A stretch of DNA of 64,000 nt. It comes from Klenkia taihuensis. GTDB taxonomy: Bacteria > Actinomycetota > Actinomycetes > Mycobacteriales > Geodermatophilaceae. The stretch's first letter is position 1. Each line of letters begins with the position of its first letter. The stretch lies in NCBI RefSeq assembly GCF_900112525.1, contig NZ_FOMD01000002.1, forward strand, positions 124,001 to 188,000, in the 5' to 3' direction. Below the pieces are notes generated by a model. It was not told the DNA's origin. It saw only the letters and a list, made by a program, of their open reading frames with translations, and did no database searches. The position numbers were made by a program, and so were the translations under genes. Of this stretch, positions 1 through 64,000 are shown piece by piece.

Positions 1-295
1 TGGCGGCCTGCGTGGTCAGGTCGCGGACCCGCCGCAGCAGGTCGCCCATGGTGGCCAGTGCACCGTCCGCGGCGGCCAGCGTGGTGCCCGCCTGCGAGAT
101 GTTGGCCGTGTACTGGTCGTTGGCGGCGAGGTCGGTGCGCGTGCGCATCGCCGTGGACGTGCCGCTGGGGTTGTCCGAGGGCTTGGTGATCGCCCGACCG
201 GACGAGATCTGGTCGTTGAGCAGGGAGATCGCCGACAGGTTGGCGCCCATGTTGCGGATGTTGTTGTCCGCCAGGGTGCGCTGGGTGATGCGCAT
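1..295 (-). CDS. flgL: Flagellar hook-filament junction protein FlgL (partial, 3' end outside window)
   Basis: Only the first 98 codons lie inside the window; the gene runs off the left edge. The reverse-strand reading starts MRITQRTLADNNIRNMGANL and continues with QISSGRAITKPSDNPSG, the N-terminal flagellin-like D0 helix typical of FlgL (hook-associated protein 3). FlgL sits with FlgK between hook and filament. The ATG at 295 lies four bases after the flgK stop, so flgN, flgK and flgL form one operon read leftwards. The family assignment is firm because of the N-terminal motif and the flgK neighbour; the C-terminal half cannot be checked here. Confidence 0.93.
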   Translation of the reverse strand, partial: MRITQRTLADNNIRNMGANLSAISLLNDQISSGRAITKPSDNPSGTSTAMRTRTDLAANDQYTANISQAGTTLAAADGALATMGDLLRRVRDLTTQAA

Positions 296-299
296 CAGG

Positions 300-1691
300 T
301 CACCTTCCGACCAGTCCGGTCTTGTTGATCAGGACGTCGAGCATCTCGTCGAGGGCGGTCACCACACGGGCGGCCGCGGCGTAGGACTGCTTGAAGACCA
401 GGAGGTTGGTCATCTCCTCGTCGAGGGAGACCCCGCTGACCGACAACCGCGCCTGGTCGACCTGGCCCAGCACCGTGCTGGCGGTGGTCGCCGCGCCGGC
501 CGCGCCGCGCGAGGCGATGCCCAGCGCGGTGATCATCTGCCGGTAGGTGGCGTCAGGGCCGGCCGCGGCCTTGCCGAGCTGGGCGACCTGGTCCGCCAGC
601 GCCCCGTCGGCCGAGGCGTCGGTCCCGGCCGGCGGGTTCGCCGCAGCGGCCAGCTCGGCCGGGTCCGTGATGACCACGGTGATGTCGCGGGCCGAGCTGC
701 CGCCGTAGAGCGCCGTGCCCGGCGCGCCGGCCTTGTCGTACCCCGTGGCCAGGACGGCGTTGACGCCGGTCACGGCCAGGGCGACCTGGTCCAGCTGCGC
801 CTGGTAGGAGGGCAGGACGGTGTTCATCGCGTCGAGCTGGCCGCCCACGGTGCCGCCGGGCTGCAGGACGGAGCCGCCGGGCGCGACGGCCAGCCGCACC
901 GGGGCGGTCGCCATGGTCAGGGGGTCGGTCCCGCCGGTCAGGGCGAGCTTCGACGCGCCGGTGCCGCTGACCAGCACGTTGCCGTCCACGACGACGTCCA
1001 CCATGCCGTTGTCGCCCTCGACCCCGGTCGCACCCAGGGTCTTCGACAGCAGGGCCACCAGACCGTCCCGCTGGTCCTGGAGCTCGTTGGCCGGGTTCCC
1101 GTTGCCCTGGGAGTCCTGGATGGTCCGGTTCAGCTGCGCGATCTGGGCGAGCGTGGCGTTGGCCTCGTCGACCAGGTCCGTGGCCTCGAGCCGGGTGTTC
1201 GACCACTGGGCGTCGACGGCCGCGCTGGCCGTGCGCAGGCCCTTGGCCAGCGCGTCGGCCGACGAGAGCACGGCGATCCGCGACGAGGTGTCGGTGGGCC
1301 GGGTGGACAGCTGGCTCCAGGCGGCCGAGGTCTTGGTCAGCAGGCTCTGGATGCCGGTGTCCCCGGGCTCGCCGAAGGAGGTCTCCAGCTGGCTGTAGGT
1401 GGCCGCCGTGGCCGCGGCCTGGCTGGCCAGCCCGGCCTGCTGCTGGGCGCGGCGCTCGAGGAACGCGTCGCGCACGCGGATGACCTTCTCGGCGCTGACG
1501 CCGTTGCCGGGGCTGTCCTCGCGGGACTGCAGGCCGTAGGCCGAGTGGCTGGCCAGCGACTGCATCTCCACCCGCTGGCGGGTGTAGCCGACGGTGTTGG
1601 CGTTGGCGACGTTCTGGCCGGTGACGTCGATGGCGCGCTGCTGGGCGGCCAGCGCCCGGGAGGCGACGTTGAGGGAGGAGAAGCCGCTCAC
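300..1691 (-). CDS. flgK: Flagellar hook-associated protein 1 FlgK
   Basis: A 463-residue protein that forms the first ring of the hook-filament junction. Residues 1-40 hold the basal-body-rod/hook signature (SLNVASRALAAQQ, then NVANANTVGYTRQ). The C-terminus carries the matching helix DEEMTNLLVFKQSYAAAARV with a final DEMLD. Length fits the short end of the family. The start is a GTG at 1691 whose GTGA overlaps the TGA of flgN, implying translational coupling, and flgL follows after four bases. The middle is Ala/Gly/Thr-rich and variable, as is usual for FlgK. Confidence 0.95.
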   Translation of the reverse strand: MSGFSSLNVASRALAAQQRAIDVTGQNVANANTVGYTRQRVEMQSLASHSAYGLQSREDSPGNGVSAEKVIRVRDAFLERRAQQQAGLASQAAATAATYSQLETSFGEPGDTGIQSLLTKTSAAWSQLSTRPTDTSSRIAVLSSADALAKGLRTASAAVDAQWSNTRLEATDLVDEANATLAQIAQLNRTIQDSQGNGNPANELQDQRDGLVALLSKTLGATGVEGDNGMVDVVVDGNVLVSGTGASKLALTGGTDPLTMATAPVRLAVAPGGSVLQPGGTVGGQLDAMNTVLPSYQAQLDQVALAVTGVNAVLATGYDKAGAPGTALYGGSSARDITVVITDPAELAAAANPPAGTDASADGALADQVAQLGKAAAGPDATYRQMITALGIASRGAAGAATTASTVLGQVDQARLSVSGVSLDEEMTNLLVFKQSYAAAARVVTALDEMLDVLINKTGLVGR

Positions 1692-2173
1692 AGCGCGCCG
1701 TCCAGGCTGACCGAGCGCGAGGCGCCGGCCTGGGTGCGACCGGTGGCCGAGTAGGTGCGCGGCTGGTCCGGGCGCACGCTCAGCAGCGCCTCGTCGATGG
1801 CGGCCAGGCCGCTGGCGATCAGCTCGCGGTTGGCGTCGGAGAGCCCGCGCAGCTCGCTGACCAGCACCAGCAGCGTCTCGTGGTGCTTGACGAGCAGCTC
1901 GTCCCAGGGGGCGCCGGCCGCCTCGGCGAGGGTGCGCAGCGAGGGGTTGGCCGGCAGGCCGAGCTGGGAGGCGATGGTCTCGGCGACGGCGGCCCGCTCG
2001 ACCTCCAGGGTGCGCAGCTGGTCGAGGACGACCTCGATCTCGTGCGCGATGCGCGGCAGCCAGCGGTTCTTGCCCGAGACGATGAGGTACTGCTTCTCCT
2101 CCGCCTTGAACAGCAGCAGGTCCAGGAGCTCCTGCTCGCGCCAGAGCAGGGTCGACAGGTGCTGGAAGTCCAC
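1688..2173 (-). CDS. flgN: FlgN-like flagellar export chaperone
   Basis: A 161-residue, mostly helical protein beginning VDFQHLSTLLWREQELLDLL. In this position, directly upstream of flgK, it matches the FlgN family of type III export chaperones, which bind the C-terminal helices of FlgK and FlgL before export. The GTG at 2173 is chosen because an AGGAG lies seven bases before it; a longer frame to 2284 adds an Arg-rich stretch that would start inside the promoter region. It overlaps flgK by GTGA. The assignment rests on position, helical character and size more than on a catalytic motif, since FlgN is poorly conserved. Confidence 0.82.
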   Translation of the reverse strand: MDFQHLSTLLWREQELLDLLLFKAEEKQYLIVSGKNRWLPRIAHEIEVVLDQLRTLEVERAAVAETIASQLGLPANPSLRTLAEAAGAPWDELLVKHHETLLVLVSELRGLSDANRELIASGLAAIDEALLSVRPDQPRTYSATGRTQAGASRSVSLDGAL

Positions 2174-2244
2174 CGTGGCTCCTCTCGTCGTCGGTCCGGT
2201 GCAGTCGTCCCGGCGACGTCGCCGCCCACCGGTCTCGGGGGCTG

Positions 2245-2271
2245 TCTTCGGCACATCCCGACGACGGTCAA
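2245..2271 (-). promoter_or_regulatory. SigD/FliA-like promoter of flgN-flgK-flgL
   Basis: On the minus strand the sequence reads TTGA, 15 bases, GCCGAAGA, ending about 70 bases before the flgN GTG. It resembles the SigD/WhiG/FliA type (TAAA-N15/16-GCCGATAA) and is back to back with the promoter of the sigma gene. Inferred from pattern only. Confidence 0.55.
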
Positions 2272-2280
2272 GCCGAGTGC

Positions 2281-2308
2281 TCAAGTTCGGTGCTGGAGTT
2301 GCCGAGGG
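2281..2308 (+). promoter_or_regulatory. SigD/FliA-like promoter of the flagellar sigma gene
   Basis: TCAA, 16 bases, GCCGAGGG. Spacing and -10 core match the flagellar sigma consensus, which suggests that the sigma factor activates its own gene. Transcription from here would begin near 2315. That excludes the first possible GTG at 2290 and supports the GTG at 2347 as the start of translation. Confidence 0.6.
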
Positions 2309-2346
2309 GGGTCAGATGTGACTCGTGGGACGCCGAGATAGGGGTC

Positions 2347-3276
2347 GTGAACCCGTCTCGCCCGTCGCCTCCCCAGGCGGGCCCGCCCCGGGCGTCCCGG
2401 ACGCCGTCGACCTCGCCGGTCGACGCGCTCGTGACCCAGCACCTCGCGCTCGCCCAGTACGCGGTGAACGCGGTGGCCGCCCGGATCTCGCTGCCCGCGC
2501 ACGTCAGCCGGGAGGACCTCCTCTCCTGCGCCCAGGTCGCCCTCGTGGAGGTGGCCCGCCGGTTCGACGCCGGCGCCGGCGCCACCTTCGCCACCTACGC
2601 CCTCCCCCGGTTGCAGGGGGCCGTGCTCGACGAGCTGCGCTCGGGCGACTGGGCCAGCCGGTCGGTGCGTGCCGCCGCCCGCCGGTCCGACGCCGCCGCC
2701 GACGCGCTCGCCGCCCGGCTGGGCCGCCCGCCCACGCGGGCCGAGCTGGCCGCCGAGCTCGAGGTCTCCCCCACCGAGCTGTCGGCCCTGCAGGTCGACG
2801 TGCACCGCGCGGTCATGGTGAGCATCGACGCCACGACCAACGACGACGGCGGCACGTTCGACGTCCCGGCACCCGGCGACACCCCCGAGCGGGCCGTGGT
2901 CAAGCGCGAGCGGGCCCGTCACCTGCACGAGGCGATGGCCGCGCTGCCCGACCGGCTCGGCGAGGTGGTCGAGCGGAGTTTCTTCGGTGATGAATCCCTG
3001 ACCGACATCGCGGTCGACCTCGGGGTGACCCTCTCGCGGGTCTCGCAGATGCGTGCGCGGGCCCTGGTGCTGCTGCACGCCGCGATGAGCGAGGCCTGGG
3101 AGGAGCGACCGGTGGTGGCGGCCGGGGGCGTGCGGGCCCGGACCCAGCAGGCCGGCTACGTCGCCCAGGTGCTCGAGCGGACGGCCGACCGCCGGCCGGT
3201 GGCCTCGCGGGCGCTGTACCCCCCGCCCCCGCGCACCCCCGCGGCGGTCCGCCGGGCCTTCGGCCAGCCGGCCTGA
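2347..3276 (+). CDS. fliA: RNA polymerase sigma factor, FliA/SigD/WhiG family
   Basis: A 309-residue sigma-70 family protein lacking region 1. Region 2 covers roughly residues 30-110 (DLLSCAQVALVEVARRFD, ATFATYALPRLQGAVLDELR). Region 3 follows (AARLGRPPTRAELAAELEVS), and region 4 contains the helix-turn-helix LTDIAVDLGVTLSRVSQMRA. The order and the FATYA.PR..GA..DELR pattern are those of flagellar sigma factors. A Pro/Arg-rich tail of about 60 residues after region 4 is unusual. It is divergent from flgN and directly upstream of flagellin. No anti-sigma factor FlgM is recognisable nearby. It probably reads the GCCGATG-type promoters listed in this window. Start chosen at GTG 2347 because of the upstream promoter. 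Confidence 0.88.
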   Translation: MNPSRPSPPQAGPPRASRTPSTSPVDALVTQHLALAQYAVNAVAARISLPAHVSREDLLSCAQVALVEVARRFDAGAGATFATYALPRLQGAVLDELRSGDWASRSVRAAARRSDAAADALAARLGRPPTRAELAAELEVSPTELSALQVDVHRAVMVSIDATTNDDGGTFDVPAPGDTPERAVVKRERARHLHEAMAALPDRLGEVVERSFFGDESLTDIAVDLGVTLSRVSQMRARALVLLHAAMSEAWEERPVVAAGGVRARTQQAGYVAQVLERTADRRPVASRALYPPPPRTPAAVRRAFGQPA

Positions 3277-3316
3277 CCCGACCGGGTGCACCGGCGGAAT
3301 TCCTCGCCGGTTCGGC

Positions 3317-3344
3317 TCAAGTCCGCCCCCCCAGCAGCCGTAGA
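3317..3344 (+). promoter_or_regulatory. SigD/FliA-like promoter of fliC
   Basis: TCAA, 16 bases, GCCGTAGA, about 70 bases before the flagellin ATG. Same -35 and spacing as the promoter of the sigma gene. A strong AGGAGGA ribosome site follows at 3404-3410, five bases before the ATG. Confidence 0.65.
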
Positions 3345-3415
3345 CACACCCGTACGACCCGCAGCACGGATGCAGCGGGACAACCCAGCACCGCCCCACA
3401 TCCAGGAGGATCACC

Positions 3416-4654
3416 ATGGGCATGCGCATCAACACCAACACCGCGGCGATGAACGCCTACCGCAACCTGTCGGTCAACGACAGCCAGATGAGCAAGTCGC
3501 TGGAGAAGCTCTCCTCCGGCTTCCGCATCAACCGGGCTGCCGACGACGCCGCCGGGCTGGCCATCTCCGAGGGCCTGCGCTCGCAGATCGGTGGCCTCAA
3601 GGTCGCCGTCCGCAACGCGCAGGACGGCGTCAGCGTCGTGCAGACCGCTGAGGGCGCGCTGGCCGAGACCACCAGCATCCTGCAGCGCATGCGCGACCTG
3701 TCGGTGCAGGCCTCCAACGACGGTGGTCTGTCCACCGCCGCCAAGGGCAACCTGCAGGCCGAGATCAACCAGCTGAACTCCGAGCTGAACCGGATCGCCT
3801 CGTCGACCTCGTTCAACGGCAAGAAGCTGCTCGACGGCTCCTACACCGGCAACTTCCAGGTCGGCGCCAACAGCGGCGAGGTCATCTCGATCGCCATCGG
3901 CTCCAACGGCGCCGGCATGGACGCCACCGGCCTGGGCGTGGCGGGCATCGACCTCACCGGGGTCGGCGCCTTCAGCTCCGCCGCCGCCAGCGGCACGGCC
4001 AGCACGGTGTTCACCACGAACGCCACCTCGGCCGCCGCCGCCACCGTGGCGTTCACGTCGTCCTCGGCCGCCAACTCGGCCTTCGCCTCGGGCGCCTCGG
4101 CGACCGACGCGGCTGCCATCAGCGAGTTCGCTGCCCTCGACGGCACCATCTCCGTCGGTGGCAAGTCGTTCAACCTGGCCACGGTCGACTACGCCGGTGT
4201 CACCACCGCCGCCGACGCGCTCACCAAGCTGAACTCCGCCGTCGACGCGGCGCTCGGCAACGTCGGCTCCTTCACCGCCGCGGGCAACCAGCTCACCTTC
4301 ACGATGACCGACGACGCCGCGAGCAGCAGCGCCGCCGACATCGCGAAGGCGACCCCGGTGTTCACGGCCGGCTCGGGTGCGGACGCGGCGATCGCGAAGC
4401 TCGACGACGCGATCTCGAAGGTCAGCACCCAGCGCGCGAACCTCGGTGCCATCCAGAACCGGTTCGAGCACACCATCGCGAACCTGAACACCGCGGTGGA
4501 GAACCTGTCGGAGTCGGAGTCCCGCATCCGCGACACGGACATGGCCTCGGAGATGACCAACTTCTCCAAGAACCAGATCCTGGTCCAGGCCGGCACCGCG
4601 ATGCTGGCCCAGGCCAACTCGTCGTCGCAGTCGGTCCTGAAGCTCCTGCAGTAA
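3416..4654 (+). CDS. fliC: Flagellin
   Basis: A 412-residue filament subunit. The N-terminal D0/D1 block (about residues 1-145) includes MRINTNTAAMNAYRNL and LEKLSSGFRINRAADDAAGL. The C-terminal block (about 320-412) includes LGAIQNRFEHTIANL and ends SSSQSVLKLLQ. The central part (about 170-300) is Ala/Ser/Thr-rich and corresponds to the variable, surface-exposed domain. Start ATG 3416 follows a near-perfect AGGAGGA site; a second in-frame ATG at 3422 has poorer spacing. It is monocistronic: a SigD-like promoter precedes it and a 14-bp hairpin follows. This is the only flagellin in the window. Confidence 0.97.
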   Translation: MGMRINTNTAAMNAYRNLSVNDSQMSKSLEKLSSGFRINRAADDAAGLAISEGLRSQIGGLKVAVRNAQDGVSVVQTAEGALAETTSILQRMRDLSVQASNDGGLSTAAKGNLQAEINQLNSELNRIASSTSFNGKKLLDGSYTGNFQVGANSGEVISIAIGSNGAGMDATGLGVAGIDLTGVGAFSSAAASGTASTVFTTNATSAAAATVAFTSSSAANSAFASGASATDAAAISEFAALDGTISVGGKSFNLATVDYAGVTTAADALTKLNSAVDAALGNVGSFTAAGNQLTFTMTDDAASSSAADIAKATPVFTAGSGADAAIAKLDDAISKVSTQRANLGAIQNRFEHTIANLNTAVENLSESESRIRDTDMASEMTNFSKNQILVQAGTAMLAQANSSSQSVLKLLQ

Positions 4655-4694
4655 GCACCACCCCCTGCCTCCGGGCGGGGCGCACCACCTCGGG

Positions 4695-4726
4695 CGAGGG
4701 GGGAGGCCAGCAGGCCTCCCCCCTCG
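4695..4726 (+). terminator. Hairpin terminator after fliC
   Basis: Perfect 14-bp inverted repeat (CGAGGGGGGAGGCC against GGCCTCCCCCCTCG) with a four-base loop, 40 bases after the flagellin stop. There is no clear T-run, as is common in GC-rich actinomycetes. Confidence 0.8.
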
Positions 4727-4770
4727 TCGCGTTCCCTGCCACCCCGTCCGGGTGAGCCGGTGGTTTCGGG

Positions 4771-4798
4771 TTGAGGTGGGGCCGGGGGCGGCCGATGT
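4771..4798 (+). promoter_or_regulatory. SigD/FliA-like promoter of fliD-fliS
   Basis: TTGA, 16 bases, GCCGATGT, ending 52 bases before the fliD ATG. The -10 octamer is identical to that upstream of flhA. Confidence 0.6.
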
Positions 4799-4850
4799 AG
4801 GGGGAGCAGGACCTCCACCGCTCGCACGCTCACCAGGAAGGACGACGATC

Positions 4851-6260
4851 ATGGCCTCCGCCATCGACGGACTGGTCTCCGGGCTCGACACCACCTCGAT
4901 CATCAACAACCTGATGAGCGTCGAGGCCCGGCCGCAGACCCTGCTGAAGTCCCGGCTCTCCGACACCCAGGCCAAGGCGACCGCCTACCGCGCGGTCAAC
5001 ACCCGCTTCGACGCGATCCGCACCGCCGCCGAGGCCCTGACCGCCACCTCCCTGGAGGCGGCCCGCACCGCGCGGACCACCACGTCGGACGTCACGGCCA
5101 CCGCGTCCGCCACGGCCGCCCGGGGTTCGGTCAGCTTCACCGTGGAGAACCTCGCCGCCGCGCAGACCACCTTCACCAGCCGGACCTGGTCCTCCACCAC
5201 CGCCTCCGTCACCGGGGAGCCCGAGCCGACCTGGCCCATCCAGGTCATCGACGCCAACGGCGCCGTGACCGACACGATCACCATCCCCGAGGGCGCGTCC
5301 CTCGTGGACGTGGTCAGCAAGATCAACGCGGCCGGCTACGGCTTCCAGGCGCAGATCGTGCAGACCGGCGACAGCGGCTACCGGATCAAGATCGACGGGA
5401 CCAGGACGGGTGCCGACAACGGCTTCCGCCTCGGCCTGACCCGCACCGACCCGGACGACCCCGGCGCGACCGTGGTGGACGAGACCGCGTTCACCACCGT
5501 CCAGGCGGCCCGGGACGCCGAGATCGACCTCGGCGGCGGGGTCCGCGCCACGTCGTCCACCAACACCTTCGCCGACCTGCTGCCCGGGACCGCGGTGACG
5601 GTCAGCAAGCGCACCGACGGGCCGGTGACGGTCACCGTCGGCACCGACAGCTCGGCCATCGCCGGGAAGGTGCAGGCACTCGTCGACGCCGTCAACGGCG
5701 CCCTGGGCGTCATCAAGGGGTTCACGGTCTCCACCGCCGGGTCGGCCACCGCGACCCTGCAGGGCGACTCGGCGCTGGTCAGCCTGTCCGGTCAGTTGCT
5801 GTCGACGGTGTCCACCGCCATCGGCGGGGCGTCGGCGTCGCAGGTCGGCCTGCAGCTGACCCGCGACGGCAAGCTCACCTTCGACGCGGCGACCTTCACC
5901 GCCAAGCTGGCCGCCGACCCGGCCCTGGCGACCCGGCTGATCAGCGGCACCGCCGACAGCACGGTCGGTGGGGTGACCACCCCCGGTGTCCGGGGCATCG
6001 CCGGCCGGCTCCAGGCCCTGGCCAGGACCGCGAGCGACTCCTCGACCGGCACCCTGGTCGCGCTGGCCAAGGGCCGCGACACCCTGGCGAAGGACATCCA
6101 GGACAAGATCGACGCCTTCGACATCCGCCTCGCCCAGCGGAAGGCGACGCTCACCGCCCAGTTCACGGCGCTCGAGACCTCGCTCAACACGATCAAGAAC
6201 CAGTCGTCCTGGCTGAGCTCGCAGATCGGCCAGCTGTACAACCCGAACAAGTCGTCCTGA
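4851..6260 (+). CDS. fliD: Flagellar filament cap protein FliD (HAP2)
   Basis: A 469-residue protein that caps the filament and guides flagellin polymerisation. The N-terminus has the FliD signature IDGLVSGLDTTSIINNLM. The C-terminal coiled-coil block ends QFTALETSLNTIKNQSSWLS, followed by QIGQLYN. The middle is Thr/Ala-rich and variable. ATG 4851 is preceded by an AAGGA site and begins exactly at the conserved motif; the frame stays open upstream to 4752, but that part carries no family sequence and covers the promoter. fliS follows after 34 bases, as in most flagellar systems. Confidence 0.95.
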   Translation: MASAIDGLVSGLDTTSIINNLMSVEARPQTLLKSRLSDTQAKATAYRAVNTRFDAIRTAAEALTATSLEAARTARTTTSDVTATASATAARGSVSFTVENLAAAQTTFTSRTWSSTTASVTGEPEPTWPIQVIDANGAVTDTITIPEGASLVDVVSKINAAGYGFQAQIVQTGDSGYRIKIDGTRTGADNGFRLGLTRTDPDDPGATVVDETAFTTVQAARDAEIDLGGGVRATSSTNTFADLLPGTAVTVSKRTDGPVTVTVGTDSSAIAGKVQALVDAVNGALGVIKGFTVSTAGSATATLQGDSALVSLSGQLLSTVSTAIGGASASQVGLQLTRDGKLTFDAATFTAKLAADPALATRLISGTADSTVGGVTTPGVRGIAGRLQALARTASDSSTGTLVALAKGRDTLAKDIQDKIDAFDIRLAQRKATLTAQFTALETSLNTIKNQSSWLSSQIGQLYNPNKSS

Positions 6261-6294
6261 CCGCCCGCTCCCCCGTCGCCCAGGAGAACCCCGA

Positions 6295-6681
6295 ATGACC
6301 GCCGCGCTGCGCTCCCGCTACCAGTCCTCCGCCGTCGAGACCGCCTCTCCCCAGCGACTGCTCGTCATGCTCTACGACCGGCTCGCCCTCGACCTGGTGC
6401 GCGCCGAGGCTGCCCTGGGCGAGGGCGACCGGGTCGAGGCCAGCTCGCAGCTCATGCACGCCCAGGACATCGTGCTCGAGCTGCACAGCACCCTGAACCC
6501 CGAGGTGTGGGAGGGCGCGGGCGCGCTCAGCTCGCTCTACACCTGGCTCTACGGCGAGATGGTGCTGGCCAACGTCAAGGGCGACGCCCGCCGGGTGGCC
6601 GACTGCCGCACGGTCGTCGAGCCGCTGCGGGACGCCTGGGCCGAGGCCGCGGCGATCCTCAGCGGCCAGAACGCGGGATGA
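6295..6681 (+). CDS. fliS: Flagellin-specific export chaperone FliS
   Basis: A 128-residue helical protein starting MTAALRSRYQSSAVETASPQ and LLVMLYDRLALDLVRAEAAL, the classic FliS pattern (YQ..SVETASP..LL.MLYD). FliS binds the flagellin C-terminus in the cytosol and prevents early polymerisation. An AGGAG site precedes the ATG. It lies between fliD and a small gene that overlaps its stop codon (ATGA), so the three form one unit. Confidence 0.95.
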   Translation: MTAALRSRYQSSAVETASPQRLLVMLYDRLALDLVRAEAALGEGDRVEASSQLMHAQDIVLELHSTLNPEVWEGAGALSSLYTWLYGEMVLANVKGDARRVADCRTVVEPLRDAWAEAAAILSGQNAG

Positions 6682-7103
6682 GCCTGCCCGGCCTGCGGGC
6701 CATCCGTGCGAGCGACCCCTGGCCCGCGACCCCGGCCGGCCGCGCCGACGACCAGCCCGACGAGCGTCGGCGCCGGTCGGACGCCCCGCCCCGCACGTGG
6801 GCCGAGGCCCTCGACGACCTCGAGGACGACGCCCGCACCGCCGAGCGCACCCTGGCCGGCGCCTCGCCCGACGAGATCGCCGCCTGGGGACGCCGCTCCA
6901 CCGACTGGGTGCCCCCGAGCGGGCTGGGCCCCCTGCCCGACGACCTGCGCGAGCGGGCCGCGCGGCTGCTGCAGCACCAGCTCGCGGTCGCCGAGGCCCT
7001 CGTCGAGGGCATCACGCAGTCCCGCCGCCAGCGCGACCTGGCGGCCCGCATGTCGCAGTCCCCGACCCGGCCGGTGTCCTCCTTCATCGACCGCCCGGTC
7101 TGA
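6678..7103 (+). CDS. Small protein in the fliT position after fliS
   Basis: A 141-residue protein of unknown identity. The N-terminal 45 residues are Arg/Pro/Asp-rich and look disordered. The rest is helical, with TWAEALDDLEDDARTAERTL and a helix around LQHQLAVAEALVEGITQSRR. The ATG at 6678 overlaps the fliS TGA (ATGA). In many bacteria the gene after fliD-fliS is fliT, a helical chaperone for FliD, so a FliT-like role is the natural guess; I see no diagnostic motif. A strong hairpin follows its stop. Confidence 0.7.
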   Translation: MSLPGLRAIRASDPWPATPAGRADDQPDERRRRSDAPPRTWAEALDDLEDDARTAERTLAGASPDEIAAWGRRSTDWVPPSGLGPLPDDLRERAARLLQHQLAVAEALVEGITQSRRQRDLAARMSQSPTRPVSSFIDRPV

Positions 7104-7122
7104 GCAGCGCACGGCAGATCAC

Positions 7123-7168
7123 CACAGGACCCCCCGGCCCGGCACCCGCCGGACTGGGGGGTCCTGTG
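7123..7168 (+). terminator. Hairpin terminator after the fliD-fliS unit
   Basis: Perfect 13-bp inverted repeat (CACAGGACCCCCC against GGGGGGTCCTGTG) around a 20-base GC-rich loop, beginning 20 bases after the last stop of the fliD unit. Between here and flgB (about 240 bases) lie two possible promoters and a short leader frame; I see no other gene. Confidence 0.75.
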
Positions 7169-7195
7169 CGTGACGGGCCGCTGAGCTGGCACGAC

Positions 7196-7222
7196 TCAAC
7201 ATCTCCCCGCGGGTGTCGATAC
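7196..7222 (+). promoter_or_regulatory. Possible upstream SigD-like promoter of the flgB operon (P1)
   Basis: TCAA, 15 bases, GTCGATAC, about 185 bases before flgB. Good -35, but the -10 has T in place of the second base of GCCG. Weaker candidate than P2 at 7297. Confidence 0.35.
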
Positions 7223-7296
7223 TCGCTGCACCACCCCTCCTCCCCCCTCCGCACGCGCAGCCCCGTTCGTCCCACACGTCGCCACGGCCACGATGG

Positions 7297-7324
7297 TCAC
7301 GACGGGCCCTCGCACTGCCGATGA
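7297..7324 (+). promoter_or_regulatory. SigD/FliA-like promoter of the flgB operon (P2)
   Basis: TCAC, 16 bases, GCCGATGA, the same -35, spacing and -10 as the promoter of fliM and nearly that of flhA. It lies 82 bases before the flgB start and is expected to drive the long flgB-flgE operon. Confidence 0.62.
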
Positions 7325-7385
7325 CCGTTGCACGCGACGGACCTGCCTTCCCGAGGGTCCGCGCGAGCACCGCGGAGGTAGTGAC

Positions 7386-7409
7386 ATGGAGCGGACGGTC
7401 GTCCGGTGA
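7386..7409 (+). CDS. Seven-codon leader frame overlapping the flgB start
   Basis: An ATG with an excellent GGAGG site seven bases upstream opens a frame encoding MERTVVR that stops at a TGA overlapping the flgB GTG (GTGA). flgB itself has no good ribosome site, so initiation at this mini-frame followed by re-initiation at flgB is the simplest reading. It is too short for homology, and whether a peptide is made is unknown. Confidence 0.4.
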   Translation: MERTVVR

Positions 7410-7759
7410 TCGGCATCTCCGACACCACGATGACGGCGTTGCACGCGGCCCTCACCGGCCTCTCGCAGCGCCAGCGGGTGAGCAACGACAACATCGCGAA
7501 CGTCAACACCCCCGGCTTCCTCGCCGGCCGGACCGACTTCGAGTCCTCGCTGCGCTCCCAGCTCTCCGACGGCCGCGGCGTCGCCGTCGGCGGTGGCTCC
7601 GTGCACCGCTCGCTGGCCGCCACCCGCACCGACGGCAACAACGTCGACCTGGACTCCGAGACCGTCATCGCCACCGAGACCGGGCTGCGCTACCAGCTGG
7701 CCCTGCAGGCCCTCAACGGCAAGTACGACCTCCTGAGCGCCGCGATGAGGACCCAGTGA
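7406..7759 (+). CDS. flgB: Flagellar proximal rod protein FlgB
   Basis: A 117-residue rod subunit. It has the family pattern near residues 9-36 (ALHAALTGLSQRQRVSNDNI, then ANVNTPGF) and the C-terminal partner helix LRYQLALQALNGKYDLLSAA. FlgB forms part of the rod next to FliE and the MS ring. GTG at 7406 is chosen because it gives the usual short N-terminal tail before the conserved helix; it overlaps a seven-codon leader frame that carries the only good ribosome site. First gene of the rod/MS-ring operon; flgC follows after two bases. Confidence 0.93.
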   Translation: MIGISDTTMTALHAALTGLSQRQRVSNDNIANVNTPGFLAGRTDFESSLRSQLSDGRGVAVGGGSVHRSLAATRTDGNNVDLDSETVIATETGLRYQLALQALNGKYDLLSAAMRTQ

Positions 7760-7761
7760 CC

Positions 7762-8163
7762 ATGTTCGACGCCCTGAGGATCTCGGGCTCCGGGATGACC
7801 CTGCACCGCAAGTACCTCGACGCGGTCTCGGACAACATCGCCAACATCAACACCGCGGCGGCTCCGGACCAGGAGGCGTTCAAGGAGCGGTTCATCGTCG
7901 CCCAGGCCGTCGACTACGGGTCGGGCACCGGCGGCGTCCGGGTGGCCGGCGCGGCGTTCGGCAGCGGCGAGGGCAAGCTCGTCTACTCCCCCGACAACCC
8001 GCTCGCCGACGACGAGGGCTACGTCCGGCTGCCCGACATCGACCTGGGCACCCAGATGACCAACCTGCTCATCGCCCAGCGCGGCTACCAGGCCAACATC
8101 AGCGCGATCTCGCGCGCCACCGACGCCTACCAGGCGGCCCTCTCGCTCGGGAAGAACCTGTGA
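7762..8163 (+). CDS. flgC: Flagellar proximal rod protein FlgC
   Basis: A 133-residue rod protein starting MFDALRISGSGMTLHRKYLD with the basal-body signature VSDNIANINTA. The C-terminus has DLGTQMTNLLIAQRGYQANI, typical of FlgC and other axial proteins. Length matches the family. Its last codon and stop overlap the GTG of fliE (GTGA). FlgC assembles on FlgB to build the drive-shaft. Confidence 0.95.
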   Translation: MFDALRISGSGMTLHRKYLDAVSDNIANINTAAAPDQEAFKERFIVAQAVDYGSGTGGVRVAGAAFGSGEGKLVYSPDNPLADDEGYVRLPDIDLGTQMTNLLIAQRGYQANISAISRATDAYQAALSLGKNL

Positions 8164-8573
8164 CCGTCAACCCGCTCGCGCTCACCACCGGCACCGGGGT
8201 CGGCGTCAGCTCCGGCTACTACAACAACGGCGTCAGCAACAGCGTGGCGTCCGGGGACATCGCCGGGATGCTTGCCAACGGCGTCTTCACCGCCGGCAGC
8301 GCCGCCGTGGCCGGCTCCACGGCCACCACGCAGGTCCCGCGCACCGCCGACGGCAGCTCCTTCGCCGACCTGCTGTCCTCCTCCATCGGGCAGCTGCAGG
8401 GTCTGCAGAGCACTGCCGATACCTACGCGCAGCAGGCCGCCACCGGCGACCTGCAGGACGTCCACGACTACATGATCGCGGCGAACGAGGCCAAGCTCGC
8501 CACGACCGCCGTCGTCACCATCAAGAACAAGGCCGTCGAGGCCTTCAACGAGATCATGAGGATGCCGGTCTGA
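8160..8573 (+). CDS. fliE: MS ring-rod junction protein FliE
   Basis: A 137-residue protein. The C-terminal half carries the FliE pattern: SFADLLSSSIGQLQGLQ, then DVHDYMIAANEAKLATTAVV and NKAVEAFNEIMRMPV at the end. The N-terminal 65 residues are Gly/Ser/Asn/Ala-rich and variable. GTG start overlaps the flgC stop, and the TGA overlaps the fliF ATG. FliE anchors the rod in the MS ring and is an early export substrate. Confidence 0.94.
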   Translation: MTVNPLALTTGTGVGVSSGYYNNGVSNSVASGDIAGMLANGVFTAGSAAVAGSTATTQVPRTADGSSFADLLSSSIGQLQGLQSTADTYAQQAATGDLQDVHDYMIAANEAKLATTAVVTIKNKAVEAFNEIMRMPV

Positions 8574-10144
8574 TGCCCGCCGTTCTTGCCGGCCCGCTGG
8601 ACCGGGTGCGCACGACGCTGGCCACGATGACCTTCCAGCAGAAGGCCATCGCCGCCGTCCTGGTGCTGGGCCTCGCGCTGGGCTCGTTCTTCTTCGTGCG
8701 CTGGGTGACCACGCCGACCTACGAGCCGCTGTTCTCCAACCTCTCGGCCAGCGACGCCTCCGCCATCCGCGACGAGCTCGACACCGAGGGCGTGCCCTAC
8801 CAGCTGCAGGGCACCGACACGATCCTGGTCCCCAAGGACCAGGTCTACAGCCTGCGCCTGTCGATGGCCGGCAAGGGCCTGACCCCGCAGGCCGGCAGCG
8901 ACTCCGGCTACGCGCTGCTGGACCAGGGCGGCATCACCACCAGCGAGTTCCAGCAGCAGACCACCTACCAGCGGGCCCTCGAGGGCGAGCTCAACAACAC
9001 CCTCGAGTCGATGAACGGCGTGCAGACCGCCGCGGTGCACATCGCCATGCCCAAGGAGGAGGTCTTCGTCACCGACACCAGCAACCCGACCGCCTCGGTG
9101 CTGCTGGACCTCACCCCGGGCACCGAGCTCTCCGGCGAGCAGGTGCAGTCGATCGTCAACCTGGTCGCCGGCTCCGTCTCGGGGATGAAGCCCGCCGACG
9201 TCACCGTCACCGACACCGACGGCCAGCTGCTGTCGGCGGCCGGCAGCGTGGGCGGCACCAGCAGCCAGTCCGACGCCACGGCCACCTTCCAGAACACCCT
9301 GCAGGCCAACGCGCAGAACCTGCTCGACCGCGTCCTGGGCCCGGGCAACTCCATCGTGACGGTCGCCGCCACGATGAACTTCGACCAGAGCCAGAGCACC
9401 GCGACCACCTACAGCTACCCGGCCCAGCTCCCGGCGACGTCGGAGGCGACGACGTCGGAGACCTACACCGGCACCGGCTCGGGCGTCAGCGGCGTGCTCG
9501 GCACCGACGGCACCACCGGGGCCACCACCGGCGGCGACGGCAACTACGACAAGAACTCCACGACGGTCAACAACCCGATCAACACGACCGTCACCAACAC
9601 CGTCTCCACCCCGGGCCAGGTCGAGCGGCTGACCGTCGCGGTCGCCCTCAACACCGCCGGCGGCAGCACGGTGCCCAACGGCACCATCCAGGACCTGGTC
9701 AGCCAGGCCGTCTCCCTGGACCCCGCCCGCGGCGACGCCATCACCGTCTCCTCGATGGCGTTCAGCACCGCCGCGGCCGACGCGGCCCAGGCCGGCATCG
9801 CCGCGGCCAACGAGGCCGCCGCCAGCGAGCAGATGTGGTCGATGGTCAAGACCGGCGCCATCGTCGGGGGCCTGCTCCTGGTCCTGCTGCTGGTCTGGCT
9901 GAAGAACCGGAAGAAGAAGGGCGACCTCGACGAGGACTACGAGGAGCTGGACGGCGACTACGACGACCTCGACGCGCTGCAGGTGGCCAGCACCCGCGAC
10001 GCCGGCCTGCAGTCGCGCACCGCGGCCGCCGTCGAGGCCATGGAGCGCCAGCGCCTGCGCGGTGAGATCACCACCATGATCGAGTCGCAGCCCGACGCCG
10101 TGGCGTCGACCCTGCGCGGCTGGTTGGCCGAGAGCCGGACATGA
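8573..10144 (+). CDS. fliF: Flagellar MS-ring protein FliF
   Basis: A 523-residue membrane protein that builds the MS ring in the cytoplasmic membrane. A transmembrane segment near residues 19-41 precedes the ring-building domains (PTYEPLFSNLSASDASAIRD). A Thr/Gly-rich loop follows, then a second membrane segment near 424-443 (GAIVGGLLLVLLLVWLK) and a charged cytoplasmic tail ending VASTLRGWLAESRT, the region that binds FliG. Architecture and length are normal. It overlaps fliE and fliG by one and four bases. Confidence 0.96.
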   Translation: MPAVLAGPLDRVRTTLATMTFQQKAIAAVLVLGLALGSFFFVRWVTTPTYEPLFSNLSASDASAIRDELDTEGVPYQLQGTDTILVPKDQVYSLRLSMAGKGLTPQAGSDSGYALLDQGGITTSEFQQQTTYQRALEGELNNTLESMNGVQTAAVHIAMPKEEVFVTDTSNPTASVLLDLTPGTELSGEQVQSIVNLVAGSVSGMKPADVTVTDTDGQLLSAAGSVGGTSSQSDATATFQNTLQANAQNLLDRVLGPGNSIVTVAATMNFDQSQSTATTYSYPAQLPATSEATTSETYTGTGSGVSGVLGTDGTTGATTGGDGNYDKNSTTVNNPINTTVTNTVSTPGQVERLTVAVALNTAGGSTVPNGTIQDLVSQAVSLDPARGDAITVSSMAFSTAAADAAQAGIAAANEAAASEQMWSMVKTGAIVGGLLLVLLLVWLKNRKKKGDLDEDYEELDGDYDDLDALQVASTRDAGLQSRTAAAVEAMERQRLRGEITTMIESQPDAVASTLRGWLAESRT

Positions 10145-11223
10145 CCCTGGCGTCCGTCGAGCAGATGGTGGGCCTGGAGCCCGGGGGCGACCCCGACCGG
10201 GCTCCCGTCCGCCTGCCCCGACGCGACCTCTCCGGACTCCGCAAGGCTGCTCTCTTCCTTGCCCAGATGACCCGGGAGGAAGCGGGGGCCGTCATGGCCC
10301 AGCTGACCCCCGAGGAGATCGACGCCCTCACCGGTGAGCTGATGCGGCTCAAGAGCGTCGACCCGGGCGACATCGACGACGTCCTGTTCGAGTTCCACGA
10401 CCGGATGCTGCACGCGCCGGCCGTCGGGGCGGGCGGGCTGGAGTTCGCCCGGCAGGCGCTCACCGCCGGGCTCGGCGACGCCGAGGCCGCCGCCGTCCTC
10501 GGCCGGCTGCAGAGCGTCTACGAGGAGCCGCCGTTCACCTCGCTGCGCAACGCCGACACCCGGCAGCTGCTGTCCTTCGTGCGCGAGGAGCACCCGCAGA
10601 TCATCGCGCTGGTGCTGGCCCACCTGCCCGCCCCGCAGTCGGCGGAGCTGATGAGCCGCCTCGAGCCCGACCGCCAGGCCGACGTCGCGCTGCGGATCGC
10701 GATGATGGACCGCACCACCCCCGAGGTGGTCCGGCTCGTCGAGGACGAGATCGGGCGCCGGATGGGCTCGCTGCTGTCCTCGCCGGACCTGCCCGCCGCC
10801 GGTGGTGTCGAGACCCTCGTCGAGATCATCAACCGGGCGTCGCGGCCGACCGAGAAGTCGATCCTGGAGGCCCTGGCCACCAACGACCCGGAGCTGGCCG
10901 AGAAGGTCCGTTCGCAGATGTTCGTCTTCGAGGACATCGTCATCGTCGACGACCGGTCCATGCAGCTGGTGCTCCGCGAGGTGTCCCCCGCCGACCTGGC
11001 CGCCGCGCTCAAGGGCGTGCGGGACGACGTCCGCGACAAGGTCATGCGGAACCTCTCCGAGCGCGCCGCGCTCGACCTCACCGACGAGATCGAGCTGCTC
11101 GGCCCGGTCCGCGCGGCCACGGTCGGCGAGGCCCAGGCCCGGGTGGTCGCGGTCCTGCGGACCATGGAGGAGTCCGGCCAGATCACCATCGACCGGGGAG
11201 GCGACGATGACCTCATCGCCTGA
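10141..11223 (+). CDS. fliG: Flagellar motor switch protein FliG
   Basis: A 360-residue C-ring protein. It has the FliG order: an N-terminal FliF-binding helical domain (LSGLRKAALFLAQMTREEAG), the EHPQIIALVLAHLP signature near residue 150, and the armadillo-like middle. The C-terminal torque domain contains MFVFEDIVIVDDRSMQLVL, where charged residues face MotA. The N-terminal tail of about 25 residues is longer than usual. ATG overlaps the fliF stop, and fliH begins inside the last codons. Confidence 0.95.
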   Translation: MTLASVEQMVGLEPGGDPDRAPVRLPRRDLSGLRKAALFLAQMTREEAGAVMAQLTPEEIDALTGELMRLKSVDPGDIDDVLFEFHDRMLHAPAVGAGGLEFARQALTAGLGDAEAAAVLGRLQSVYEEPPFTSLRNADTRQLLSFVREEHPQIIALVLAHLPAPQSAELMSRLEPDRQADVALRIAMMDRTTPEVVRLVEDEIGRRMGSLLSSPDLPAAGGVETLVEIINRASRPTEKSILEALATNDPELAEKVRSQMFVFEDIVIVDDRSMQLVLREVSPADLAAALKGVRDDVRDKVMRNLSERAALDLTDEIELLGPVRAATVGEAQARVVAVLRTMEESGQITIDRGGDDDLIA

Positions 11224-12046
11224 GGGAGCCGTCCTGCGGGGCGACTCCGCGGCCCGCGCCGTCGCCTGGGACCGCTCGGCCGGTGCCGGCCGGGTGCTCC
11301 GCGAGGCCCCGACCCGGGTGCAGCGCCCCGTGCTCGCCCGGGTCGGCGCGGAGCCCGACGTCCCGACGTCGGTGCTCCGCGCCGACGCCGCGGCCGCCGC
11401 CGTCCCGTACGTCGCCGACCGCCGGTCCCCCGACCGGGCCGGACGGCGGGTGGGCGACGTCCCCGCGCCCCGGCTGGAGGACGTCTACGCCGCGGAGCTG
11501 CACCGGCTGCGCGAGCAGGCCCGGACCGAGGGCTGGGCCGCGGGGCACGCCGAGGGCATGGCCCAGGCCGAGGCCGCCGTGGCGCGGGTCGAGGCCGAGG
11601 CCGAGGCCCGGCTGCTGGCCGTCCAGCAGCGCTGGGAGTCGCGGATCGCCTCCACCGTCGCCGCGCTCACCGCCGCCTGCGCCCAGGTCGACGCCACCCC
11701 GCCGGTGGGCGGTGAGACCTTCGACCAGCTCGTGCTGGGGTCGGTGCTGACGCTGGTCGAGGAGGTCTTCGACCGGGAGCTCGCGGTGGCCGCGCAGCCC
11801 GGCGTCGACGCGCTGCGCCGCGCACTGGCGCTCTCGCCCGAGGACGGCCCGACCGTCGTCCGGCTCAACCCCGACGACCTCGAGCGGATCGACCCGACCG
11901 TGCTGGCCGGCCTGCCCGCCTCGGTCCGGCTGGTCGCCGACCCGCTGGTCGAGCGCGCCGGCGCCGTCGCCGAGACCGGCGTGCAGCGGGTCGACGCCCA
12001 GCTGGGCCCGGCGCTGCAGCGGGTCCGGGACGTGCTCGGCGCATGA
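11207..12046 (+). CDS. fliH: Flagellar assembly protein FliH (export ATPase regulator)
   Basis: A 279-residue protein. The first 85 residues are Arg/Ala/Asp-rich and probably disordered. The middle (about 90-150) is a Glu/Ala-rich helix (LREQARTEGWAAGHAEGMAQ, then AEAAVARVEAEAEARL), and the C-terminal half is a V-type ATPase stator-like domain. FliH binds FliI and links it to the export gate. Start ATG 11207 has GGGGAGG upstream and overlaps fliG by 17 bases. Sequence conservation is low, so the call rests on position between fliG and fliI plus the AxxxGxxxG-like helix. Confidence 0.88.
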   Translation: MTSSPEGAVLRGDSAARAVAWDRSAGAGRVLREAPTRVQRPVLARVGAEPDVPTSVLRADAAAAAVPYVADRRSPDRAGRRVGDVPAPRLEDVYAAELHRLREQARTEGWAAGHAEGMAQAEAAVARVEAEAEARLLAVQQRWESRIASTVAALTAACAQVDATPPVGGETFDQLVLGSVLTLVEEVFDRELAVAAQPGVDALRRALALSPEDGPTVVRLNPDDLERIDPTVLAGLPASVRLVADPLVERAGAVAETGVQRVDAQLGPALQRVRDVLGA

Positions 12047-13374
12047 GCGTCGCCGACGTCGTCGCGCGCGCACGCACCGCCGCCCGCCCGCTGTGCACCG
12101 GCACCGTCACCGGTGCGATGGGCCTGACCATCTCCGTGGAGGGCGTCACCGCCGCGGTCGGGGACGTCGTGGAGATCGCCGGGTCCAGCGGGCCCGGCGG
12201 GGTGGGCGGGTCAGGAGCACTGCGCGCGGAGGTCGTCGCGCTGCACCGGGACCGGCTCACCTGCATGCCCCTGGGCGAGGTCCACGGGGTGCACGTCGGG
12301 TCGCGGGTCCGCGCCACCGGCCGCCCGCTGCAGGTCCCGGTCGGGACGGCGCTGCTCGGCCGGGTGCTCGACGGCCTGGGCCGCCCGGTGGACGGCGGGC
12401 CCCCACTGGCCGGCCGCGCCCGCTTCGTCGACCTGGCCACGCAGACCCCGCACGCGCTCTCCCGTGCCCGGGTTGCCCAGCCGCTGTCCTTCGGCGTCCG
12501 CGCGCTGGACACCCTGGTGCCGGCCGGGCGCGGGCAGCGGCTGGGCATCTTCGCCGGTTCCGGCGTCGGCAAGTCCACCCTGCTCGCGCAGATCACCCGC
12601 GGCACCGACGCCGACGTCCGGGTCATCGGGCTGATCGGCGAGCGTGGCCGTGAGGTCCGGGAGTTCCTCGAGGAGAACCTCGGGGCCGAGGGCATGGCCA
12701 ACACCGTCGTGGTGGTCGCGACCTCCGACGAGCCGCCGCTGGTCCGGCTGCGGGCGGCGTTCGTGGCCACCCGGATCGCCGAGGACTTCCGCGACCAGGG
12801 CCGCGACGTGCTGCTGCTCATGGACTCCATCACCCGCACCGCGATGGCCCAGCGCGAGGTCGGCCTGTCCGCGGGCGAGCCCCCGGCCACACGCGGCTAC
12901 CCGCCGAGCGTGTTCGCGATGATGCCGCGGCTGCTGGAGAAGGCCGGCACCGGCGCGGTCGGGTCGATCACCGGGCTGTACACCGTGCTGGTCGAGGGCG
13001 ACGACCACAACGAGCCGATCGCCGACACCGCGCGGTCGATCCTCGACGGCCACGTCGTGCTCACCCGGCAGATGGCCACCGCCGGCCACTTCCCCGCCAT
13101 CGACGTGCTGGAGTCGATCTCCCGCGTCGCCTCCGCGGTCACCGCACCGCACCGGATGGCCGACGCGCGCGAGGCCCGCCGGCTGCTCGGTGCGCTGCGC
13201 GACGCCCGCGAGCTCATCGAGATCGGCGCCTACACCGAGGGCAGCGACCCGCTGGTCGACCGGGCCCGGCTGCTCGAGCCGCAGCTCACCGGGTTCCTGC
13301 GCCAGTCGGTGGAGGACACCACCTCGCCCGACGCGGCCTGGGACGAGCTGCACCGCATCGTGACGGGTTCGTGA
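12043..13374 (+). CDS. fliI: Flagellum-specific ATP synthase FliI
   Basis: A 443-residue F1-beta-like ATPase that energises flagellar type III export. Walker A GIFAGSGVGKST is at about residues 168-179, Walker B DVLLLMDSITR at about 256-266, and GLSAGEPPATRGYPPSVF is the diagnostic FliI segment. The N-terminal beta-barrel and the C-terminal helical domain are complete. ATG overlaps the fliH stop (ATGA), and the TGA overlaps the fliJ GTG. Confidence 0.97.
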   Translation: MSVADVVARARTAARPLCTGTVTGAMGLTISVEGVTAAVGDVVEIAGSSGPGGVGGSGALRAEVVALHRDRLTCMPLGEVHGVHVGSRVRATGRPLQVPVGTALLGRVLDGLGRPVDGGPPLAGRARFVDLATQTPHALSRARVAQPLSFGVRALDTLVPAGRGQRLGIFAGSGVGKSTLLAQITRGTDADVRVIGLIGERGREVREFLEENLGAEGMANTVVVVATSDEPPLVRLRAAFVATRIAEDFRDQGRDVLLLMDSITRTAMAQREVGLSAGEPPATRGYPPSVFAMMPRLLEKAGTGAVGSITGLYTVLVEGDDHNEPIADTARSILDGHVVLTRQMATAGHFPAIDVLESISRVASAVTAPHRMADAREARRLLGALRDARELIEIGAYTEGSDPLVDRARLLEPQLTGFLRQSVEDTTSPDAAWDELHRIVTGS

Positions 13375-13823
13375 AGCGCACCGCCTTCCGGCTGCAGCCG
13401 GTGCTCGAGCTGCGCCGCGCCCAGGAGCGGGCCGCCGGTGCCGCCGCCGCGGCGGCGGCGCGCGCCGCGGCCCGCAGCGAGGCGCAGGCCGCCGACGTCA
13501 CCCGCTCGCTGGCGTCGGCCCGGCTGCCGGAGCGGATGGACGGCGCGACCTTCGTGGCGACCATGGTCGGGTTGCGCGCCCTGGCCGCCGATGAGGTGGA
13601 TGCCCGGGCCACCGCCCGGGCCACCGCCGAGCAGGCCGAGGCGGTGCGCGCCAGTTGGACCGCCGCCGCGCAGGCCACCAAGGCCCTGGAGCGGCTGGCC
13701 GAGCGGCACCGGCTCGCCGCCGTGCGGGCCGAGCTCGCCGCCGAGGAGCGCGCGGCTGACGACGTCGTCACCGGGCGGCACGGCCGGACCAGGACCGGGG
13801 AGGAGGACACGTGGAAGGCCTGA
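13371..13823 (+). CDS. fliJ: FliJ-like flagellar export protein
   Basis: A 150-residue, almost wholly helical Ala/Arg/Glu-rich protein starting with FRLQPVLELRRAQE, the usual FliJ opening (F.L..VL..R...E). FliJ is a coiled-coil stalk that sits in the FliI hexamer and touches FlhA. GTG start overlaps the fliI stop. The call depends on the N-terminal motif, coiled-coil composition and position after fliI. The 3' end overlaps the next gene by 13 bases. Confidence 0.86.
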   Translation: MKRTAFRLQPVLELRRAQERAAGAAAAAAARAAARSEAQAADVTRSLASARLPERMDGATFVATMVGLRALAADEVDARATARATAEQAEAVRASWTAAAQATKALERLAERHRLAAVRAELAAEERAADDVVTGRHGRTRTGEEDTWKA

Positions 13824-14770
13824 CCGCCGTCCAGAGCAGGATCGCCGAGATCCAGAGCCGCATGGCGACCTTCGCCGGCGGTGGCCCGAACGCCGCGTGG
13901 CTGTCCGCCGCGTCCGCCGCCGGGCTGATGGGCACCACCTCCACCGCGGCCGCCACCGGCAGCACCGCGGCCGCCGCCGGGACCTCCGCGGAGACCGCCG
14001 TCGTGCAGGCCGCGACCGAGTACCTGGGCGTGCCCTACCTGTGGGGCGGCACCGACCCGGCGAAGGGCCTGGACTGCTCCGGCTTCACCCAGCGCGTCTT
14101 CGCCGACGTCGGCATCACCATCCCCCGCACCTCCAGCCAGCAGGCCACCGCGGGCACCGCCGTCGCGAACCTCGCCGACGCCCGCCCCGGCGACCTCGTC
14201 TTCTTCGACAACAGCTCGGCCCGCGCCGGCATCGACCACGTCGGGATCTACCTCGGGAACGGGAAGATGATCGCCTCACCGCAGGAGGGCGACGTCGTCA
14301 AGGTGCAGGACGTCGGCAACCCCACCGTCATCCGCCGCGTGCTGCCCACGGCCGCTCCGGCCGCGGCGCCCCCGGGCGGCTCGCTGGCCGGCGTGCCCTA
14401 CGCCGACCTGTTCACCGCCGCGGCCTCGCGGCACGGCGTGAGCGCCGCCGTGCTCGCCGGCATGGCCGAGGTCGAGTCCGGCTTCGACCCGGGCGCGGTG
14501 AGCCCGGCCGGCGCCCAGGGCCTCATGCAGTTCATGCCCGCGACCGCCGCCGGCCTCGGCGTGCGGCCCATGGACCCGGCCTCCGCCGTCGACGGCGCCG
14601 CGAGGTACCTGGCGCAGCTGACCGCCCGCTTCGGCTCCACCGACCTCGCGCTGGCCGCCTACAACGCCGGCCCGACCGCGGTCGCGAACGCCGGCGGCAT
14701 CCCGGCCTACGCCGAGACCCAGGCCTACGTCCGCAAGGTCAACGCGGCCGCCGCGGGGTACGCGTCGTGA
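13811..14770 (+). CDS. Two-domain peptidoglycan hydrolase: NlpC/P60 plus lytic transglycosylase, flagellar
   Basis: A 319-residue cell-wall enzyme with two catalytic domains. Residues about 60-175 are NlpC/P60: YLGVPYLWGGTDP, catalytic Cys near 89 in GLDCSGF, and His near 143 in IDHVGIYLG. Residues about 195-315 are a soluble lytic transglycosylase domain: catalytic Glu near 222 in EVESGFDP, then GAQGLMQFMPATA and AYNAGP. No Sec signal is visible, so export through the flagellar apparatus is likely. Lying between fliJ and fliK, it takes the place that FlgJ fills elsewhere, opening the wall for the rod. GTG 13811 has GGAGGA upstream. Confidence 0.9.
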   Translation: MEGLTAVQSRIAEIQSRMATFAGGGPNAAWLSAASAAGLMGTTSTAAATGSTAAAAGTSAETAVVQAATEYLGVPYLWGGTDPAKGLDCSGFTQRVFADVGITIPRTSSQQATAGTAVANLADARPGDLVFFDNSSARAGIDHVGIYLGNGKMIASPQEGDVVKVQDVGNPTVIRRVLPTAAPAAAPPGGSLAGVPYADLFTAAASRHGVSAAVLAGMAEVESGFDPGAVSPAGAQGLMQFMPATAAGLGVRPMDPASAVDGAARYLAQLTARFGSTDLALAAYNAGPTAVANAGGIPAYAETQAYVRKVNAAAAGYAS

Positions 14771-16455
14771 CCGCCGCCCTCGGCGCGCAGGTCGCCGTCG
14801 CCGCGCCCGCCGCCCCCGCCACCGGTCCCACGGCCGGCGACCCGGACGGCGCGGCCGCCTTCGCCGGCGTCCTGCAGTCCGCCGTGCAGGCACAGCGGGA
14901 CCCGGCCGGGACGCCGGACGACCGCCCCGCGACCCCGGACGACGAGGACGCCGCCACTGCGCTGGTGGCCGCGTCCCCGGTGGGTGCGCCGCCCTGGTTC
15001 CTGCTTGCCGTGCAGCCCGCCGCGGCCGTGGCCGCCGTGGTGACGCCGGTCGAGGGCAGCTCCGCCACCGCCGTCGGCGCCGTCCCGCCCGGCGGACCGG
15101 TGACCGCTCCCCCGGCCGCAGCCGTGGTCGCAACGTCCCTGCCCGCTGCCGCAGCGGCGCCCGCGGCCGAGGGGGGCGCCGCCGTCCCGGCGCCCACCGC
15201 ACCGGGCTCCGCCCCCGCCGCCACCGTCACCTCCCCCGCCGCGGCTGCCCCCACCGTCGCCTCCGACGACCAGGTACGCACCCCCGCTGCCGTCAGCGCG
15301 CCCACCGGGGCCACCGGGCTCGACGGCCGCCCCGGGCCGGCCACCGTGCCGAGCACGGCCGGCGTGCCCGCGTCGCCGACCGGCCCCGCCCCCGCCGTGC
15401 CCGGCCCGCCGGCGGACCCGGCCGGCACGCCGGCCACCGGTCCGGCCCCCGCGGCCGCGCAGCCCCCCGGCGTCCCGGCGGCCGGCCAGGTCGCCGCCCC
15501 GACGGCCGTCCCGGTCGACACCGTGGCCGGTCCGGACCTGCCCGGAGCGCCCGTCGCCGTGCCGCCGTCGGCCGCCGCGGGTGCCCGGCCGGCCGGCCTG
15601 CCCGCGGCCACCGCCGCCACCCCCGGCGCGGTCGCCGTCCCGGGCAGCACCGGGTCCGCCCCGGCCGTGACCGCACCCACCAGCGCGGCCGTCGAGCCTC
15701 CCGTGACGGACGCCGCGGCGGCTGCCCCGACCGACGACCCGGTGGCCCCGCCCGTCGTCGCCGCGGCGCGGGCGGCGACCACGACCGCGCCGGCCCCTGC
15801 TGCCGAGCCGGTCGCCGTCGCCGGCGCACCGGCCGCCCCGGCGCCGTCCGGCCCGTCCGCACCGGCCTCCGTCCCGACCTCCGCCCCGACCGGGCCCGAG
15901 GCGGTCGACGTCCCCCGCACCGACGCCCTGCTCCCGGGCGCCGCCCCCGCGCCGGCGGCGGCCCCGGCCCCGGCCGCGGCCGTCCCGACCGGACCGGCCC
16001 CGGCCGCTCCGGCCGACCCCCCGGTGGCCGCCCAGCTGGCCCCGCAGCTGACCGCACTGGCGACCCGCGACGGCAGCCACTCGGTGACCGTCGTGCTCGC
16101 CCCGGAGTCCCTGGGCCGGGTCGAGGTCCAGCTGACGGTCACCGGTGACCAGGTGTCGCTGGCGATGAGCGCCGGGCAGGACGGCAGCCGTGCCGTGCTG
16201 GCCGACGCGGTCCCCGAGCTGCGCCGTGAACTCGCCGCCGCGGGCCTGCAGCTGACCGACGCCCAGGTCTCCACCGGTGGCGGCCAGCAGTCCGGCTCGG
16301 GCTGGACCGCTGGCCAGGACCCCCGCTCACCGGGTCCCCGCTGGGATGCGGTACCGACCGGCCGCGCGACTGCCGATGAGGACACCAGCACCAGCAGCAC
16401 CACCCGCCACACCCGTGGCGGACCGGCGCCCTCCGGCGTCGACGTCCGCGTCTGA
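14767..16455 (+). CDS. fliK: Flagellar hook-length control protein FliK
   Basis: A 562-residue protein. Residues about 40-430 are extremely Ala/Pro/Val/Thr-rich low-complexity sequence, expected for the extended molecular ruler that measures the hook. Residues about 440-510 form the conserved C-terminal Flg_hook domain (HSVTVVLAPESLGRVEVQLT, then VPELRRELAAAGLQL), which contacts FlhB and switches export specificity. The GTG at 14767 overlaps the stop of the hydrolase gene (GTGA); the frame is open further upstream only as a shadow. flgD and flgE follow, as is usual. Confidence 0.9.
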   Translation: MTAALGAQVAVAAPAAPATGPTAGDPDGAAAFAGVLQSAVQAQRDPAGTPDDRPATPDDEDAATALVAASPVGAPPWFLLAVQPAAAVAAVVTPVEGSSATAVGAVPPGGPVTAPPAAAVVATSLPAAAAAPAAEGGAAVPAPTAPGSAPAATVTSPAAAAPTVASDDQVRTPAAVSAPTGATGLDGRPGPATVPSTAGVPASPTGPAPAVPGPPADPAGTPATGPAPAAAQPPGVPAAGQVAAPTAVPVDTVAGPDLPGAPVAVPPSAAAGARPAGLPAATAATPGAVAVPGSTGSAPAVTAPTSAAVEPPVTDAAAAAPTDDPVAPPVVAAARAATTTAPAPAAEPVAVAGAPAAPAPSGPSAPASVPTSAPTGPEAVDVPRTDALLPGAAPAPAAAPAPAAAVPTGPAPAAPADPPVAAQLAPQLTALATRDGSHSVTVVLAPESLGRVEVQLTVTGDQVSLAMSAGQDGSRAVLADAVPELRRELAAAGLQLTDAQVSTGGGQQSGSGWTAGQDPRSPGPRWDAVPTGRATADEDTSTSSTTRHTRGGPAPSGVDVRV

Positions 16456-16464
16456 GGAGGACCC

Positions 16465-16887
16465 ATGACCGTCACCGCCACCTCCGGCAGCACGTCGCTG
16501 TCCGCGATGGCCGGCTCCGCCACCACCTCGGTGGGGACCAGCGGGATGGACAAGGACACCTTCCTCAAGCTGCTCGTGGCGCAGATGAAGTACCAGGACC
16601 CGGAGAAGCCCGCCGACTCCGGCGCCCTGGTCACCCAGACGGCCACCTACTCGCAGGTCGAGACGATGCAGAAGCTCACCGAGCAGAACGCCGCGATGCT
16701 CGCCCTGCAGCGGGCCTCCAGCGCCGGCGCCCTGGTCGGGAAGACGGCCACCTACGTCGGCGAGGACGGCGTCGCCGCCACCGGGCGCGTCAGCTCGGTG
16801 ATCCTCGGCTCCGACAGCACCGAGTCCACCGCGGTCATCGACGGGCAGACCGTCGCCGTCGGCCGCATCACCGCCTTCTCCGCCTGA
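16465..16887 (+). CDS. flgD: Flagellar hook scaffolding (cap) protein FlgD
   Basis: A 140-residue protein with the FlgD N-terminal signature MDKDTFLKLLVAQMKYQDPE followed by KPADSGALVTQTATYSQVE. The C-terminal half (VGKTATYVGEDGVAATGRV) fits the start of the Ig/tudor-like domain, but the protein is shorter than the Gram-negative versions, as in several Gram-positive bacteria. GAGGA precedes the ATG nine bases after fliK. FlgD caps the growing hook. Confidence 0.94.
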   Translation: MTVTATSGSTSLSAMAGSATTSVGTSGMDKDTFLKLLVAQMKYQDPEKPADSGALVTQTATYSQVETMQKLTEQNAAMLALQRASSAGALVGKTATYVGEDGVAATGRVSSVILGSDSTESTAVIDGQTVAVGRITAFSA

Positions 16888-16925
16888 CCGGCGCTCCCCC
16901 GCCCACCCCCACCCCAGGAGTCCCC

Positions 16926-18194
16926 GTGCTGCGTTCCATGTTCTCGGCCATCTCCGGCCTGCGCGCCCACCAGACCAAGATGGACACCGTCGCGAACAAC
17001 ATCGCGAACGTGAACACCGTCGGCTTCAAGACCCAGAACACGGTCTTCGAGACCACGCTCACCCAGGTGCTGCGCAGCGGCAAGGGCCCCGACGACACCG
17101 AGGGCGGCACCAACCCCGCCCAGGTCGGCCTCGGCGTCAAGCTCGCCGCCATCACCACCGACTTCGGCCAGGGCAAGACCCAGAACACCGGCCGTGCGCT
17201 GGACTTCATGATCCAGGGCGACGGCTTCTTCGTGACCAAGACCGGCGGTCAGCAGCTGTTCACCCGCGCCGGCTCCTTCACCTTCGACGGCGCCGGCAAG
17301 CTCATCACCGCCGACGGCAACCGGGTGCAGGGCTGGATGTCCGACGCCGACGGCACGATCGACACCGGCGGCACCCTCGAGGACCTGCAGGTCCAGTACG
17401 GCGCCGCGCTGCCCCCCAAGGCCACCACCGCGGTGACCATGAGCCGCAACGTGCTCATCGACCCCGCCGCCGCAGCCGGCGCGAACGTCAAGGTCGCCAA
17501 GGCCACCGTCTACAACCAGGCCGGCGTCGAGCAGCGGCTCAACCTGACCTGGACCCAGCAGTCGGTGGACAACACCAACGGCAACAGCCAGTGGACGCTG
17601 TCCATCGCCAACGAGGACGGCACCACGCCCCCGGCCCCGGTGACCGCCGACGTCCTGTTCACCGCCGGCGGCACGCCGACCTTCAGCAACCTCAGCGCCG
17701 GCGCCGCGACCACCGGCAACACGCTGACCGTCCCGGGCTGGGGCTCCCCCACCGGCGCCGTCTTCGACTTCGCCCAGGTGACCGCCCAGGCCGCCGGCAC
17801 CGCGATCGCCGCGGTGGACCAGAACGGCTACACCGCCGGCTCGCTGTCCAGCTTCTCGCTGTCCGAGGACGGCACGATGACCGGCGTCTACACCAACAAC
17901 GAGCGCCGCGCGATCGGCAAGCTGGCCATGGCCACCTTCGACAACCCGTCCGGCCTGATCAACATGGGCAACACCAGCTACGCGGTGGGCGACAACTCCG
18001 GCGTCGCGCTGATCGGCGCGGCCGGTACCGGCTCGCTGGGCACGCTGTCCTCCGGCGCGCTGGAGATGAGCAACGTGGACCTCTCCGAGGAGTTCACCGG
18101 CCTGATCATCGCCCAGCGCGGCTTCCAGGCGAACAGCCGCGTCATCAGCGCCTCCGACGAGCTGCTGCAGGACCTGGTCAACCTCAAGCGCTGA
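16926..18194 (+). CDS. flgE: Flagellar hook protein FlgE
   Basis: A 422-residue FlgE/F/G family protein. The N-terminal axial signature is SMFSAISGLRAHQTKMDTVA followed by NNIANVNTVGFK. Middle motifs include ALDFMIQGDGFFVT, and the C-terminus ends LSEEFTGLIIAQRGFQANSR. Length and the position after fliK-flgD make it the hook protein rather than a rod protein; no separate flgF or flgG is present in the window. GTG start with AGGAG seven bases upstream. A 15-bp hairpin follows. Confidence 0.94.
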   Translation: MLRSMFSAISGLRAHQTKMDTVANNIANVNTVGFKTQNTVFETTLTQVLRSGKGPDDTEGGTNPAQVGLGVKLAAITTDFGQGKTQNTGRALDFMIQGDGFFVTKTGGQQLFTRAGSFTFDGAGKLITADGNRVQGWMSDADGTIDTGGTLEDLQVQYGAALPPKATTAVTMSRNVLIDPAAAAGANVKVAKATVYNQAGVEQRLNLTWTQQSVDNTNGNSQWTLSIANEDGTTPPAPVTADVLFTAGGTPTFSNLSAGAATTGNTLTVPGWGSPTGAVFDFAQVTAQAAGTAIAAVDQNGYTAGSLSSFSLSEDGTMTGVYTNNERRAIGKLAMATFDNPSGLINMGNTSYAVGDNSGVALIGAAGTGSLGTLSSGALEMSNVDLSEEFTGLIIAQRGFQANSRVISASDELLQDLVNLKR

Positions 18195-18213
18195 TCCCGG
18201 GTCCTCCGGTGGG

Positions 18214-18246
18214 CGGCCCGGTCACCCCGACGGGGTGACCGGGCCG
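18214..18246 (+). terminator. Hairpin terminator after the flgB-flgE operon
   Basis: Perfect 15-bp inverted repeat (CGGCCCGGTCACCCC against its complement) with a three-base loop, 20 bases after the flgE stop and directly before the flbD promoter. Confidence 0.8.
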
Positions 18247-18253
18247 TGCCGCT

Positions 18254-18280
18254 TCAGAGATCCACCCGGCGCGCCGATGA
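18254..18280 (+). promoter_or_regulatory. SigD/FliA-like promoter of flbD-motA-motB-fliL
   Basis: TCAG, 15 bases, GCCGATGA, seven bases after the flgE terminator and 42 bases before the flbD start. The -10 is identical to those of flgB P2 and fliM; the spacing is one base shorter. Confidence 0.55.
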
Positions 18281-18322
18281 CAGCAGTGCGCCACCCCCCA
18301 CGACGACGACCTGGAGCCTCCG

Positions 18323-18637
18323 GTGATCTGCCTGACCCGCCTGAACGGGGAGCCCTTCGCGCTCAACCCCGATCTGATCGAGCGGGTCGAGGCGCACCCC
18401 GACACGGTCATCTCGCTCAACGACAACGTCCGCTTCCTGGTCCGCGAGAGCCTGCAGGAGGTGCTGGTCGCCATCCGCGACTACCGCTCCGACGTCCTGG
18501 CCACCGCCTACGCCATGGACCGCGGCACCCACCCGCGCCCGCTGATGTCCGTCCTCGCCGACGACGGGCACGACTGCGACCCCACCGGGGACGGCGACCA
18601 CGCCGTCCTGCCCTTCCCCCACCGCGAGGAGCGCTGA
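18323..18637 (+). CDS. flbD: FlbD/SwrD-family flagellar protein
   Basis: A 104-residue protein. The first 65 residues match the small FlbD family: MICLTRLNGEPFALNPDLIE, then VEAHPDTVISLNDNVRFLV. The Bacillus homologue SwrD raises flagellar torque. The last 35 residues are Asp/His-rich and not part of the core family. The GTG start is followed immediately by the conserved motif and is preceded by a GGAG-containing stretch. motA begins after one base, matching the common flbD-motA-motB order. Confidence 0.9.
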   Translation: MICLTRLNGEPFALNPDLIERVEAHPDTVISLNDNVRFLVRESLQEVLVAIRDYRSDVLATAYAMDRGTHPRPLMSVLADDGHDCDPTGDGDHAVLPFPHREER

Positions 18638-18638
18638 C

Positions 18639-19418
18639 ATGGATCCGGCAACCCTGATCGGCGTCGGCGTCGCCCTCGTGGCGATCCTGGTCTCGATGAT
18701 CCTCGAGGGCTCCTCGCCCATGGCGATCATGCTGATCCCGCCGATCCTGCTGGTCTTCGTCGGCACGTTCGGTGCGGCGATGGCCGGCTCGACGATGGCC
18801 GACGTGAAGAAGATGGGCGGCTGGATGAAGCAGGGCTTCATGCCCACCGCCGTCCCGCCGGCCGCGGACAAGATCCAGGACCTGGTCATCCTGGCCGAGA
18901 AGGCCCGCAAGGAGGGCCTGCTGGCCCTCGAGGGCCCGATCAAGGACATCCAGGACCCGTTCCTGCAGCGCGGTCTGCAGATGGCCGTCGACGGCACCGA
19001 CCCCGAGGACCTCCGCACCGTGCTCGAGGCCGAGATCTCGGCGAAGAAGGCCGAGGACAAGGTCGCCGCCAAGTTCTTCACCGCCATGGGCGGCTACGCG
19101 CCCACCATCGGCATCATCGGCACGGTCATCGGGCTCATCCACGTGCTGGAGAACCTCAACCAGCCCGACAAGCTCGGCCACCTCATCGCCGCCGCGTTCG
19201 TCGCCACCCTCTGGGGTGTGCTCTCGGCGAACGTGCTGTGGCTGCCCGCCGGCGCCAAGATCATGCGCACCAGCGACCTGCAGGCCGCCCAGATGAAGCT
19301 GCTCGTCGAGGGCATCGCGGAGATCCAGGCCGGCACCAGCCCGCGCACCGTCCGGCAGAAGCTGACCTCCCTGGTGCCGCCCAGCGAGGCGGCCGCCATG
19401 GCCAAGGCCGCGGCGTGA
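18639..19418 (+). CDS. motA: Flagellar motor stator protein MotA
   Basis: A 259-residue protein with four membrane segments: about residues 5-22, 27-47, 148-170 and 181-203. The third contains the MotA signature GYAPTIGIIGTVIGLIHVL, including the Pro needed for torque; the cytoplasmic loop between segments 2 and 3 carries the charged residues that face FliG. The lack of Na-type features and the DLVILAEKARKEGLLALE motif fit the proton-driven MotA class, but the ion cannot be settled here. The stop overlaps the motB GTG. Confidence 0.96.
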   Translation: MDPATLIGVGVALVAILVSMILEGSSPMAIMLIPPILLVFVGTFGAAMAGSTMADVKKMGGWMKQGFMPTAVPPAADKIQDLVILAEKARKEGLLALEGPIKDIQDPFLQRGLQMAVDGTDPEDLRTVLEAEISAKKAEDKVAAKFFTAMGGYAPTIGIIGTVIGLIHVLENLNQPDKLGHLIAAAFVATLWGVLSANVLWLPAGAKIMRTSDLQAAQMKLLVEGIAEIQAGTSPRTVRQKLTSLVPPSEAAAMAKAAA

Positions 19419-20374
19419 GCGGTCACGACTCCGGGAAGAAGGGGCGCCGCCGGCACGAGGAGCACGAGGAGGAGGAGCACGAGAACCACGAACGGTGGCT
19501 GGTGTCCTTCGCCGACATGATGACGCTGCTGACCGCGGTGTTCATCGTGCTCTACTCGATCAGCCAGGTCGACCAGCTGAAGTTCGCCGCGTTCGCCGAG
19601 GGCCTGTCCGAGAGCTTCGGCGCCCCCACCGCGATCATCGACACCGGTTCGCCCACCGCCGACGCCGGCGTGCTCGACCAGCTCAACTCGCCGATGCAGG
19701 TCGACAACCAGGTCGACCCCACGCAGCGCCCCGACGAGGCCACCCAGGCCGCCGCCCGCGCGCAGGCCCTGGCCGAGCAGTCGGCGCAGAACCAGGCCGA
19801 GGCGCAGGCCCAGTACGACCAGCTCGCCGCCGCCCAGGCGGCCATCACCGCCGCGCTCACCGCGGCGGGCGACGCCGACGCGGCCACCTTCCAGATCACC
19901 GACGAGGGCCTCGTCGTGCACATCGTGGCCGACCAGGTGCTCTTCGGTCCCGAGCAGGCCGACCTGCGCGGCGAGGGCAAGACCGTGCTGGACGCGATCG
20001 CGCCCACCCTGGCCTCGCTGCCCAACGCGCTCAAGGTGGAGGGGCACACCAACTCGCTGCCGGTCACCCCCGGTGGCCCCTACCCCTCCAACTGGGACCT
20101 CTCGGCCGCCCGCGCGGTGAACGTGCTGCGCTACCTGGTCGAGACCGACGGGTTGCCGGCGGACCGGATGCAGGCCGCCGGTTTCGCCGACACCCGACCG
20201 CTCCTCCCCGACTCCGACCCCGCGTCGGTGTCGGTCAACCGCCGGGTGGACGTCGTCGTCCTCTCGACCGCCTCGGCCGAGGCCAGCGCCCTGCTGCCCG
20301 GCCTCGCCTCGCAAGCAGCCCAGCAGGCGGCCCCCCAGGCCGTCACCGCCCAGGACCAGGAGAGCACCCCGTGA
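19415..20374 (+). CDS. motB: Flagellar motor stator protein MotB
   Basis: A 319-residue protein with an N-terminal cytoplasmic tail, one membrane segment (about 29-48) containing the proton-carrying Asp at residue 34 (SFADMMTLLTAVFIVLY), a plug/linker rich in Gln/Ala, and a C-terminal OmpA-like peptidoglycan-binding domain (VLDAIAPTLASLPNALKVEG, then NWDLSAARAVNVLRYLVE). The tail holds an odd His/Glu cluster, HEEHEEEEHENHE. GTG overlaps the motA stop. It anchors the stator to the wall and conducts ions with MotA. Confidence 0.96.
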   Translation: MSGHDSGKKGRRRHEEHEEEEHENHERWLVSFADMMTLLTAVFIVLYSISQVDQLKFAAFAEGLSESFGAPTAIIDTGSPTADAGVLDQLNSPMQVDNQVDPTQRPDEATQAAARAQALAEQSAQNQAEAQAQYDQLAAAQAAITAALTAAGDADAATFQITDEGLVVHIVADQVLFGPEQADLRGEGKTVLDAIAPTLASLPNALKVEGHTNSLPVTPGGPYPSNWDLSAARAVNVLRYLVETDGLPADRMQAAGFADTRPLLPDSDPASVSVNRRVDVVVLSTASAEASALLPGLASQAAQQAAPQAVTAQDQESTP

Positions 20375-20871
20375 CCGCACCCACCAAGGAGCGGCCGGTC
20401 GCGGCCGCCGACAGCAAGGGCAAGAAGGGCAAGGACGCCGCCGAGGACGGCGAGGAGAAGAAGGGCGGCAAGCTCAAGCTGATCGTCATCGCCGTCGTCG
20501 CGCTCCTCGGCATCGGCGCCGGCCTGTACTTCTTCGTCTTCTCCGGCTCCGGCGAGGAGGCCGAGCCCGCCCCGGTGGCCGGCATCGTGCTGCCGCTGGA
20601 CTCCGTGACGGTCAACCTGGCCGGCGGCGGCTACCTCAAGATCGGGGTGAGCCTGCAGCTGACCGAGGAGGCCGGCGAGACCGCCCCCGACGGGTCGAAG
20701 GCCACCGACATCGTCATCGACATGTTCTCCGAGGCCCAGCCCACCGACGTCACCGGCAACCGGGACGCCATGAAGGCCGAGCTCGAGCAGCGCATCGAGG
20801 AGGCCTACAACACCGAGGAGGCCGGCGACCTCGTGATGGGGATCTACTACACGGAGTACGTCACCCAGTGA
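20371..20871 (+). CDS. fliL: Flagellar basal body-associated protein FliL
   Basis: A 166-residue single-pass membrane protein: a Lys/Glu-rich cytoplasmic tail of about 35 residues, a membrane segment near 38-58 (LIVIAVVALLGIGAGLYFFV), and an external domain with the FliL pattern LDSVTVNLAGGGYLKIGVSL. FliL supports the stator ring. The GTG overlaps the motB stop (GTGA). Last gene of its unit; a perfect palindrome begins seven bases after the stop. Confidence 0.93.
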   Translation: MTAPTKERPVAAADSKGKKGKDAAEDGEEKKGGKLKLIVIAVVALLGIGAGLYFFVFSGSGEEAEPAPVAGIVLPLDSVTVNLAGGGYLKIGVSLQLTEEAGETAPDGSKATDIVIDMFSEAQPTDVTGNRDAMKAELEQRIEEAYNTEEAGDLVMGIYYTEYVTQ

Positions 20872-20877
20872 CGGGAC

Positions 20878-20908
20878 GGTCCGGGTGGTCACTCTGACCA
20901 CCCGGACC
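20878..20908 (+). terminator. Perfect palindrome after fliL, overlapping the fliM promoter
   Basis: A 14-bp perfect inverted repeat (GGTCCGGGTGGTCA against TGACCACCCGGACC) with a three-base loop, seven bases after the fliL stop. It can work as a terminator. Its loop contains the -35 of the next promoter and its right arm ends exactly at the -10, so it might instead, or also, be an operator. Confidence 0.65.
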
Positions 20909-20916
20909 GCCGATGA
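20889..20916 (+). promoter_or_regulatory. SigD/FliA-like promoter of fliM-flhB operon
   Basis: TCAC, 16 bases, GCCGATGA, ending only seven bases before the GTG at 20924. If transcription starts at the usual distance, the fliM mRNA has no leader. Same layout as upstream of flhA. Confidence 0.6.
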
Positions 20917-20923
20917 GGGATCC

Positions 20924-21892
20924 GTGACCCTCGCCGACGCTGCACCCGCGCCCCGCGCAGCGGCGTTGATGGCCTCCCGGCGCCGTCGCGGGGAGGCCCG
21001 CAGCTACGACTTCCGGCGCCCCACCAAGCTCTCCCGCGACCACGTGCGGGTGCTGCAGAACCTGCTCGAGTCCTTCGCCCGGCAGACCGCCACCAACCTC
21101 ACCCAGGTGCTGCGGACCGAGGTCAAGGTCGAGCTCGGCGGCATCGACCAGTTCGCCTACGACGACTACATCGCGCACCTGGACAACCCGGTGTTCATGT
21201 CGGTCATCTCCTTCGAGCCGCTGCGCGGCCGGGGCCTGCTGACCTGGTCGATGGACGTCGCGATGGCGATGATCGACCTGCTGCTCGGCGGCTCGGGCAC
21301 CGCGGCCCAGCCCCAGCGGCCGATGACCGGCATGGAGACCCGGCTCGCCAAGTACCCCGTCGAGCGGGTGCTCTACGAGCTCGGCGTCGCGCTGCGCCCC
21401 GTCGTCCGGCTCGACTTCGGCCTCGAGTCCTTCGAGTACCAGCCGCAGCTGGCCCAGCTGGCGGTCAGCAGCGAGACCGTCGTGGTCAGCTCCTTCTCCC
21501 TCACCCTCGGCGACCGCGAGACCGAGGCGACGCTGATGCTGCCGTTCGCGCCGTTCGCCCCGGCCCTGCACGGCGCCACCTCCCCGCAGCTGTCGGCGCA
21601 GGCGCTGCGCGAGCGGCAGCAGGCCTCCGACGCGCTGTCCGAGCGCCTCGGCGCGGTCCCGGTCGAGGTCAACGCCCGCTTCCGGCCGATCACCGTGCCC
21701 AGCGCCGACCTGCTCGGCCTGGCCGTCGGCGACGTGCTGCTGCTGCGCCACCCCCGGGACAGCCCCCTCGAGGTGACCACCAACGACGTGGTCTTCGCGC
21801 ACGCGGTGGCCAGCAACCACCGCCGTCGGCTCGCCGCCGAGATCGTCGCCACCCCGCCCAGTTCCACCAGCACCGCGAGGGACCACCAGTGA
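20924..21892 (+). CDS. fliM: Flagellar motor switch protein FliM
   Basis: A 322-residue C-ring protein. The core starts at YDFRRPTKLSRDHVRVLQNL and includes the CheC-like middle domain (DNPVFMSVISFEPLRGRGLL) and a C-terminal SpoA/FliN-like domain (PVEVNARFRPITVPSADLLG). The N-terminal CheY-binding peptide seen in most FliM proteins (LSQ.EIDALL) is not recognisable; the first 25 residues are Ala/Arg/Pro-rich. GTG 20924 is chosen from the promoter geometry; an ATG at 20969 is the alternative, and a frame to 20885 would start in the palindrome. Confidence 0.93.
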   Translation: MTLADAAPAPRAAALMASRRRRGEARSYDFRRPTKLSRDHVRVLQNLLESFARQTATNLTQVLRTEVKVELGGIDQFAYDDYIAHLDNPVFMSVISFEPLRGRGLLTWSMDVAMAMIDLLLGGSGTAAQPQRPMTGMETRLAKYPVERVLYELGVALRPVVRLDFGLESFEYQPQLAQLAVSSETVVVSSFSLTLGDRETEATLMLPFAPFAPALHGATSPQLSAQALRERQQASDALSERLGAVPVEVNARFRPITVPSADLLGLAVGDVLLLRHPRDSPLEVTTNDVVFAHAVASNHRRRLAAEIVATPPSSTSTARDHQ

Positions 21893-22644
21893 GCACCGGA
21901 ACCGCCGCCCGCACCGACGACGCCGCCACGATCTCCGCCGCCGTGGTCTCGGCCGCCCAGGCCGCCGGCGCCCTGCTGCCCGCCACCTCCGCGCTCAGCT
22001 GCGGCTCCCCGGTGGACGACCCCGACATCGCCCCGCTGCCCGGCGACTCCCCCGCGGCGATCACCGCCCGGCTGTCCGGCGAGGTCAGCGGTGACGTCGT
22101 CCTGGTCGTCGCCGGCTCCGTGGTCGAGGCCCTGGCCAACTCCCCGGTCGGCAAGCTCGACGTCGCCGCGGCCATGCGCCCGGCGCTGGAGGCGGCCGCC
22201 GGCGTGCTGGGCCGGGTCACGGTGACGAGCGAGCGGATGGAGGAGCCCGAGGCGGCGCTGGACGGCTTGCGCGACAAGGGCGTCTTCCTCGCCGTCCCGC
22301 TGCTGGCCGCCGGCGAGCACCAGGCCACCCTCGCCCTGCAGGTCACCCTGCCCCGCCCGCAGGGCCAGACCCAGCGCGGCAGCCTGGAGCTGCTGCGCAA
22401 CGTGGCCATGGAGGTCACCGTCGAGATCGGCCGCACCCGGATGACGGTGCAGGAGCTGCTCTCCCTCTACCCCGGCGAGATCGTCGAGCTCGACCGGGCC
22501 GCCAGTGCCCCGGCGGACCTGCTGGTCAACGGCACCCTCATCGCCCGCGGCGAGGTGGTCGTGGTCGACGAGGAGTTCGGCCTGCGCATCACCGAGGTGG
22601 TCACCGACGCCGCGGCCGCCGAGCTCGGGCAGGCCTCGGCATGA
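21889..22644 (+). CDS. fliN: Flagellar motor switch protein FliN (FliY-like, with N-terminal domain)
   Basis: A 251-residue protein. The last 80 residues are the SpoA/FliN domain (LLRNVAMEVTVEIGRTRMTV, then LLSLYPGEIVELDRAASAPA and LLVNGTLIARGEVVVVDEEF). About 165 residues precede it and resemble a CheC/CheX-like domain (ARLSGEVSGDVVLVVAGSVV), so the layout is that of FliY rather than the short enterobacterial FliN. No CheC phosphatase motif could be made out. GTG overlaps the fliM stop. It completes the C ring and docks FliH. Confidence 0.93.
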   Translation: MSTGTAARTDDAATISAAVVSAAQAAGALLPATSALSCGSPVDDPDIAPLPGDSPAAITARLSGEVSGDVVLVVAGSVVEALANSPVGKLDVAAAMRPALEAAAGVLGRVTVTSERMEEPEAALDGLRDKGVFLAVPLLAAGEHQATLALQVTLPRPQGQTQRGSLELLRNVAMEVTVEIGRTRMTVQELLSLYPGEIVELDRAASAPADLLVNGTLIARGEVVVVDEEFGLRITEVVTDAAAAELGQASA

Positions 22645-23192
22645 CCTGGATGGTCATCCGGCTGGTCCTCTCGCTGGTCTTCGTCGCGGGTGTGCTGTGG
22701 TTCGCCGCCCGGGTGGCCAAGAAGCGCGGCCTGGGCATGGGCAACGGCCTCATCGAGGTCGTCGCGCGCCAGCGGATGGGCCGCAGCAGCACCGTCAGCG
22801 TGCTGCGGGTGGCCGACCGGGTGCTCGTCGTCGGCAGCACCGAGGAGAACGTGACGCTGCTGGCCGAGATGGACGCCGAGGTCGTCGAGGAGGTGCTCGC
22901 CGAGGCCGAGGAGGAGCGGACCGCCGCGCAGGAGGCCCGCCGGGCCGCCGTCGCCGCCCGCCGTCCGGCCCGCGCGCTCGAGGCCGCCGACGACCCGTTC
23001 GACCACGACGCGCCCACCAGCCAGATCCCGCTGCCCGCGCTGCCCGGTGTCCCCGGCACCCGTCGTCCCCGCCGTCCGGTCCCGGTCGGCCGGCAGGCCG
23101 GCGGGAGCGGGCTGGTCGCCGGCTCGGTGTTCGACCGGGCGGCCTGGACGCAGGTCGTGGAGGGCCTGCGGGAGCGGACGGTGCGCCGCTGA
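22641..23192 (+). CDS. fliO: Flagellar biosynthesis protein FliO
   Basis: A 183-residue protein with one N-terminal membrane segment (about residues 3-22, WMVIRLVLSLVFVAGVLWFA) and the FliO-like cytoplasmic stretch IEVVARQRMGRSSTVSVLRV, then VADRVLVVGSTEENVTLLAE. The rest is Arg/Ala/Asp-rich and variable. FliO helps assemble the FliP ring of the export gate. ATG overlaps the fliN stop, and the TGA overlaps the fliP ATG. Confidence 0.9.
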   Translation: MTWMVIRLVLSLVFVAGVLWFAARVAKKRGLGMGNGLIEVVARQRMGRSSTVSVLRVADRVLVVGSTEENVTLLAEMDAEVVEEVLAEAEEERTAAQEARRAAVAARRPARALEAADDPFDHDAPTSQIPLPALPGVPGTRRPRRPVPVGRQAGGSGLVAGSVFDRAAWTQVVEGLRERTVRR

Positions 23193-24007
23193 TGACCGCG
23201 CTCCTGCGGGAGCGCGCCGGCCGCTGGGCCACCCGGGTGGGGGTGGTCACCGCCGCGGGCGCGACCCTCCTGACCGTCACCGCCACCGCCGCCCTCGCGG
23301 TCGACGACCCCACCGCACCGGTGGCCCCGACCGCGCCGACCGGCGGCCTGGACATCAGCATCGGCGGGGACAGCCCGTCGAGCGCCATCACCCTGATCCT
23401 GGCGATCACGGTGCTCTCGATCGCCCCGGCGCTGCTGCTGCTGGTCACCTCGTTCACCAAGATCGTCGTGGTGCTCTCGCTGACCCGCAACGCGCTGGGC
23501 CTGCAGAACTCCCCGCCCAACCAGGTGCTCACCGGCCTGGCGTTCTTCCTGACCCTGTTCGTGATGGGCCCGGTGATCGCCGACATCAACCACCTGGCGA
23601 TCCAGCCCTACCTGGACGGCTCGATGTCGGTCGGGCAGGCCTACGACGCCGGGGTCGAGCCGCTCAAGCACTTCCTGCTGGCCAACACCCGCGGCGACGA
23701 GCTCAAGCTGATGGTCGGGCTGTCGGGCGAGCAGATGCCGGCCGACCAGGACGCGGTGAGCATGCTGACGCTGGTCCCGGCGTTCGTGCTCAGCGAGCTC
23801 AAGAGCGCCTTCATCATCGGGCTGGTCGTCTTCATCCCGTTCCTGGTGCTGGACATGCTGGTCAGCGCCGCGCTGATGGCGATGGGCATGATGATGGTCC
23901 CGCCGGTGATCGTGTCGCTGCCGTTCAAGCTGCTGCTGTTCGTCGTCGTCGACGGCTGGGCGCTCATCACCACCGCGCTGGTCGGCTCCTACGCGGGCAG
24001 CGGCTGA
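23192..24007 (+). CDS. fliP: Flagellar export gate protein FliP
   Basis: A 271-residue protein. A cleavable Sec signal is likely at the N-terminus (VGVVTAAGATLLTVTATAAL), then four membrane segments. Family motifs are SFTKIVVVLSLTRNALGLQ, PPNQVLTGLAFFLTLFVMGP and the C-terminal LPFKLLLFVVVDGW. FliP pentamers with FliQ and FliR form the export channel. ATG 23192 overlaps the fliO stop, and the TGA overlaps the fliQ ATG (TGATG). Confidence 0.96.
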   Translation: MTALLRERAGRWATRVGVVTAAGATLLTVTATAALAVDDPTAPVAPTAPTGGLDISIGGDSPSSAITLILAITVLSIAPALLLLVTSFTKIVVVLSLTRNALGLQNSPPNQVLTGLAFFLTLFVMGPVIADINHLAIQPYLDGSMSVGQAYDAGVEPLKHFLLANTRGDELKLMVGLSGEQMPADQDAVSMLTLVPAFVLSELKSAFIIGLVVFIPFLVLDMLVSAALMAMGMMMVPPVIVSLPFKLLLFVVVDGWALITTALVGSYAGSG

Positions 24008-24282
24008 TGTCCGACGCCCAGATCACCGACCTGGCGGTGCAGACGATGATCGTGGCCGCCAAGGTGGCCGCGCCGATCCTGCTCACCGCCCTGCTCGTCG
24101 GGTTCGCGATCTCGCTGTTCCAGGCGGCGACGCAGATCCAGGAGCAGACGCTGTCGTTCGTGCCCAAGCTGATCGCCGTGGCCATCGCCATGGTGGTCAC
24201 CGGCAACTGGGTGCTCTCGGAACTGGTCTCCTTCACCCACCAGCTCTTCGACGCACTGCCGGCGCTGCTCGGCCGGAGCTGA
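24007..24282 (+). CDS. fliQ: Flagellar export gate protein FliQ
   Basis: A 91-residue protein with two membrane segments and the FliQ signature LLVGFAISLFQAATQIQEQT followed by LSFVPKLIAVAIAM. Length is exactly typical. ATG overlaps the fliP stop; fliR begins four bases after its stop. Confidence 0.96.
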   Translation: MSDAQITDLAVQTMIVAAKVAAPILLTALLVGFAISLFQAATQIQEQTLSFVPKLIAVAIAMVVTGNWVLSELVSFTHQLFDALPALLGRS

Positions 24283-24286
24283 CCGC

Positions 24287-25051
24287 GTGGACCTCGACGT
24301 CTCCGAGGCCACGCTCGCGGCGCTGCTGCTGGCCACCGCGCGCACCGCCGGGTTCGTGCTGCTCGCCCCGCCCTTCAACTCCAAGGCCATCCCGGCCACG
24401 GTGAAGGGCGCGCTGTCGGTGTGCCTGGCCCTGGTCGTGTTCCACCAGGTCGAGGCCCAGCTGGGCCAGCTGTCGACCGGCTACCTGGTGCTCACGGCCC
24501 TGACCGAGGTGGTGATCGGCGCTGCCCTGGGCTTCGTCGTCCAGCTGTTCTTCGCCGCGATCCAGCTGGCCGGCGACATCCTCGACGTCACCGGCGGGTT
24601 CTCCCTGCAGCCGGCCTACGACCCGCTGTCGATGAGCACCGCCTCGACCATCGGCCGGCTGCAGAACCTGCTGGCCATCGGGCTGCTGTTCACCAGCGGC
24701 GGGCACCTGCTGCTGGTCCGCGGGCTGTGGACCTCCTACCAGGGGCTGCCGCTGGGGGCGGTGCTGCCGGCCGAGCAGATCGGGCCGACGGTGGTGCACG
24801 CGATGAGCACCATGTTCCTGGCCGCGCTGCAGATCGCCGGGCCGCTGGTGGCGGTGCTGCTGCTGTCCGACGTCGCCCTCGGGCTGCTCTCGCGTGCCTC
24901 GCCGCAGATGAACATCTTCTCCCTCGGCTTCCCGGTCAAGATCATGCTCACCCTGGTGATGCTCGGGCTGACCTTCCCGCTGCTGCCCACCGCGCTGGAC
25001 AGCCTCGTGGAGACCGCCACCCGCGCCTTCCTCGCGCTGAGGGCGGGGTAG
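24287..25051 (+). CDS. fliR: Flagellar export gate protein FliR
   Basis: A 254-residue protein with about six membrane segments, starting LLATARTAGFVLLAPPFNSK. It includes GFVVQLFFAAIQLAGDILDV, then GFSLQPAYDP, and ends in LTFPLLPTALDSLVETATRA. FliR completes the FliPQR channel. GTG start; flhB starts four bases after the stop. Confidence 0.95.
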   Translation: MDLDVSEATLAALLLATARTAGFVLLAPPFNSKAIPATVKGALSVCLALVVFHQVEAQLGQLSTGYLVLTALTEVVIGAALGFVVQLFFAAIQLAGDILDVTGGFSLQPAYDPLSMSTASTIGRLQNLLAIGLLFTSGGHLLLVRGLWTSYQGLPLGAVLPAEQIGPTVVHAMSTMFLAALQIAGPLVAVLLLSDVALGLLSRASPQMNIFSLGFPVKIMLTLVMLGLTFPLLPTALDSLVETATRAFLALRAG

Positions 25052-25055
25052 CGCC

Positions 25056-26243
25056 GTGGCCCAGGACGGTCCGGGTGGTGAGAAGACAGAGAAACCGACA
25101 CCCCAGCGCCTGAAGAAGGCGCGCAAGGAAGGGCAGATCCCGCGCACCCAGGAACTGGGGACGTGGCTGGGGGCGGTGGCGGCGAGCTTCCTGCTGCCGG
25201 TGATGGTCGGCAAGTCCTTCGACGGGGCGCGGGCGCTGTTCCTGCAGATCGGCCAGGTGGCCGAGCGGCCCGACCTCGAGGCGGTCAACCGGCTGCTCGG
25301 GCAGGCGCTGACCACCTTCCTCATGGCGGTGCTGCCGCTGGCGGCCGGGATCATGGTGGTCGGGGTGCTGTCCTCGGCCGCGCAGGGCGGGGTCGTCTTC
25401 GCCAGCAAGCCGATCAAGCCCACCTTCTCCAAGATCAACCCGTTCCCCGGGCTGAAGCGGATGTTCGGCGGGCACGGCCTGTGGGAGACGGCGAAGGCGC
25501 TGATCAAGACGGTGGCCATCGGCGTGGCCATCCTGCTGACCGTCGACGACGTGCAGAGCCTGGTGGCGTCGTCGGGGTCGATGCCGCTGGGCACCGTCGC
25601 CTCGGTGTTCACCGACTCGGCGCTGATGATGATCCGGGTGGCCGCGTTGACCGGCCTGGTGCTCGCGGTCGCGGACTACATGGTGGTGCGGATGCAGACC
25701 ATGAAGAAGCTCAAGATGAGCCTCTACGAGATCAAGCAGGAGCACAAGCAGCAGGAAGGTGACCCGCACGTGAAGGGCCACCGCCGCGCGGTCATGCTGG
25801 CCCAGGCCCGCAACCGGATGATGACCGACGTGACCACGGCCGACGTGCTGCTCACCAACCCCACCCACGTGGCCGTCGCGCTGAAGTACTCCCCCGCCTT
25901 CGGTGCACCGCGGGTGGTGGCCAAGGGCTCGGGCGAGGTGGCCCGCCGGCTGCGCGAGCTGGCCGCCGAGCACGGCGTCCCCCAGGTGCGCGACATCCCG
26001 CTCGCCCGCGCCCTGCACGGCAGCTGCGACCTGGGCCAGGAGGTCCCCCCGCAGCTGTTCACCGCCGTCGCGCGGGTGCTGGCCTTCGTCATGCAGCTGG
26101 GCACCCGCGGCATCCGGGGCGGGGTGCACCAGCCCGGCTTCAGCCCGCCGGACACGACCGGGCTGCCGGTCGCCGGCCGCCGCCGCGTCACCCCCGTCGC
26201 CGGTGGCGGCACCGGTGCGGTGGACGGCGTCTCCGCGGCCTGA
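25056..26243 (+). CDS. flhB: Flagellar export switch protein FlhB
   Basis: A 395-residue protein. It opens with the family motif EKTEKPTPQRLKKARKEGQI, followed by four membrane segments. The self-cleaving cytoplasmic domain carries NPTH at residues 268-271 (LLTNPTHVAVALKY), then RVVAKGSGEVARRLRELAAE. It interacts with FliK to change export from hook to filament substrates. The last 45 residues are Pro/Gly/Arg-rich and beyond the normal domain. It closes the fliM operon; GTG start. Confidence 0.96.
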   Translation: MAQDGPGGEKTEKPTPQRLKKARKEGQIPRTQELGTWLGAVAASFLLPVMVGKSFDGARALFLQIGQVAERPDLEAVNRLLGQALTTFLMAVLPLAAGIMVVGVLSSAAQGGVVFASKPIKPTFSKINPFPGLKRMFGGHGLWETAKALIKTVAIGVAILLTVDDVQSLVASSGSMPLGTVASVFTDSALMMIRVAALTGLVLAVADYMVVRMQTMKKLKMSLYEIKQEHKQQEGDPHVKGHRRAVMLAQARNRMMTDVTTADVLLTNPTHVAVALKYSPAFGAPRVVAKGSGEVARRLRELAAEHGVPQVRDIPLARALHGSCDLGQEVPPQLFTAVARVLAFVMQLGTRGIRGGVHQPGFSPPDTTGLPVAGRRRVTPVAGGGTGAVDGVSAA

Positions 26244-26263
26244 CCCCGGGCGTGACGGGGCGG

Positions 26264-26291
26264 TCACGGCCCCCTGCGCGGCTGCCGATGT
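26264..26291 (+). promoter_or_regulatory. SigD/FliA-like promoter of flhA
   Basis: TCAC, 16 bases, GCCGATGT, ending eight bases before the flhA GTG. No ribosome site fits in the gap, so a leaderless transcript is expected, as for fliM. Confidence 0.6.
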
Positions 26292-26299
26292 AGACCTGC

Positions 26300-28333
26300 G
26301 TGAAGTGGACGACGGCAGCCGTGCCCATCGGCGTGGTGGCGATCGTCCTCATGCTCGTGGTGCCGATGCCCGCGATGCTGCTGGACCTGCTCATCGGGCT
26401 GAACATCGCCGCGTCGCTGCTGATCCTGCTGGTCGCGATGTCGATCAAGCGGCCGCTGGACTTCGCCGTCTTCCCCTCGGCCATCCTCATCGCCACCCTG
26501 CTGCGGCTGGCGCTCAACGTCTCCTCGACGCGCCTGGTGCTGTCCGACGGCTACGCCGGGGCGGTCATCGAGGCCTTCGGCCACTTCGTCATCGGCGGCT
26601 CGCTGGTGGTCGGCCTGGTGGTCTTCCTGATCCTGGTCGTCATCCAGTTCGTGGTGATCACCAAGGGTGCCGAGCGCGTCGCCGAGGTCGGCGCGCGCTT
26701 CACCCTGGACGCGATGCCCGGCAAGCAGATGGCCATCGACGCCGACCTGAACGCCGGCCTGATCACCGAGGCGCAGGCCCGCAAGCGCCGCGCCGAGGTC
26801 ACCGCCGAGGCCGACTTCTACGGCTCGATGGACGGTGCCAGCAAGTTCGTCAAGGGCGACGCCATCGCCGCCATCATCATCGTGCTGGTCAACCTCATCG
26901 GTGGGCTGACCATCGGCATGGTGCAGAACGGCATGGACGCCGGCACCGCGGTGAGCACCTACTCGCTGCTGGCGGTCGGCGACGGCCTGGTCTCGATGGT
27001 CCCGGCGCTGCTGCTCTCGACCGCGACCGGCATCGTGGTCACCCGCTCGGCCGCCGACGGCGAGCTCGGCGAGGACCTGCTCGGCCAGCTCGGCCGCACC
27101 AAGCAGCCGCTGCGCATCGCCGGTGCCGGCCTCCTCGCCCTGGGCCTCATCCCGGGCCTGCCCAAGCTGCCCTTCCTGCTCACCGGCGCGGTCATGTTGT
27201 TCCTGGCCACCCGGGTCAAGGACACCGTCCCCGAGGACGAGGACGCCGCCGCCCCGGCCGCCGACGAGCCCTCCCCGGACTCCCCCGAGGCCATCGCCGA
27301 GAAGATGCGCGTCGACCCGCTGGAGCTCGAGGTCGCCTTCGACCTCGTCGAGCTGGTCGACACCGCGCGCGGCGGGGACCTGCTGGACCGGGTCAAGGCG
27401 CTGCGCCGCAAGGTCGCCATGGACACCGGCCTGGTCATCCCGCTGGTGCGCACCCGCGACAACCTGGACCTGCCCGCCTCCCAGTACGTGGTGTGGCTCA
27501 ACGGCGTCCCGGTCGCCAAGGGGACGTCGCCGGCGGGCACCGTGCTGGCCATCGGCGACTCGCTGGAGGGCCTGCCCGGCAAGCCCACCCGCGAGCCGGT
27601 GTTCGGCCTGGCCGCCAAGTGGGTGCCCGCCGAGCTGCAGCGCCAGGCCGAGATGGCCGGCGCGACCGTCGTCGACCGGTCCTCGGTCATCACGACCCAC
27701 CTGGCCGAGGTCGTGCGGCAGAACGCCGCGCAGCTGCTGGGCCGCGAGGACGTGAAGCTGCTGCTGGAGATGGTTCGCCGCTCGCACCCCGTCGTCGTCG
27801 AGGAGCTGACCGGCGGCGGGCTGTCGCTGGGCCAGGTGCAGCAGGTGCTGCAGGCGCTGCTCGAGGAGGGCGTCTCGATCCGCGACCTGGTCCGGATCTT
27901 CGAGGCGCTGTCCCTGCGCGCCAAGACCGCCACCGACATCGACAGCCTGGTCGAGGCGGCGCGCGCGGCGCTGGGGCCGGCGATCAGCCACCCCTACGTG
28001 ACCGCGGACGAGAAGCTGTACGTGATGACCCTCGACCCCGGCCTGGAGCAGCGGCTGCTGTCCGCGGTCCGGCAGGGCGAGCAGGGTGCCGTGCTGGCCC
28101 TGGACGCCGGCATGGTCGACGCCCTGGCCCGCGGGGCCAGCGACCTGCTGGACGACGCCGAGAAGCTCGGGATCACCGCGCTGCTGGTCTGCTCCCCGCA
28201 GGTCCGCCCGGCGCTGTCCCGGCTGATGCGTCAGGTGGTGGCCCGCTGCACGGTCATCTCCTACGCCGAGGTCTCCCGTACGGCCCAGATCGAGACGATC
28301 GGAGTGGTGAACGGTGCCGTCGCACTTGCCTGA
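26300..28333 (+). CDS. flhA: Flagellar export gate protein FlhA
   Basis: A 677-residue protein: about eight membrane segments in residues 1-310, then a large cytoplasmic domain that forms the nonameric docking ring. The FHIPEP signature is present ([20 protein letters not shown]), followed by [20 protein letters not shown] and the [17 protein letters not shown] segment. Normal length. GTG 26300 starts directly at the first membrane helix and has no ribosome site, but a promoter -10 lies eight bases upstream. The 3' end overlaps the next gene by 20 bases. Confidence 0.96.
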
Positions 28334-31300
28334 GCCGCCGTCCGGGGCGACCCGGGACGAGGCCATCGCCGCCGCGCGCGAGGAGTACGGCTCCGACGTG
28401 CGGATCCGCGGCGTGCGCCGCATCCGCACCGGGGGCGTCGCCGGCTTCTTCAGCCAGGAGCGCTACGTCGCCGACGTCGTGCTCCCCGCGGGGACCGCGG
28501 CCACGCCCGCGGCGTCGGCCCCCCAGGCCGCCGCGAAGCCGACGGCGAAGGCCGCCCCGGCCGCGAAGGCCGCGAAGGCCGCGAAGGCCGCGAAGGCCGC
28601 GAAGGCGGCCAAGCCCGCGAAGCCCGCCAAGGCGTCCGGGCCGCAGGTCGCCCCGGCCCGCGCCGCGACGCCGGTCGTGGTCGCCGAGGTGCCCGCCGCC
28701 GGGCTCTCCCAGGCCGACGTGATGGCCCGCTGGCCCTCCGCCGGGCTGTCGGTGGACGACCTGCTCGAGGTCGCCCTGCAGGTCCGCGACGCCCAGCGCA
28801 GCGCCGACGACACCCCGACCGGCGCCATCCCCGCCGTCGACCCCGTCGACGAGCTGACCGACCTGCTGGGCTCGCCCGCCGACGCCGACGTCGACGTGTA
28901 CAGCCCGGCCTCGCTGGCGCGGTCCGCCGCGCCCGCCCCGCGCCGGGCCGCCGCGCCGCGCCCGGCCGACACCGGGTCCACCGCGGAGCCCGCGCGGACC
29001 GGGTGTCGCCCGATCGCGACCCGCCGGGAGGAGGAGCCGGCCGCGCCGGCCGCGCCGGCGTGGGAGCGCACCTCGCGCACCGCGCCCGCGGCCGAGGAGC
29101 CGGCGGCCGAGGTGGCCGACGAGCAGGCGCCCCCCTCCCCCTTCGCCGCCGCGCTGATGCGCGTGGTGACCCAGGACGACGAGGTGGAGGCCGCCGTGGC
29201 CGACGCCGAGCAGCAGGAACAGGAGCAGCGGGTGGCCGCCGAGCAGGACCAGGCGCCGGTCGCGGCCGCCACCGACCGGCCCGCCGCCGACCCCGTCGTC
29301 GACCGCGCCGCCGCCGTGCGCGCGGCGGCGCTCCGGGCCGAGGCGCAGGCCGTGGCCGCCGCCCGCGCCGACGCCGCCCGGCGCGAGGTGCTCGCCGCCG
29401 AGCTCGCCGACGCCCCCGCCCTGACCGCCGGCCCGGCCGCGGCCGGGGAGGTCGTCGCCGTCGTGGACACACCCGCCCCTGCCACCGCCACTGCGTCCCG
29501 CACGCCCGAGGAGCGCCGGGCCGCCGCCCGGGCCCGCGCCGAGGCCCGCCGTGCCGCGCGGGAGGCCCGCGCGGCCGGGGCCGCCCCCGCGGCCGAGCCG
29601 GCGCCCGCCGCCGCCCCGGCCCCCGCGGAGCCGGTCTGGGACGCCACCACCATCATCGAGCTGGCCCCCCGGCCCGGTCGCCCCGCGGCCGCGCAGCGGC
29701 CCCCGGCCCCCGCGGCCGCACCGGTGGCCACCCCGCCCGCCGCCGAGGCACCCGCTGCGGCCCCCGCGCCGGCGCCCACCAAGGTGACCTCGGCCCGGGC
29801 CGGCGCCGCCCAGCTGCGGGAGGCCGCCATCCGCGCCGCCGGCGAGCTGGCCGAGCGCGCGGCCGCCCCGGCCGGGCCGGCACCGGACCTGCTGGACGAG
29901 TTCGTCGACCCGGAGCTCGCGGCCCCGGCCGCCCCGGCCCCCGTCGCCGCAGCGGCCCCGGCCGCTGCCTCCGCCGAGCCCTCGCTGCAGGAGCGCGCTG
30001 CGCGCCTGCGGTCCGTGCTGGCCGCCGCGACCCCGGGTGCGGCACCGGTCGCCCCGGCCGAGGTCGCCGGGGAGCAGGCCCCCGCCCGCCGCAGCCTCCC
30101 GGCGGTCCCGCCGGCCGCGTCCTCGGCGGCCCGCCGCGCCGCCGAGGCCGAGGCCGAGGCCGCGCGGCTCGAGGCGGAGCGGGCCGAGGCGGAGCGGGCC
30201 GAGGCGGAGCGGGCCGCCGCCGAGGCAGCCCGGGTCGCCGCCGAGCAGGCCGAGGCCGCCCGCATCGAGGCCGGGCGGATCGAGGCCGAGGCCGCCCGCG
30301 TCCGGGCCGAGCAGGCCGCCGCCGAGGCGGCCCGGGTCGAGGCGGCCCGTGTCGAGGCGGCCCGGGTCGAGGCGGCCCGTGTCGAGGCGGCCCGTGTCGA
30401 GGCGGCCCGTGCCGAGGCCGAGCGCCTCGCCGCCGAGCGGGCCGAGGCCGCCCGGCTCGAGGCCGAGCGGGCCGCCGCCGAGGAGGCCCGGGTCGCTGCC
30501 GAGCTGGCCGAGCGCGTCCGGGCCGAGCAGGCCGCGGCCGAGGCCGCCCGCGTCGAGGCCGAGCGCGCCGCCGCCGAGCTGGCCGAGGCCGCCCGCGTGG
30601 AGGCCGAGCGCATCGCGGCGGTCCGGGCCGCGGAGGAGCGGGACGAGGCCGCCCGGGTGGCCGCTGAGCAGCGGGCCGCCGAGGAGGCCGCGCGCGCGGC
30701 CGAGCAGGCCGAGGCGGAGCGGGCCAAGGCGCGCCAGGCGCTGGCCGCCCGCACCGCCCAGGAGGTCGAGGACGCCGCCGGTCGCCGGCGCACCCGCGCC
30801 GAGCGCCGCGCCGCGGCCGAGCTCGCCCGCGCCGGGGTGGTCGTCCCGGCCCCCGGGCGCACGCCCGCCCCTGCCGCCGCCGAGGTGGCCGAGGTGCCCG
30901 AGGTCGACCCGCTGTGGGGCACGCCCGTGCGTCGTCCGGCAGAGGTCGCCGAGGTCACCGCGGTGGTGGAGGCCGACGGCGGCCGGCACCGCGGGGTGCC
31001 CGCGGCCGAGGTCCCGCCCCCGCTCGCGGTGGCCGAGCCGGTCGAGGGCGAGCTCGTCGACGTCCCGCCGCCGGGCTTCCCGGCCGGCTCGCGGTACGAC
31101 GAGGTCCTCTTCGGCGGCACGCGGTCCACGCCCCGCGCTGCGCAGGCCGACCCGCTGGAGGCACTGCGCGCCGCCGCGCTGGCCGGCGGGTCGGTCTCCC
31201 CGCGCCGCCGCCGCGCCGACAGCGCCGGCCGGCACCGCACGGCCCCCACCCAGGTCGACATGCCCGCGGTGGGTGCGGCGCGGCTGACCGCGCTGGAGGA

Positions 31301-32372
31301 CCCGTCGGAGGCGACGTCGGGCTTCCTCGACGTGCTGCAGGCCGTGGCCGACAGCGACTTCGCGGCCCCCGTGCCCGCCGAGGCACCCGAGGTCCCCGAG
31401 CTGCTGGTGCAGGAGATGGCGCACGAGATGGCCGCCGGCATGGCCGAGGAGCTCGCCCGCACGGCGACCGACCTGCCGATGACCGCCGACGCCACCACCG
31501 TGCTCCCGGGCCTGGCCGCGGTCGTGCCGGCGTCGGTGCCCCGGGTGCGCGGCCACCGGCCGCCCGTCCCGGCACCCTCGGGCCGGTCGCGCTCCCTGCC
31601 GCCGCACCCCTCCACGCGGATGCGCGGCACCCGCGGCGACGACGGCGACCGCTGGGCCACCATCACCCACCTGGTCCCCGTCACCGACGACGCCTCCCCC
31701 GCCGACAGCGGCGTGGCCGGGCTGGCCGCCCTCGGCGTCCCCGCCGCGGTGCTCGGCGCCGACTTCGCCGCCGACGCCTCGCGCCGCGGGACCTTCGCCG
31801 CGCTGGCCTCGGCCCTGGGCCGGGCGCTGCCCGCCGCCCCGGCGATGCCGTCGGAGCCCGGTGACGTGCTCGTGGTCGTCGGCCCCGGCGCCGAGGCCCT
31901 GACCGCCGCGCGGGCGCTGGCCGTCGCGCTGCGGCTGGACCCGGCCCGGGTGCAGTGGTGCACCCGCGGCGCGCTGGCCGGCCTGGTGCCCGCCGACGTG
32001 CAGGTGGCCGGTGCCACCGCGGCCGCCGACCGCCGCGCGCAGGCCGCCGCCGCCGACGTCCCGACCGTCGTCGCCGTCGACGTCCCGCTGGGCGACGCCG
32101 GTGGCGCGTGGGCGGCGCAGATGCTGCAGGCGTGGTCGGCGACCGCGGTCTGGGGCGTGCTGGACGCCACCCGCAAGCCCGGTGCGCTGCGCACCTGGCT
32201 CGCCGGGCTGCCGCGCGTGGACGCCGTCGTCGTCACCGACACCGACACCGCGCCCGACCCGGCCACCCTGCTCGACGGCCTGCCGGTGCCGGTGGCCGTC
32301 GTCGACGGCGCCCGGGCCACCCCGCACCGGTGGGCCGCCCTGCTCTGCGAGCGGCTGGCCGGTCGGCAATGA
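28314..32372 (+). CDS. Giant FlhF-like protein with degenerate SRP-type GTPase domain and long Ala/Glu/Arg helix
   Basis: A 1352-residue protein in the flhF position after flhA. Residues about 10-60 match the FlhF N-terminal motif ([20 protein letters not shown], then [13 protein letters not shown]). Residues about 80-108 are Ala-Ala-Lys repeats. Residues about 600-840 are a charged, probably single or coiled helix built from five-residue units (EAERA, VEAAR). The C-terminal 240 residues resemble an SRP-GTPase NG fold: VLVVVG at the P-loop strand, [20 protein letters not shown], then DAVVVT and [10 protein letters not shown]. The nucleotide motifs are lost, however: GPGAEALTA replaces GxxGxGKTT (1190-1198) and TDTDT replaces TKLDE (1308-1312). 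FlhF sets flagellar number and place; this one probably cannot use GTP. No flhG follows. GTG or ATG alternatives do not change the picture. Confidence 0.8.
28561..28632 (+). repeat. In-gene tandem repeat of a 9-bp unit (Ala-Ala-Lys)
   Basis: Unit GCGAAGGCC repeated five to six times with minor changes, then two AAGCCC variants. It encodes an Ala/Lys/Pro tract like histone H1 tails. Being in-frame, copy-number changes would not break the gene. Confidence 0.85.
30171..30417 (+). repeat. In-gene tandem repeats of 15-bp units (EAERA and VEAAR)
   Basis: Two blocks: three copies of GAGGCGGAGCGGGCC near 30171-30215, and six to seven copies of GTCGAGGCGGCCCGK near 30323-30417. Each unit is five codons with Glu and Arg spaced for intrahelical salt bridges, so the helix can lengthen in frame. 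Confidence 0.85.
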
Positions 32373-32611
32373 GCCCGCTGCGCTGGGACGTCCTCGGCGC
32401 AGCGGCGCTCTTCGCCGTCCCGGTCCTGCTGCTGGGCGCGCTGGGCACGCTGGACACCGACGTCGTGGTGGCGCGGCTGCCCTGGTGCCTGCTGGCCGGC
32501 TGGGTCGTCAGCTCCCTGCTGCGTGCGGTGTTCCCGGCCCCCAAGCCGGAGCCGAAGGGACGCCGGCGCCCGCACCCGGCGGTCGAGGCCGCCGAACCCG
32601 CCGACGCCTGA
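32369..32611 (+). CDS. Small two-helix membrane protein of unknown function
   Basis: An 80-residue protein whose ATG overlaps the stop of the FlhF-like gene (ATGA), so it is translated with it. Two hydrophobic segments (about 7-27, [19 protein letters not shown], and 37-55, [19 protein letters not shown]) are followed by a Pro/Lys/Arg-rich tail. Not recognised. The tight coupling to the FlhF-like gene suggests a membrane partner for it, but this is inference from position. It ends convergent to the phoH-like gene. Confidence 0.75.
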
Positions 32612-32635
32612 CGCGGCGGCGGGTCCGGGCGGACC

Positions 32636-33931
32636 TCAGAGCGGGATGTCCTCCAGCATCTCGGTGACCAGCGCGGCGATCGGCGAGCGCTCCGAGCGGG
32701 TCAGCGTGACGTGCGCGAACAGCGGGTGGCCCTTGAGCGCCTCGATGACCGCGGTGACGCCGTCGTGCCGGCCGACCCGCAGGTTGTCCCGCTGCGCGAC
32801 GTCGTGGGTGAGCACCACCCGCGAGTTGGTGCCCAGCCGCGACAGCACCGTCAGCAGGACGCCGCGCTCCAGCGACTGCGCCTCGTCGACGATCACGAAC
32901 GAGTCGTGCAGCGACCGGCCGCGGATGTGGGTGAGCGGCAGCACCTCGACCAGGTCGCGCGCGAGCACCTCGGTCAGGACGTCACCGCTGACCAGCGCGC
33001 CGAGGGTGTCGAAGACCGCCTGCGCCCAGGGCGCCATCTTCTCGCCCTCGGACCCGGGCAGGTAGCCCAGCTCCTGGCCACCCACGGCGTACAGCGGCCG
33101 GAAGATGACCACCTTCTTGTGCGCCCGCCGCTCCATCACCGACTCCAGGCCCGCGCACAGCGCCAGCGCCGACTTGCCGGTCCCGGCCCGCCCGCCCATC
33201 GACACGATGCCGACCTCGGGGTCCAGCAGCAGGTCCAGCGCGATCCGCTGCTCGGCGGAGCGGCCGTGCAGGCCGAACGCCTCGCGGTCGCCGCGCACCA
33301 GCTTGACGTGCTTGTCGGCGGTCACCCGGCCCAGCGCCGAACCCCGGGAGGACAGCAGCACCAGCCCGGTGTGCGTGGGCAGCTCGGCCGCGGCGGGCAG
33401 GAACGCCGTCCCGGCCTCGTAGAGCCCGGCGATCTCCTCCTCGGACAGCGACAGCTCGGCCATCCCGGTCCAGCCCTGGTCGACCGCACCCAGCGCGCGG
33501 TACTCGTCGGTCTCCAGGCCCACCGCCGCGGCCTTGACCCGCAGCGGCACGTCCTTGGTGACCAGGCAGACGTCGCGGCCCTCGGCCCGCAGGTTCAGCG
33601 CGACGACCATGATGCGGCTGTCGTTGCTGTCGTTGCGGAAGCCGGCCGGCAGCACCGAGGCGTCGGAGTGGTTCAGCTCCACGTGCAGCGTGCCGCCCGC
33701 GTCGCCGACCGGCACCGGGGCGTCGAGCCGGCCGTGCTGCACGCGCAGGTCGTCGAGCATGCGCAGGGTCTGGCGGGCGAACCACCCGAGCTCGGGGTGG
33801 TGCCGCTTCTCCTCCAGCTCCCCGATGACGACCAGGGGCAGGACGACGTCGTGCGCGCCGAAGCGGGCCAGGGCACCCGGGTCGGACAGCAGGACGGAGG
33901 TGTCGAGGACGTAGGTGCGGCGGCTGCTCAC
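32636..33931 (-). CDS. phoH: PIN-PhoH family protein (putative RNase-helicase)
   Basis: A 431-residue fusion common in actinobacteria. The N-terminal PIN domain (about 5-140) starts [19 protein letters not shown] and keeps acidic residues in [15 protein letters not shown]. The C-terminal PhoH ATPase domain (about 185-431) has Walker [17 protein letters not shown] and a DEAQSLERG Walker B. Members of this family (PhoH2) are reported to unwind and cut RNA. The GTG at 33931 is chosen because the PIN domain starts right there; the frame is open to 34252, but the extension has no domain. Downstream it is convergent with the flagellar block. Confidence 0.88.
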
Positions 33932-34145
33932 GGATCGACTCCCAGGAGGCGCAGGACGCGCCACGCATCGAAGGTGACCGGGTCCCGGCTCAGGGGCCGG
34001 GAACCGGCCCCCTGGTTCGACTGCGAGCAGCGGACCAACCGGGCCTCCCGTGTCCGGGGAGGCGGGCTCCCCTGACACCGGGAACGCTACGGCCCGGAAG
34101 TGTCCGGCGCGTGACGGGACACACCACGTCACCCGGGGGAGTTGT

Positions 34146-34904
34146 TCAGCCGCTCTCCTTGCGGAACTGGGAGGTCCCGTACCAGGCGCCCAGGGCCGCG
34201 AGGACGACGGTGAACAGCAGACCCCACCCCACGTCCGGCGCTCCGAAGTCACCGGCGAACAGCGCCCGGGCGCCGTCGACGATGTGCTTGAACGGGACGA
34301 CGTCGGACACCGCCTGCAGCCACCCCGGCGCCAGCGTCATCGGCAGCAGGATCCCCGACAGCAGCAGGACCGGGAACAGCACGACGTTGAGCAGCGGGGC
34401 GAAGGCGTCCTCGCTCTTGAGCGTGAGCGCCAGCGCGTAGCTGACCGCGGCCAGCGACCCGCCGAGGACGGCGACCAGCGCGATGGTCAGCGCGACCCCG
34501 CCGACGGAGGCGTCCAGGCCGAAGGGGACGGCGACCAGCACCAGCACCACGCCCTGGACGGCGAGCACCAGCACGTCGCGCAGCACCCGGCCCAGCAGCA
34601 GCGCGGCCCGCGGTGCCGGGCTGACCCGCTGGCTCTCGATCACCCCGGCGCGGTACTCCGCGATCAGGCTGAACCCGACGAACGCGGTGCCGAACAGCCC
34701 CAGCTGCACGAGGATCCCGGGCACGAACACCTGGTAGGCGTTGGCCCCGCCCAGCTGGCCGGCGATCGGCTCCAGCAGCGGGCCGAACAGCACGATGTAG
34801 AGCACCGGCTGCATGAGGCTGATGACCAGCCAGGCCGGGTTGCGCAGCGAGGTGCGCATCGCCCGGCGGAAAATCGTCCCGGTGTCGCGGACCAGCGTGC
34901 TCAC
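34146..34904 (-). CDS. ABC-2 type transporter permease (DrrB-like)
   Basis: A 252-residue membrane protein with about six segments and the ABC-2 permease features [20 protein letters not shown], then FGPLLEPI and [20 protein letters not shown]. It is the partner of the ATPase that ends inside its first codon (GTGA overlap). The pair is of the daunorubicin-resistance DrrAB type, which exports drugs or lipids; the substrate cannot be told. Last gene of this leftward pair; 215 bases without a gene separate it from phoH, in which I see no clear signal. Confidence 0.88.
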
Positions 34905-35893
34905 GCCTGCGCCCCCTCGGTCTCGGCGGCCGGCTGCTGCTCGCCGTCGCGCAGCGAGCGGCCGGTGACGGTCAGGAAGACGTCGTCGAGGCTGGGCCGG
35001 CGGCTCTCCACGCCGTCGACCTCGATGCCGGCGGCGTCCAGGTCGCGCAGCAGGGTGACCAACGCGGCGCCGCCGGCCGGGACCCGGCAGCTGACCCGGT
35101 CGCCGTCCACGGTGGGTGCCTCGGCGCCGGGCAGGCCGGCCACCCGGCCGGCGATCTCGGCCGCCCGCGGCGAGGTCAGGGTGAGCAGGTCGCCGCCGAC
35201 GGAGCTCTTCAGCTCGTCCGGCGTCCCGGAGGCGACGATCGTGCCCTTGTCGATGACCAGCACCCGGTCGCAGAGGGCGTCGGCCTCGTCGAGGTAGTGC
35301 GTGGTCAGGAAGACGGTCGTGCCGCGCTCGCTGCGCAGGCCCTCGATGTGCTGCCACAGGTTGGCCCGGGCCTGCGGGTCCAGGCCCGTGGTGGGCTCGT
35401 CGAGGAACACCAGGCCGGGGACGTGCACCAGGCCCATCGCGATGTCCAGGCGGCGCCGCTGGCCGCCGGACATAGCCTTCGGCTGGCGCTCCCACAGGCC
35501 GTCGAGGTCGAGCTCGGCGAACAGCTGCTTGCCGCGCTCGGTGGCCTCGGCGGTGCTCACGCCGTAGAGGCGGGCGTGGCTGACCAGCTCCTCCCCCGCC
35601 CGGTTCTCCGGCGCGGTCGACCCGGCCTGGGAGACGTAGCCGATGCGGCGGCGCACGCCGACCGGGTCGGTGAGCAGGTCGCAGCCGGCCACGGTCGCCG
35701 TCCCGGCGGTGGGGGCCAGCAGCGTGGTGAGCATGCGCATGGTGGTGGTCTTGCCGGCCCCGTTCGGGCCCAGGAAACCGACGATCTCGCCGGCCTCGAC
35801 GTCCAGGTCGACCCCGGCGACGGCGACCACCTCGGTGGTCTGCTTGCCGCGCTTCTTGCGGAACGTGCGGGACAGCCCGCGGGCGTGGATCAC
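34901..35893 (-). CDS. ABC transporter ATP-binding protein (DrrA-like)
   Basis: A 330-residue ATPase. Walker A GPNGAGKTTTMRML, signature MSGGQRRRLDIAMGL, Walker B GLVFLDEPTTGLDPQ, and the H-loop in TTHYLDEAD. The C-terminal 90 residues are the extra domain found in the DrrA subfamily. A Lys/Arg stretch (RKKRGKQTTE) lies near the N-terminus. It is coupled to the permease by a GTGA overlap. A second, unrelated-locus copy of this module lies at 49749-51538. Confidence 0.93.
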   Translation of the reverse strand: MIHARGLSRTFRKKRGKQTTEVVAVAGVDLDVEAGEIVGFLGPNGAGKTTTMRMLTTLLAPTAGTATVAGCDLLTDPVGVRRRIGYVSQAGSTAPENRAGEELVSHARLYGVSTAEATERGKQLFAELDLDGLWERQPKAMSGGQRRRLDIAMGLVHVPGLVFLDEPTTGLDPQARANLWQHIEGLRSERGTTVFLTTHYLDEADALCDRVLVIDKGTIVASGTPDELKSSVGGDLLTLTSPRAAEIAGRVAGLPGAEAPTVDGDRVSCRVPAGGAALVTLLRDLDAAGIEVDGVESRRPSLDDVFLTVTGRSLRDGEQQPAAETEGAQA

Positions 35894-35903
35894 GCCGGGG
35901 AGC

Positions 35904-36080
35904 CTAGGACCATCCGCGCCGAGGTCGTAACGAAATCAACGCCCACAGCACGGGCAGCAGCAGCACCGGCCACTGCAGCGCCAGGTCGCCGACCCACAGC
36001 AGCAGGACGACGAGGAAGACCAGCAGGCAGACCGAGGTCCACAGGCCCAGCGTGCGCTTCTCGGCCGGGGTGCGCCTCAA
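35904..36080 (-). CDS. Small membrane protein overlapping the DUF885-like gene
   Basis: A 58-residue protein from a TTG start whose TTGA overlaps the TGA of the upstream peptidase gene. It has two hydrophobic segments (about 12-31, LWTSVCLLVFLVVLLLWVG, and 34-50, ALQWPVLLLPVLWALI) and a basic C-terminus. The codon pattern and overlap support a real gene; function unknown. The low-use TTG start makes the exact N-terminus uncertain. Confidence 0.6.
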   Translation of the reverse strand: MRRTPAEKRTLGLWTSVCLLVFLVVLLLWVGDLALQWPVLLLPVLWALISLRPRRGWS

Positions 36081-37291
36081 CCCTGCGTCTCCGCGGCGAT
36101 CCGGGCCGGGGTCAGCGGCTCGTCGAGCAGCCGGAGGAAGCGGTCGGCCACCGGCTGGTCGGCCGGGCGGGCCCGCAGCCAGCCGGCCAGCAGGTCGTAG
36201 CCCTCGACGTAGGTGGTGATGTACGCCCGCCACAGCGGGTGGGTGAGGAAGCGCAGCTGCTGCACCGCGCGGTCGTGGCTGACCAGCGACCACCGCTGCA
36301 GGTGCGCGACCACGTCGTCGGACGAGGCACCCTGGTCGTGCAGCATGATCGCCGCGTCCTGCCGCACCCGGTTCAGCGGTGCGGCCGCTGCGGCCACCCG
36401 CTCGGCCAGCTCGCCGTCCAGCCGCAGGCCCAGGTCGGCCAGCACCTCGGCCGCCCACGGCCCCCACCCGTCGCCGACCGCGGCCTCCAGGCCCAGGTCG
36501 GCCAGGCCCTCGGCCATCAGGCACTCCGGGGTGTTGACCAGGAACACGGTGTGCTCCAGGTGCTGGTCGCGCTCGACCAGACCCATCTCCTTGCGGCAGT
36601 GCTCGGTGTGGTGGCCGGGGTAGGACTCGTGCGCGACCAGGTGCGGGAGCTGGCTGGTGCGGTGCGGCAGGTCGGCGTTGATCGCCACCCGCGAGCGGTA
36701 GTCGCCCGCGTAGTAGTTGAAGCCCGACCACGGCTTGTCGGTGACCACCTCGTAGGCGACGGTCTCGACGTCGGGCAGGCCGTAGGAGCTGCGCACCCGG
36801 TCGCGCAGCGCGCTGGACAGCGCGTGCACCGCCTCCTCCAGCTTGGCCGGCGGGCACTCCTCGCGCCGCCGGTGCTGGGCGTACCGCTCGGCCAGCGTCC
36901 CCGAGCCGGGGAGCAGCTCCTCGAGCTCGGCGTGCGCGGCGGCGTAGGACGCCTCGTCGCCGAGGGCGACGTCGACCTGGAAGTAGGCCCGGACCTCCTC
37001 GCGGAAGCCGACCGGCTCGTCGCCCATCTTCCGGGCGGTGCACTCCAGGGCGGTCAGCTGGCCGCGCAGGTGGGCGACCCGGTCGGCCGGCAGGTCGCTG
37101 GAGCCCAGCTCGCGCAGCAGCCCGCGGGCCTGGTCGCGCAGCTTCTCCGGCGTGGGTGCGGGTTCGTCGGCCACCGCGGCCCGGATCCGCCGGTCGCCGG
37201 TGTAGGCGTCGACGAACCCCTCCTCGAGCCGGTCGAACCGCAGCCCCAGCCGCACGTACTCCAGGGGGACGTCGACCGCGCCGTTGACCAT
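36077..37291 (-). CDS. DUF885-like putative metallopeptidase
   Basis: A 404-residue protein. The motif HESYPGHHTEH near residue 220 fits the DUF885 family pattern (HE..PGHH), taken to bind a metal. A second conserved stretch is YVEGYDLLAGWL near the end. No signal peptide, so probably cytosolic. ATG 37291 is chosen because the sequence upstream in the open frame is a low-complexity shadow. It overlaps a small membrane gene downstream. Substrate unknown. Confidence 0.8.
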   Translation of the reverse strand: MVNGAVDVPLEYVRLGLRFDRLEEGFVDAYTGDRRIRAAVADEPAPTPEKLRDQARGLLRELGSSDLPADRVAHLRGQLTALECTARKMGDEPVGFREEVRAYFQVDVALGDEASYAAAHAELEELLPGSGTLAERYAQHRRREECPPAKLEEAVHALSSALRDRVRSSYGLPDVETVAYEVVTDKPWSGFNYYAGDYRSRVAINADLPHRTSQLPHLVAHESYPGHHTEHCRKEMGLVERDQHLEHTVFLVNTPECLMAEGLADLGLEAAVGDGWGPWAAEVLADLGLRLDGELAERVAAAAAPLNRVRQDAAIMLHDQGASSDDVVAHLQRWSLVSHDRAVQQLRFLTHPLWRAYITTYVEGYDLLAGWLRARPADQPVADRFLRLLDEPLTPARIAAETQG

Positions 37292-37316
37292 GGCGGTCAG
37301 TCTCCCAGCCGCGCCG

Positions 37317-38096
37317 TCAGCCGCCGAAGCGGCGCTGCCGGGCGGCGTAGTCGCGCAGGGCCCGCAGGAAGTCCACCCGGCGGAACTCCGGCCAGTAGAC
37401 GTCGGTGAAGTAGAACTCCGAGTGCGCGGTCTGCCAGAGCAGGAAGCCCGACATCCGCTGCTCGCCGCTGGTGCGGATGACCAGGTCGGGGTCGGGCTGG
37501 CCGCGGGTGTAGAGGTGCTCGGCGATGTGCTCGACGTCGAGGACCTCGACCAGCTCGGGCAGCGTCGTCCCGCGCTCGGCGTGGGAGGCCAGCAGCGAGC
37601 GGACGGCGTCGGCGATCTCGCGCCGCCCGCCGTAGCCGACCGCGAGGTTGACCGTGGCGCCCGCGCGCCCGCGGGTGTCCTCCTCGGCCTGCTTGAGCAC
37701 CGCGGCGGTCTCGGCCGGCAGCAGCCCGAGCGCACCGACCGCGTTGAGCTGCCAGCGGCGGTCCGGGCCGGAGAGGTCGGCGGCCACGCCCTCGATGATG
37801 CGCAGCAGCGGGGTCAGCTCGGGCTCGGGCCTGGCCAGGTTGTCGGTGGACAGCAGGAACAGCGTGACGACCTCGACGCCGGCGTCGTCGCACCAGCCCA
37901 GGAAGTCCGCGATCTTGTCCGCGCCGCGGCGGTGGCCGTCGTTGACGTCGTCCAGCCCGGTGGCGCGGGCCCAGCGGCGGTTGCCGTCGACGATCACCCC
38001 GACGTGCCGGGGCACGGCGGCGCGGTCGAGCCGGGAACCCAGGCGCCGCTCGTAGAGCGTCGTCAGCACATCGCGCAGCTGCTCGCGTGCCCCCAC
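37317..38096 (-). CDS. uppS: Isoprenyl transferase (Z-polyprenyl diphosphate synthase)
   Basis: A 259-residue cis-prenyltransferase. The catalytic Asp is residue 37 in GVIVDGNRRWA; the C-terminal signature is PDLVIRTSGEQRMSGFLLWQ followed by SEFYFTDVYWPEF. These enzymes make the long or short Z-prenyl diphosphates used as lipid carriers for wall synthesis; mycobacterial relatives make decaprenyl or Z-farnesyl diphosphate, and which of these applies here is unclear. GTG start, divergent from the hemolysin III gene with a 128-base gap. Confidence 0.93.
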   Translation of the reverse strand: MGAREQLRDVLTTLYERRLGSRLDRAAVPRHVGVIVDGNRRWARATGLDDVNDGHRRGADKIADFLGWCDDAGVEVVTLFLLSTDNLARPEPELTPLLRIIEGVAADLSGPDRRWQLNAVGALGLLPAETAAVLKQAEEDTRGRAGATVNLAVGYGGRREIADAVRSLLASHAERGTTLPELVEVLDVEHIAEHLYTRGQPDPDLVIRTSGEQRMSGFLLWQTAHSEFYFTDVYWPEFRRVDFLRALRDYAARQRRFGG

Positions 38097-38224
38097 GGCG
38101 GGTAAGCCTAGGTGTCCGGTGTGCGTCCGCGGCAGACCGGACGGCGACCGACCTCACACGGGCCCCGGCCGCTCGACTGCTGCACGGCGTGCCGCACCCC
38201 GCCGGACCGCCGTAGCCTCGGTGC

Positions 38225-39052
38225 ATGAGCCTTCCGCACCGGCCGTCGGAGACCGTCGAGGTGTCCTCGGACGGTGCTCTGCTGCAGGCCCCGCCCGGCG
38301 AGGCGCAGGCCGCCGTCCGCGAGGAGGGCGAGCAGGTCGGCGCCGTCCGCACCGGGGACTGGGCCGTCGCCGACTACCGCGACCCCGACTACGACCACCC
38401 CGACACCCGCCCCCGGCTGCGCGGCTGGCTGCACCTGTTCGCCAGCTTCGGCGCCGTGGTCGCCGGCGCCGTGCTCATCCCGCTGGCCTGGGTCGAGGGC
38501 GGGGTGCGCGCCGGCCTGCCGGTGTCGGTCTACTGCCTGACCATCCTCGGCCTGTTCGGCATCTCCGCCGCCTACCACCGGCGCCGGTGGTCACCGCGCG
38601 GCTGGAAGCTGATGAAGCGGCTCGACCACTCGATGATCTTCCTGTTCATCGCGGGCACGTACACGCCCTTCGCCGCGCTGTCGGTGCCCCACCCGACCAA
38701 CTGGTGGATCGCCGGCGTGGTGTGGGGCGGTGCGCTGGCCGGCGTCGCGCTGAAGATGGCCTGGCCGACCGCGCCCCGGTGGCTCGGCGTGCCGATCTAC
38801 CTCGCACTGGGCTGGGTCGCGGTGTTCGTGCTGGTGGACATCCTGCAGCTGGCCGGGGTGGCCGCGATGGTGCTGCTGGCCGCGGGCGGGCTGCTCTACT
38901 CCGTCGGCGCGGTCGCCTACGCGACCAAGAAGCCCAACCCGTGGCCCGGCGTCTTCGGCTACCACGAGGTCTTCCACGCGATGACCATCGTCGCCGCCGC
39001 CTGCCACTACATCGCCGTCTACTTCGCGATCTACAACTCGCCCTACGTCTAG
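38225..39052 (+). CDS. trhA: Hemolysin III / TrhA family membrane protein
   Basis: A 275-residue protein with a cytoplasmic N-terminal tail of about 70 residues and seven membrane segments. The family (PAQR/YqfA) metal-binding motifs appear as SAAYHRRRW and RLDHSMIFLFIAGTYTPFAA near the middle and GYHEVFHAMTIVAAACHYIA at the end, supplying the Ser, Asp and His residues of the family. Role in membrane lipid homeostasis is known for some members. The stop overlaps by four bases the end of the next, convergent gene. Confidence 0.92.
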   Translation: MSLPHRPSETVEVSSDGALLQAPPGEAQAAVREEGEQVGAVRTGDWAVADYRDPDYDHPDTRPRLRGWLHLFASFGAVVAGAVLIPLAWVEGGVRAGLPVSVYCLTILGLFGISAAYHRRRWSPRGWKLMKRLDHSMIFLFIAGTYTPFAALSVPHPTNWWIAGVVWGGALAGVALKMAWPTAPRWLGVPIYLALGWVAVFVLVDILQLAGVAAMVLLAAGGLLYSVGAVAYATKKPNPWPGVFGYHEVFHAMTIVAAACHYIAVYFAIYNSPYV

Positions 39053-39996
39053 GGGGTCGGCGCCGCGGGGGCCGGCTCGGCGGTGGGCTCCGCGGGGGCC
39101 GGGAACACCTCGTCGACCTCGTTGCCGTACTCGTCGTAGCCGGTGACGACCTGCGCCTGCGGGTAGGCGTTGGCCGGCTGCGCGGGCACCGAGACCTGCG
39201 GCTCCACGGTCGTGCCGTCGCCGGTCCAGTCGGACAGGTTGTCGATCGGGCGGCCGTCCTGGTCGTAGAGCAGCACACCGGTGAGCGGGGTGCCGTCGGG
39301 GCCGTACGGGACGATGTTGGTGATCGGGGTGCCGTCCTCGTGGGTCAGCGTGGCGGGCCCGGAGTCGTAGGACACCTCGGCCGGGTAGTACTCGGTGGTG
39401 CTGCGCTGGCTCGCCAGCCCGACGACCGCCACCAGCGCGCACAGCGCCAGACCGACGTTGAGGAACCCGCTCGCGTGGGTCAGCGGCGCCCCGGCCGCGC
39501 GGGCCCGCAGGCCCGTCCGGACCGACCAGGCGACCGCGGCGCCGGTGACGACCCAGCCGACCGGACCGAGGCCGAGGGTGGGCAGCGGGAGACCGACCTG
39601 CCCCAGGAACACGGCCTCGACCGCGGCGACGGCGGCCCAGCCGCGGACCACCCACCAGGCCGGCCGCAGCTCGGGCAGGAAGTCGCGGACGGCGACGACC
39701 GCAGCGTGGTCGCCCCACCTCTCCTGCAGCTGCTGCCGGACACCGCGCCGGCCCCGCTCGGTGACCACCGTCGGCTCGGGCAGGTCCGCCGCGCGCCGCA
39801 GCTCGGCGGCGTACGCGGCCGGCGACCCCAACCGCTCGTCCAGCGGCCCGGGGGTCTCCGAGGCCACCTCGACGAGGTGCTCCTCCAGGTCCTCCAGCAG
39901 CTCCTCCAGCCGGGCCGCCGGCACGTCGGCGAGGGCCTCGCGGACCTGCCGGGCGTAGGCCGCGACCTCCGGGTCGGTCGACGTGGGTGCGCTCAT
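39049..39996 (-). CDS. HAAS/DUF1700-like membrane protein with repeat-bearing external tail, PadR partner
   Basis: A 315-residue protein. The N-terminal 75 residues are a helical HAAS-like signalling domain (YARQVREALADVPAARLEEL, then LEDLEEHLVEVASE). Three or so membrane segments cover about 120-205. The last 110 residues are outside the membrane core and contain repeated short turns (HEDGTPITNIVP, GPDGTPLTGVLL, DQDGRPIDNL, YDEYGNEVDEV). Its ATG overlaps the stop of padR (ATGA), a pairing widespread in actinobacteria, where the membrane protein is thought to be the target or partner of PadR control. Confidence 0.85.
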   Translation of the reverse strand: MSAPTSTDPEVAAYARQVREALADVPAARLEELLEDLEEHLVEVASETPGPLDERLGSPAAYAAELRRAADLPEPTVVTERGRRGVRQQLQERWGDHAAVVAVRDFLPELRPAWWVVRGWAAVAAVEAVFLGQVGLPLPTLGLGPVGWVVTGAAVAWSVRTGLRARAAGAPLTHASGFLNVGLALCALVAVVGLASQRSTTEYYPAEVSYDSGPATLTHEDGTPITNIVPYGPDGTPLTGVLLYDQDGRPIDNLSDWTGDGTTVEPQVSVPAQPANAYPQAQVVTGYDEYGNEVDEVFPAPAEPTAEPAPAAPTP

Positions 39997-40325
39997 GCCG
40001 CCACCTGCTCCCCGGCGAGCAGCGCCGCCATCGTGTCCGCGAACCCCGTCCAGGTCTTGGTCGAGGTGGTGAGCTCGGCCCGCCCGGAGGGGTTGAGGCC
40101 GTAGTACTTGCGGTGCGGGCCCTCCACGGACGGCACCACGTAGGAGGTCAGGTGCCCGGCGGCGTAGAGCCGGCGCAGGGTGCCGTAGACCGAGGCGTCG
40201 CCGACGTCCTCCAGGCCCGCGGCCCGCAGCCGCCGGACGACGTCGTAGCCGTAGCCGTCCTCGCCGTCCAGCACCGCGAGCACCGCGAGGTCGAGCACCC
40301 CCTTGAGCAGCTGGGTGGTGTCCAT
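39993..40325 (-). CDS. PadR family transcriptional regulator
   Basis: A 110-residue winged-helix repressor: [20 protein letters not shown], then [20 protein letters not shown] and [16 protein letters not shown]. This is the short PadR class (subfamily 2). ATG 40325 has a strong AGGAGGA upstream; the longer open frame is not used. A 19-base inverted repeat 31 bases before the ATG is a good autoregulatory operator. It is coupled to the downstream membrane gene. Confidence 0.93.
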
Positions 40326-40355
40326 GCGCCCTCCTCCTGTGTGTGCGCTGCACGG

Positions 40356-40374
40356 TACTGCACATCGCGCAGTA
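40356..40374 (-). promoter_or_regulatory. Probable PadR operator
   Basis: TACTGC, seven bases, GCAGTA: a perfect two-fold symmetric site upstream of padR. PadR dimers bind such spaced palindromes in their own promoters. Divergent katG begins 121 bases to the right. Confidence 0.55.
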
Positions 40375-40406
40375 GCCCGCACCGAGAGCTACCGGCGTGT
40401 CGAGAC

Positions 40407-40428
40407 GGTCCCGTCCCGTCGCGGGACC
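40407..40428 (+). promoter_or_regulatory. Inverted repeat upstream of katG
   Basis: GGTCCCG, eight bases, CGGGACC, 67 bases before the katG start. Could be a regulator site or an mRNA hairpin; no furA gene is adjacent as it is in mycobacteria. Confidence 0.35.
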
Positions 40429-40494
40429 CCGGCACAACCCCGACGATCGACCCGGACCGCGGGACCCCGCGGCGCTCGAGGAGAGGGCACCCGA

Positions 40495-42738
<2,244 letters not shown>

Positions 42739-42759
42739 GCACCGACCTGCGCGCCGGGG

Positions 42760-44004
42760 TCACCCGGCGCGCAGGTCCGCCGCGGCGAACGGCGGCCGGC
42801 CGTCCAGGCGCACGGACAGCCGGCCGGCCGCCCGCCACACCCGGGCGACGGCGTCCCGGTCCTCGTCGGTGACCAGGTTGCCCATGACCCGCAGCGCGAC
42901 GGTCATGAGCGCGCGGGACCGCATGCCGACCGGACCGGCCGCGGGCAGCAGCCGGGGCACGGTGAGCAGGCCGGCCAGCCGGCGGGCGATGGAGAACGCC
43001 TCGCCGTAGTGCCGGCGCAGGGTCGCCGGCCACGCCAGGGTCCAGTCGGCCTCGTCGAGCAGTCCGGCCAGGGTGCGGCCGGTCTCCATGCCGTAGTCGA
43101 TGCCCTCGCCGTTGAGCGGGTTGACGCAGCCCGCGGCGTCGCCGACCAGCGCCCAGTTCCGCCCGGCGACGCCGGAGACCGCCCCGCCCATCGGCAGCAG
43201 CGCCGAGGCCGGTGCGCGCACCTCGCCGTCGAGCTGCCACTCCTCGCGGCGGCTGTCGGCGTAGTACTGCAGCAGCGGCTTGAGCTGCACCCCGGCCGGG
43301 CGCTTGGCGGTGGCCAGGGTGCCGACGCCGATGTTCACCTCGCCGTCGGACAGCGGGAAGACCCAGCCGTAGCCGGACAGCAGCTCGCCCTCGGTGCCGC
43401 GCAGCTCCAGGTGGCTGGAGATCCACGGGTCGTCGCTGCGGCCGCTGGCCACGTAGCCGCGGGCGGCCACGCCGTAGGCGGTCTCGCGGTGCCACTCCCG
43501 GCCGAGCACCCGGCCCAGCGGGGAGCGCACGCCGTCGGCGACCACGAGCCGGCGGCAGGACACGGTGCGGCCGTCGGCGAACCGGACGGCGCTGACCCGG
43601 TCGCCGTCGCGCTCGACGTCGACGGCGCGGGCGTCCTCCATGCCGACCGCGCCGTCGTCGAGGGCGACCTGGCGGATCCGGGCGTCGAGCTCGGTGCGCG
43701 GGACGGCGCTGCCCCGGTCGGGCAGCGAGCCGCCGGGCCAGGGCAGGAGCAGCTCCTGGCCGAACCCGGCGGCGCGCAGGCCGCGGTTGGTGCCGTGCGA
43801 GCGCACCCACTCCCCCAGGCCGAGCTGGTCGAGCTCGGCGACCGCGCGCGGGGTGAGCCCGTCGCCGCAGGTCTTGTCGCGGGGGAAGGTGGCGGCGTCG
43901 GCGAGGACGACGTCGTGGCCGGCCCGGGCGGCCCAGGCGGCCGCCGCGGAGCCGGCCGGACCCGCGCCCACGACCAGGACGTCGGTGCTGTCGGTGCTGC
44001 TCAC
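42760..44004 (-). CDS. Geranylgeranyl reductase family FAD-dependent oxidoreductase
   Basis: A 414-residue flavoprotein. The N-terminal FAD site is DVLVVGAGPAGSAAAAWAAR; the second motif is DKTCGDGLTPRAVAELDQLG, typical of the geranylgeranyl reductase/halogenase-like group; the third is ALVGDAAGCVNPLNGEGIDY. In actinobacteria such genes often reduce the menaquinone or polyprenyl side chain. GTG 44004 is chosen because the FAD strand begins about ten residues later. It stands alone on the minus strand next to an unrelated helical protein. Confidence 0.9.
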   Translation of the reverse strand: MSSTDSTDVLVVGAGPAGSAAAAWAARAGHDVVLADAATFPRDKTCGDGLTPRAVAELDQLGLGEWVRSHGTNRGLRAAGFGQELLLPWPGGSLPDRGSAVPRTELDARIRQVALDDGAVGMEDARAVDVERDGDRVSAVRFADGRTVSCRRLVVADGVRSPLGRVLGREWHRETAYGVAARGYVASGRSDDPWISSHLELRGTEGELLSGYGWVFPLSDGEVNIGVGTLATAKRPAGVQLKPLLQYYADSRREEWQLDGEVRAPASALLPMGGAVSGVAGRNWALVGDAAGCVNPLNGEGIDYGMETGRTLAGLLDEADWTLAWPATLRRHYGEAFSIARRLAGLLTVPRLLPAAGPVGMRSRALMTVALRVMGNLVTDEDRDAVARVWRAAGRLSVRLDGRPPFAAADLRAG

Positions 44005-44036
44005 GCACCCAGTGTCCCTGGTGCGCGGCGGCCCGC

Positions 44037-44687
44037 TCAGTGCAGCTGCGGGCCCTGGGCGCGGACCTCCTCGACCGAGGCCATGGCCGCCCGGAGCTGG
44101 GTCAGCCACTCGTCGGCGTGCTGGCCGACCAGGCGCACCGACCAGGCCAGCGCGTCGCTGCGGGAGCGGGCCACGCCGGCGTCGACGAGGGTGTCGAGCA
44201 CCAGCCGCTCGCTCTGCCGCAGCCGGGTCATCACCGGTGCCGAGACGGTGGTGAACAGCTCGGTGGTCTCGCCGCAGGTGGCACCCCAGGAGACGGTCCG
44301 GCCGAAGCGCTCCTGGGCGGCCGCGGCGATCGCGACCCGCTGGGCCCGGGTGTCCTCGCGGAAGCGGGCGATCCGGCCGGCGGCCGCCGCGGCGGCGTCC
44401 TCGGCGCCGTCCGGTGCGGGGACGGTGACCACGACGGTGATCTCGTCCCGGTCGACGGTCAGGTCGGGGGCGACCGCCGTCCAGGCGTCGGGCAGCCGGC
44501 CGGCGAACCAGCCGGCGACCTCGGCGCGGTCCACCGGCGGCGGGGCGTCGGCGCCGCGGCCGCGACCCGCGCCGCCGGGACCGCGACGGCCGCCGCCGCG
44601 ACCGGGGAAGCCGCGGCCGCCGCCGGCGAAGGCGTCGGCGAAGGGGCCGCCGCGGTGGTGCGGATGGGGGGTGAAGGGGGGACGCAT
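44037..44687 (-). CDS. Conserved hypothetical protein with Gly/Arg-rich N-terminus
   Basis: A 216-residue protein I do not recognise. The first 50 residues are Gly/Arg/Pro/His-rich and disordered. Residues about 50-110 form an alpha/beta region (WFAGRLPDAWTAVAPDLTVD, then EITVVVTVPAP). The end is helical (ERLVLDTLVDAGVARSRSDA, then LAWSVRLVGQHADEWLTQLR), which resembles a small regulator domain with a sequence like ribbon-helix-helix proteins. GGAGAG precedes the ATG. An AT-richer, partly symmetric stretch lies 50-75 bases upstream. Confidence 0.75.
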   Translation of the reverse strand: MRPPFTPHPHHRGGPFADAFAGGGRGFPGRGGGRRGPGGAGRGRGADAPPPVDRAEVAGWFAGRLPDAWTAVAPDLTVDRDEITVVVTVPAPDGAEDAAAAAAGRIARFREDTRAQRVAIAAAAQERFGRTVSWGATCGETTELFTTVSAPVMTRLRQSERLVLDTLVDAGVARSRSDALAWSVRLVGQHADEWLTQLRAAMASVEEVRAQGPQLH

Positions 44688-44736
44688 GGCGCTCTCCTGT
44701 CCTACGGAGGGCCCGCAGATCGGGTCCTGCTGTGCA

Positions 44737-44761
44737 TCACTGTAATGACGTAATCAAGTGA
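44737..44761 (-). promoter_or_regulatory. Imperfect palindrome in an AT-rich island
   Basis: TCACT and AGTGA flank a core with the direct repeat GTAAT/GTAAT, far less GC-rich than the surroundings. It lies upstream of the gene at 44037-44687 and could hold its promoter and an operator. Confidence 0.4.
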
Positions 44762-44773
44762 GCGCCATGATCG

Positions 44774-45301
44774 TCAGCCGGTGCGCTCCGGGTCGGCCGG
44801 GGCGTTCTCGCCCTCGTCGGGTTCGCGCTCCTTGCGGCGCAGCAGCAGGGAGGTGATGCCGAGCAGCAGCACGAGCACCCCGAGCACGCCGATCTCGACG
44901 ATCCGGTCGGCGAACCCGCCGGTCCCCACGGCGCCGGCGGCCTCGACGCTGAGCACCACGATCTCCTTGATCGAGGCGATGATCCCGACCAGCAGGAACG
45001 GCTCGGCGATGAGCTCGCGCTTCTCCACCGTGGTGCGGACGGCGAACAGCAGCTCGACGACGATGAACACCAGGAGCAGGACGTCGAGCAGCTCCAGCAC
45101 CGGGGTCTCGCTGAAGTCCGAGACCAGCGCCCAGGTGCTCTTCCCGGCCAGCACCAGCAGGACCAGCGCCGTCACCACGAGGAACAGCGCGATGCCGGCG
45201 TAGACGACGTTCTCCGCCAGCTCCAGCACCCGGGTGCCCACCCGGCCGAAGCCGGGCGGGTGCTGCTCGTCCTTGCGTCGGTCGGTGCGTCGGTCGGCCA
45301 C
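44774..45301 (-). CDS. Phosphate-starvation-inducible PsiE-like membrane protein
   Basis: A 175-residue protein with four membrane segments (around 30-52, 68-88, 98-120 and 130-150). It shows the PsiE-like pattern with ELLDVLLLVFIVVELLFAVR, then VEKRELIAEPFLLVGIIASI, followed by KEIVVLSVEA. The tails are charged. PsiE function is unknown. GTG start. It is separated by 34 bases from the next gene upstream, and both point leftwards, so a shared transcript with mca is possible. Confidence 0.82.
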   Translation of the reverse strand: MADRRTDRRKDEQHPPGFGRVGTRVLELAENVVYAGIALFLVVTALVLLVLAGKSTWALVSDFSETPVLELLDVLLLVFIVVELLFAVRTTVEKRELIAEPFLLVGIIASIKEIVVLSVEAAGAVGTGGFADRIVEIGVLGVLVLLLGITSLLLRRKEREPDEGENAPADPERTG

Positions 45302-45335
45302 GGCGTGATCATGCGGTCTGGCCGTGACCTGCGCC

Positions 45336-45656
45336 TCAGGACGCGGCGGTGGGCCCCTCGTCCGGGTCGGTGCGGCGGGGTGGCTCGATGGCCAGCGGCT
45401 GCCGCCGCAGGGTCTCCAGCAGCTCCTCGCCCGCCCGCGGCTCGAACAGCTCCGAGGCGTCGTCGGGGACGACGACGGCGGGCTGCTCGGGGTCGAAGCT
45501 GCGCGGCACCCGCTTGAGGTGCTTGCCCATCGACCGGCCCAGCAGCAGCACCGCGACCAGCAGGACGACGGTGAGCAGCAGGCCGAGCGGGCCGGACTTG
45601 CCGACGTCCTCGGGCAGCTGCTGCTCGACCGCCAGGACCACCAGGCCGGCGTTCAT
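45336..45656 (-). CDS. Small single-pass membrane protein next to mca
   Basis: A 106-residue protein with one membrane segment (about 23-40, [17 protein letters not shown]) and a cytoplasmic tail with [15 protein letters not shown]. The ATG overlaps the mca stop (ATGA), so it is translated with mca. Similar small genes follow mca in other actinobacteria by my recollection; function unknown. Confidence 0.8.
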
Positions 45657-46549
45657 CGGACCCCCACCTCGCTGCGGATGCCCGCGAACAGGTCGTCCTC
45701 GGGCGTCGTGCTGTCGACCGTCGAGCGGGCCAGCTCGAAGTCCTCGGTCGGCCAGACCCGCTGCTGCATGTCCATCGGGGTGGAGAACCAGCGGCCGGTG
45801 GGGTCGATCTGGGTGGCGTGCGCGATCAGCGCCCGGTCGCGGATGCCGAAGTACTCACCGCACGGCACCCGGGTGGTCACCCGGTGGGAGATGTCCTTGG
45901 CCGGGTCCCAGTTCTGCAGCATCTCGGCGTAGGGCGAGTCCAGGCCCGCGGCCAGCATCGCCTCGTGGATCGCCTTGGTGCGGGGCAGCGTGAAGCTCAT
46001 GTTGTAGTACAGCTTGCTGACCTGCCACGGCTCGCCCAGGTCGGGGTAGCGGTCGGGGTCGGCGGCGGCCTCGAAGGCGTGCACCGAGATCTCGTGGGTC
46101 TTGATGTGGTCGGGGTGCGGGTAGCCGCCGCGCTCGTCGTAGGTGGTCATCACCTGCGGGCGGAACCGGCGGATGAGCGCGACCAGCGGGGCCGCGGCCT
46201 CCTCGAGGGGCACCAGCGCGAAGCAGTCCTCGGGCAGCGGCGGCAGCGGGTCGCCCTCGGGCAGGCCGGAGTCGACGAAGCCCAGCCACTCCTGGCCGAC
46301 GCCGAGGATCTCCCGGGCCGCGGCCATCTCCTGGGCGCGGATCTCCGGCAGCCGCTCGAGGACGTCGGGGCGGTCCATCGCCGGGTTGAGCACGGAGCCG
46401 CGTTCGCCCCCGGTGCAGGTGGCGACGAGGACGTCGACGCCCTCGTGCACGTACTTGGCCATGGTGGCCGCACCCTTGCTGGACTCGTCGTCGGGGTGGG
46501 CGTGCACCGCGAGCAGGCGCAGCTGGTCGGCGTGGGTCACGCCTTCCAT
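45653..46549 (-). CDS. mca: Mycothiol S-conjugate amidase Mca
   Basis: A 298-residue zinc enzyme that cleaves mycothiol adducts, releasing mercapturic acids in detoxification. Zinc motif [18 protein letters not shown] at about 11-28 and second ligand region [19 protein letters not shown]. The C-terminal half ([20 protein letters not shown]) and length distinguish Mca from the deacetylase MshB. ATG 46549 precedes the motif closely. Evidence that the organism makes mycothiol. Divergent from greA. Confidence 0.95.
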
Positions 46550-46642
46550 GGTCCCACCCGGGCGAGGGGGACGGCGCCGCACCCGGGTCCCGCTGCAGGT
46601 GCGCTGGGCCACAGCGGGGTGTTAGCTTGTCCGTTCGACCGC

Positions 46643-46669
46643 AGCCGCTCCCCGCACCGGGGGGCGGCT
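46643..46669 (+). promoter_or_regulatory. Hairpin in the greA leader
   Basis: An 11-pair stem (AGCCGCTCCCC against GGGGGGCGGCT, one G-T pair) with a five-base loop, followed by CTTGAGTTGT. It lies 18 bases before greA, and the neighbour on the other side is divergent, so it belongs to the greA leader: an attenuator candidate. Confidence 0.5.
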
Positions 46670-46686
46670 CTTGAGTTGTAGGAGCC

Positions 46687-47196
46687 GTGATCGTGTCCAC
46701 GACCGACGAGCAGGACCAGGGCGTCTGGCTGACCCAGGAGGCCCACGACCGGCTGAAGGCCGAGCTCGACGAGCTGGTCGCCGGGCGGCCCGCGATGGCC
46801 GCGGAGATCAACGCCCGCCGCGAGGAGGGCGACCTCAAGGAGAACGGCGGCTACCACGCGGCCAAGGACGAGCAGGGCAAGCAGGAGGGCCGGATCCGCC
46901 AGCTCACCGACCTGCTGCGCAAGGCCCGGGTCGGCGAGCCGCCGAAGACCGCCACCGACGCCGCCCTCGGCACGGTCATCACCATCGCCTTCGACGGCGA
47001 CGAGGACGACACCGAGAAGTTCCTGCTGGGCTCGCGCGAGATCGCCGGCACCACCGAGCTGTCGGTGTACTCCCCCGAGTCCGCGCTGGGATCGGCGATC
47101 CTGGGCGCCAAGCCCGGCAGCTCGGTGACCTACACCGCGCCCAACGGCAAGGACATCACCGTCAAGGTGCTGGCCGTCGAGCCCTTCGTGCCCTGA
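46687..47196 (+). CDS. greA: Transcription elongation factor GreA
   Basis: A 169-residue factor that rescues stalled RNA polymerase by stimulating transcript cleavage. The N-terminal coiled coil (about 13-85) carries the acidic tip in NARREEGDLKENGGYHAAKD; the C-terminal FKBP-like domain has PESALGSAILGAKPGSSVTY. GTG at 46687 has TAGGAG seven bases upstream; another GTG six bases later is possible. The next zinc-ribbon gene overlaps or follows the stop directly. Confidence 0.95.
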   Translation: MIVSTTDEQDQGVWLTQEAHDRLKAELDELVAGRPAMAAEINARREEGDLKENGGYHAAKDEQGKQEGRIRQLTDLLRKARVGEPPKTATDAALGTVITIAFDGDEDDTEKFLLGSREIAGTTELSVYSPESALGSAILGAKPGSSVTYTAPNGKDITVKVLAVEPFVP

Positions 47197-47204
47197 GGCA
47201 GACG

Positions 47205-47570
47205 CTGAGCGAGCACGACGTCGACGACGACCCCGGGGGCCCGCGCCCCCGGGGTCGTTCGCGTCGGCGGGAGAACACGACCTTCGCGTGCGTGCACTGC
47301 GCGCGCACGGTGCCGGCCAACACCGACGGGCACTACCGCAACCACTGCCCGTTCTGCCTGTGGTCGCTGCACGTGGACGTCGTGCCCGGCGACCGGGCCT
47401 CGACCTGCCGGCAGGCCATGGAGCCGATCGGCCTGGTGGAGAAGTCGGGCAAGGGCTGGCAGGTGGTGCACCGCTGCACCGCCTGCGGCCACCGCCAGCC
47501 CAACCGCCTGGTCCGCGACGGCGACGCCCCCGACGACCTGGACCTGGTGCTGGCGCTCCCCTGGTTGTGA
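47205..47570 (+). CDS. RNHCP domain zinc-ribbon protein, non-standard start
   Basis: About 121 residues. The RNHCP domain is clear: FACVHCARTVP, GHYRNHCPFCLWSLHVDVVP, GDRASTCRQAM, and a second Cys pair in HRCTACGHRQPN. Four CxxC-like pairs should bind zinc. No ATG, GTG or TTG lies in frame upstream of the first Cys pair as far as greA; the CTG at 47205, seven bases after a GAGG, is the best candidate, otherwise a shift from greA. A strong palindrome sits inside its first codons. The only in-frame GTG (47292) would remove the first Cys. Function unknown. Confidence 0.7.
   Translation: MSEHDVDDDPGGPRPRGRSRRRENTTFACVHCARTVPANTDGHYRNHCPFCLWSLHVDVVPGDRASTCRQAMEPIGLVEKSGKGWQVVHRCTACGHRQPNRLVRDGDAPDDLDLVLALPWL
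47228..47257 (+). terminator. Strong hairpin just after greA, inside the start of the RNHCP frame
   Basis: Perfect 13-bp inverted repeat (CGACCCCGGGGGC against GCCCCCGGGGTCG) with a four-base loop, 31 bases after the greA stop, followed by TTCG. Looks like a greA terminator, yet the RNHCP reading frame passes through it. Confidence 0.65.
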
Positions 47571-47600
47571 GGACCTGGGCGTGGACCCCGCCGGGCCGGC

Positions 47601-49673
47601 TCAGCCCAGGCCGCGGCGGGCCAGCAGCGGGGCCGGGTCGGGGTCGTGCCCGACGACGTCGCGGAAGGCGCCGATCGGGTCGACCGAGCCGCCGCGGGAG
47701 AGCAGCTTGTCCCGGAAGGCGTCGCCGTTGGCCCGCGTCAGGCCGCCGTTGGCCTTGAACCACTCCACGGTGTCGGCGTCGAGCACCTCGGACCAGATGT
47801 AGGAGTAGTAGCCCGCCGCGTAGCCCCCGGAGAAGACGTGCTGGAAGTACGTCGTCCGGTACCGCGGCGGGACCAGGTCGTACGCCACACCCGCGGCCTC
47901 CAGGGCGGCCGCCTCGAAGGCCTGCGGGTCCTCGACCACGGTGTCGGGGCCGATCCGGTGCCAGGCCTGGTCGAGCAGGGTCGCCGCCAGGTACTCCAGG
48001 GTGGCGTGGCCCTCGCCCCACAGCGCCGCGGCCTCGATGGCCGCCACGACCTCGCGCCCGAGCGGCTCACCGGTCCCGGTGTGCCGGGCGTAGTGGTCGA
48101 GCACCTCGGGCCACAGCGCCCACATCTCGTTGACCTGGCTGGGGAACTCCACGAAGTCCCGCGGCACGCTGGTGCCGGAGAACCGCGGGTAGGTAACCGA
48201 CGAGGACAGCCCGTGCAGGGTGTGGCCGAACTCGTGGAAGAGGGTGGTGACCTCGTCCAGGGTCAGCAGCGTGGGCTGCCCGGCCGCCGCCCGGGTCACG
48301 TTCATGACGTTGAAGACCACCGGCACGGTGCCCAGCAGCCGCGACTGGGAGACGAAGGAGCTCATCCACGCCCCACCGCGCTTGCCGTCGCGGGCGAAGA
48401 AGTCGCCCAGGTAGAGCCCGACCGGCTCACCGGCGGCGTCGGACACCTCCCACACCCGGACGTCGGGGTGGTAGCCGGGCAGGTCCGGCCGCGGGGTGAA
48501 CGTGTAGCCGTAGAGCAGCCGGGCGGCGTGGAAGACGCCGTCGACCAGCACCCGGTCGAGCTCGAAGAAGGGCCGCAGCGCGGTGGTGTCGACGGCGTAG
48601 CGGTCGCGGCGGACCTGCTCGCTGTAGTAGGCCCAGTCCCAGGCGGCGAGCTCGACGCCGTCGGCCTCGGCCAGCTCGGCGAGCACCTCGCCCTCGGCGC
48701 GCGCGTTGCGCACCGCGGGGGTGACCAGGGTGGCCAGCAGCTCGTCGACCGCCGCCGAGGTCCCCGCGGTCTGGTCGGCGGCGACCAGGTCGGCGTGGGT
48801 GTCGAACCCGAGCAGCCGGGCGCGGACCGCGCGCAGGTGCGCGATCTCCGCGGCGACCGGCCCGTTGTCGTGCTCGCCGGCCGACGCCCGGGTCACCGAC
48901 GCCTCGTGCAGCCGCCGGCGCAGCTCGCGGTCGTGCAGCTTGGCCATCGCCGGCTGGCCCGAGGGCAGCACCAGGGTGAGCAGGTAGCCCTCGCGGCCGC
49001 GCTCGGTGGCCGCGACCCCGGCGGCCTCGACCTCGGCGTCGGAGAGGCCGGCCAGCTGGGCGCGGTCGGTGACGAGCACCGCGGCGGCCTCGGTGGCCAC
49101 CACCAGGTTCTGGCCGAACGTGGTCGACAGCCGGGAGAGCTGCTGGTTCAGCTCGCGCAGCCGGTCGCGGCCGGCCTCGTCGAGCCGGGCACCGGAGAGC
49201 ACGAAGTCCAGGTGGTACCGCTCGACCAGCCGGACGGCCTCGGGGTCCAGGCCGTGGTCGCCGGCCTGCACCTGGTCGTGCACGGCGTCGATGCGGGCGA
49301 ACAGCTGCGGGTCCAGCCGCAGCGCGTCGGCGTGCGCGGCGGACAGCGGGGCCACCTCGCGCTCGATCTCGCGCAGCCGGTCGGAGGAGTTCGACGACGA
49401 CAGCGCGTAGAACACCGCCTGCGCCCGGCGCAGCAGCGCACCCGACCGCTCCAGCGCCACGACGGTGTTGTCGAAGGTGGCCGGCGCCTCGCTGCCCGCG
49501 ATGGCCGCCACCTCCGCCCGCTGCTGGGCCATCCCGGCCAGCAGCGCCTCGCGGCAGTGCTCGAGGGTGAGGTCGGTGAACGGCGGCAGCCGGTGCGGCA
49601 GCGTCGAGACCTCGGCCAGCGGGTTGTCGGCGGACAGGGCGGTGGGGGCGGGCTCGGCCGCGGGCGTGCTCAT
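47601..49673 (-). CDS. dcp: M3 family metallopeptidase (peptidyl-dipeptidase Dcp-like)
   Basis: A 690-residue cytosolic zinc peptidase. The active site HEFGHTLHGL is at about residues 480-489, followed by the third ligand region. N-terminal opening LPPFTDLTLEHCREAL and the block around RFSGTSVPRDFVEFPSQVNE are as in Dcp/oligopeptidase A. Full length. ATG at the right end; it stands alone, with an ABC exporter upstream on the same strand separated by a terminator-like repeat. Confidence 0.93.
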   Translation of the reverse strand: MSTPAAEPAPTALSADNPLAEVSTLPHRLPPFTDLTLEHCREALLAGMAQQRAEVAAIAGSEAPATFDNTVVALERSGALLRRAQAVFYALSSSNSSDRLREIEREVAPLSAAHADALRLDPQLFARIDAVHDQVQAGDHGLDPEAVRLVERYHLDFVLSGARLDEAGRDRLRELNQQLSRLSTTFGQNLVVATEAAAVLVTDRAQLAGLSDAEVEAAGVAATERGREGYLLTLVLPSGQPAMAKLHDRELRRRLHEASVTRASAGEHDNGPVAAEIAHLRAVRARLLGFDTHADLVAADQTAGTSAAVDELLATLVTPAVRNARAEGEVLAELAEADGVELAAWDWAYYSEQVRRDRYAVDTTALRPFFELDRVLVDGVFHAARLLYGYTFTPRPDLPGYHPDVRVWEVSDAAGEPVGLYLGDFFARDGKRGGAWMSSFVSQSRLLGTVPVVFNVMNVTRAAAGQPTLLTLDEVTTLFHEFGHTLHGLSSSVTYPRFSGTSVPRDFVEFPSQVNEMWALWPEVLDHYARHTGTGEPLGREVVAAIEAAALWGEGHATLEYLAATLLDQAWHRIGPDTVVEDPQAFEAAALEAAGVAYDLVPPRYRTTYFQHVFSGGYAAGYYSYIWSEVLDADTVEWFKANGGLTRANGDAFRDKLLSRGGSVDPIGAFRDVVGHDPDPAPLLARRGLG

Positions 49674-49695
49674 CGCCGCCCAGTCTCCGCCTGCT

Positions 49696-49730
49696 CCCCC
49701 GCGGGCCGCCGGGTGGGCGACCCGCGGGGG
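49696..49730 (-). terminator. Hairpin terminator after the second DrrAB module
   Basis: Inverted repeat CCCCCGCGGG / CCCGCGGGGG with a 15-base loop, 18 bases downstream of the permease stop on the minus strand and before the dcp start. Confidence 0.6.
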
Positions 49731-49748
49731 GCGGTCAGCGGGGGGAGG

Positions 49749-50558
49749 TCAGCGGGTGGCGGTGCGCAGGTAGGCCCGCACGGCCAGCGGCACGAAGACC
49801 GCGAGGATCACCGCCGCCCAGATCAGCGTGTACAGCGCCGGGTGCTGCAGCGACCAGGCGTCGGGCACCGGGGCGCTCGCGGGCTGGTTGCCGAACAGCT
49901 CCCGGGCGGCCTGCACGACCGACGAGACCGGGTTCCACTCGGCGAAGGTGCGCAGCACCGACGGGAAGGTCTCCAGCGGCACGAAGGTGTTGGCCACGAA
50001 GGTCAGCGGGAAGATCACGATGAAGCTGGCGTTGTTGACCACCTCGGGCGTGCGCACCAGCAGCCCGACCAGCGCCATCATCCAGCTGACCGCGAAGGCG
50101 AAGACCAGCAGCACGAGGAACCCGGCCGCGGCCTCGAGCGGCGAGCTGGTGATCCGCCAGCCGACGAGCAGGCCGGTCAGCGCCATGACCAGGATGGAGA
50201 TGGCGTTGAGCCCCAGGTCGGCCACGGTGCGGCCGATGAGCACCGCCGAGCGCGACATGGGCAGTGACCGGAACCGGTCGACCAGACCCTTCTGCAGGTC
50301 CTCCGCGATGCTCGCCCCGGTGGTGGTCGACCCGAACACGACCGTCTGCGCGAAGATCCCCGGCAGCAGGAACTCCGCGTAGCTGATGCCGTCGGGCAGA
50401 CCGCCGATGGCGCCGCCGAAGACGTAGCGGAACAGCAGCACGAACATGATCGGCGACAGCGTCGCGAACACGATCAGGTCGGGCACCCGCTTGACCTTGA
50501 TGAGGTTGCGCCGGGTGATGACGACGCTGTCGGAGAAGGTGTGGGCCAGCGCGCTCAT
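49749..50558 (-). CDS. ABC-2 type transporter permease (DrrB-like)
   Basis: A 269-residue membrane protein with six segments. Signature parts are PDLIVFATLSPIMFVLLFRY, then QTVVFGSTTTGASIAEDLQK with the following DRFRSLPMSRSAVLIGRTVA, and RTPEVVNNASFIVIFPLTFV with ANTFVP. These are highly typical of the daunorubicin-type permease DrrB. Coupled by ATGA to the ATPase upstream. Substrate unknown. Confidence 0.93.
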   Translation of the reverse strand: MSALAHTFSDSVVITRRNLIKVKRVPDLIVFATLSPIMFVLLFRYVFGGAIGGLPDGISYAEFLLPGIFAQTVVFGSTTTGASIAEDLQKGLVDRFRSLPMSRSAVLIGRTVADLGLNAISILVMALTGLLVGWRITSSPLEAAAGFLVLLVFAFAVSWMMALVGLLVRTPEVVNNASFIVIFPLTFVANTFVPLETFPSVLRTFAEWNPVSSVVQAARELFGNQPASAPVPDAWSLQHPALYTLIWAAVILAVFVPLAVRAYLRTATR

Positions 50559-51538
50559 CGGGTGGTCTCCGTGGTCTCGGGTGCGGAGCCCTCGGCGGCG
50601 TCGGCCGAGTGCCCGGTCAGGGTCAGGAAGACGTCGTCGAGGTCGGGCCGGCGCAGCCCGACGTCCAGCAGCTCGACACCGCTGCCCTCCAGCAGCCGCA
50701 GCGCCTCGGCGAGGGTGGCCGCGCCGCCCTTCACCGGCAGGGTCAGCCGGCGGGTCTGCTCGTCGCGCTGGGCGTCGTCGACGGCCAGCGGGCGCAGCAG
50801 CTCGGCCGCGCGCCCCAGGCCCTCGACCGAGCCGACGGTGAGCTCCAGCCGCTCGCCGCCGACCTGCGCCTTCAACTCGTCCGCGGTGCCGCGCGCGATG
50901 ACGCTGCCGCGGTCGATGACCACCATGCGGTCGGCCAGCCGGTCGGCCTCCTCGAGGTACTGGGTGGTGAGCAGGATCGTGGTGCCGTCGCTGACCAGGT
51001 CGGCGATGAACTCCCACATGCCCAGCCGGCTGCGCGGGTCGAGGCCGGTGGTGGGCTCGTCGAGGAAGAGCACCTGCGGGCGGGCGATGAGCGAGGCGGC
51101 GATGTCCAGCCGGCGGCGCATGCCGCCGGAGTACGTCTTGGCCGGCCGCCGCGCGGCGTCGGTGAGGTCGAACCGCTCCAGCAGCTCCCCGGCCCGCCGC
51201 CGGGACTCCTTCTTGCCCAGCCGGTAGAGCCGGCCGACCATCTCCAGGTTCTCCTCGCCGGTGAGGTACTCGTCGACCGCGGCGTACTGCCCGGTCAGCC
51301 CGATGACCGAGCGCACCTGGTCGGCCTGGGTGGCGACGTCCAGGCCGGTGATCTCGGCCCGGCCGCCGTCGGCGCGCAGCAGCGTGGACAGGATGCGCAC
51401 CACCGTCGTCTTGCCCGCGCCGTTGGGCCCCAGCAGCCCCAGCACCGTGCCGCGGGCGACGGTGAGGTCGACCCCGCGCAGCGCGGTGAAGTCACCGAAC
51501 TTCTTGACCAGCCCCTCGACCACCACGGCGTCGCTCAT
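50555..51538 (-). CDS. ABC transporter ATP-binding protein (DrrA-like)
   Basis: A 327-residue ATPase: Walker A GPNGAGKTTVVRILST, GLTGQYAAVDEYLTGEENLE (typical of DrrA), signature YSGGMRRRLDIAASL, Walker B VLFLDEPTTGLDPRSR. The extra C-terminal domain is present. ATG 51538 is preferred to a GTG eight codons upstream because the beta strand of the nucleotide domain follows within four residues. Pairs with the permease downstream. Confidence 0.94.
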   Translation of the reverse strand: MSDAVVVEGLVKKFGDFTALRGVDLTVARGTVLGLLGPNGAGKTTVVRILSTLLRADGGRAEITGLDVATQADQVRSVIGLTGQYAAVDEYLTGEENLEMVGRLYRLGKKESRRRAGELLERFDLTDAARRPAKTYSGGMRRRLDIAASLIARPQVLFLDEPTTGLDPRSRLGMWEFIADLVSDGTTILLTTQYLEEADRLADRMVVIDRGSVIARGTADELKAQVGGERLELTVGSVEGLGRAAELLRPLAVDDAQRDEQTRRLTLPVKGGAATLAEALRLLEGSGVELLDVGLRRPDLDDVFLTLTGHSADAAEGSAPETTETTR

Positions 51539-51655
51539 GGTCGGCACCGTAGGGGCAACCACCGACAGAACTCGTGCACGTCCGCTCCCACCTGTCCGGT
51601 TCCCCGCTCGCCGGGGTCGGAGGAGGGACCGCCGGCGGCCGCAGAACTCATCGGC

Positions 51656-52879
51656 TCAGCCGGAGGTGACCGCGTACCCCACCCGCTCGAGCGCGGCGAC
51701 GACCTCGCGCGCGTGGTCGGGCCCCCGGGTCTCCAGCACGACCGCGATCTCCACCTCGCCGAGGTCCAGCTGCGCCGTCGTCCGCTCGTGCTCGACCGAC
51801 AGCACGTTGGCCGACACCGCGGCCAGCTCGCGCAGCAGCCCGGCCAGCGACCCGGGCCGGTCGGGCACGCGGACCCGCAGCGACAGGTAGCGACCGGCGG
51901 CGGACATGCCGTGCTGGACCACCTTGAGCATCAGCACCGGGTCGATGTTGCCGCCGGACACCACGGCCACCACCGGGGCGGCGAAGGCCCCGGGGTCGGC
52001 GAGCACGGCGGCCACCGCCGCGACCCCGGCCGGCTCGACGACCAGCTTGGCCCGTTCCAGGCAGAACAGCAGCGCCCGGGACAGCTCGTCCTCGCTGACC
52101 GTGCGGACCTCGTCGACCAGCCCGGCCACGTGCGCCAGCGTCAGGTCACCGGGTGCGGCGACGGCGATCCCGTCGGCCATGGTCGACATCATGGCCAGCG
52201 GCACGGGGACGCCGGCGGCCAGCGAGGCCGGGAACGCCGCGGCCATCTCCGCCTGCACGGCGACCACGCGGACGTCGGGCCGGCGGGACTTGACGGCGGC
52301 GGCGATCCCGGCGACCAGTCCCCCGCCGCCGGTGCAGACCACCACGGTGCGCAGGTCCGGGCACTGGTCGAGCACCTCGAGGCCGACGGTGCCCTGCCCG
52401 GCGATGACGTCGGGGTGGTCGAAGGGGTGGATGAACACCGACCCGGTGCGGTCGGCGAACTCCCGGGCGGCGACCAGCGGCTCGGTGAGGGAGTCGCCCA
52501 GCTGGTGCACCACGGCGCCGTAGCCGCGGGTGGCGGCGAGCTTGGGCAGCGGTGCGGTCTCGGGCATGAAGACGGTGGCCGCGGCGCCCAGCTCGCGGGC
52601 GGCCAGCGCGACGCCCTGCGCGTGGTTGCCGGCGCTGGCGGCCACGACGCCGGCGGCCCGCTCCTCGTCGGTCAGCCGGGCGATGCGGGTGTAGGCGCCG
52701 CGGATCTTGAACGACCCGGTGCGCTGCAGGTTCTCGCACTTGAGCCACACCGGCCCGCCCACCCGCTGGGCCAGGGCGCGGGAGTGCTCCAGCGGGGTCC
52801 GCCGCACGACCCCGGACAGCAGGGTGGCGGCGGCCTCGACCGCAGGCCCGGTGACGAGGGGGACGGCGGGTTCGCTCAC
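51656..52879 (-). CDS. ilvA: Threonine ammonia-lyase (threonine dehydratase)
   Basis: A 407-residue PLP enzyme forming 2-oxobutanoate from threonine, the entry to isoleucine synthesis or a catabolic route. Schiff-base lysine is Lys58 in TGSFKIRGAY; the PLP phosphate loop is CTGGGGLVAG; the asparagine loop SAGNHAQGVA is present. The C-terminal 80 residues are one ACT-like domain (SLRVRVPDRPGSLAGLLREL). A single short ACT domain suggests the TdcB-like/type with allosteric control other than the twin-ACT IlvA. GTG start. Divergent from the AAA gene by 65 bases. Confidence 0.92.
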   Translation of the reverse strand: MSEPAVPLVTGPAVEAAATLLSGVVRRTPLEHSRALAQRVGGPVWLKCENLQRTGSFKIRGAYTRIARLTDEERAAGVVAASAGNHAQGVALAARELGAAATVFMPETAPLPKLAATRGYGAVVHQLGDSLTEPLVAAREFADRTGSVFIHPFDHPDVIAGQGTVGLEVLDQCPDLRTVVVCTGGGGLVAGIAAAVKSRRPDVRVVAVQAEMAAAFPASLAAGVPVPLAMMSTMADGIAVAAPGDLTLAHVAGLVDEVRTVSEDELSRALLFCLERAKLVVEPAGVAAVAAVLADPGAFAAPVVAVVSGGNIDPVLMLKVVQHGMSAAGRYLSLRVRVPDRPGSLAGLLRELAAVSANVLSVEHERTTAQLDLGEVEIAVVLETRGPDHAREVVAALERVGYAVTSG

Positions 52880-52931
52880 CCCCCGATCCTGGCAGCACCC
52901 GCGGCGGCCCCCGGATGTCGCACCGCCGTCG

Positions 52932-52937
52932 TACCGT
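52932..52937 (+). promoter_or_regulatory. -10 element of a probable leaderless transcript for the AAA gene
   Basis: TACCGT (TANNNT type) ends seven bases before the GTG at 52945, and no ribosome site is present. This spacing is that of leaderless mRNAs in actinobacteria. Confidence 0.45.
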
Positions 52938-52944
52938 GAGTGGG

Positions 52945-54378
52945 GTGACGGAGACCCCCGCACCCACGACCCTCGGCGAGCTGCGCGACAGCGGTGCCAC
53001 CCACGTCGGCGTCAAGGCCGAACTACGGAAGAACCTGCTGGCCCGCCTGGCGGCCGGCGAGACCACCCTGCCCGGCATCGTCGGCTTCGACGACACCGTG
53101 CTCCCCGAGGTCGAGCGGGCCCTCATCGCCGGCCACGACCTGGTGCTGCTCGGCGAGCGCGGCCAGGGCAAGACCCGCCTCATCCGCACCCTGGTCGGCC
53201 TGCTCGACGAGTGGACGCCGGTGCTGGTCGGCAGCGAGCTCAACGAGCACCCGCTGGCCCCGGTCAGCGTCTGGGCCCACCGGCAGATCGCCGAGCACGG
53301 CGACGCCACCCCGGTCGGCTGGCTGCACCGCAGCGACCGGTTCGGCGAGAAGCTGGCCACCCCCGACACCAGCGTCGGCGACCTGATCGGCGACGTCGAC
53401 CCGATCAAGGTCGCCGAGGGCCGCACCCTGGGCGACCCCGAGACCGTGCACTACGGCCTGGTCCCCCGCACCAACCGCGGCATCTTCAGCATCAACGAGC
53501 TGCCCGACCTGGCCGAGCGCATCCAGGTCGCGCTGCTCAACGTGCTCGAGGAGCGCGACATCCAGATCCGCGGCTACCGGGTGCGGCTGCCGCTGGACCT
53601 GCTGCTGGTCGCCAGCGCCAACCCCGAGGACTACACCAACCGCGGGCGGATCATCACCCCGCTCAAGGACCGCTTCGGCACCGAGGTCCGCACCCACTAC
53701 CCGATCGAGCTGGCCGACGAGATCCGGCTGCTGCACCAGGAGGCGCAGACCAGCTGGCTGGGCGGGGACGCCCTCGACACCCCGCTGGTGCCCGCGCACC
53801 TGGTGGAGATCATGGCCCGGTTCACCCGGCTGGTCCGCGAGTCCAGCCAGGTCGACCAGCGGTCGGGGGTCAGCGCCCGGTTCGCGATCGCGGGCCTGGA
53901 GACCATCGCCGCCTCCGCCGTCCGCCGGGCCGCCGTCGCCGGGGAGGCCCGGCCCGTCGCCCGCGTGGTCGACCTCCCGGCCGTCGTCCCGGCCAGCCGC
54001 GGCAAGGTGGAGTTCGCCGACGCCGGGTCCGACCCCGAGGACGAGCGCGAGCTCGAGGTGCTCGAGCACCTGCTGCGGCAGGCCACGGCGCAGACCTTCC
54101 GGGCCCGCTGCGGCGGGCTGGACCTCACCGGCCTGCAGGAGCACTTCGCCGGCGGCGAGGTCGTCGAGTCCGGCGACCTGGTCAGCGCACCCGAGCTGAT
54201 GGGCCAGGTCGGCACCGTGCCCAACCTGGCGCAGCTGCTGGGCCGGCTCGGCGTCCCCGAGGGCGAGGAGTCCGCCGAGCAGGCCGCGGCCGCCGTCGAG
54301 TTCGCGCTCGAGGGCCTGTGGCTGACCAGGCGCCTGGCCAAGGACACCGACGGCAACCGCACGGTCTACGGGAGCTGA
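52945..54378 (+). CDS. MoxR/magnesium-chelatase-like AAA ATPase
   Basis: A 477-residue ATPase. Walker A GERGQGKTRLIRTL starts near residue 70; Walker B and sensor lie in GIFSINELPDLAERIQVALL, then NVLEERDIQIRGYRVRLPLD and LLLVASANPEDYTNRGRIIT, which is the ChlI/MoxR pattern. Central part of the protein is like the chelatase I subunit. The partner gene, two bases downstream, encodes a VWA protein, as in MoxR-VWA and chelatase I-D systems. Probably helps insert metal or remodel a target; the target is unknown. GTG 52945 lies right after a promoter -10. Confidence 0.88.
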   Translation: MTETPAPTTLGELRDSGATHVGVKAELRKNLLARLAAGETTLPGIVGFDDTVLPEVERALIAGHDLVLLGERGQGKTRLIRTLVGLLDEWTPVLVGSELNEHPLAPVSVWAHRQIAEHGDATPVGWLHRSDRFGEKLATPDTSVGDLIGDVDPIKVAEGRTLGDPETVHYGLVPRTNRGIFSINELPDLAERIQVALLNVLEERDIQIRGYRVRLPLDLLLVASANPEDYTNRGRIITPLKDRFGTEVRTHYPIELADEIRLLHQEAQTSWLGGDALDTPLVPAHLVEIMARFTRLVRESSQVDQRSGVSARFAIAGLETIAASAVRRAAVAGEARPVARVVDLPAVVPASRGKVEFADAGSDPEDERELEVLEHLLRQATAQTFRARCGGLDLTGLQEHFAGGEVVESGDLVSAPELMGQVGTVPNLAQLLGRLGVPEGEESAEQAAAAVEFALEGLWLTRRLAKDTDGNRTVYGS

Positions 54379-54380
54379 CC

Positions 54381-56372
54381 GTGCCCCGGGGACGACGCGG
54401 GTACCGCTACGGGCGCTGGCGGGGCGGGGCCGACCCCCTGGCCCCGCCCTACGACCTGGGCGACGCCGTCGACGCGATCGGCGACCAGGTGCTGGCCGGC
54501 AGCAGCGTCCGCGAGGCGCTGCGCGACCTGCTGCGCCGCGGCCTGGACGGCCGGCGCGGGCTGGACGACCTGCGCCGGTCGGTGCGCGACCGGCTGCGCG
54601 AGGCCCGCCGGGCCGGCGCGCTGGACGGCACCCTGCAGGAGGTGCGGGAGCTGCTGGACAAGGCCCTGGAGGCCGAGCGGCGCGAGCTGTTCCCCGACCC
54701 CGACGACGCAGCCCGCCTGGCCGAGGCCGAGCTGGACGCGCTCCCGCAGGACACCGCGGGCGCGGTGCGGGCGCTGAAGGAGAAGCAGTGGCGCTCGCCC
54801 GAGGCGGCCGAGGCCTACCGGCAGATCCAGGACCTGCTGCTGAAGGAGGTGCTGGACAGCCAGTTCCAGCACATGAAGCAGGCGCTGCAGCAGATGAACG
54901 CCGCCGGAAAGGACGGCAACCAGGCGGTCAAGGACATGGTCGCGGACCTGTCCGCGCTGCTGGACGCGCACAACCGCGGCGAGGACACCGACCAGCAGTT
55001 CGCCGACTTCATGGACCAGCACGGGCAGTTCTTCCCGGACGACCCGCAGACCGTCGACGAGCTGGTCGACTCCCTGGCCCGCCGGGCCGCCGCGCAGGAA
55101 CGCATGATGGCCGGGCTCTCGCCCGAGCAGCGGGCCGAGCTGGGCCAGCTGATGGGCCAGGCCATGCAGGACATGGGCCTGGCCAGCGAGATGGCGCACC
55201 TGAACGACGCGCTCCGCCAGGCCCGGCCCGACCTGCCCTGGGGCCGGCCCGGGCCGGTGCCCGACGGCGCCGAGGGCCTCGGGCTGGGCGACGCGACGAC
55301 CGCGGTGGCCGAGCTGGCCGACCTCGAGGCGCTGTCCAACCAGCTCTCCCAGGGCTACGCCGGCGCCAGCCTGGCCGACGTCGACGAGGAGCTGGTCGAG
55401 CGCGCACTGGGCCGGTCCGGGGTCGACGACCTGGCCGCGCTGCGGCAGATGGAGCGCGAGCTCGAGCGGCAGGGCCACCTGACCCGCACCGAGGGCAAGC
55501 TCGAGCTCTCCCCCAAGGCGGTGCGCCGGCTGGGCGCCACCGCACTGCGCCGGGTGTTCGCCCAGCTCGACGCCACCGGCCGCGGCGAGCACGACGTCGC
55601 CGACGCCGGCGCGACGGGTGAGCTCACCGGGGCCAGCCGCGAGTGGCGGTTCGGCGACGAGCAACCGCTGGACGTCGTCCGCACCGTGCGCAACGCGGTG
55701 CTGCGCACCGCCGGCGACCCGACCCCGGACGGCGACCGACGGGTGCGGATCGCGGTCGAGGACTTCGAGGTGGTGGAGACCGAGCGCCGCACGGGCGCCG
55801 CGGTCGCGCTGCTGGTCGACCTGTCCTACTCGATGGCGCTGCGCGGCACGTGGGGCGCGGCGAAGTCGACGGCGATGGCGCTGCACTCGCTGGTGACCAC
55901 CCGCTTCCCGCAGGACGCCATCGAGATCATCGGGTTCGCCTCGACCGCGCAGGTGCTGCGCCCGGAGACCCTCGCCGAGCTCAGCGTGGACACCCTGCAG
56001 GGCACCAACCTGCAGCACGGCCTGATGCTGGCCCGGCGGTTCCTGGCCCGGCACCACGACGCCGAGCCGGTCGTCCTGGTGGTCACCGACGGCGAGCCGA
56101 CCGCGCACCTGGAGGACGACGGCACGCCCTACTTCTGCTGGCCGCCGATGCCGCAGACCATCGCCAAGACCGTCGCCGAGGTCGAGCGGGTGGCCCGGTC
56201 GGGGGCGACGATGAACGTCTTCGCCCTGGACCCCGAGCCCGCCCTGGTGCGGTTCGTGCACGACATCACCGCCCGCGCGGGCGGCCGGGTGTTCCTGCCC
56301 GACGGCGACCGCCTCGGCGAGTACGTGGTGGCCGACTACCTCAGGGCACGGAAGGGCCGCCGGGCGCGCTGA
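54381..56372 (+). CDS. VWA domain protein, partner of the AAA ATPase
   Basis: A 663-residue protein. The N-terminus is Arg/Gly-rich (PRGRRGYRYGRWRGGADPLA); residues about 40-370 are helical and charged with no known domain I can name; the C-terminal 190 residues are a von Willebrand A domain with a MIDAS-like DLSYSMALRG near 480 and VTDGEPTAH later. GTG two bases after the AAA stop, so the two are co-translated. In this family the VWA protein presents the substrate to the ATPase. No Mg-chelatase H subunit is nearby. Confidence 0.87.
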   Translation: MPRGRRGYRYGRWRGGADPLAPPYDLGDAVDAIGDQVLAGSSVREALRDLLRRGLDGRRGLDDLRRSVRDRLREARRAGALDGTLQEVRELLDKALEAERRELFPDPDDAARLAEAELDALPQDTAGAVRALKEKQWRSPEAAEAYRQIQDLLLKEVLDSQFQHMKQALQQMNAAGKDGNQAVKDMVADLSALLDAHNRGEDTDQQFADFMDQHGQFFPDDPQTVDELVDSLARRAAAQERMMAGLSPEQRAELGQLMGQAMQDMGLASEMAHLNDALRQARPDLPWGRPGPVPDGAEGLGLGDATTAVAELADLEALSNQLSQGYAGASLADVDEELVERALGRSGVDDLAALRQMERELERQGHLTRTEGKLELSPKAVRRLGATALRRVFAQLDATGRGEHDVADAGATGELTGASREWRFGDEQPLDVVRTVRNAVLRTAGDPTPDGDRRVRIAVEDFEVVETERRTGAAVALLVDLSYSMALRGTWGAAKSTAMALHSLVTTRFPQDAIEIIGFASTAQVLRPETLAELSVDTLQGTNLQHGLMLARRFLARHHDAEPVVLVVTDGEPTAHLEDDGTPYFCWPPMPQTIAKTVAEVERVARSGATMNVFALDPEPALVRFVHDITARAGGRVFLPDGDRLGEYVVADYLRARKGRRAR

Positions 56373-56386
56373 GGGAGACTGCCCGG

Positions 56387-56833
56387 GTGGGCACGGTCAG
56401 GATCGAGCGCGTGGAGCCGGCGGCGACCTACGAGCTGCGGTCCCGGGTGCTCCGCCAGGGCCGCGCCGTGCAGATCACCGGTGACGACGCGCCCTCGACC
56501 GTGCACCTGGCCGCGGTCACCGACGAGGGCCGGGTGGTCGGCGTCGTCCGGTTCCACCCGCAGGTCTGCCCGTGGCGGGACACCGAGTACGCCTGGCAGC
56601 TGCGCGGCATGGCGACCGACCCCGAGGTCCGTGGCCTCGGGGCCGGGCGCGCCCTGGTCGCCGAGGGCCTGGTGCAGATCTCCCGCGCGGGCGCCGACCT
56701 GGTGTGGTGCGACGCCCGCGAGGCGGCGGTGGGGTTCTACGAGCGGATCGGGTTCACCGTGGTGAGCCCGCCCTACGACATGCCGCCGGTGGGCATCCAC
56801 CTCGGCATGGTGCTGGACCTGCCGATCAGGTGA
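56387..56833 (+). CDS. GNAT family N-acetyltransferase
   Basis: A 148-residue acetyltransferase. The acetyl-CoA loop is LRGMATDPEVRGLGAGRALV; the last strand contains FYERIGFTVVSPPYDMPPVG. Similar proteins are annotated as ElaA/YitI-type. GTG start 14 bases after the VWA gene, so it may share the transcript. The 3' end overlaps by eight bases the end of the convergent DUF2252 gene. Substrate unknown. Confidence 0.88.
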   Translation: MGTVRIERVEPAATYELRSRVLRQGRAVQITGDDAPSTVHLAAVTDEGRVVGVVRFHPQVCPWRDTEYAWQLRGMATDPEVRGLGAGRALVAEGLVQISRAGADLVWCDAREAAVGFYERIGFTVVSPPYDMPPVGIHLGMVLDLPIR

Positions 56834-58184
56834 CCTGGTGCTCCCCCGAGGAGCTGATGCCCGGGATCTCCCCGGCCCGGAACGCGTCGACGAACAGCCG
56901 GTGGTCGGTGCGCACCCGCGCGGCGTAGGCGTGCGCGAAGGCGATCATGTCGGTCACGAGCTCCTCGCGGCGGTCGCCCACCATCGCGGTGACCGCCTCC
57001 TCGACCTGGACGTCGACGGCCTCGTGCTCGGCGTCGGCGTCCCCGATGCAGTGGATCTTCGCCGTCGCGCGGCCGAGCTGACCGACCACCTCGGTGATCT
57101 CCTCGGGCTCGGTCAGCTCCTCCCAGTCCAGGTCGTTCTCGTAGGGCGAGAGCTCCGAGACCAGGAAGCCCACGCCCCGGATGACGGTGTGGCCGAGGAA
57201 CGGGGAGGCGTGCGCCTGCATGGCCCGCTGCGCGGACACCGTGCGCTCGCCCTCGTGCTGGAACAGCGCCCGCACCTCGGGGTCGGTGACGATGCGCGAG
57301 GGCGCCGCCGTCCCGGCCTGCTTGAGGGAGAGGACGACGTCGTTCTCCAGCGCCTGGTCGTACCCCTCCAGCAGCACGGTGTAGGCCGGGAGACCGGCGC
57401 TGCCGATGCCGAACCCGCCGGTGCCGACGACGTCCTTCACGTCGTAGGCGACCTCGCGGCGGCGGACGCCCCGCGGCACGGTCTCCCGGTAGGCCTCGAC
57501 CGCGGCCAGCACCTCGGTGCGCTCGTCGTCGTCCAGCCGGCGGTGGCGGGGCATGTCGGCGAAGCGGCGCTCGTGGTCCTCGACGACGGTCAGCCGCTCG
57601 AGCAGGGAGATGCGGGTCTGCTCGGCGGTCTCCATCACCAGCTCGCGGACCGCCCCGGACGTCGAGCCCCGGTCCAGCGCGAAGTTCCGGTCGGCGTCGG
57701 TGCGGGTGAACTCCGCGACCTGGTCGAGGTAGGCCTCCAGGTACACCCGCAGCACCGACGCGATGACGTCGTCGGACAGCGCCTTGCGCCAGGCCAGCAG
57801 CGCGAAGCTGGCGCAGAACCGCCGCAGGTCCCAGGACAGGTGGCCGAGGTAGGACTCGTCGAAGTCGTTGACGTCGAACACGATGCGGCCGGTGGCGTCC
57901 ATGTAGGTGCCGAAGTTGGCGGCGTGCAGGTCACCGTGGATCCACGTGCGCGACGTCCGCTCGTCGGCCCACCGGTCCTCGGCGTCCACCAGGTCGGCGT
58001 AGAACAGGCAGGCCGACCCGCGGTAGAAGGCGAACGGGTCGGCGGCCATCTTGCGGAACTTGACCCGGAAGGCGTCGGCGTCGGCGGTCATCAGGTCGGA
58101 GAAGGCGTCGACCAGCACCTCGACGATGCGGGCCCGGCGCGCGCCCTCGTCCTCCGGCTGGGACGGGGTGGGGTGGTCGGTCAC
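56826..58184 (-). CDS. DUF2252 family protein (kinase-like fold)
   Basis: A 452-residue protein with the DUF2252 pattern: FYRGSACLFYADL near 50, then WIHGDLHAANFGTYMDATGR followed by VFDVNDFDESYLGHLSWDLR, resembling the HGDxHxxN and IDFD motifs of aminoglycoside/choline kinase-like folds. Later blocks are VKDVVGTGGFGIGSAGLPAY and HEGERTVSAQRAMQAHASPF. Activity is not established for the family. GTG start, divergent from the SGNH gene. Confidence 0.92.
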   Translation of the reverse strand: MTDHPTPSQPEDEGARRARIVEVLVDAFSDLMTADADAFRVKFRKMAADPFAFYRGSACLFYADLVDAEDRWADERTSRTWIHGDLHAANFGTYMDATGRIVFDVNDFDESYLGHLSWDLRRFCASFALLAWRKALSDDVIASVLRVYLEAYLDQVAEFTRTDADRNFALDRGSTSGAVRELVMETAEQTRISLLERLTVVEDHERRFADMPRHRRLDDDERTEVLAAVEAYRETVPRGVRRREVAYDVKDVVGTGGFGIGSAGLPAYTVLLEGYDQALENDVVLSLKQAGTAAPSRIVTDPEVRALFQHEGERTVSAQRAMQAHASPFLGHTVIRGVGFLVSELSPYENDLDWEELTEPEEITEVVGQLGRATAKIHCIGDADAEHEAVDVQVEEAVTAMVGDRREELVTDMIAFAHAYAARVRTDHRLFVDAFRAGEIPGISSSGEHQVT

Positions 58185-58267
58185 GGGGTCACCGTAGGGG
58201 GGCTAGCCTCGCTGAGCAGGGCGGACGAGGACAGCAGGACGACGACACGACGACGGGGCGGTGGCCG

Positions 58268-59272
58268 GTGACGCGGGCGAGCAGGGCACGACGTCTCGCC
58301 ACGGCAGCCGCCTACGGCGGGGGCGGTCTCGGCGTCGTCGGCGCCGGCCTGGCGACGCTGCTGCGCGAGGAGGCCCGCCGGGCCCGGCGCCGGGTGTCCT
58401 CCCGCACCGCCAAGGCCGACCCGCCCACCGGTGAGGGCCGCTACGGGCGCTACCGCGGCACGCCCGTCGTGCTGGCCGTGCTGGGCGACTCCAGCGCGGT
58501 CGGTCTGGGCGTCGACCGCGCGGAGCAGACCCCCGGCGTCCTCGTCGCCTCGGCCCTGGCCGAGCTCGCCGAGCGACCCGTGCAGCTGGTCAAGGTGGCC
58601 GTGTCCGGCGCGCGCTCGGAGCACCTGGCCGCGCAGGTCGAGCGAGTGCTCCCCGCGGCGCCCGACGTCGCGATGATCATGATCGGTGCGAACGACGTCA
58701 CCGCCCGGGCCAAGCCCGCGCTCGCCGTCCGCGACCTGGCCGCCGCCGTCCGCCGGCTCCGCGAGACCGGCTGCGAGGTCGTCGTCGGCACCTGCCCGGA
58801 CCTGGGCACCATCCGCCCGGTGGCCCAGCCCCTGCGCACGCTGGGCCGCCGGTGGAGCCGGCAGCTGGCCGCCGCGCAGACCATGGCGGTCGTCGCGGAG
58901 GGCGGCCGCACCGTCTCCCTGGGCTCGCTGCTCGGACCGCAGTTCGCCAGCGACCGCAGCATGTTCTCCCCCGACGAGTTCCACCCCTCCGCCGCCGGCT
59001 ACGCCGCGGCGGCGGCCTGCCTGGTGCCCGCGGTGGCCGACGCCCTCGGTGTCTGGCCCGCGTCGGCCGACCGCGGGATCCGCAGCCTCCGCCGGGACAG
59101 CGTGCGCCCGATCGCCCGGGCGGCGGCCAGTGCCGCCGGCCGGCCGGGCACCGAGGTGCGGCCCGCCTCGGTCGACGGCGCCGACGCCGGCCCGCGGGGA
59201 CCCTGGGCGCTGCTGCGCCGGCGGCGGCCCCAGGACCTGCCCGAGGTGACCGCCGGCCCTACCGGTCGGTAA
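58268..59272 (+). CDS. SGNH/GDSL hydrolase
   Basis: A 334-residue esterase-like protein. Block I with nucleophile Ser is VLAVLGDSSAVGLGVDRAEQ; block II Gly is in VAVSGARSEHL; block III Asn is in MIMIGANDVTAR; block V Asp/His is DEFHPSAAGYAA. A hydrophobic N-terminal segment (AAAYGGGGLGVVGAGLATLL) suggests a membrane anchor or signal. The C-terminal 80 residues are Arg/Ala/Pro-rich. GTG start. Substrate unknown; possibly cell-envelope lipids. Confidence 0.9.
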   Translation: MTRASRARRLATAAAYGGGGLGVVGAGLATLLREEARRARRRVSSRTAKADPPTGEGRYGRYRGTPVVLAVLGDSSAVGLGVDRAEQTPGVLVASALAELAERPVQLVKVAVSGARSEHLAAQVERVLPAAPDVAMIMIGANDVTARAKPALAVRDLAAAVRRLRETGCEVVVGTCPDLGTIRPVAQPLRTLGRRWSRQLAAAQTMAVVAEGGRTVSLGSLLGPQFASDRSMFSPDEFHPSAAGYAAAAACLVPAVADALGVWPASADRGIRSLRRDSVRPIARAAASAAGRPGTEVRPASVDGADAGPRGPWALLRRRRPQDLPEVTAGPTGR

Positions 59273-59342
59273 CCCCCGGGGTACGTTCGGAGGCGGTCCC
59301 GACGCCACCACGCGGGTGGCGCCCTCACCGTGGAGGTCCCCC

Positions 59343-60563
<1,221 letters not shown>

Positions 60564-60580
60564 CCGCCCCCCGGAACGGA

Positions 60581-60616
60581 CCGAGGCCCGGCCCCCTGAC
60601 GGGGACCGGGCCTCGG
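60581..60616. terminator. Bidirectional terminator between thiolase and Bax1-like gene
   Basis: Inverted repeat CCGAGGCCCGGCCCC / GGGGaCCGGGCCTCGG, 15 pairs with one bulged A and a five-base loop, placed between two convergent genes. Confidence 0.8.
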
Positions 60617-60639
60617 TGCGTTGGTGCGGGGTGCTGCGG

Positions 60640-61485
60640 TTACTCGCGGAAGTAGCTGAGCAGGCGCAGGATCTCCAGGTACAGCCAGATGACCGTGACC
60701 AGCAGGCCGAAGGCGATGTACCAGGCGACCTTGGGGGCCACACCGCGACGGATGGCCTCGTCGGCCATGTCGAAGTCCAGCAGCAGCGAGAACGCCGCGA
60801 CACCGATGACGACCAGGCTGAAGATGATCGCGATCGGGCCGCCGGAGCGCAGGCCCAGGCCGTCGCCGCCGCCGATGAGGGCCGCGACGAGGTTCACCAG
60901 CATCAGGGCGAGCACACCGAACATCGCGCCGACGATCCAGCGGGTCAGCTTCGGGGTGACCCGGATGGCGCCGGTCTTGTAGACCACCAGCATGCCGAAG
61001 AAGACACCGAAGGTGCCGATCACGGCCTGCATGACGATGCCGGGGTAGACGGAGTTGAACGCCTCGCTGATCGCGCCGACGCCGACGCCCATGAGGGCGG
61101 CGTAGGCCAGCGTGGCGGCCGGGTTGGCGATCTGCTTGAACGAGATCACCAGGCCGACGACGAACGCGATCAGGACGGCCGGCAGGGCCAGCCCCATCGC
61201 GGCCTGGCCGGGGACGGCCCAGACGGCGGCGGCGGCCAGCACGGTGACCAGGAACGAGATCCCGGTCTTGCTGACGACGTCGTCCATCGTCATGTACTGC
61301 TGGCCGGTGGCCGCGTACGGGTTCTGCTGGTACGGCGACTGCTGCGGGGCCTGCTGGCCCCACTGCTGGGGGGCGCCGTACTGCTGCGGGCCCGGCTGGG
61401 CGTAGCCCTGGTTGCCGTACTGGCCACCCTGGCCGTTGGGGGCGCCGGGGAAGCCCCGGCTGAAGGCCGGGTTGCTGCTGGGCAT
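60640..61485 (-). CDS. Bax inhibitor-1 / YccA family membrane protein
   Basis: A 281-residue protein. The first 70 residues are Gln/Gly/Pro/Tyr-rich (YGAPQQWGQQAPQQSPYQQN), followed by seven membrane segments with the family pieces MDDVVSKTGISFLVTVLAAA and LLLDFDMADEAIRRGVAPKV. The actinobacterial type often carries the Gln/Pro-rich N-terminus. Start ATG 61485 has GAGGAG six bases upstream. The stop is TAA, rare here. Function in bacteria is unclear. Confidence 0.92.
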   Translation of the reverse strand: MPSSNPAFSRGFPGAPNGQGGQYGNQGYAQPGPQQYGAPQQWGQQAPQQSPYQQNPYAATGQQYMTMDDVVSKTGISFLVTVLAAAAVWAVPGQAAMGLALPAVLIAFVVGLVISFKQIANPAATLAYAALMGVGVGAISEAFNSVYPGIVMQAVIGTFGVFFGMLVVYKTGAIRVTPKLTRWIVGAMFGVLALMLVNLVAALIGGGDGLGLRSGGPIAIIFSLVVIGVAAFSLLLDFDMADEAIRRGVAPKVAWYIAFGLLVTVIWLYLEILRLLSYFRE

Positions 61486-61623
61486 CGTCATCTCCTCGAG
61501 GTGACTCGGTCGGGTGCGTGGACGGGCACGGAGCCAGCCCACTCATCGATCACAACGCCGGTGGTGGCGGATCAGTTCCTGGGAGCTCCCTGGGCGTGAC
61601 CCGACCGTGACCGGACGCGCCAC

Positions 61624-61655
61624 GGGGCCCCGCGGACCGTGGTCCGCGGGGCCCC
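61624..61655 (-). terminator. Hairpin terminator after the M28 peptidase gene
   Basis: Perfect 15-bp inverted repeat (GGGGCCCCGCGGACC and its complement) with a two-base loop, 20 bases downstream of the stop on the minus strand. Confidence 0.8.
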
Positions 61656-61675
61656 GCGACGGGTGCCGCTGCAGG

Positions 61676-63292
61676 TCAGGCCGAGGTCGCCCCCGGTCCG
61701 TGCCCGTGCCCGTGCCCGTGCCCGGGGCCGCCGTGGCCCGGGCCGCCCGGGCCGCCGTGGCCGGGACCGCCGTGGCCGGGGCCGCCGGGCCCACCCGGGC
61801 CCTGGCCGGGACCGCCGTCGGCCTGCGCGGTCACCAGCACCGCGTAGGCGACCGCGTCGGAGTTCTGGTCCAGGGCGGTGGTGCTGACGTTGCTCAGGTC
61901 GTCGCAGGCCTGGTGGTAGCAGGCGTCGTAGGGCTGGCCGGCCGCGCCGCCGTAGCGCGCCGCCTGGTCGGCGGTCTTGGTGCCCTCGGCGCCGGAGAAC
62001 AGCCCGCCGGAGGGGATGCCCGCGTCGGCGAAGGCCTGGTAGTCGCTGCGGCCGTCGAACTCGGTGTCCTCGTAGGCGATCCCGCGGGAGTCGTAGAACT
62101 CGCGGAAGGTGGCCTCGATCGCGGCCGACTCCGGGGTCACGTAGCCCTCGGGCGCGGGGAAGGTCGAGCCGTCGCTGTCGTAGACGAAGTTCGCGAAGTT
62201 CGGCGAGCCCAGCATGTCGAAGTTCAGGTAGGCACCGATGCGGTCGACCTCGGCCTCGGGCAGCGAGTCGACGTAGGCCTGCGAGCCGAGCAGGCCCAGC
62301 TCCTCCGCGCCCCAGAACGCGAACCGGACCGGGTGCGCCAACCGGGTGCTGGCCAGGTTCTGCGCCACCTCCAGGATCGTCGCCGAACCCGAGCCGTTGT
62401 CGTTGATGCCCGGGCCCTCCGGCACGGAGTCCAGGTGCCCGCCGACGACCACGACGCCGTCGTCGGAGCGGCCGGGGAGCTCGGCGGTGACGTTCTGCGA
62501 GGTCCGGGTCTCGGTGATGACCTCGACGGCGAGGGTCGCGGTGGCGCCGTCGACGGCGAGGGCGGCACCCACCTCCGGCGTGGCGAACACGACCGGCACG
62601 GTGCTCGGCCCACCCAGCGTCGGGTTGATCAGGCCGGGCGCGTTGTTCGCGATGACCACACCCGAGGCGCCGGCGGCCACCGCGTTGGCGGCCTTGGCGC
62701 TGAAGTTGCACGAGCCGCGCTGCACGAGGGCGATGGTGCCCGCCGGGAAGCCGGCGAAGTCCGCGGCCTCGCAACCGCTGGTCGTCGACGCGTAGTCGAC
62801 GGCGGTGACCGGCGCCGACGTCGCCGCCGAGGCCGTGCCGTCCACCGCCACGTAGTCGGTGTCCAGGGTGAACGTGGCCGGTGTCGGCGTCAGCTGCTGG
62901 AAGGACCCGGCGTAGCTGACCTCGTCGTAGGTGAAGTCGGTGACCTCGACCTGGTAGCCGGAGGCCTCGAGGGTGTCGCGCACGTAGTCGACCGAGGCCG
63001 CGTAGCCCGGTGTCGTCGAGGCACGGTTGCCGTCGTGGGCGTCGGCGATGCCCTGGAACGCCTCGAGGTGCTCCATGACCCCGTCGACGGTGACGCAGCG
63101 CAGCAGCTTCTCCACGTCGGCGTTCACCCGCCGCTCGCACCCCGCCGGCGCTCCGCCGGGTCCTCCGGGCCGTCCGGGGGCCGCCGCCGCCGGGCCCGCG
63201 ACCAGCAGGCCCGCCCCGCCCAGCAGGACCGCCGTCCCGGCCGCCGTCCACCGTCCACGGCGCATCCGCCGGGTGTGCTCGAGTGGTTCCAC
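61676..63292 (-). CDS. Secreted M28 family aminopeptidase with PA domain
   Basis: A 538-residue secreted zinc peptidase. A signal peptide lies at about residues 10-38 (RRGRWTAAGTAVLLGGAG, then LLVAGPAAAAP). A PA domain (about 160-260) contains FPAGTIALVQRGSCNFSAKA. The M28 catalytic domain has GGHLDSVPEGPGINDNGSG, then AFWGAEELGLLGS and MLGSPNFANFVYD. The C-terminal 50 residues are Gly/Pro/His repeats (GGPGHGGPGH, HGHGHGHG), which could bind metal. GTG 63292 has GGAGG eight bases upstream. Confidence 0.92.
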   Translation of the reverse strand: MEPLEHTRRMRRGRWTAAGTAVLLGGAGLLVAGPAAAAPGRPGGPGGAPAGCERRVNADVEKLLRCVTVDGVMEHLEAFQGIADAHDGNRASTTPGYAASVDYVRDTLEASGYQVEVTDFTYDEVSYAGSFQQLTPTPATFTLDTDYVAVDGTASAATSAPVTAVDYASTTSGCEAADFAGFPAGTIALVQRGSCNFSAKAANAVAAGASGVVIANNAPGLINPTLGGPSTVPVVFATPEVGAALAVDGATATLAVEVITETRTSQNVTAELPGRSDDGVVVVGGHLDSVPEGPGINDNGSGSATILEVAQNLASTRLAHPVRFAFWGAEELGLLGSQAYVDSLPEAEVDRIGAYLNFDMLGSPNFANFVYDSDGSTFPAPEGYVTPESAAIEATFREFYDSRGIAYEDTEFDGRSDYQAFADAGIPSGGLFSGAEGTKTADQAARYGGAAGQPYDACYHQACDDLSNVSTTALDQNSDAVAYAVLVTAQADGGPGQGPGGPGGPGHGGPGHGGPGGPGHGGPGHGHGHGHGPGATSA

Positions 63293-63414
63293 GTGCTCGC
63301 CCTCCGCTCCGACCCACGACCCTGTGGATCCCCTGTGCTCGACCGTGGTCGAGCGCAGCCCGGAGAACAAGCCTTGTGTTCTCGACGCGCAACGGTTAGT
63401 GAGCGGAAAGAACG

Positions 63415-63491
63415 TGGTGCCCTCGGTGGGGTTCGAACCCACACTGGGACCCTTTTAAGGGGCCTGCCTCTGCCGGTTGGGCTACGAGGGC
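63415..63491 (-). tRNA. tRNA with anticodon UAA on a class I body (tRNA-Leu-like)
   Basis: A full cloverleaf on the minus strand, CCA encoded at 63415-63417. Acceptor stem GCCCTCG/CGAGGGC, discriminator A, D arm with GG, anticodon stem GGCCC/GGGTC (one G-U), loop CTTAAAA giving anticodon UAA, five-base variable loop, T arm GTGGG-TTCGAAC-CCCAC. UAA decodes UUA (Leu), and the loop is that of tRNA-Leu, but leucine tRNAs normally have a long variable arm and this one does not. C13-A22 mispairs in the D stem. Confidence 0.85.
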
Positions 63492-63496
63492 CGGGC

Positions 63497-64000
63497 TCAT
63501 CCTGCCGCGAGCTCGACCGCCCGCTGCAGCACGGCGTCGAGCATGGGTTCGGTGAGCCGGCCGGTGAAGGTGTTCTGCTGGCTGACGTGGTAGCTGCCCA
63601 GCAGGGTCAGCGGGCCCCGCGGGCCCTCGAGGGTGACCTCGGCGCCGTGCCCGAACCGGGGCCGCGGGCGCGGCAGCGGGTACCCGGCCGCGGCGAGCAC
63701 CGGCAGCAGGGCCGACCAGCCGAACCCGCCGAGCACGACGGCGACCCGCAACTGCGGCAGCAGGTCCAGCTCCCGGGCCAGCCAGGGCGAGCAGGTGTCC
63801 CGCTCGGCCGGGGTGGGCGCGTTGTCCGGCGGGGCGCAGCGCACCGCGGACACCACCCGGCACCCGGTGAGCTCCAGCCCGTCGTCCGCGGCCACCGACG
63901 TGGGCTGGTTCGCCAGCCCCGCCCGCCACAGGGCGGCGAAGATCCAGTCGCCGGACCGGTCGCCGGTGAAGATGCGGCCGGTGCGGTTCCCGCCGTGCGC
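63497..64000 (-). CDS. Uracil-DNA glycosylase, family 5 (UdgB)-like, partial
   Basis: At least 167 codons in frame to the window edge; the N-terminus lies outside. The visible part starts HGGNRTGRIFTGDRSGDWIF, includes RVVSAVRCAPPDNAPTPAER and LGSYHVSQQNTFTGRLTE, which match the UdgB/type 5 pattern (GGNRTGR and HVSQQNT). The Fe-S Cys of the family should be in the missing part and in CAPPDN and CSPWL. It removes uracil from DNA. A tRNA gene lies five bases downstream. Confidence 0.9.
   Translation of the reverse strand, partial: AHGGNRTGRIFTGDRSGDWIFAALWRAGLANQPTSVAADDGLELTGCRVVSAVRCAPPDNAPTPAERDTCSPWLARELDLLPQLRVAVVLGGFGWSALLPVLAAAGYPLPRPRPRFGHGAEVTLEGPRGPLTLLGSYHVSQQNTFTGRLTEPMLDAVLQRAVELAAG

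Follow-up and report, generated by a model that had tools for sequence, protein, structure and literature searches.

The window, i.e. the whole 64,000-nucleotide stretch of Klenkia taihuensis DNA that was analysed (contig NZ_FOMD01000002.1, positions 124,001 to 188,000), contains a flagellar gene cluster in which Pfam matches placed fliD, fliF, fliG, fliI, fliK, flgE, motA, fliL, fliM, fliN, fliO, fliP, fliR, flhB and flhA 5' of a gene for a FlhF homologue, the identities of FlhA and FlhB being agreed by both Pfam and NCBIfam. The product of fliG (10141..11223, +), in which FliG_N, FliG_M and FliG_C were all recognised, is the expected binding partner of the FliG-interacting domain (FID) of FlhF, and that of fliK (13438-16455, +) is, at 1005 aa, also very long. 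The flhF-like gene itself is a GTG-initiated open reading frame (28314-32372, +) encoding 1352 aa, the start of which shares 20 nt with flhA (26300..28333, +; TIGR01398, 798.7 bits), an arrangement that the first-pass annotation of this DNA had described correctly. In 50 of the other 52 family loci, too, the gene lies in a flagellar cluster immediately 3' of flhA and in the same orientation. The opposite strand of the window carries two open frames of ~1370 aa that mirror the flhF-like gene (28254-32369 and 28463-32575, both -); these are probably an effect of GC-rich DNA rather than genes.

Overlapping the stop of the flhF-like gene by 4 nt is an open frame for a small hydrophobic protein of 80 aa (32369..32611, +), with two membrane helices as judged by eye and no match in Pfam. 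A relative of this protein is encoded directly 3' of the flhF-like gene in all 20 other family loci compared. A similar-looking hydrophobic protein also follows flhA directly in 16 genomes of the class that have no flhF at that place, an equivalence drawn outside the family from position and appearance, with a tblastn E of 2e-4 at best.

Judged by its sequence, the N-terminus of the 1352-aa product (residues 1-59; 28314..28490, +), with the motif GGVAGFF at residues 40-46, is an FID. The NCBIfam FlhF model TIGR03499 matched this region with E 8e-5, at a score (22.8 bits) far under its cut-off of 174.15. Profiles were prepared from the first ~58 aligned residues of 18 family members lacking the P-loop and of 10 P-loop-bearing FlhF proteins, and their comparison by hhalign, covering 54 columns, gave 99.1% with E 1.6e-18. 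When the P-loop-less FID profile was compared with PDB sequences, the top match was the FlhF FID crystal structure 9en1 (E 7.7e-4), followed by unrelated entries at E 0.024 and above. The motif was present in 51 of the 53 family genomes, and in one of the other two the gene is cut by a contig end.

The C-terminus (residues 1137-1352; 31722..32369, +) is a degenerate NG domain of the SRP-GTPase type. Its family profile scored 37.9 against the FlhF NG profile, whereas none of 200 column shuffles scored above 23.0, and it also outscored a reversed control. The predicted fold matched SRP-type GTPases both in Foldseek and in VIA-align, the latter serving as a second look at the top 1000 chains from Foldseek. 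The NG fold is thus present, and the order of SRP-GTPase elements claimed by the first-pass annotation was upheld. The SRP54 model (PF00448) found two loci only in the organism's own genome, neither of them the FlhF homologue; by sequence they are Ffh and FtsY, and since there is no further SRP54-model locus the idea that a second match might be an FlhF encoded elsewhere was discarded.

Within this domain the place of the P-loop (G1) is taken by GPGAEALTA (residues 1190-1198; 31881..31907, +), and that of DTAGR (G3), a ten-residue stretch (32067..32096, +), contains VDVPLGD. The FlhF-type block VLDATRKP (residues 1282-1289; 32157..32180, +), which corresponds to the canonical TTKxxD, survives, and the place of TKLDE (G4) reads TDTDT (residues 1308-1312; 32235..32249, +) within VTDTDT. 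The motif positions given previously therefore hold. No other part of the protein carries an intact P-loop, a finding that had been named as grounds for rejecting the annotation: GxxxxGK[TS] was absent from the open frames of all 53 family genomes (those with a domain that matched the profile; the frames of two are partial), and DTAGR plus TKLD were not seen in the aligned family rows. Of the P-loop, the first Gly was kept in 52 of 52 rows. The Lys and Asp of TTKxxD remained in 47 and 43 of 53, respectively (6/6 each in the six canonical rows), as did, next to TKLDE on its C-terminal side, a Pro in 52 of 53 (canonical, 6/6). Two new Trp are near-invariant in the family (model columns W143, 50/53, and W203, 46/46). 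Taken across the 53 aligned rows, these retained and lost columns indicate that the nucleotide contacts have gone and that some FlhF positions survive.

In six further families (f30, f53, f61, f49, f55 and f43) the C-domain is much more eroded. The profile of this group gave 47% against the main P-loop-less profile and 1.0% against the canonical NG domain, with alignment limited to the FID and the N-subdomain/first strand, so that homology of the G part in this group was not supported by profile comparison.

Between these two ends lies an Ala/Pro/charge-rich linker (residues 60-1136; 28491..31721, +), the hypervariability of which is apparent from the spread of lengths in the family and from tandem repeats: the shortest open frame in the family has 301 aa and the longest 1660, with conserved ends. 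The very long charged helix previously reported in the middle of the protein is indeed present as a Pro/Gly-free, helix-like run of 168 residues (655-822; 30276..30779, +), of which 41% are charged and for which an i+3/i+4 salt-pair z of 3.3, together with the absence of a clear heptad, fits a single charged helix. In the window DNA the run is built on tandem repeats of 15-96 bp, and a Pro/Gly-free run of at least 100 residues occurred in only 11 of the 51 family members checked, and the notion that a long helix is the conserved hallmark of these proteins was rejected. Both observations make it unlikely that the protein bridges a fixed distance between the pole and the basal body; the linker looks like a loose spacer of rapidly changing length.

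The expected partner FlhG, with its DQAxxLR helix, was not detected at E 1e-20 in a profile search of the whole own genome, a threshold at which a much diverged FlhG could be missed, and to that extent its reported absence stands. At the same threshold only the three positive controls matched among 47 genomes, there being no match in the other 44 (the own genome and 43 further), of which nine have a P-loop-bearing FlhF and 35 do not. An FlhG-type Walker motif adjoined flhF in each of the 14 loci above the FlhF cut-off (L065-L078) and in none of the other loci compared with them, and DQAxxLR was present in all eight of the FlhG-type proteins inspected. The nine P-loop-bearing genomes imply that FlhG can be absent while the P-loop stays; that FlhG was lost first in the later Actinomycetota lineage itself is a guess.

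As to the gene that follows, among 51 stretches downstream of a P-loop-less flhF the next gene encoded a PilZ protein in 18, one of them weakly matched (E 7e-4); in 20 it encoded the small hydrophobic protein (tblastn E up to 0.01). Pfam agreed with the PilZ identity of both downstream proteins tested. In loci such as L043 (4164-4829, +) and L099 (2103-2756, +) the gene for PilZ, a c-di-GMP receptor, occupies the usual flhG slot after flhF. No PilZ match was recorded downstream in the 20 Geodermatophilaceae loci compared, nor in the window. The genome also encodes one protein of the DivIVA family.

The search for homologues in other actinomycetes, advocated in the first-pass annotation, revealed P-loop-less FlhF across the later Actinomycetota, with open frames down to 301 aa. 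Among near relatives 34 of 60 genomes gave a match, and in a sample of the class 29 of 394 at E 1e-3. Of the latter 28 were convincing, the other (G656, E 8.4e-4) being dropped as a chance match in a genome without FlhA. FlhA was present in 51 of the 394 genomes, including all 28. The slot after flhA was read by eye in each of the 23 FlhA-positive genomes without a C-domain match, and held an FID-only protein in two (G361 and G380), a divergent P-loop-less FlhF in one (G622), an FID start at a contig end in one (G370), the small hydrophobic protein in 16 and csrA in three. In 19 of the 51 FlhA-positive genomes, therefore, the gene after flhA is not flhF, from which it follows that flhF is dispensable for having flagellar genes. 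The FID-only open frames (250-278 aa) retain the FID and linker with the NG domain gone, and the one scanned of the two matched NCBIfam FlhF at E 4e-8; the loci concerned (L124:564-1394, +, and L126) belong to two genomes of one family.

In the phylum sample FlhA was found in 63 of 396 genomes, and TIGR03499 exceeded its cut-off in 14 of 296. Outside the class 59 genomes were FlhA-positive, and the slots examined in 37 of them comprised 14 with a P-loop (G178 included), 18 with an FID and no P-loop (G335 included), one cut before the G domain, and four of family f26 in which no FID was found, two of these four having fewer than 900 bases covered. At one locus (L148, G335) the FID and C-domain lie in different frames, as a result of a frameshift or a sequence error. 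Because related bacteria carry similar forms devoid of the GTP site, FlhF has probably been changed rather than lost in this branch of the Actinomycetota.

A FlhA tree of 41 rows, with no outgroup root, fell into two parts. One comprised the 12 rows with a P-loop-bearing FlhF and a single row lacking flhF; the other contained the remaining 28, in which FlhF is P-loop-less, reduced to the FID, or absent. Support for the split was 100/100, and it recurred in 100% of 200 bootstraps after removal of one long row. As the tree is unrooted, the view that GTP binding was lost just once is its most economical reading and no proof.

Selection was assessed principally in six pairs of five close Klenkia genomes (that of the window, brasiliensis, soli, marina and terrae), the C-domain of the window protein being 99% identical to its K. 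brasiliensis counterpart. In these pairs dN/dS was 0.03-0.23 (C-domain) and 0-0.21 (FID), and between closely related species the FlhF homologue is thus under purifying selection. Pairs that involve two less closely related members of the genus gave 0.35-0.50 and 0.14-0.27, respectively, and all pairs beyond the five close genomes 0.35-0.73 and 0.14-0.52, with near-saturated synonymous sites, the maximum of 0.73 coming from pairs beyond the genus; such distant values are inflated by a plateau of synonymous sites in GC-rich DNA near 0.35-0.45. The earlier description of the GTPase as decayed is, on the values from close species, misleading.

The protein resembles FlhF (TIGR03499), for example that of S. 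putrefaciens (PDB 8r9r; FID 9en1) and the FlhF structure 2px3, in its FID-linker-NG architecture and NG fold, in its gene place after flhA and in the TTKxxD and Pro columns. Unlike these proteins, it has no P-loop, DTAGR or TKLD, no detected FlhG, a linker of ~1080 aa and a score well below the model cut-off. P-loop-bearing FlhF proteins of other Actinomycetota lineages (e.g. L079, L160, L164 and L165) share with it an FID containing GG(I/V/L)xGFF, the gene place and the undetected FlhG, but retain GxxxxGK[TS].

The reading favoured here, and considered rather probable, is that the protein is the FlhF homologue of this flagellar system and that nucleotide binding was most simply lost once, before the later classes of Actinomycetota diverged. 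It is supported by the homology of the FID, the homology and fold of the NG domain, the uniform lack of GxxxxGK[TS] in the family, the place after flhA, the presence of FlhA in all 28 convincing class genomes, the clean split of the FlhA tree, the FlhG profile result, the low dN/dS among close Klenkia genomes, and the two genomes (G361 and G380) that have no G domain yet retain the FID. The homologue probably works without GTP. That part of the first-pass proposal gains from the missing GTPase site and undetected FlhG; its restriction to a giant protein does not survive the 301-aa members. The FID may still bind FliG and help to nucleate or order MS-/C-ring assembly, with the linker as a loose spacer, and in place of a GTP-timed homodimer the pseudo-NG domain would dock constitutively, either to another protein or to a site in the cell. 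With no GTP/GDP cycle and no FlhG, release from FliG would be unnecessary or controlled otherwise. Pseudomonas aeruginosa FlhF without its G domain still allows flagella to be built, mostly misplaced (PMC12713375), and the need for FlhF GTPase activity differs among species (PMC12826062). According to PMC12713375, however, binding of P. aeruginosa FlhF to FliG is supported by GTP and abolished by GDP; nucleotide-free FliG binding is consequently not general, which counts against the proposed mechanism. The favoured reading is also weakened by the 19 FlhA-positive class genomes in which another gene than flhF follows flhA, and by the higher dN/dS of the more distant pairs.

A slow erosion, in which FlhG, GTP binding, the G domain and then the whole gene vanish while a weak FID role lingers, would account for the graded forms observed (FlhF with FlhG, FlhF alone, P-loop-less FlhF, FID-only and gene absent), for the six strongly eroded families and for the high distant-pair dN/dS. 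The low values among close species, the near-invariance of the new Trp residues and the retention of the gene in 28 of the 51 class genomes with FlhA (a further three have a divergent or FID-only form, and in one it is cut by a contig end) speak against such a vestige, which is accordingly held to be conceivable though improbable. Similarly doubtful is a more elaborate history in which an ancestor of the later classes dismantled the FlhF/FlhG switch, FlhG perhaps first and GTP binding second, leaving FlhF as a nucleotide-free scaffold whose pseudo-NG domain answers to a new regulator, PilZ/c-di-GMP or a small membrane protein, encoded at the former place of flhG; were it true, the FliG-binding FID would be the core, GTP-independent function of FlhF. 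The narrower proposal of a re-purposed switch, with a new partner or ligand such as PilZ or the small hydrophobic protein replacing FlhG and GTP at the pseudo-NG domain, draws on the same neighbours and on the two new Trp, but gene order is not interaction and PilZ is missing from the Geodermatophilaceae loci compared and from the window, so that it is rated distinctly unlikely.

Residual GTP binding through a non-canonical site is hinted at by the invariant first Gly of the P-loop, but the loss of GK[TS] from every member open frame examined, and of DTAGR and TKLD from the aligned rows, leaves it very improbable. Least credible, and already disfavoured, is an unrelated alpha/beta protein resembling SRP GTPases by chance. 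Pfam gave no family match for the whole protein at E 1, the C-domain profile match to Ffh/FtsY, whose own GTPase motifs are intact, fell within shuffles and was not significant, and a sequence-only profile search of the PDB ranked two unrelated chains (E 0.05) ahead of SRP54 (E 0.07); against this stand the fused FID, the fold match, the gene position and the shuffle and reversed controls with FlhF NG, by which an unrelated Rossmann protein was rejected.

The P-loop-less protein is regarded as a new form of FlhF, since a literature search of open-licence papers yielded no report of one; nor does 'FlhF' occur in the main text of the family paper (PMC9686282). FlhF belongs to the three SRP-type GTPases, and in many species its GTP cycle is regarded as central to flagellar placement (PMC12826062). 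A 2023 mBio survey of actinobacterial flagella by BLASTP/PSI-BLAST described FlhF as lacking in later classes (PMC10746217). The three later classes named there appear to correspond to the P-loop-less side recorded here, and a BLAST-based survey would easily miss so degenerate a form with its GTPase site gone; in contrast with that published absence, FlhF in later Actinomycetota is often present but degenerate. One phylum thus offers a switch with FlhG, a GTPase alone, a pseudo-GTPase, the FID only, and none, a natural set of stages that makes the role of FlhF without GTP directly testable in harmless soil bacteria.

Some P-loop-bearing FlhF proteins without FlhG (L154, L160, L161, L162 and L173) have an altered DTAGR or TKLD, perhaps as early steps of the same loss.
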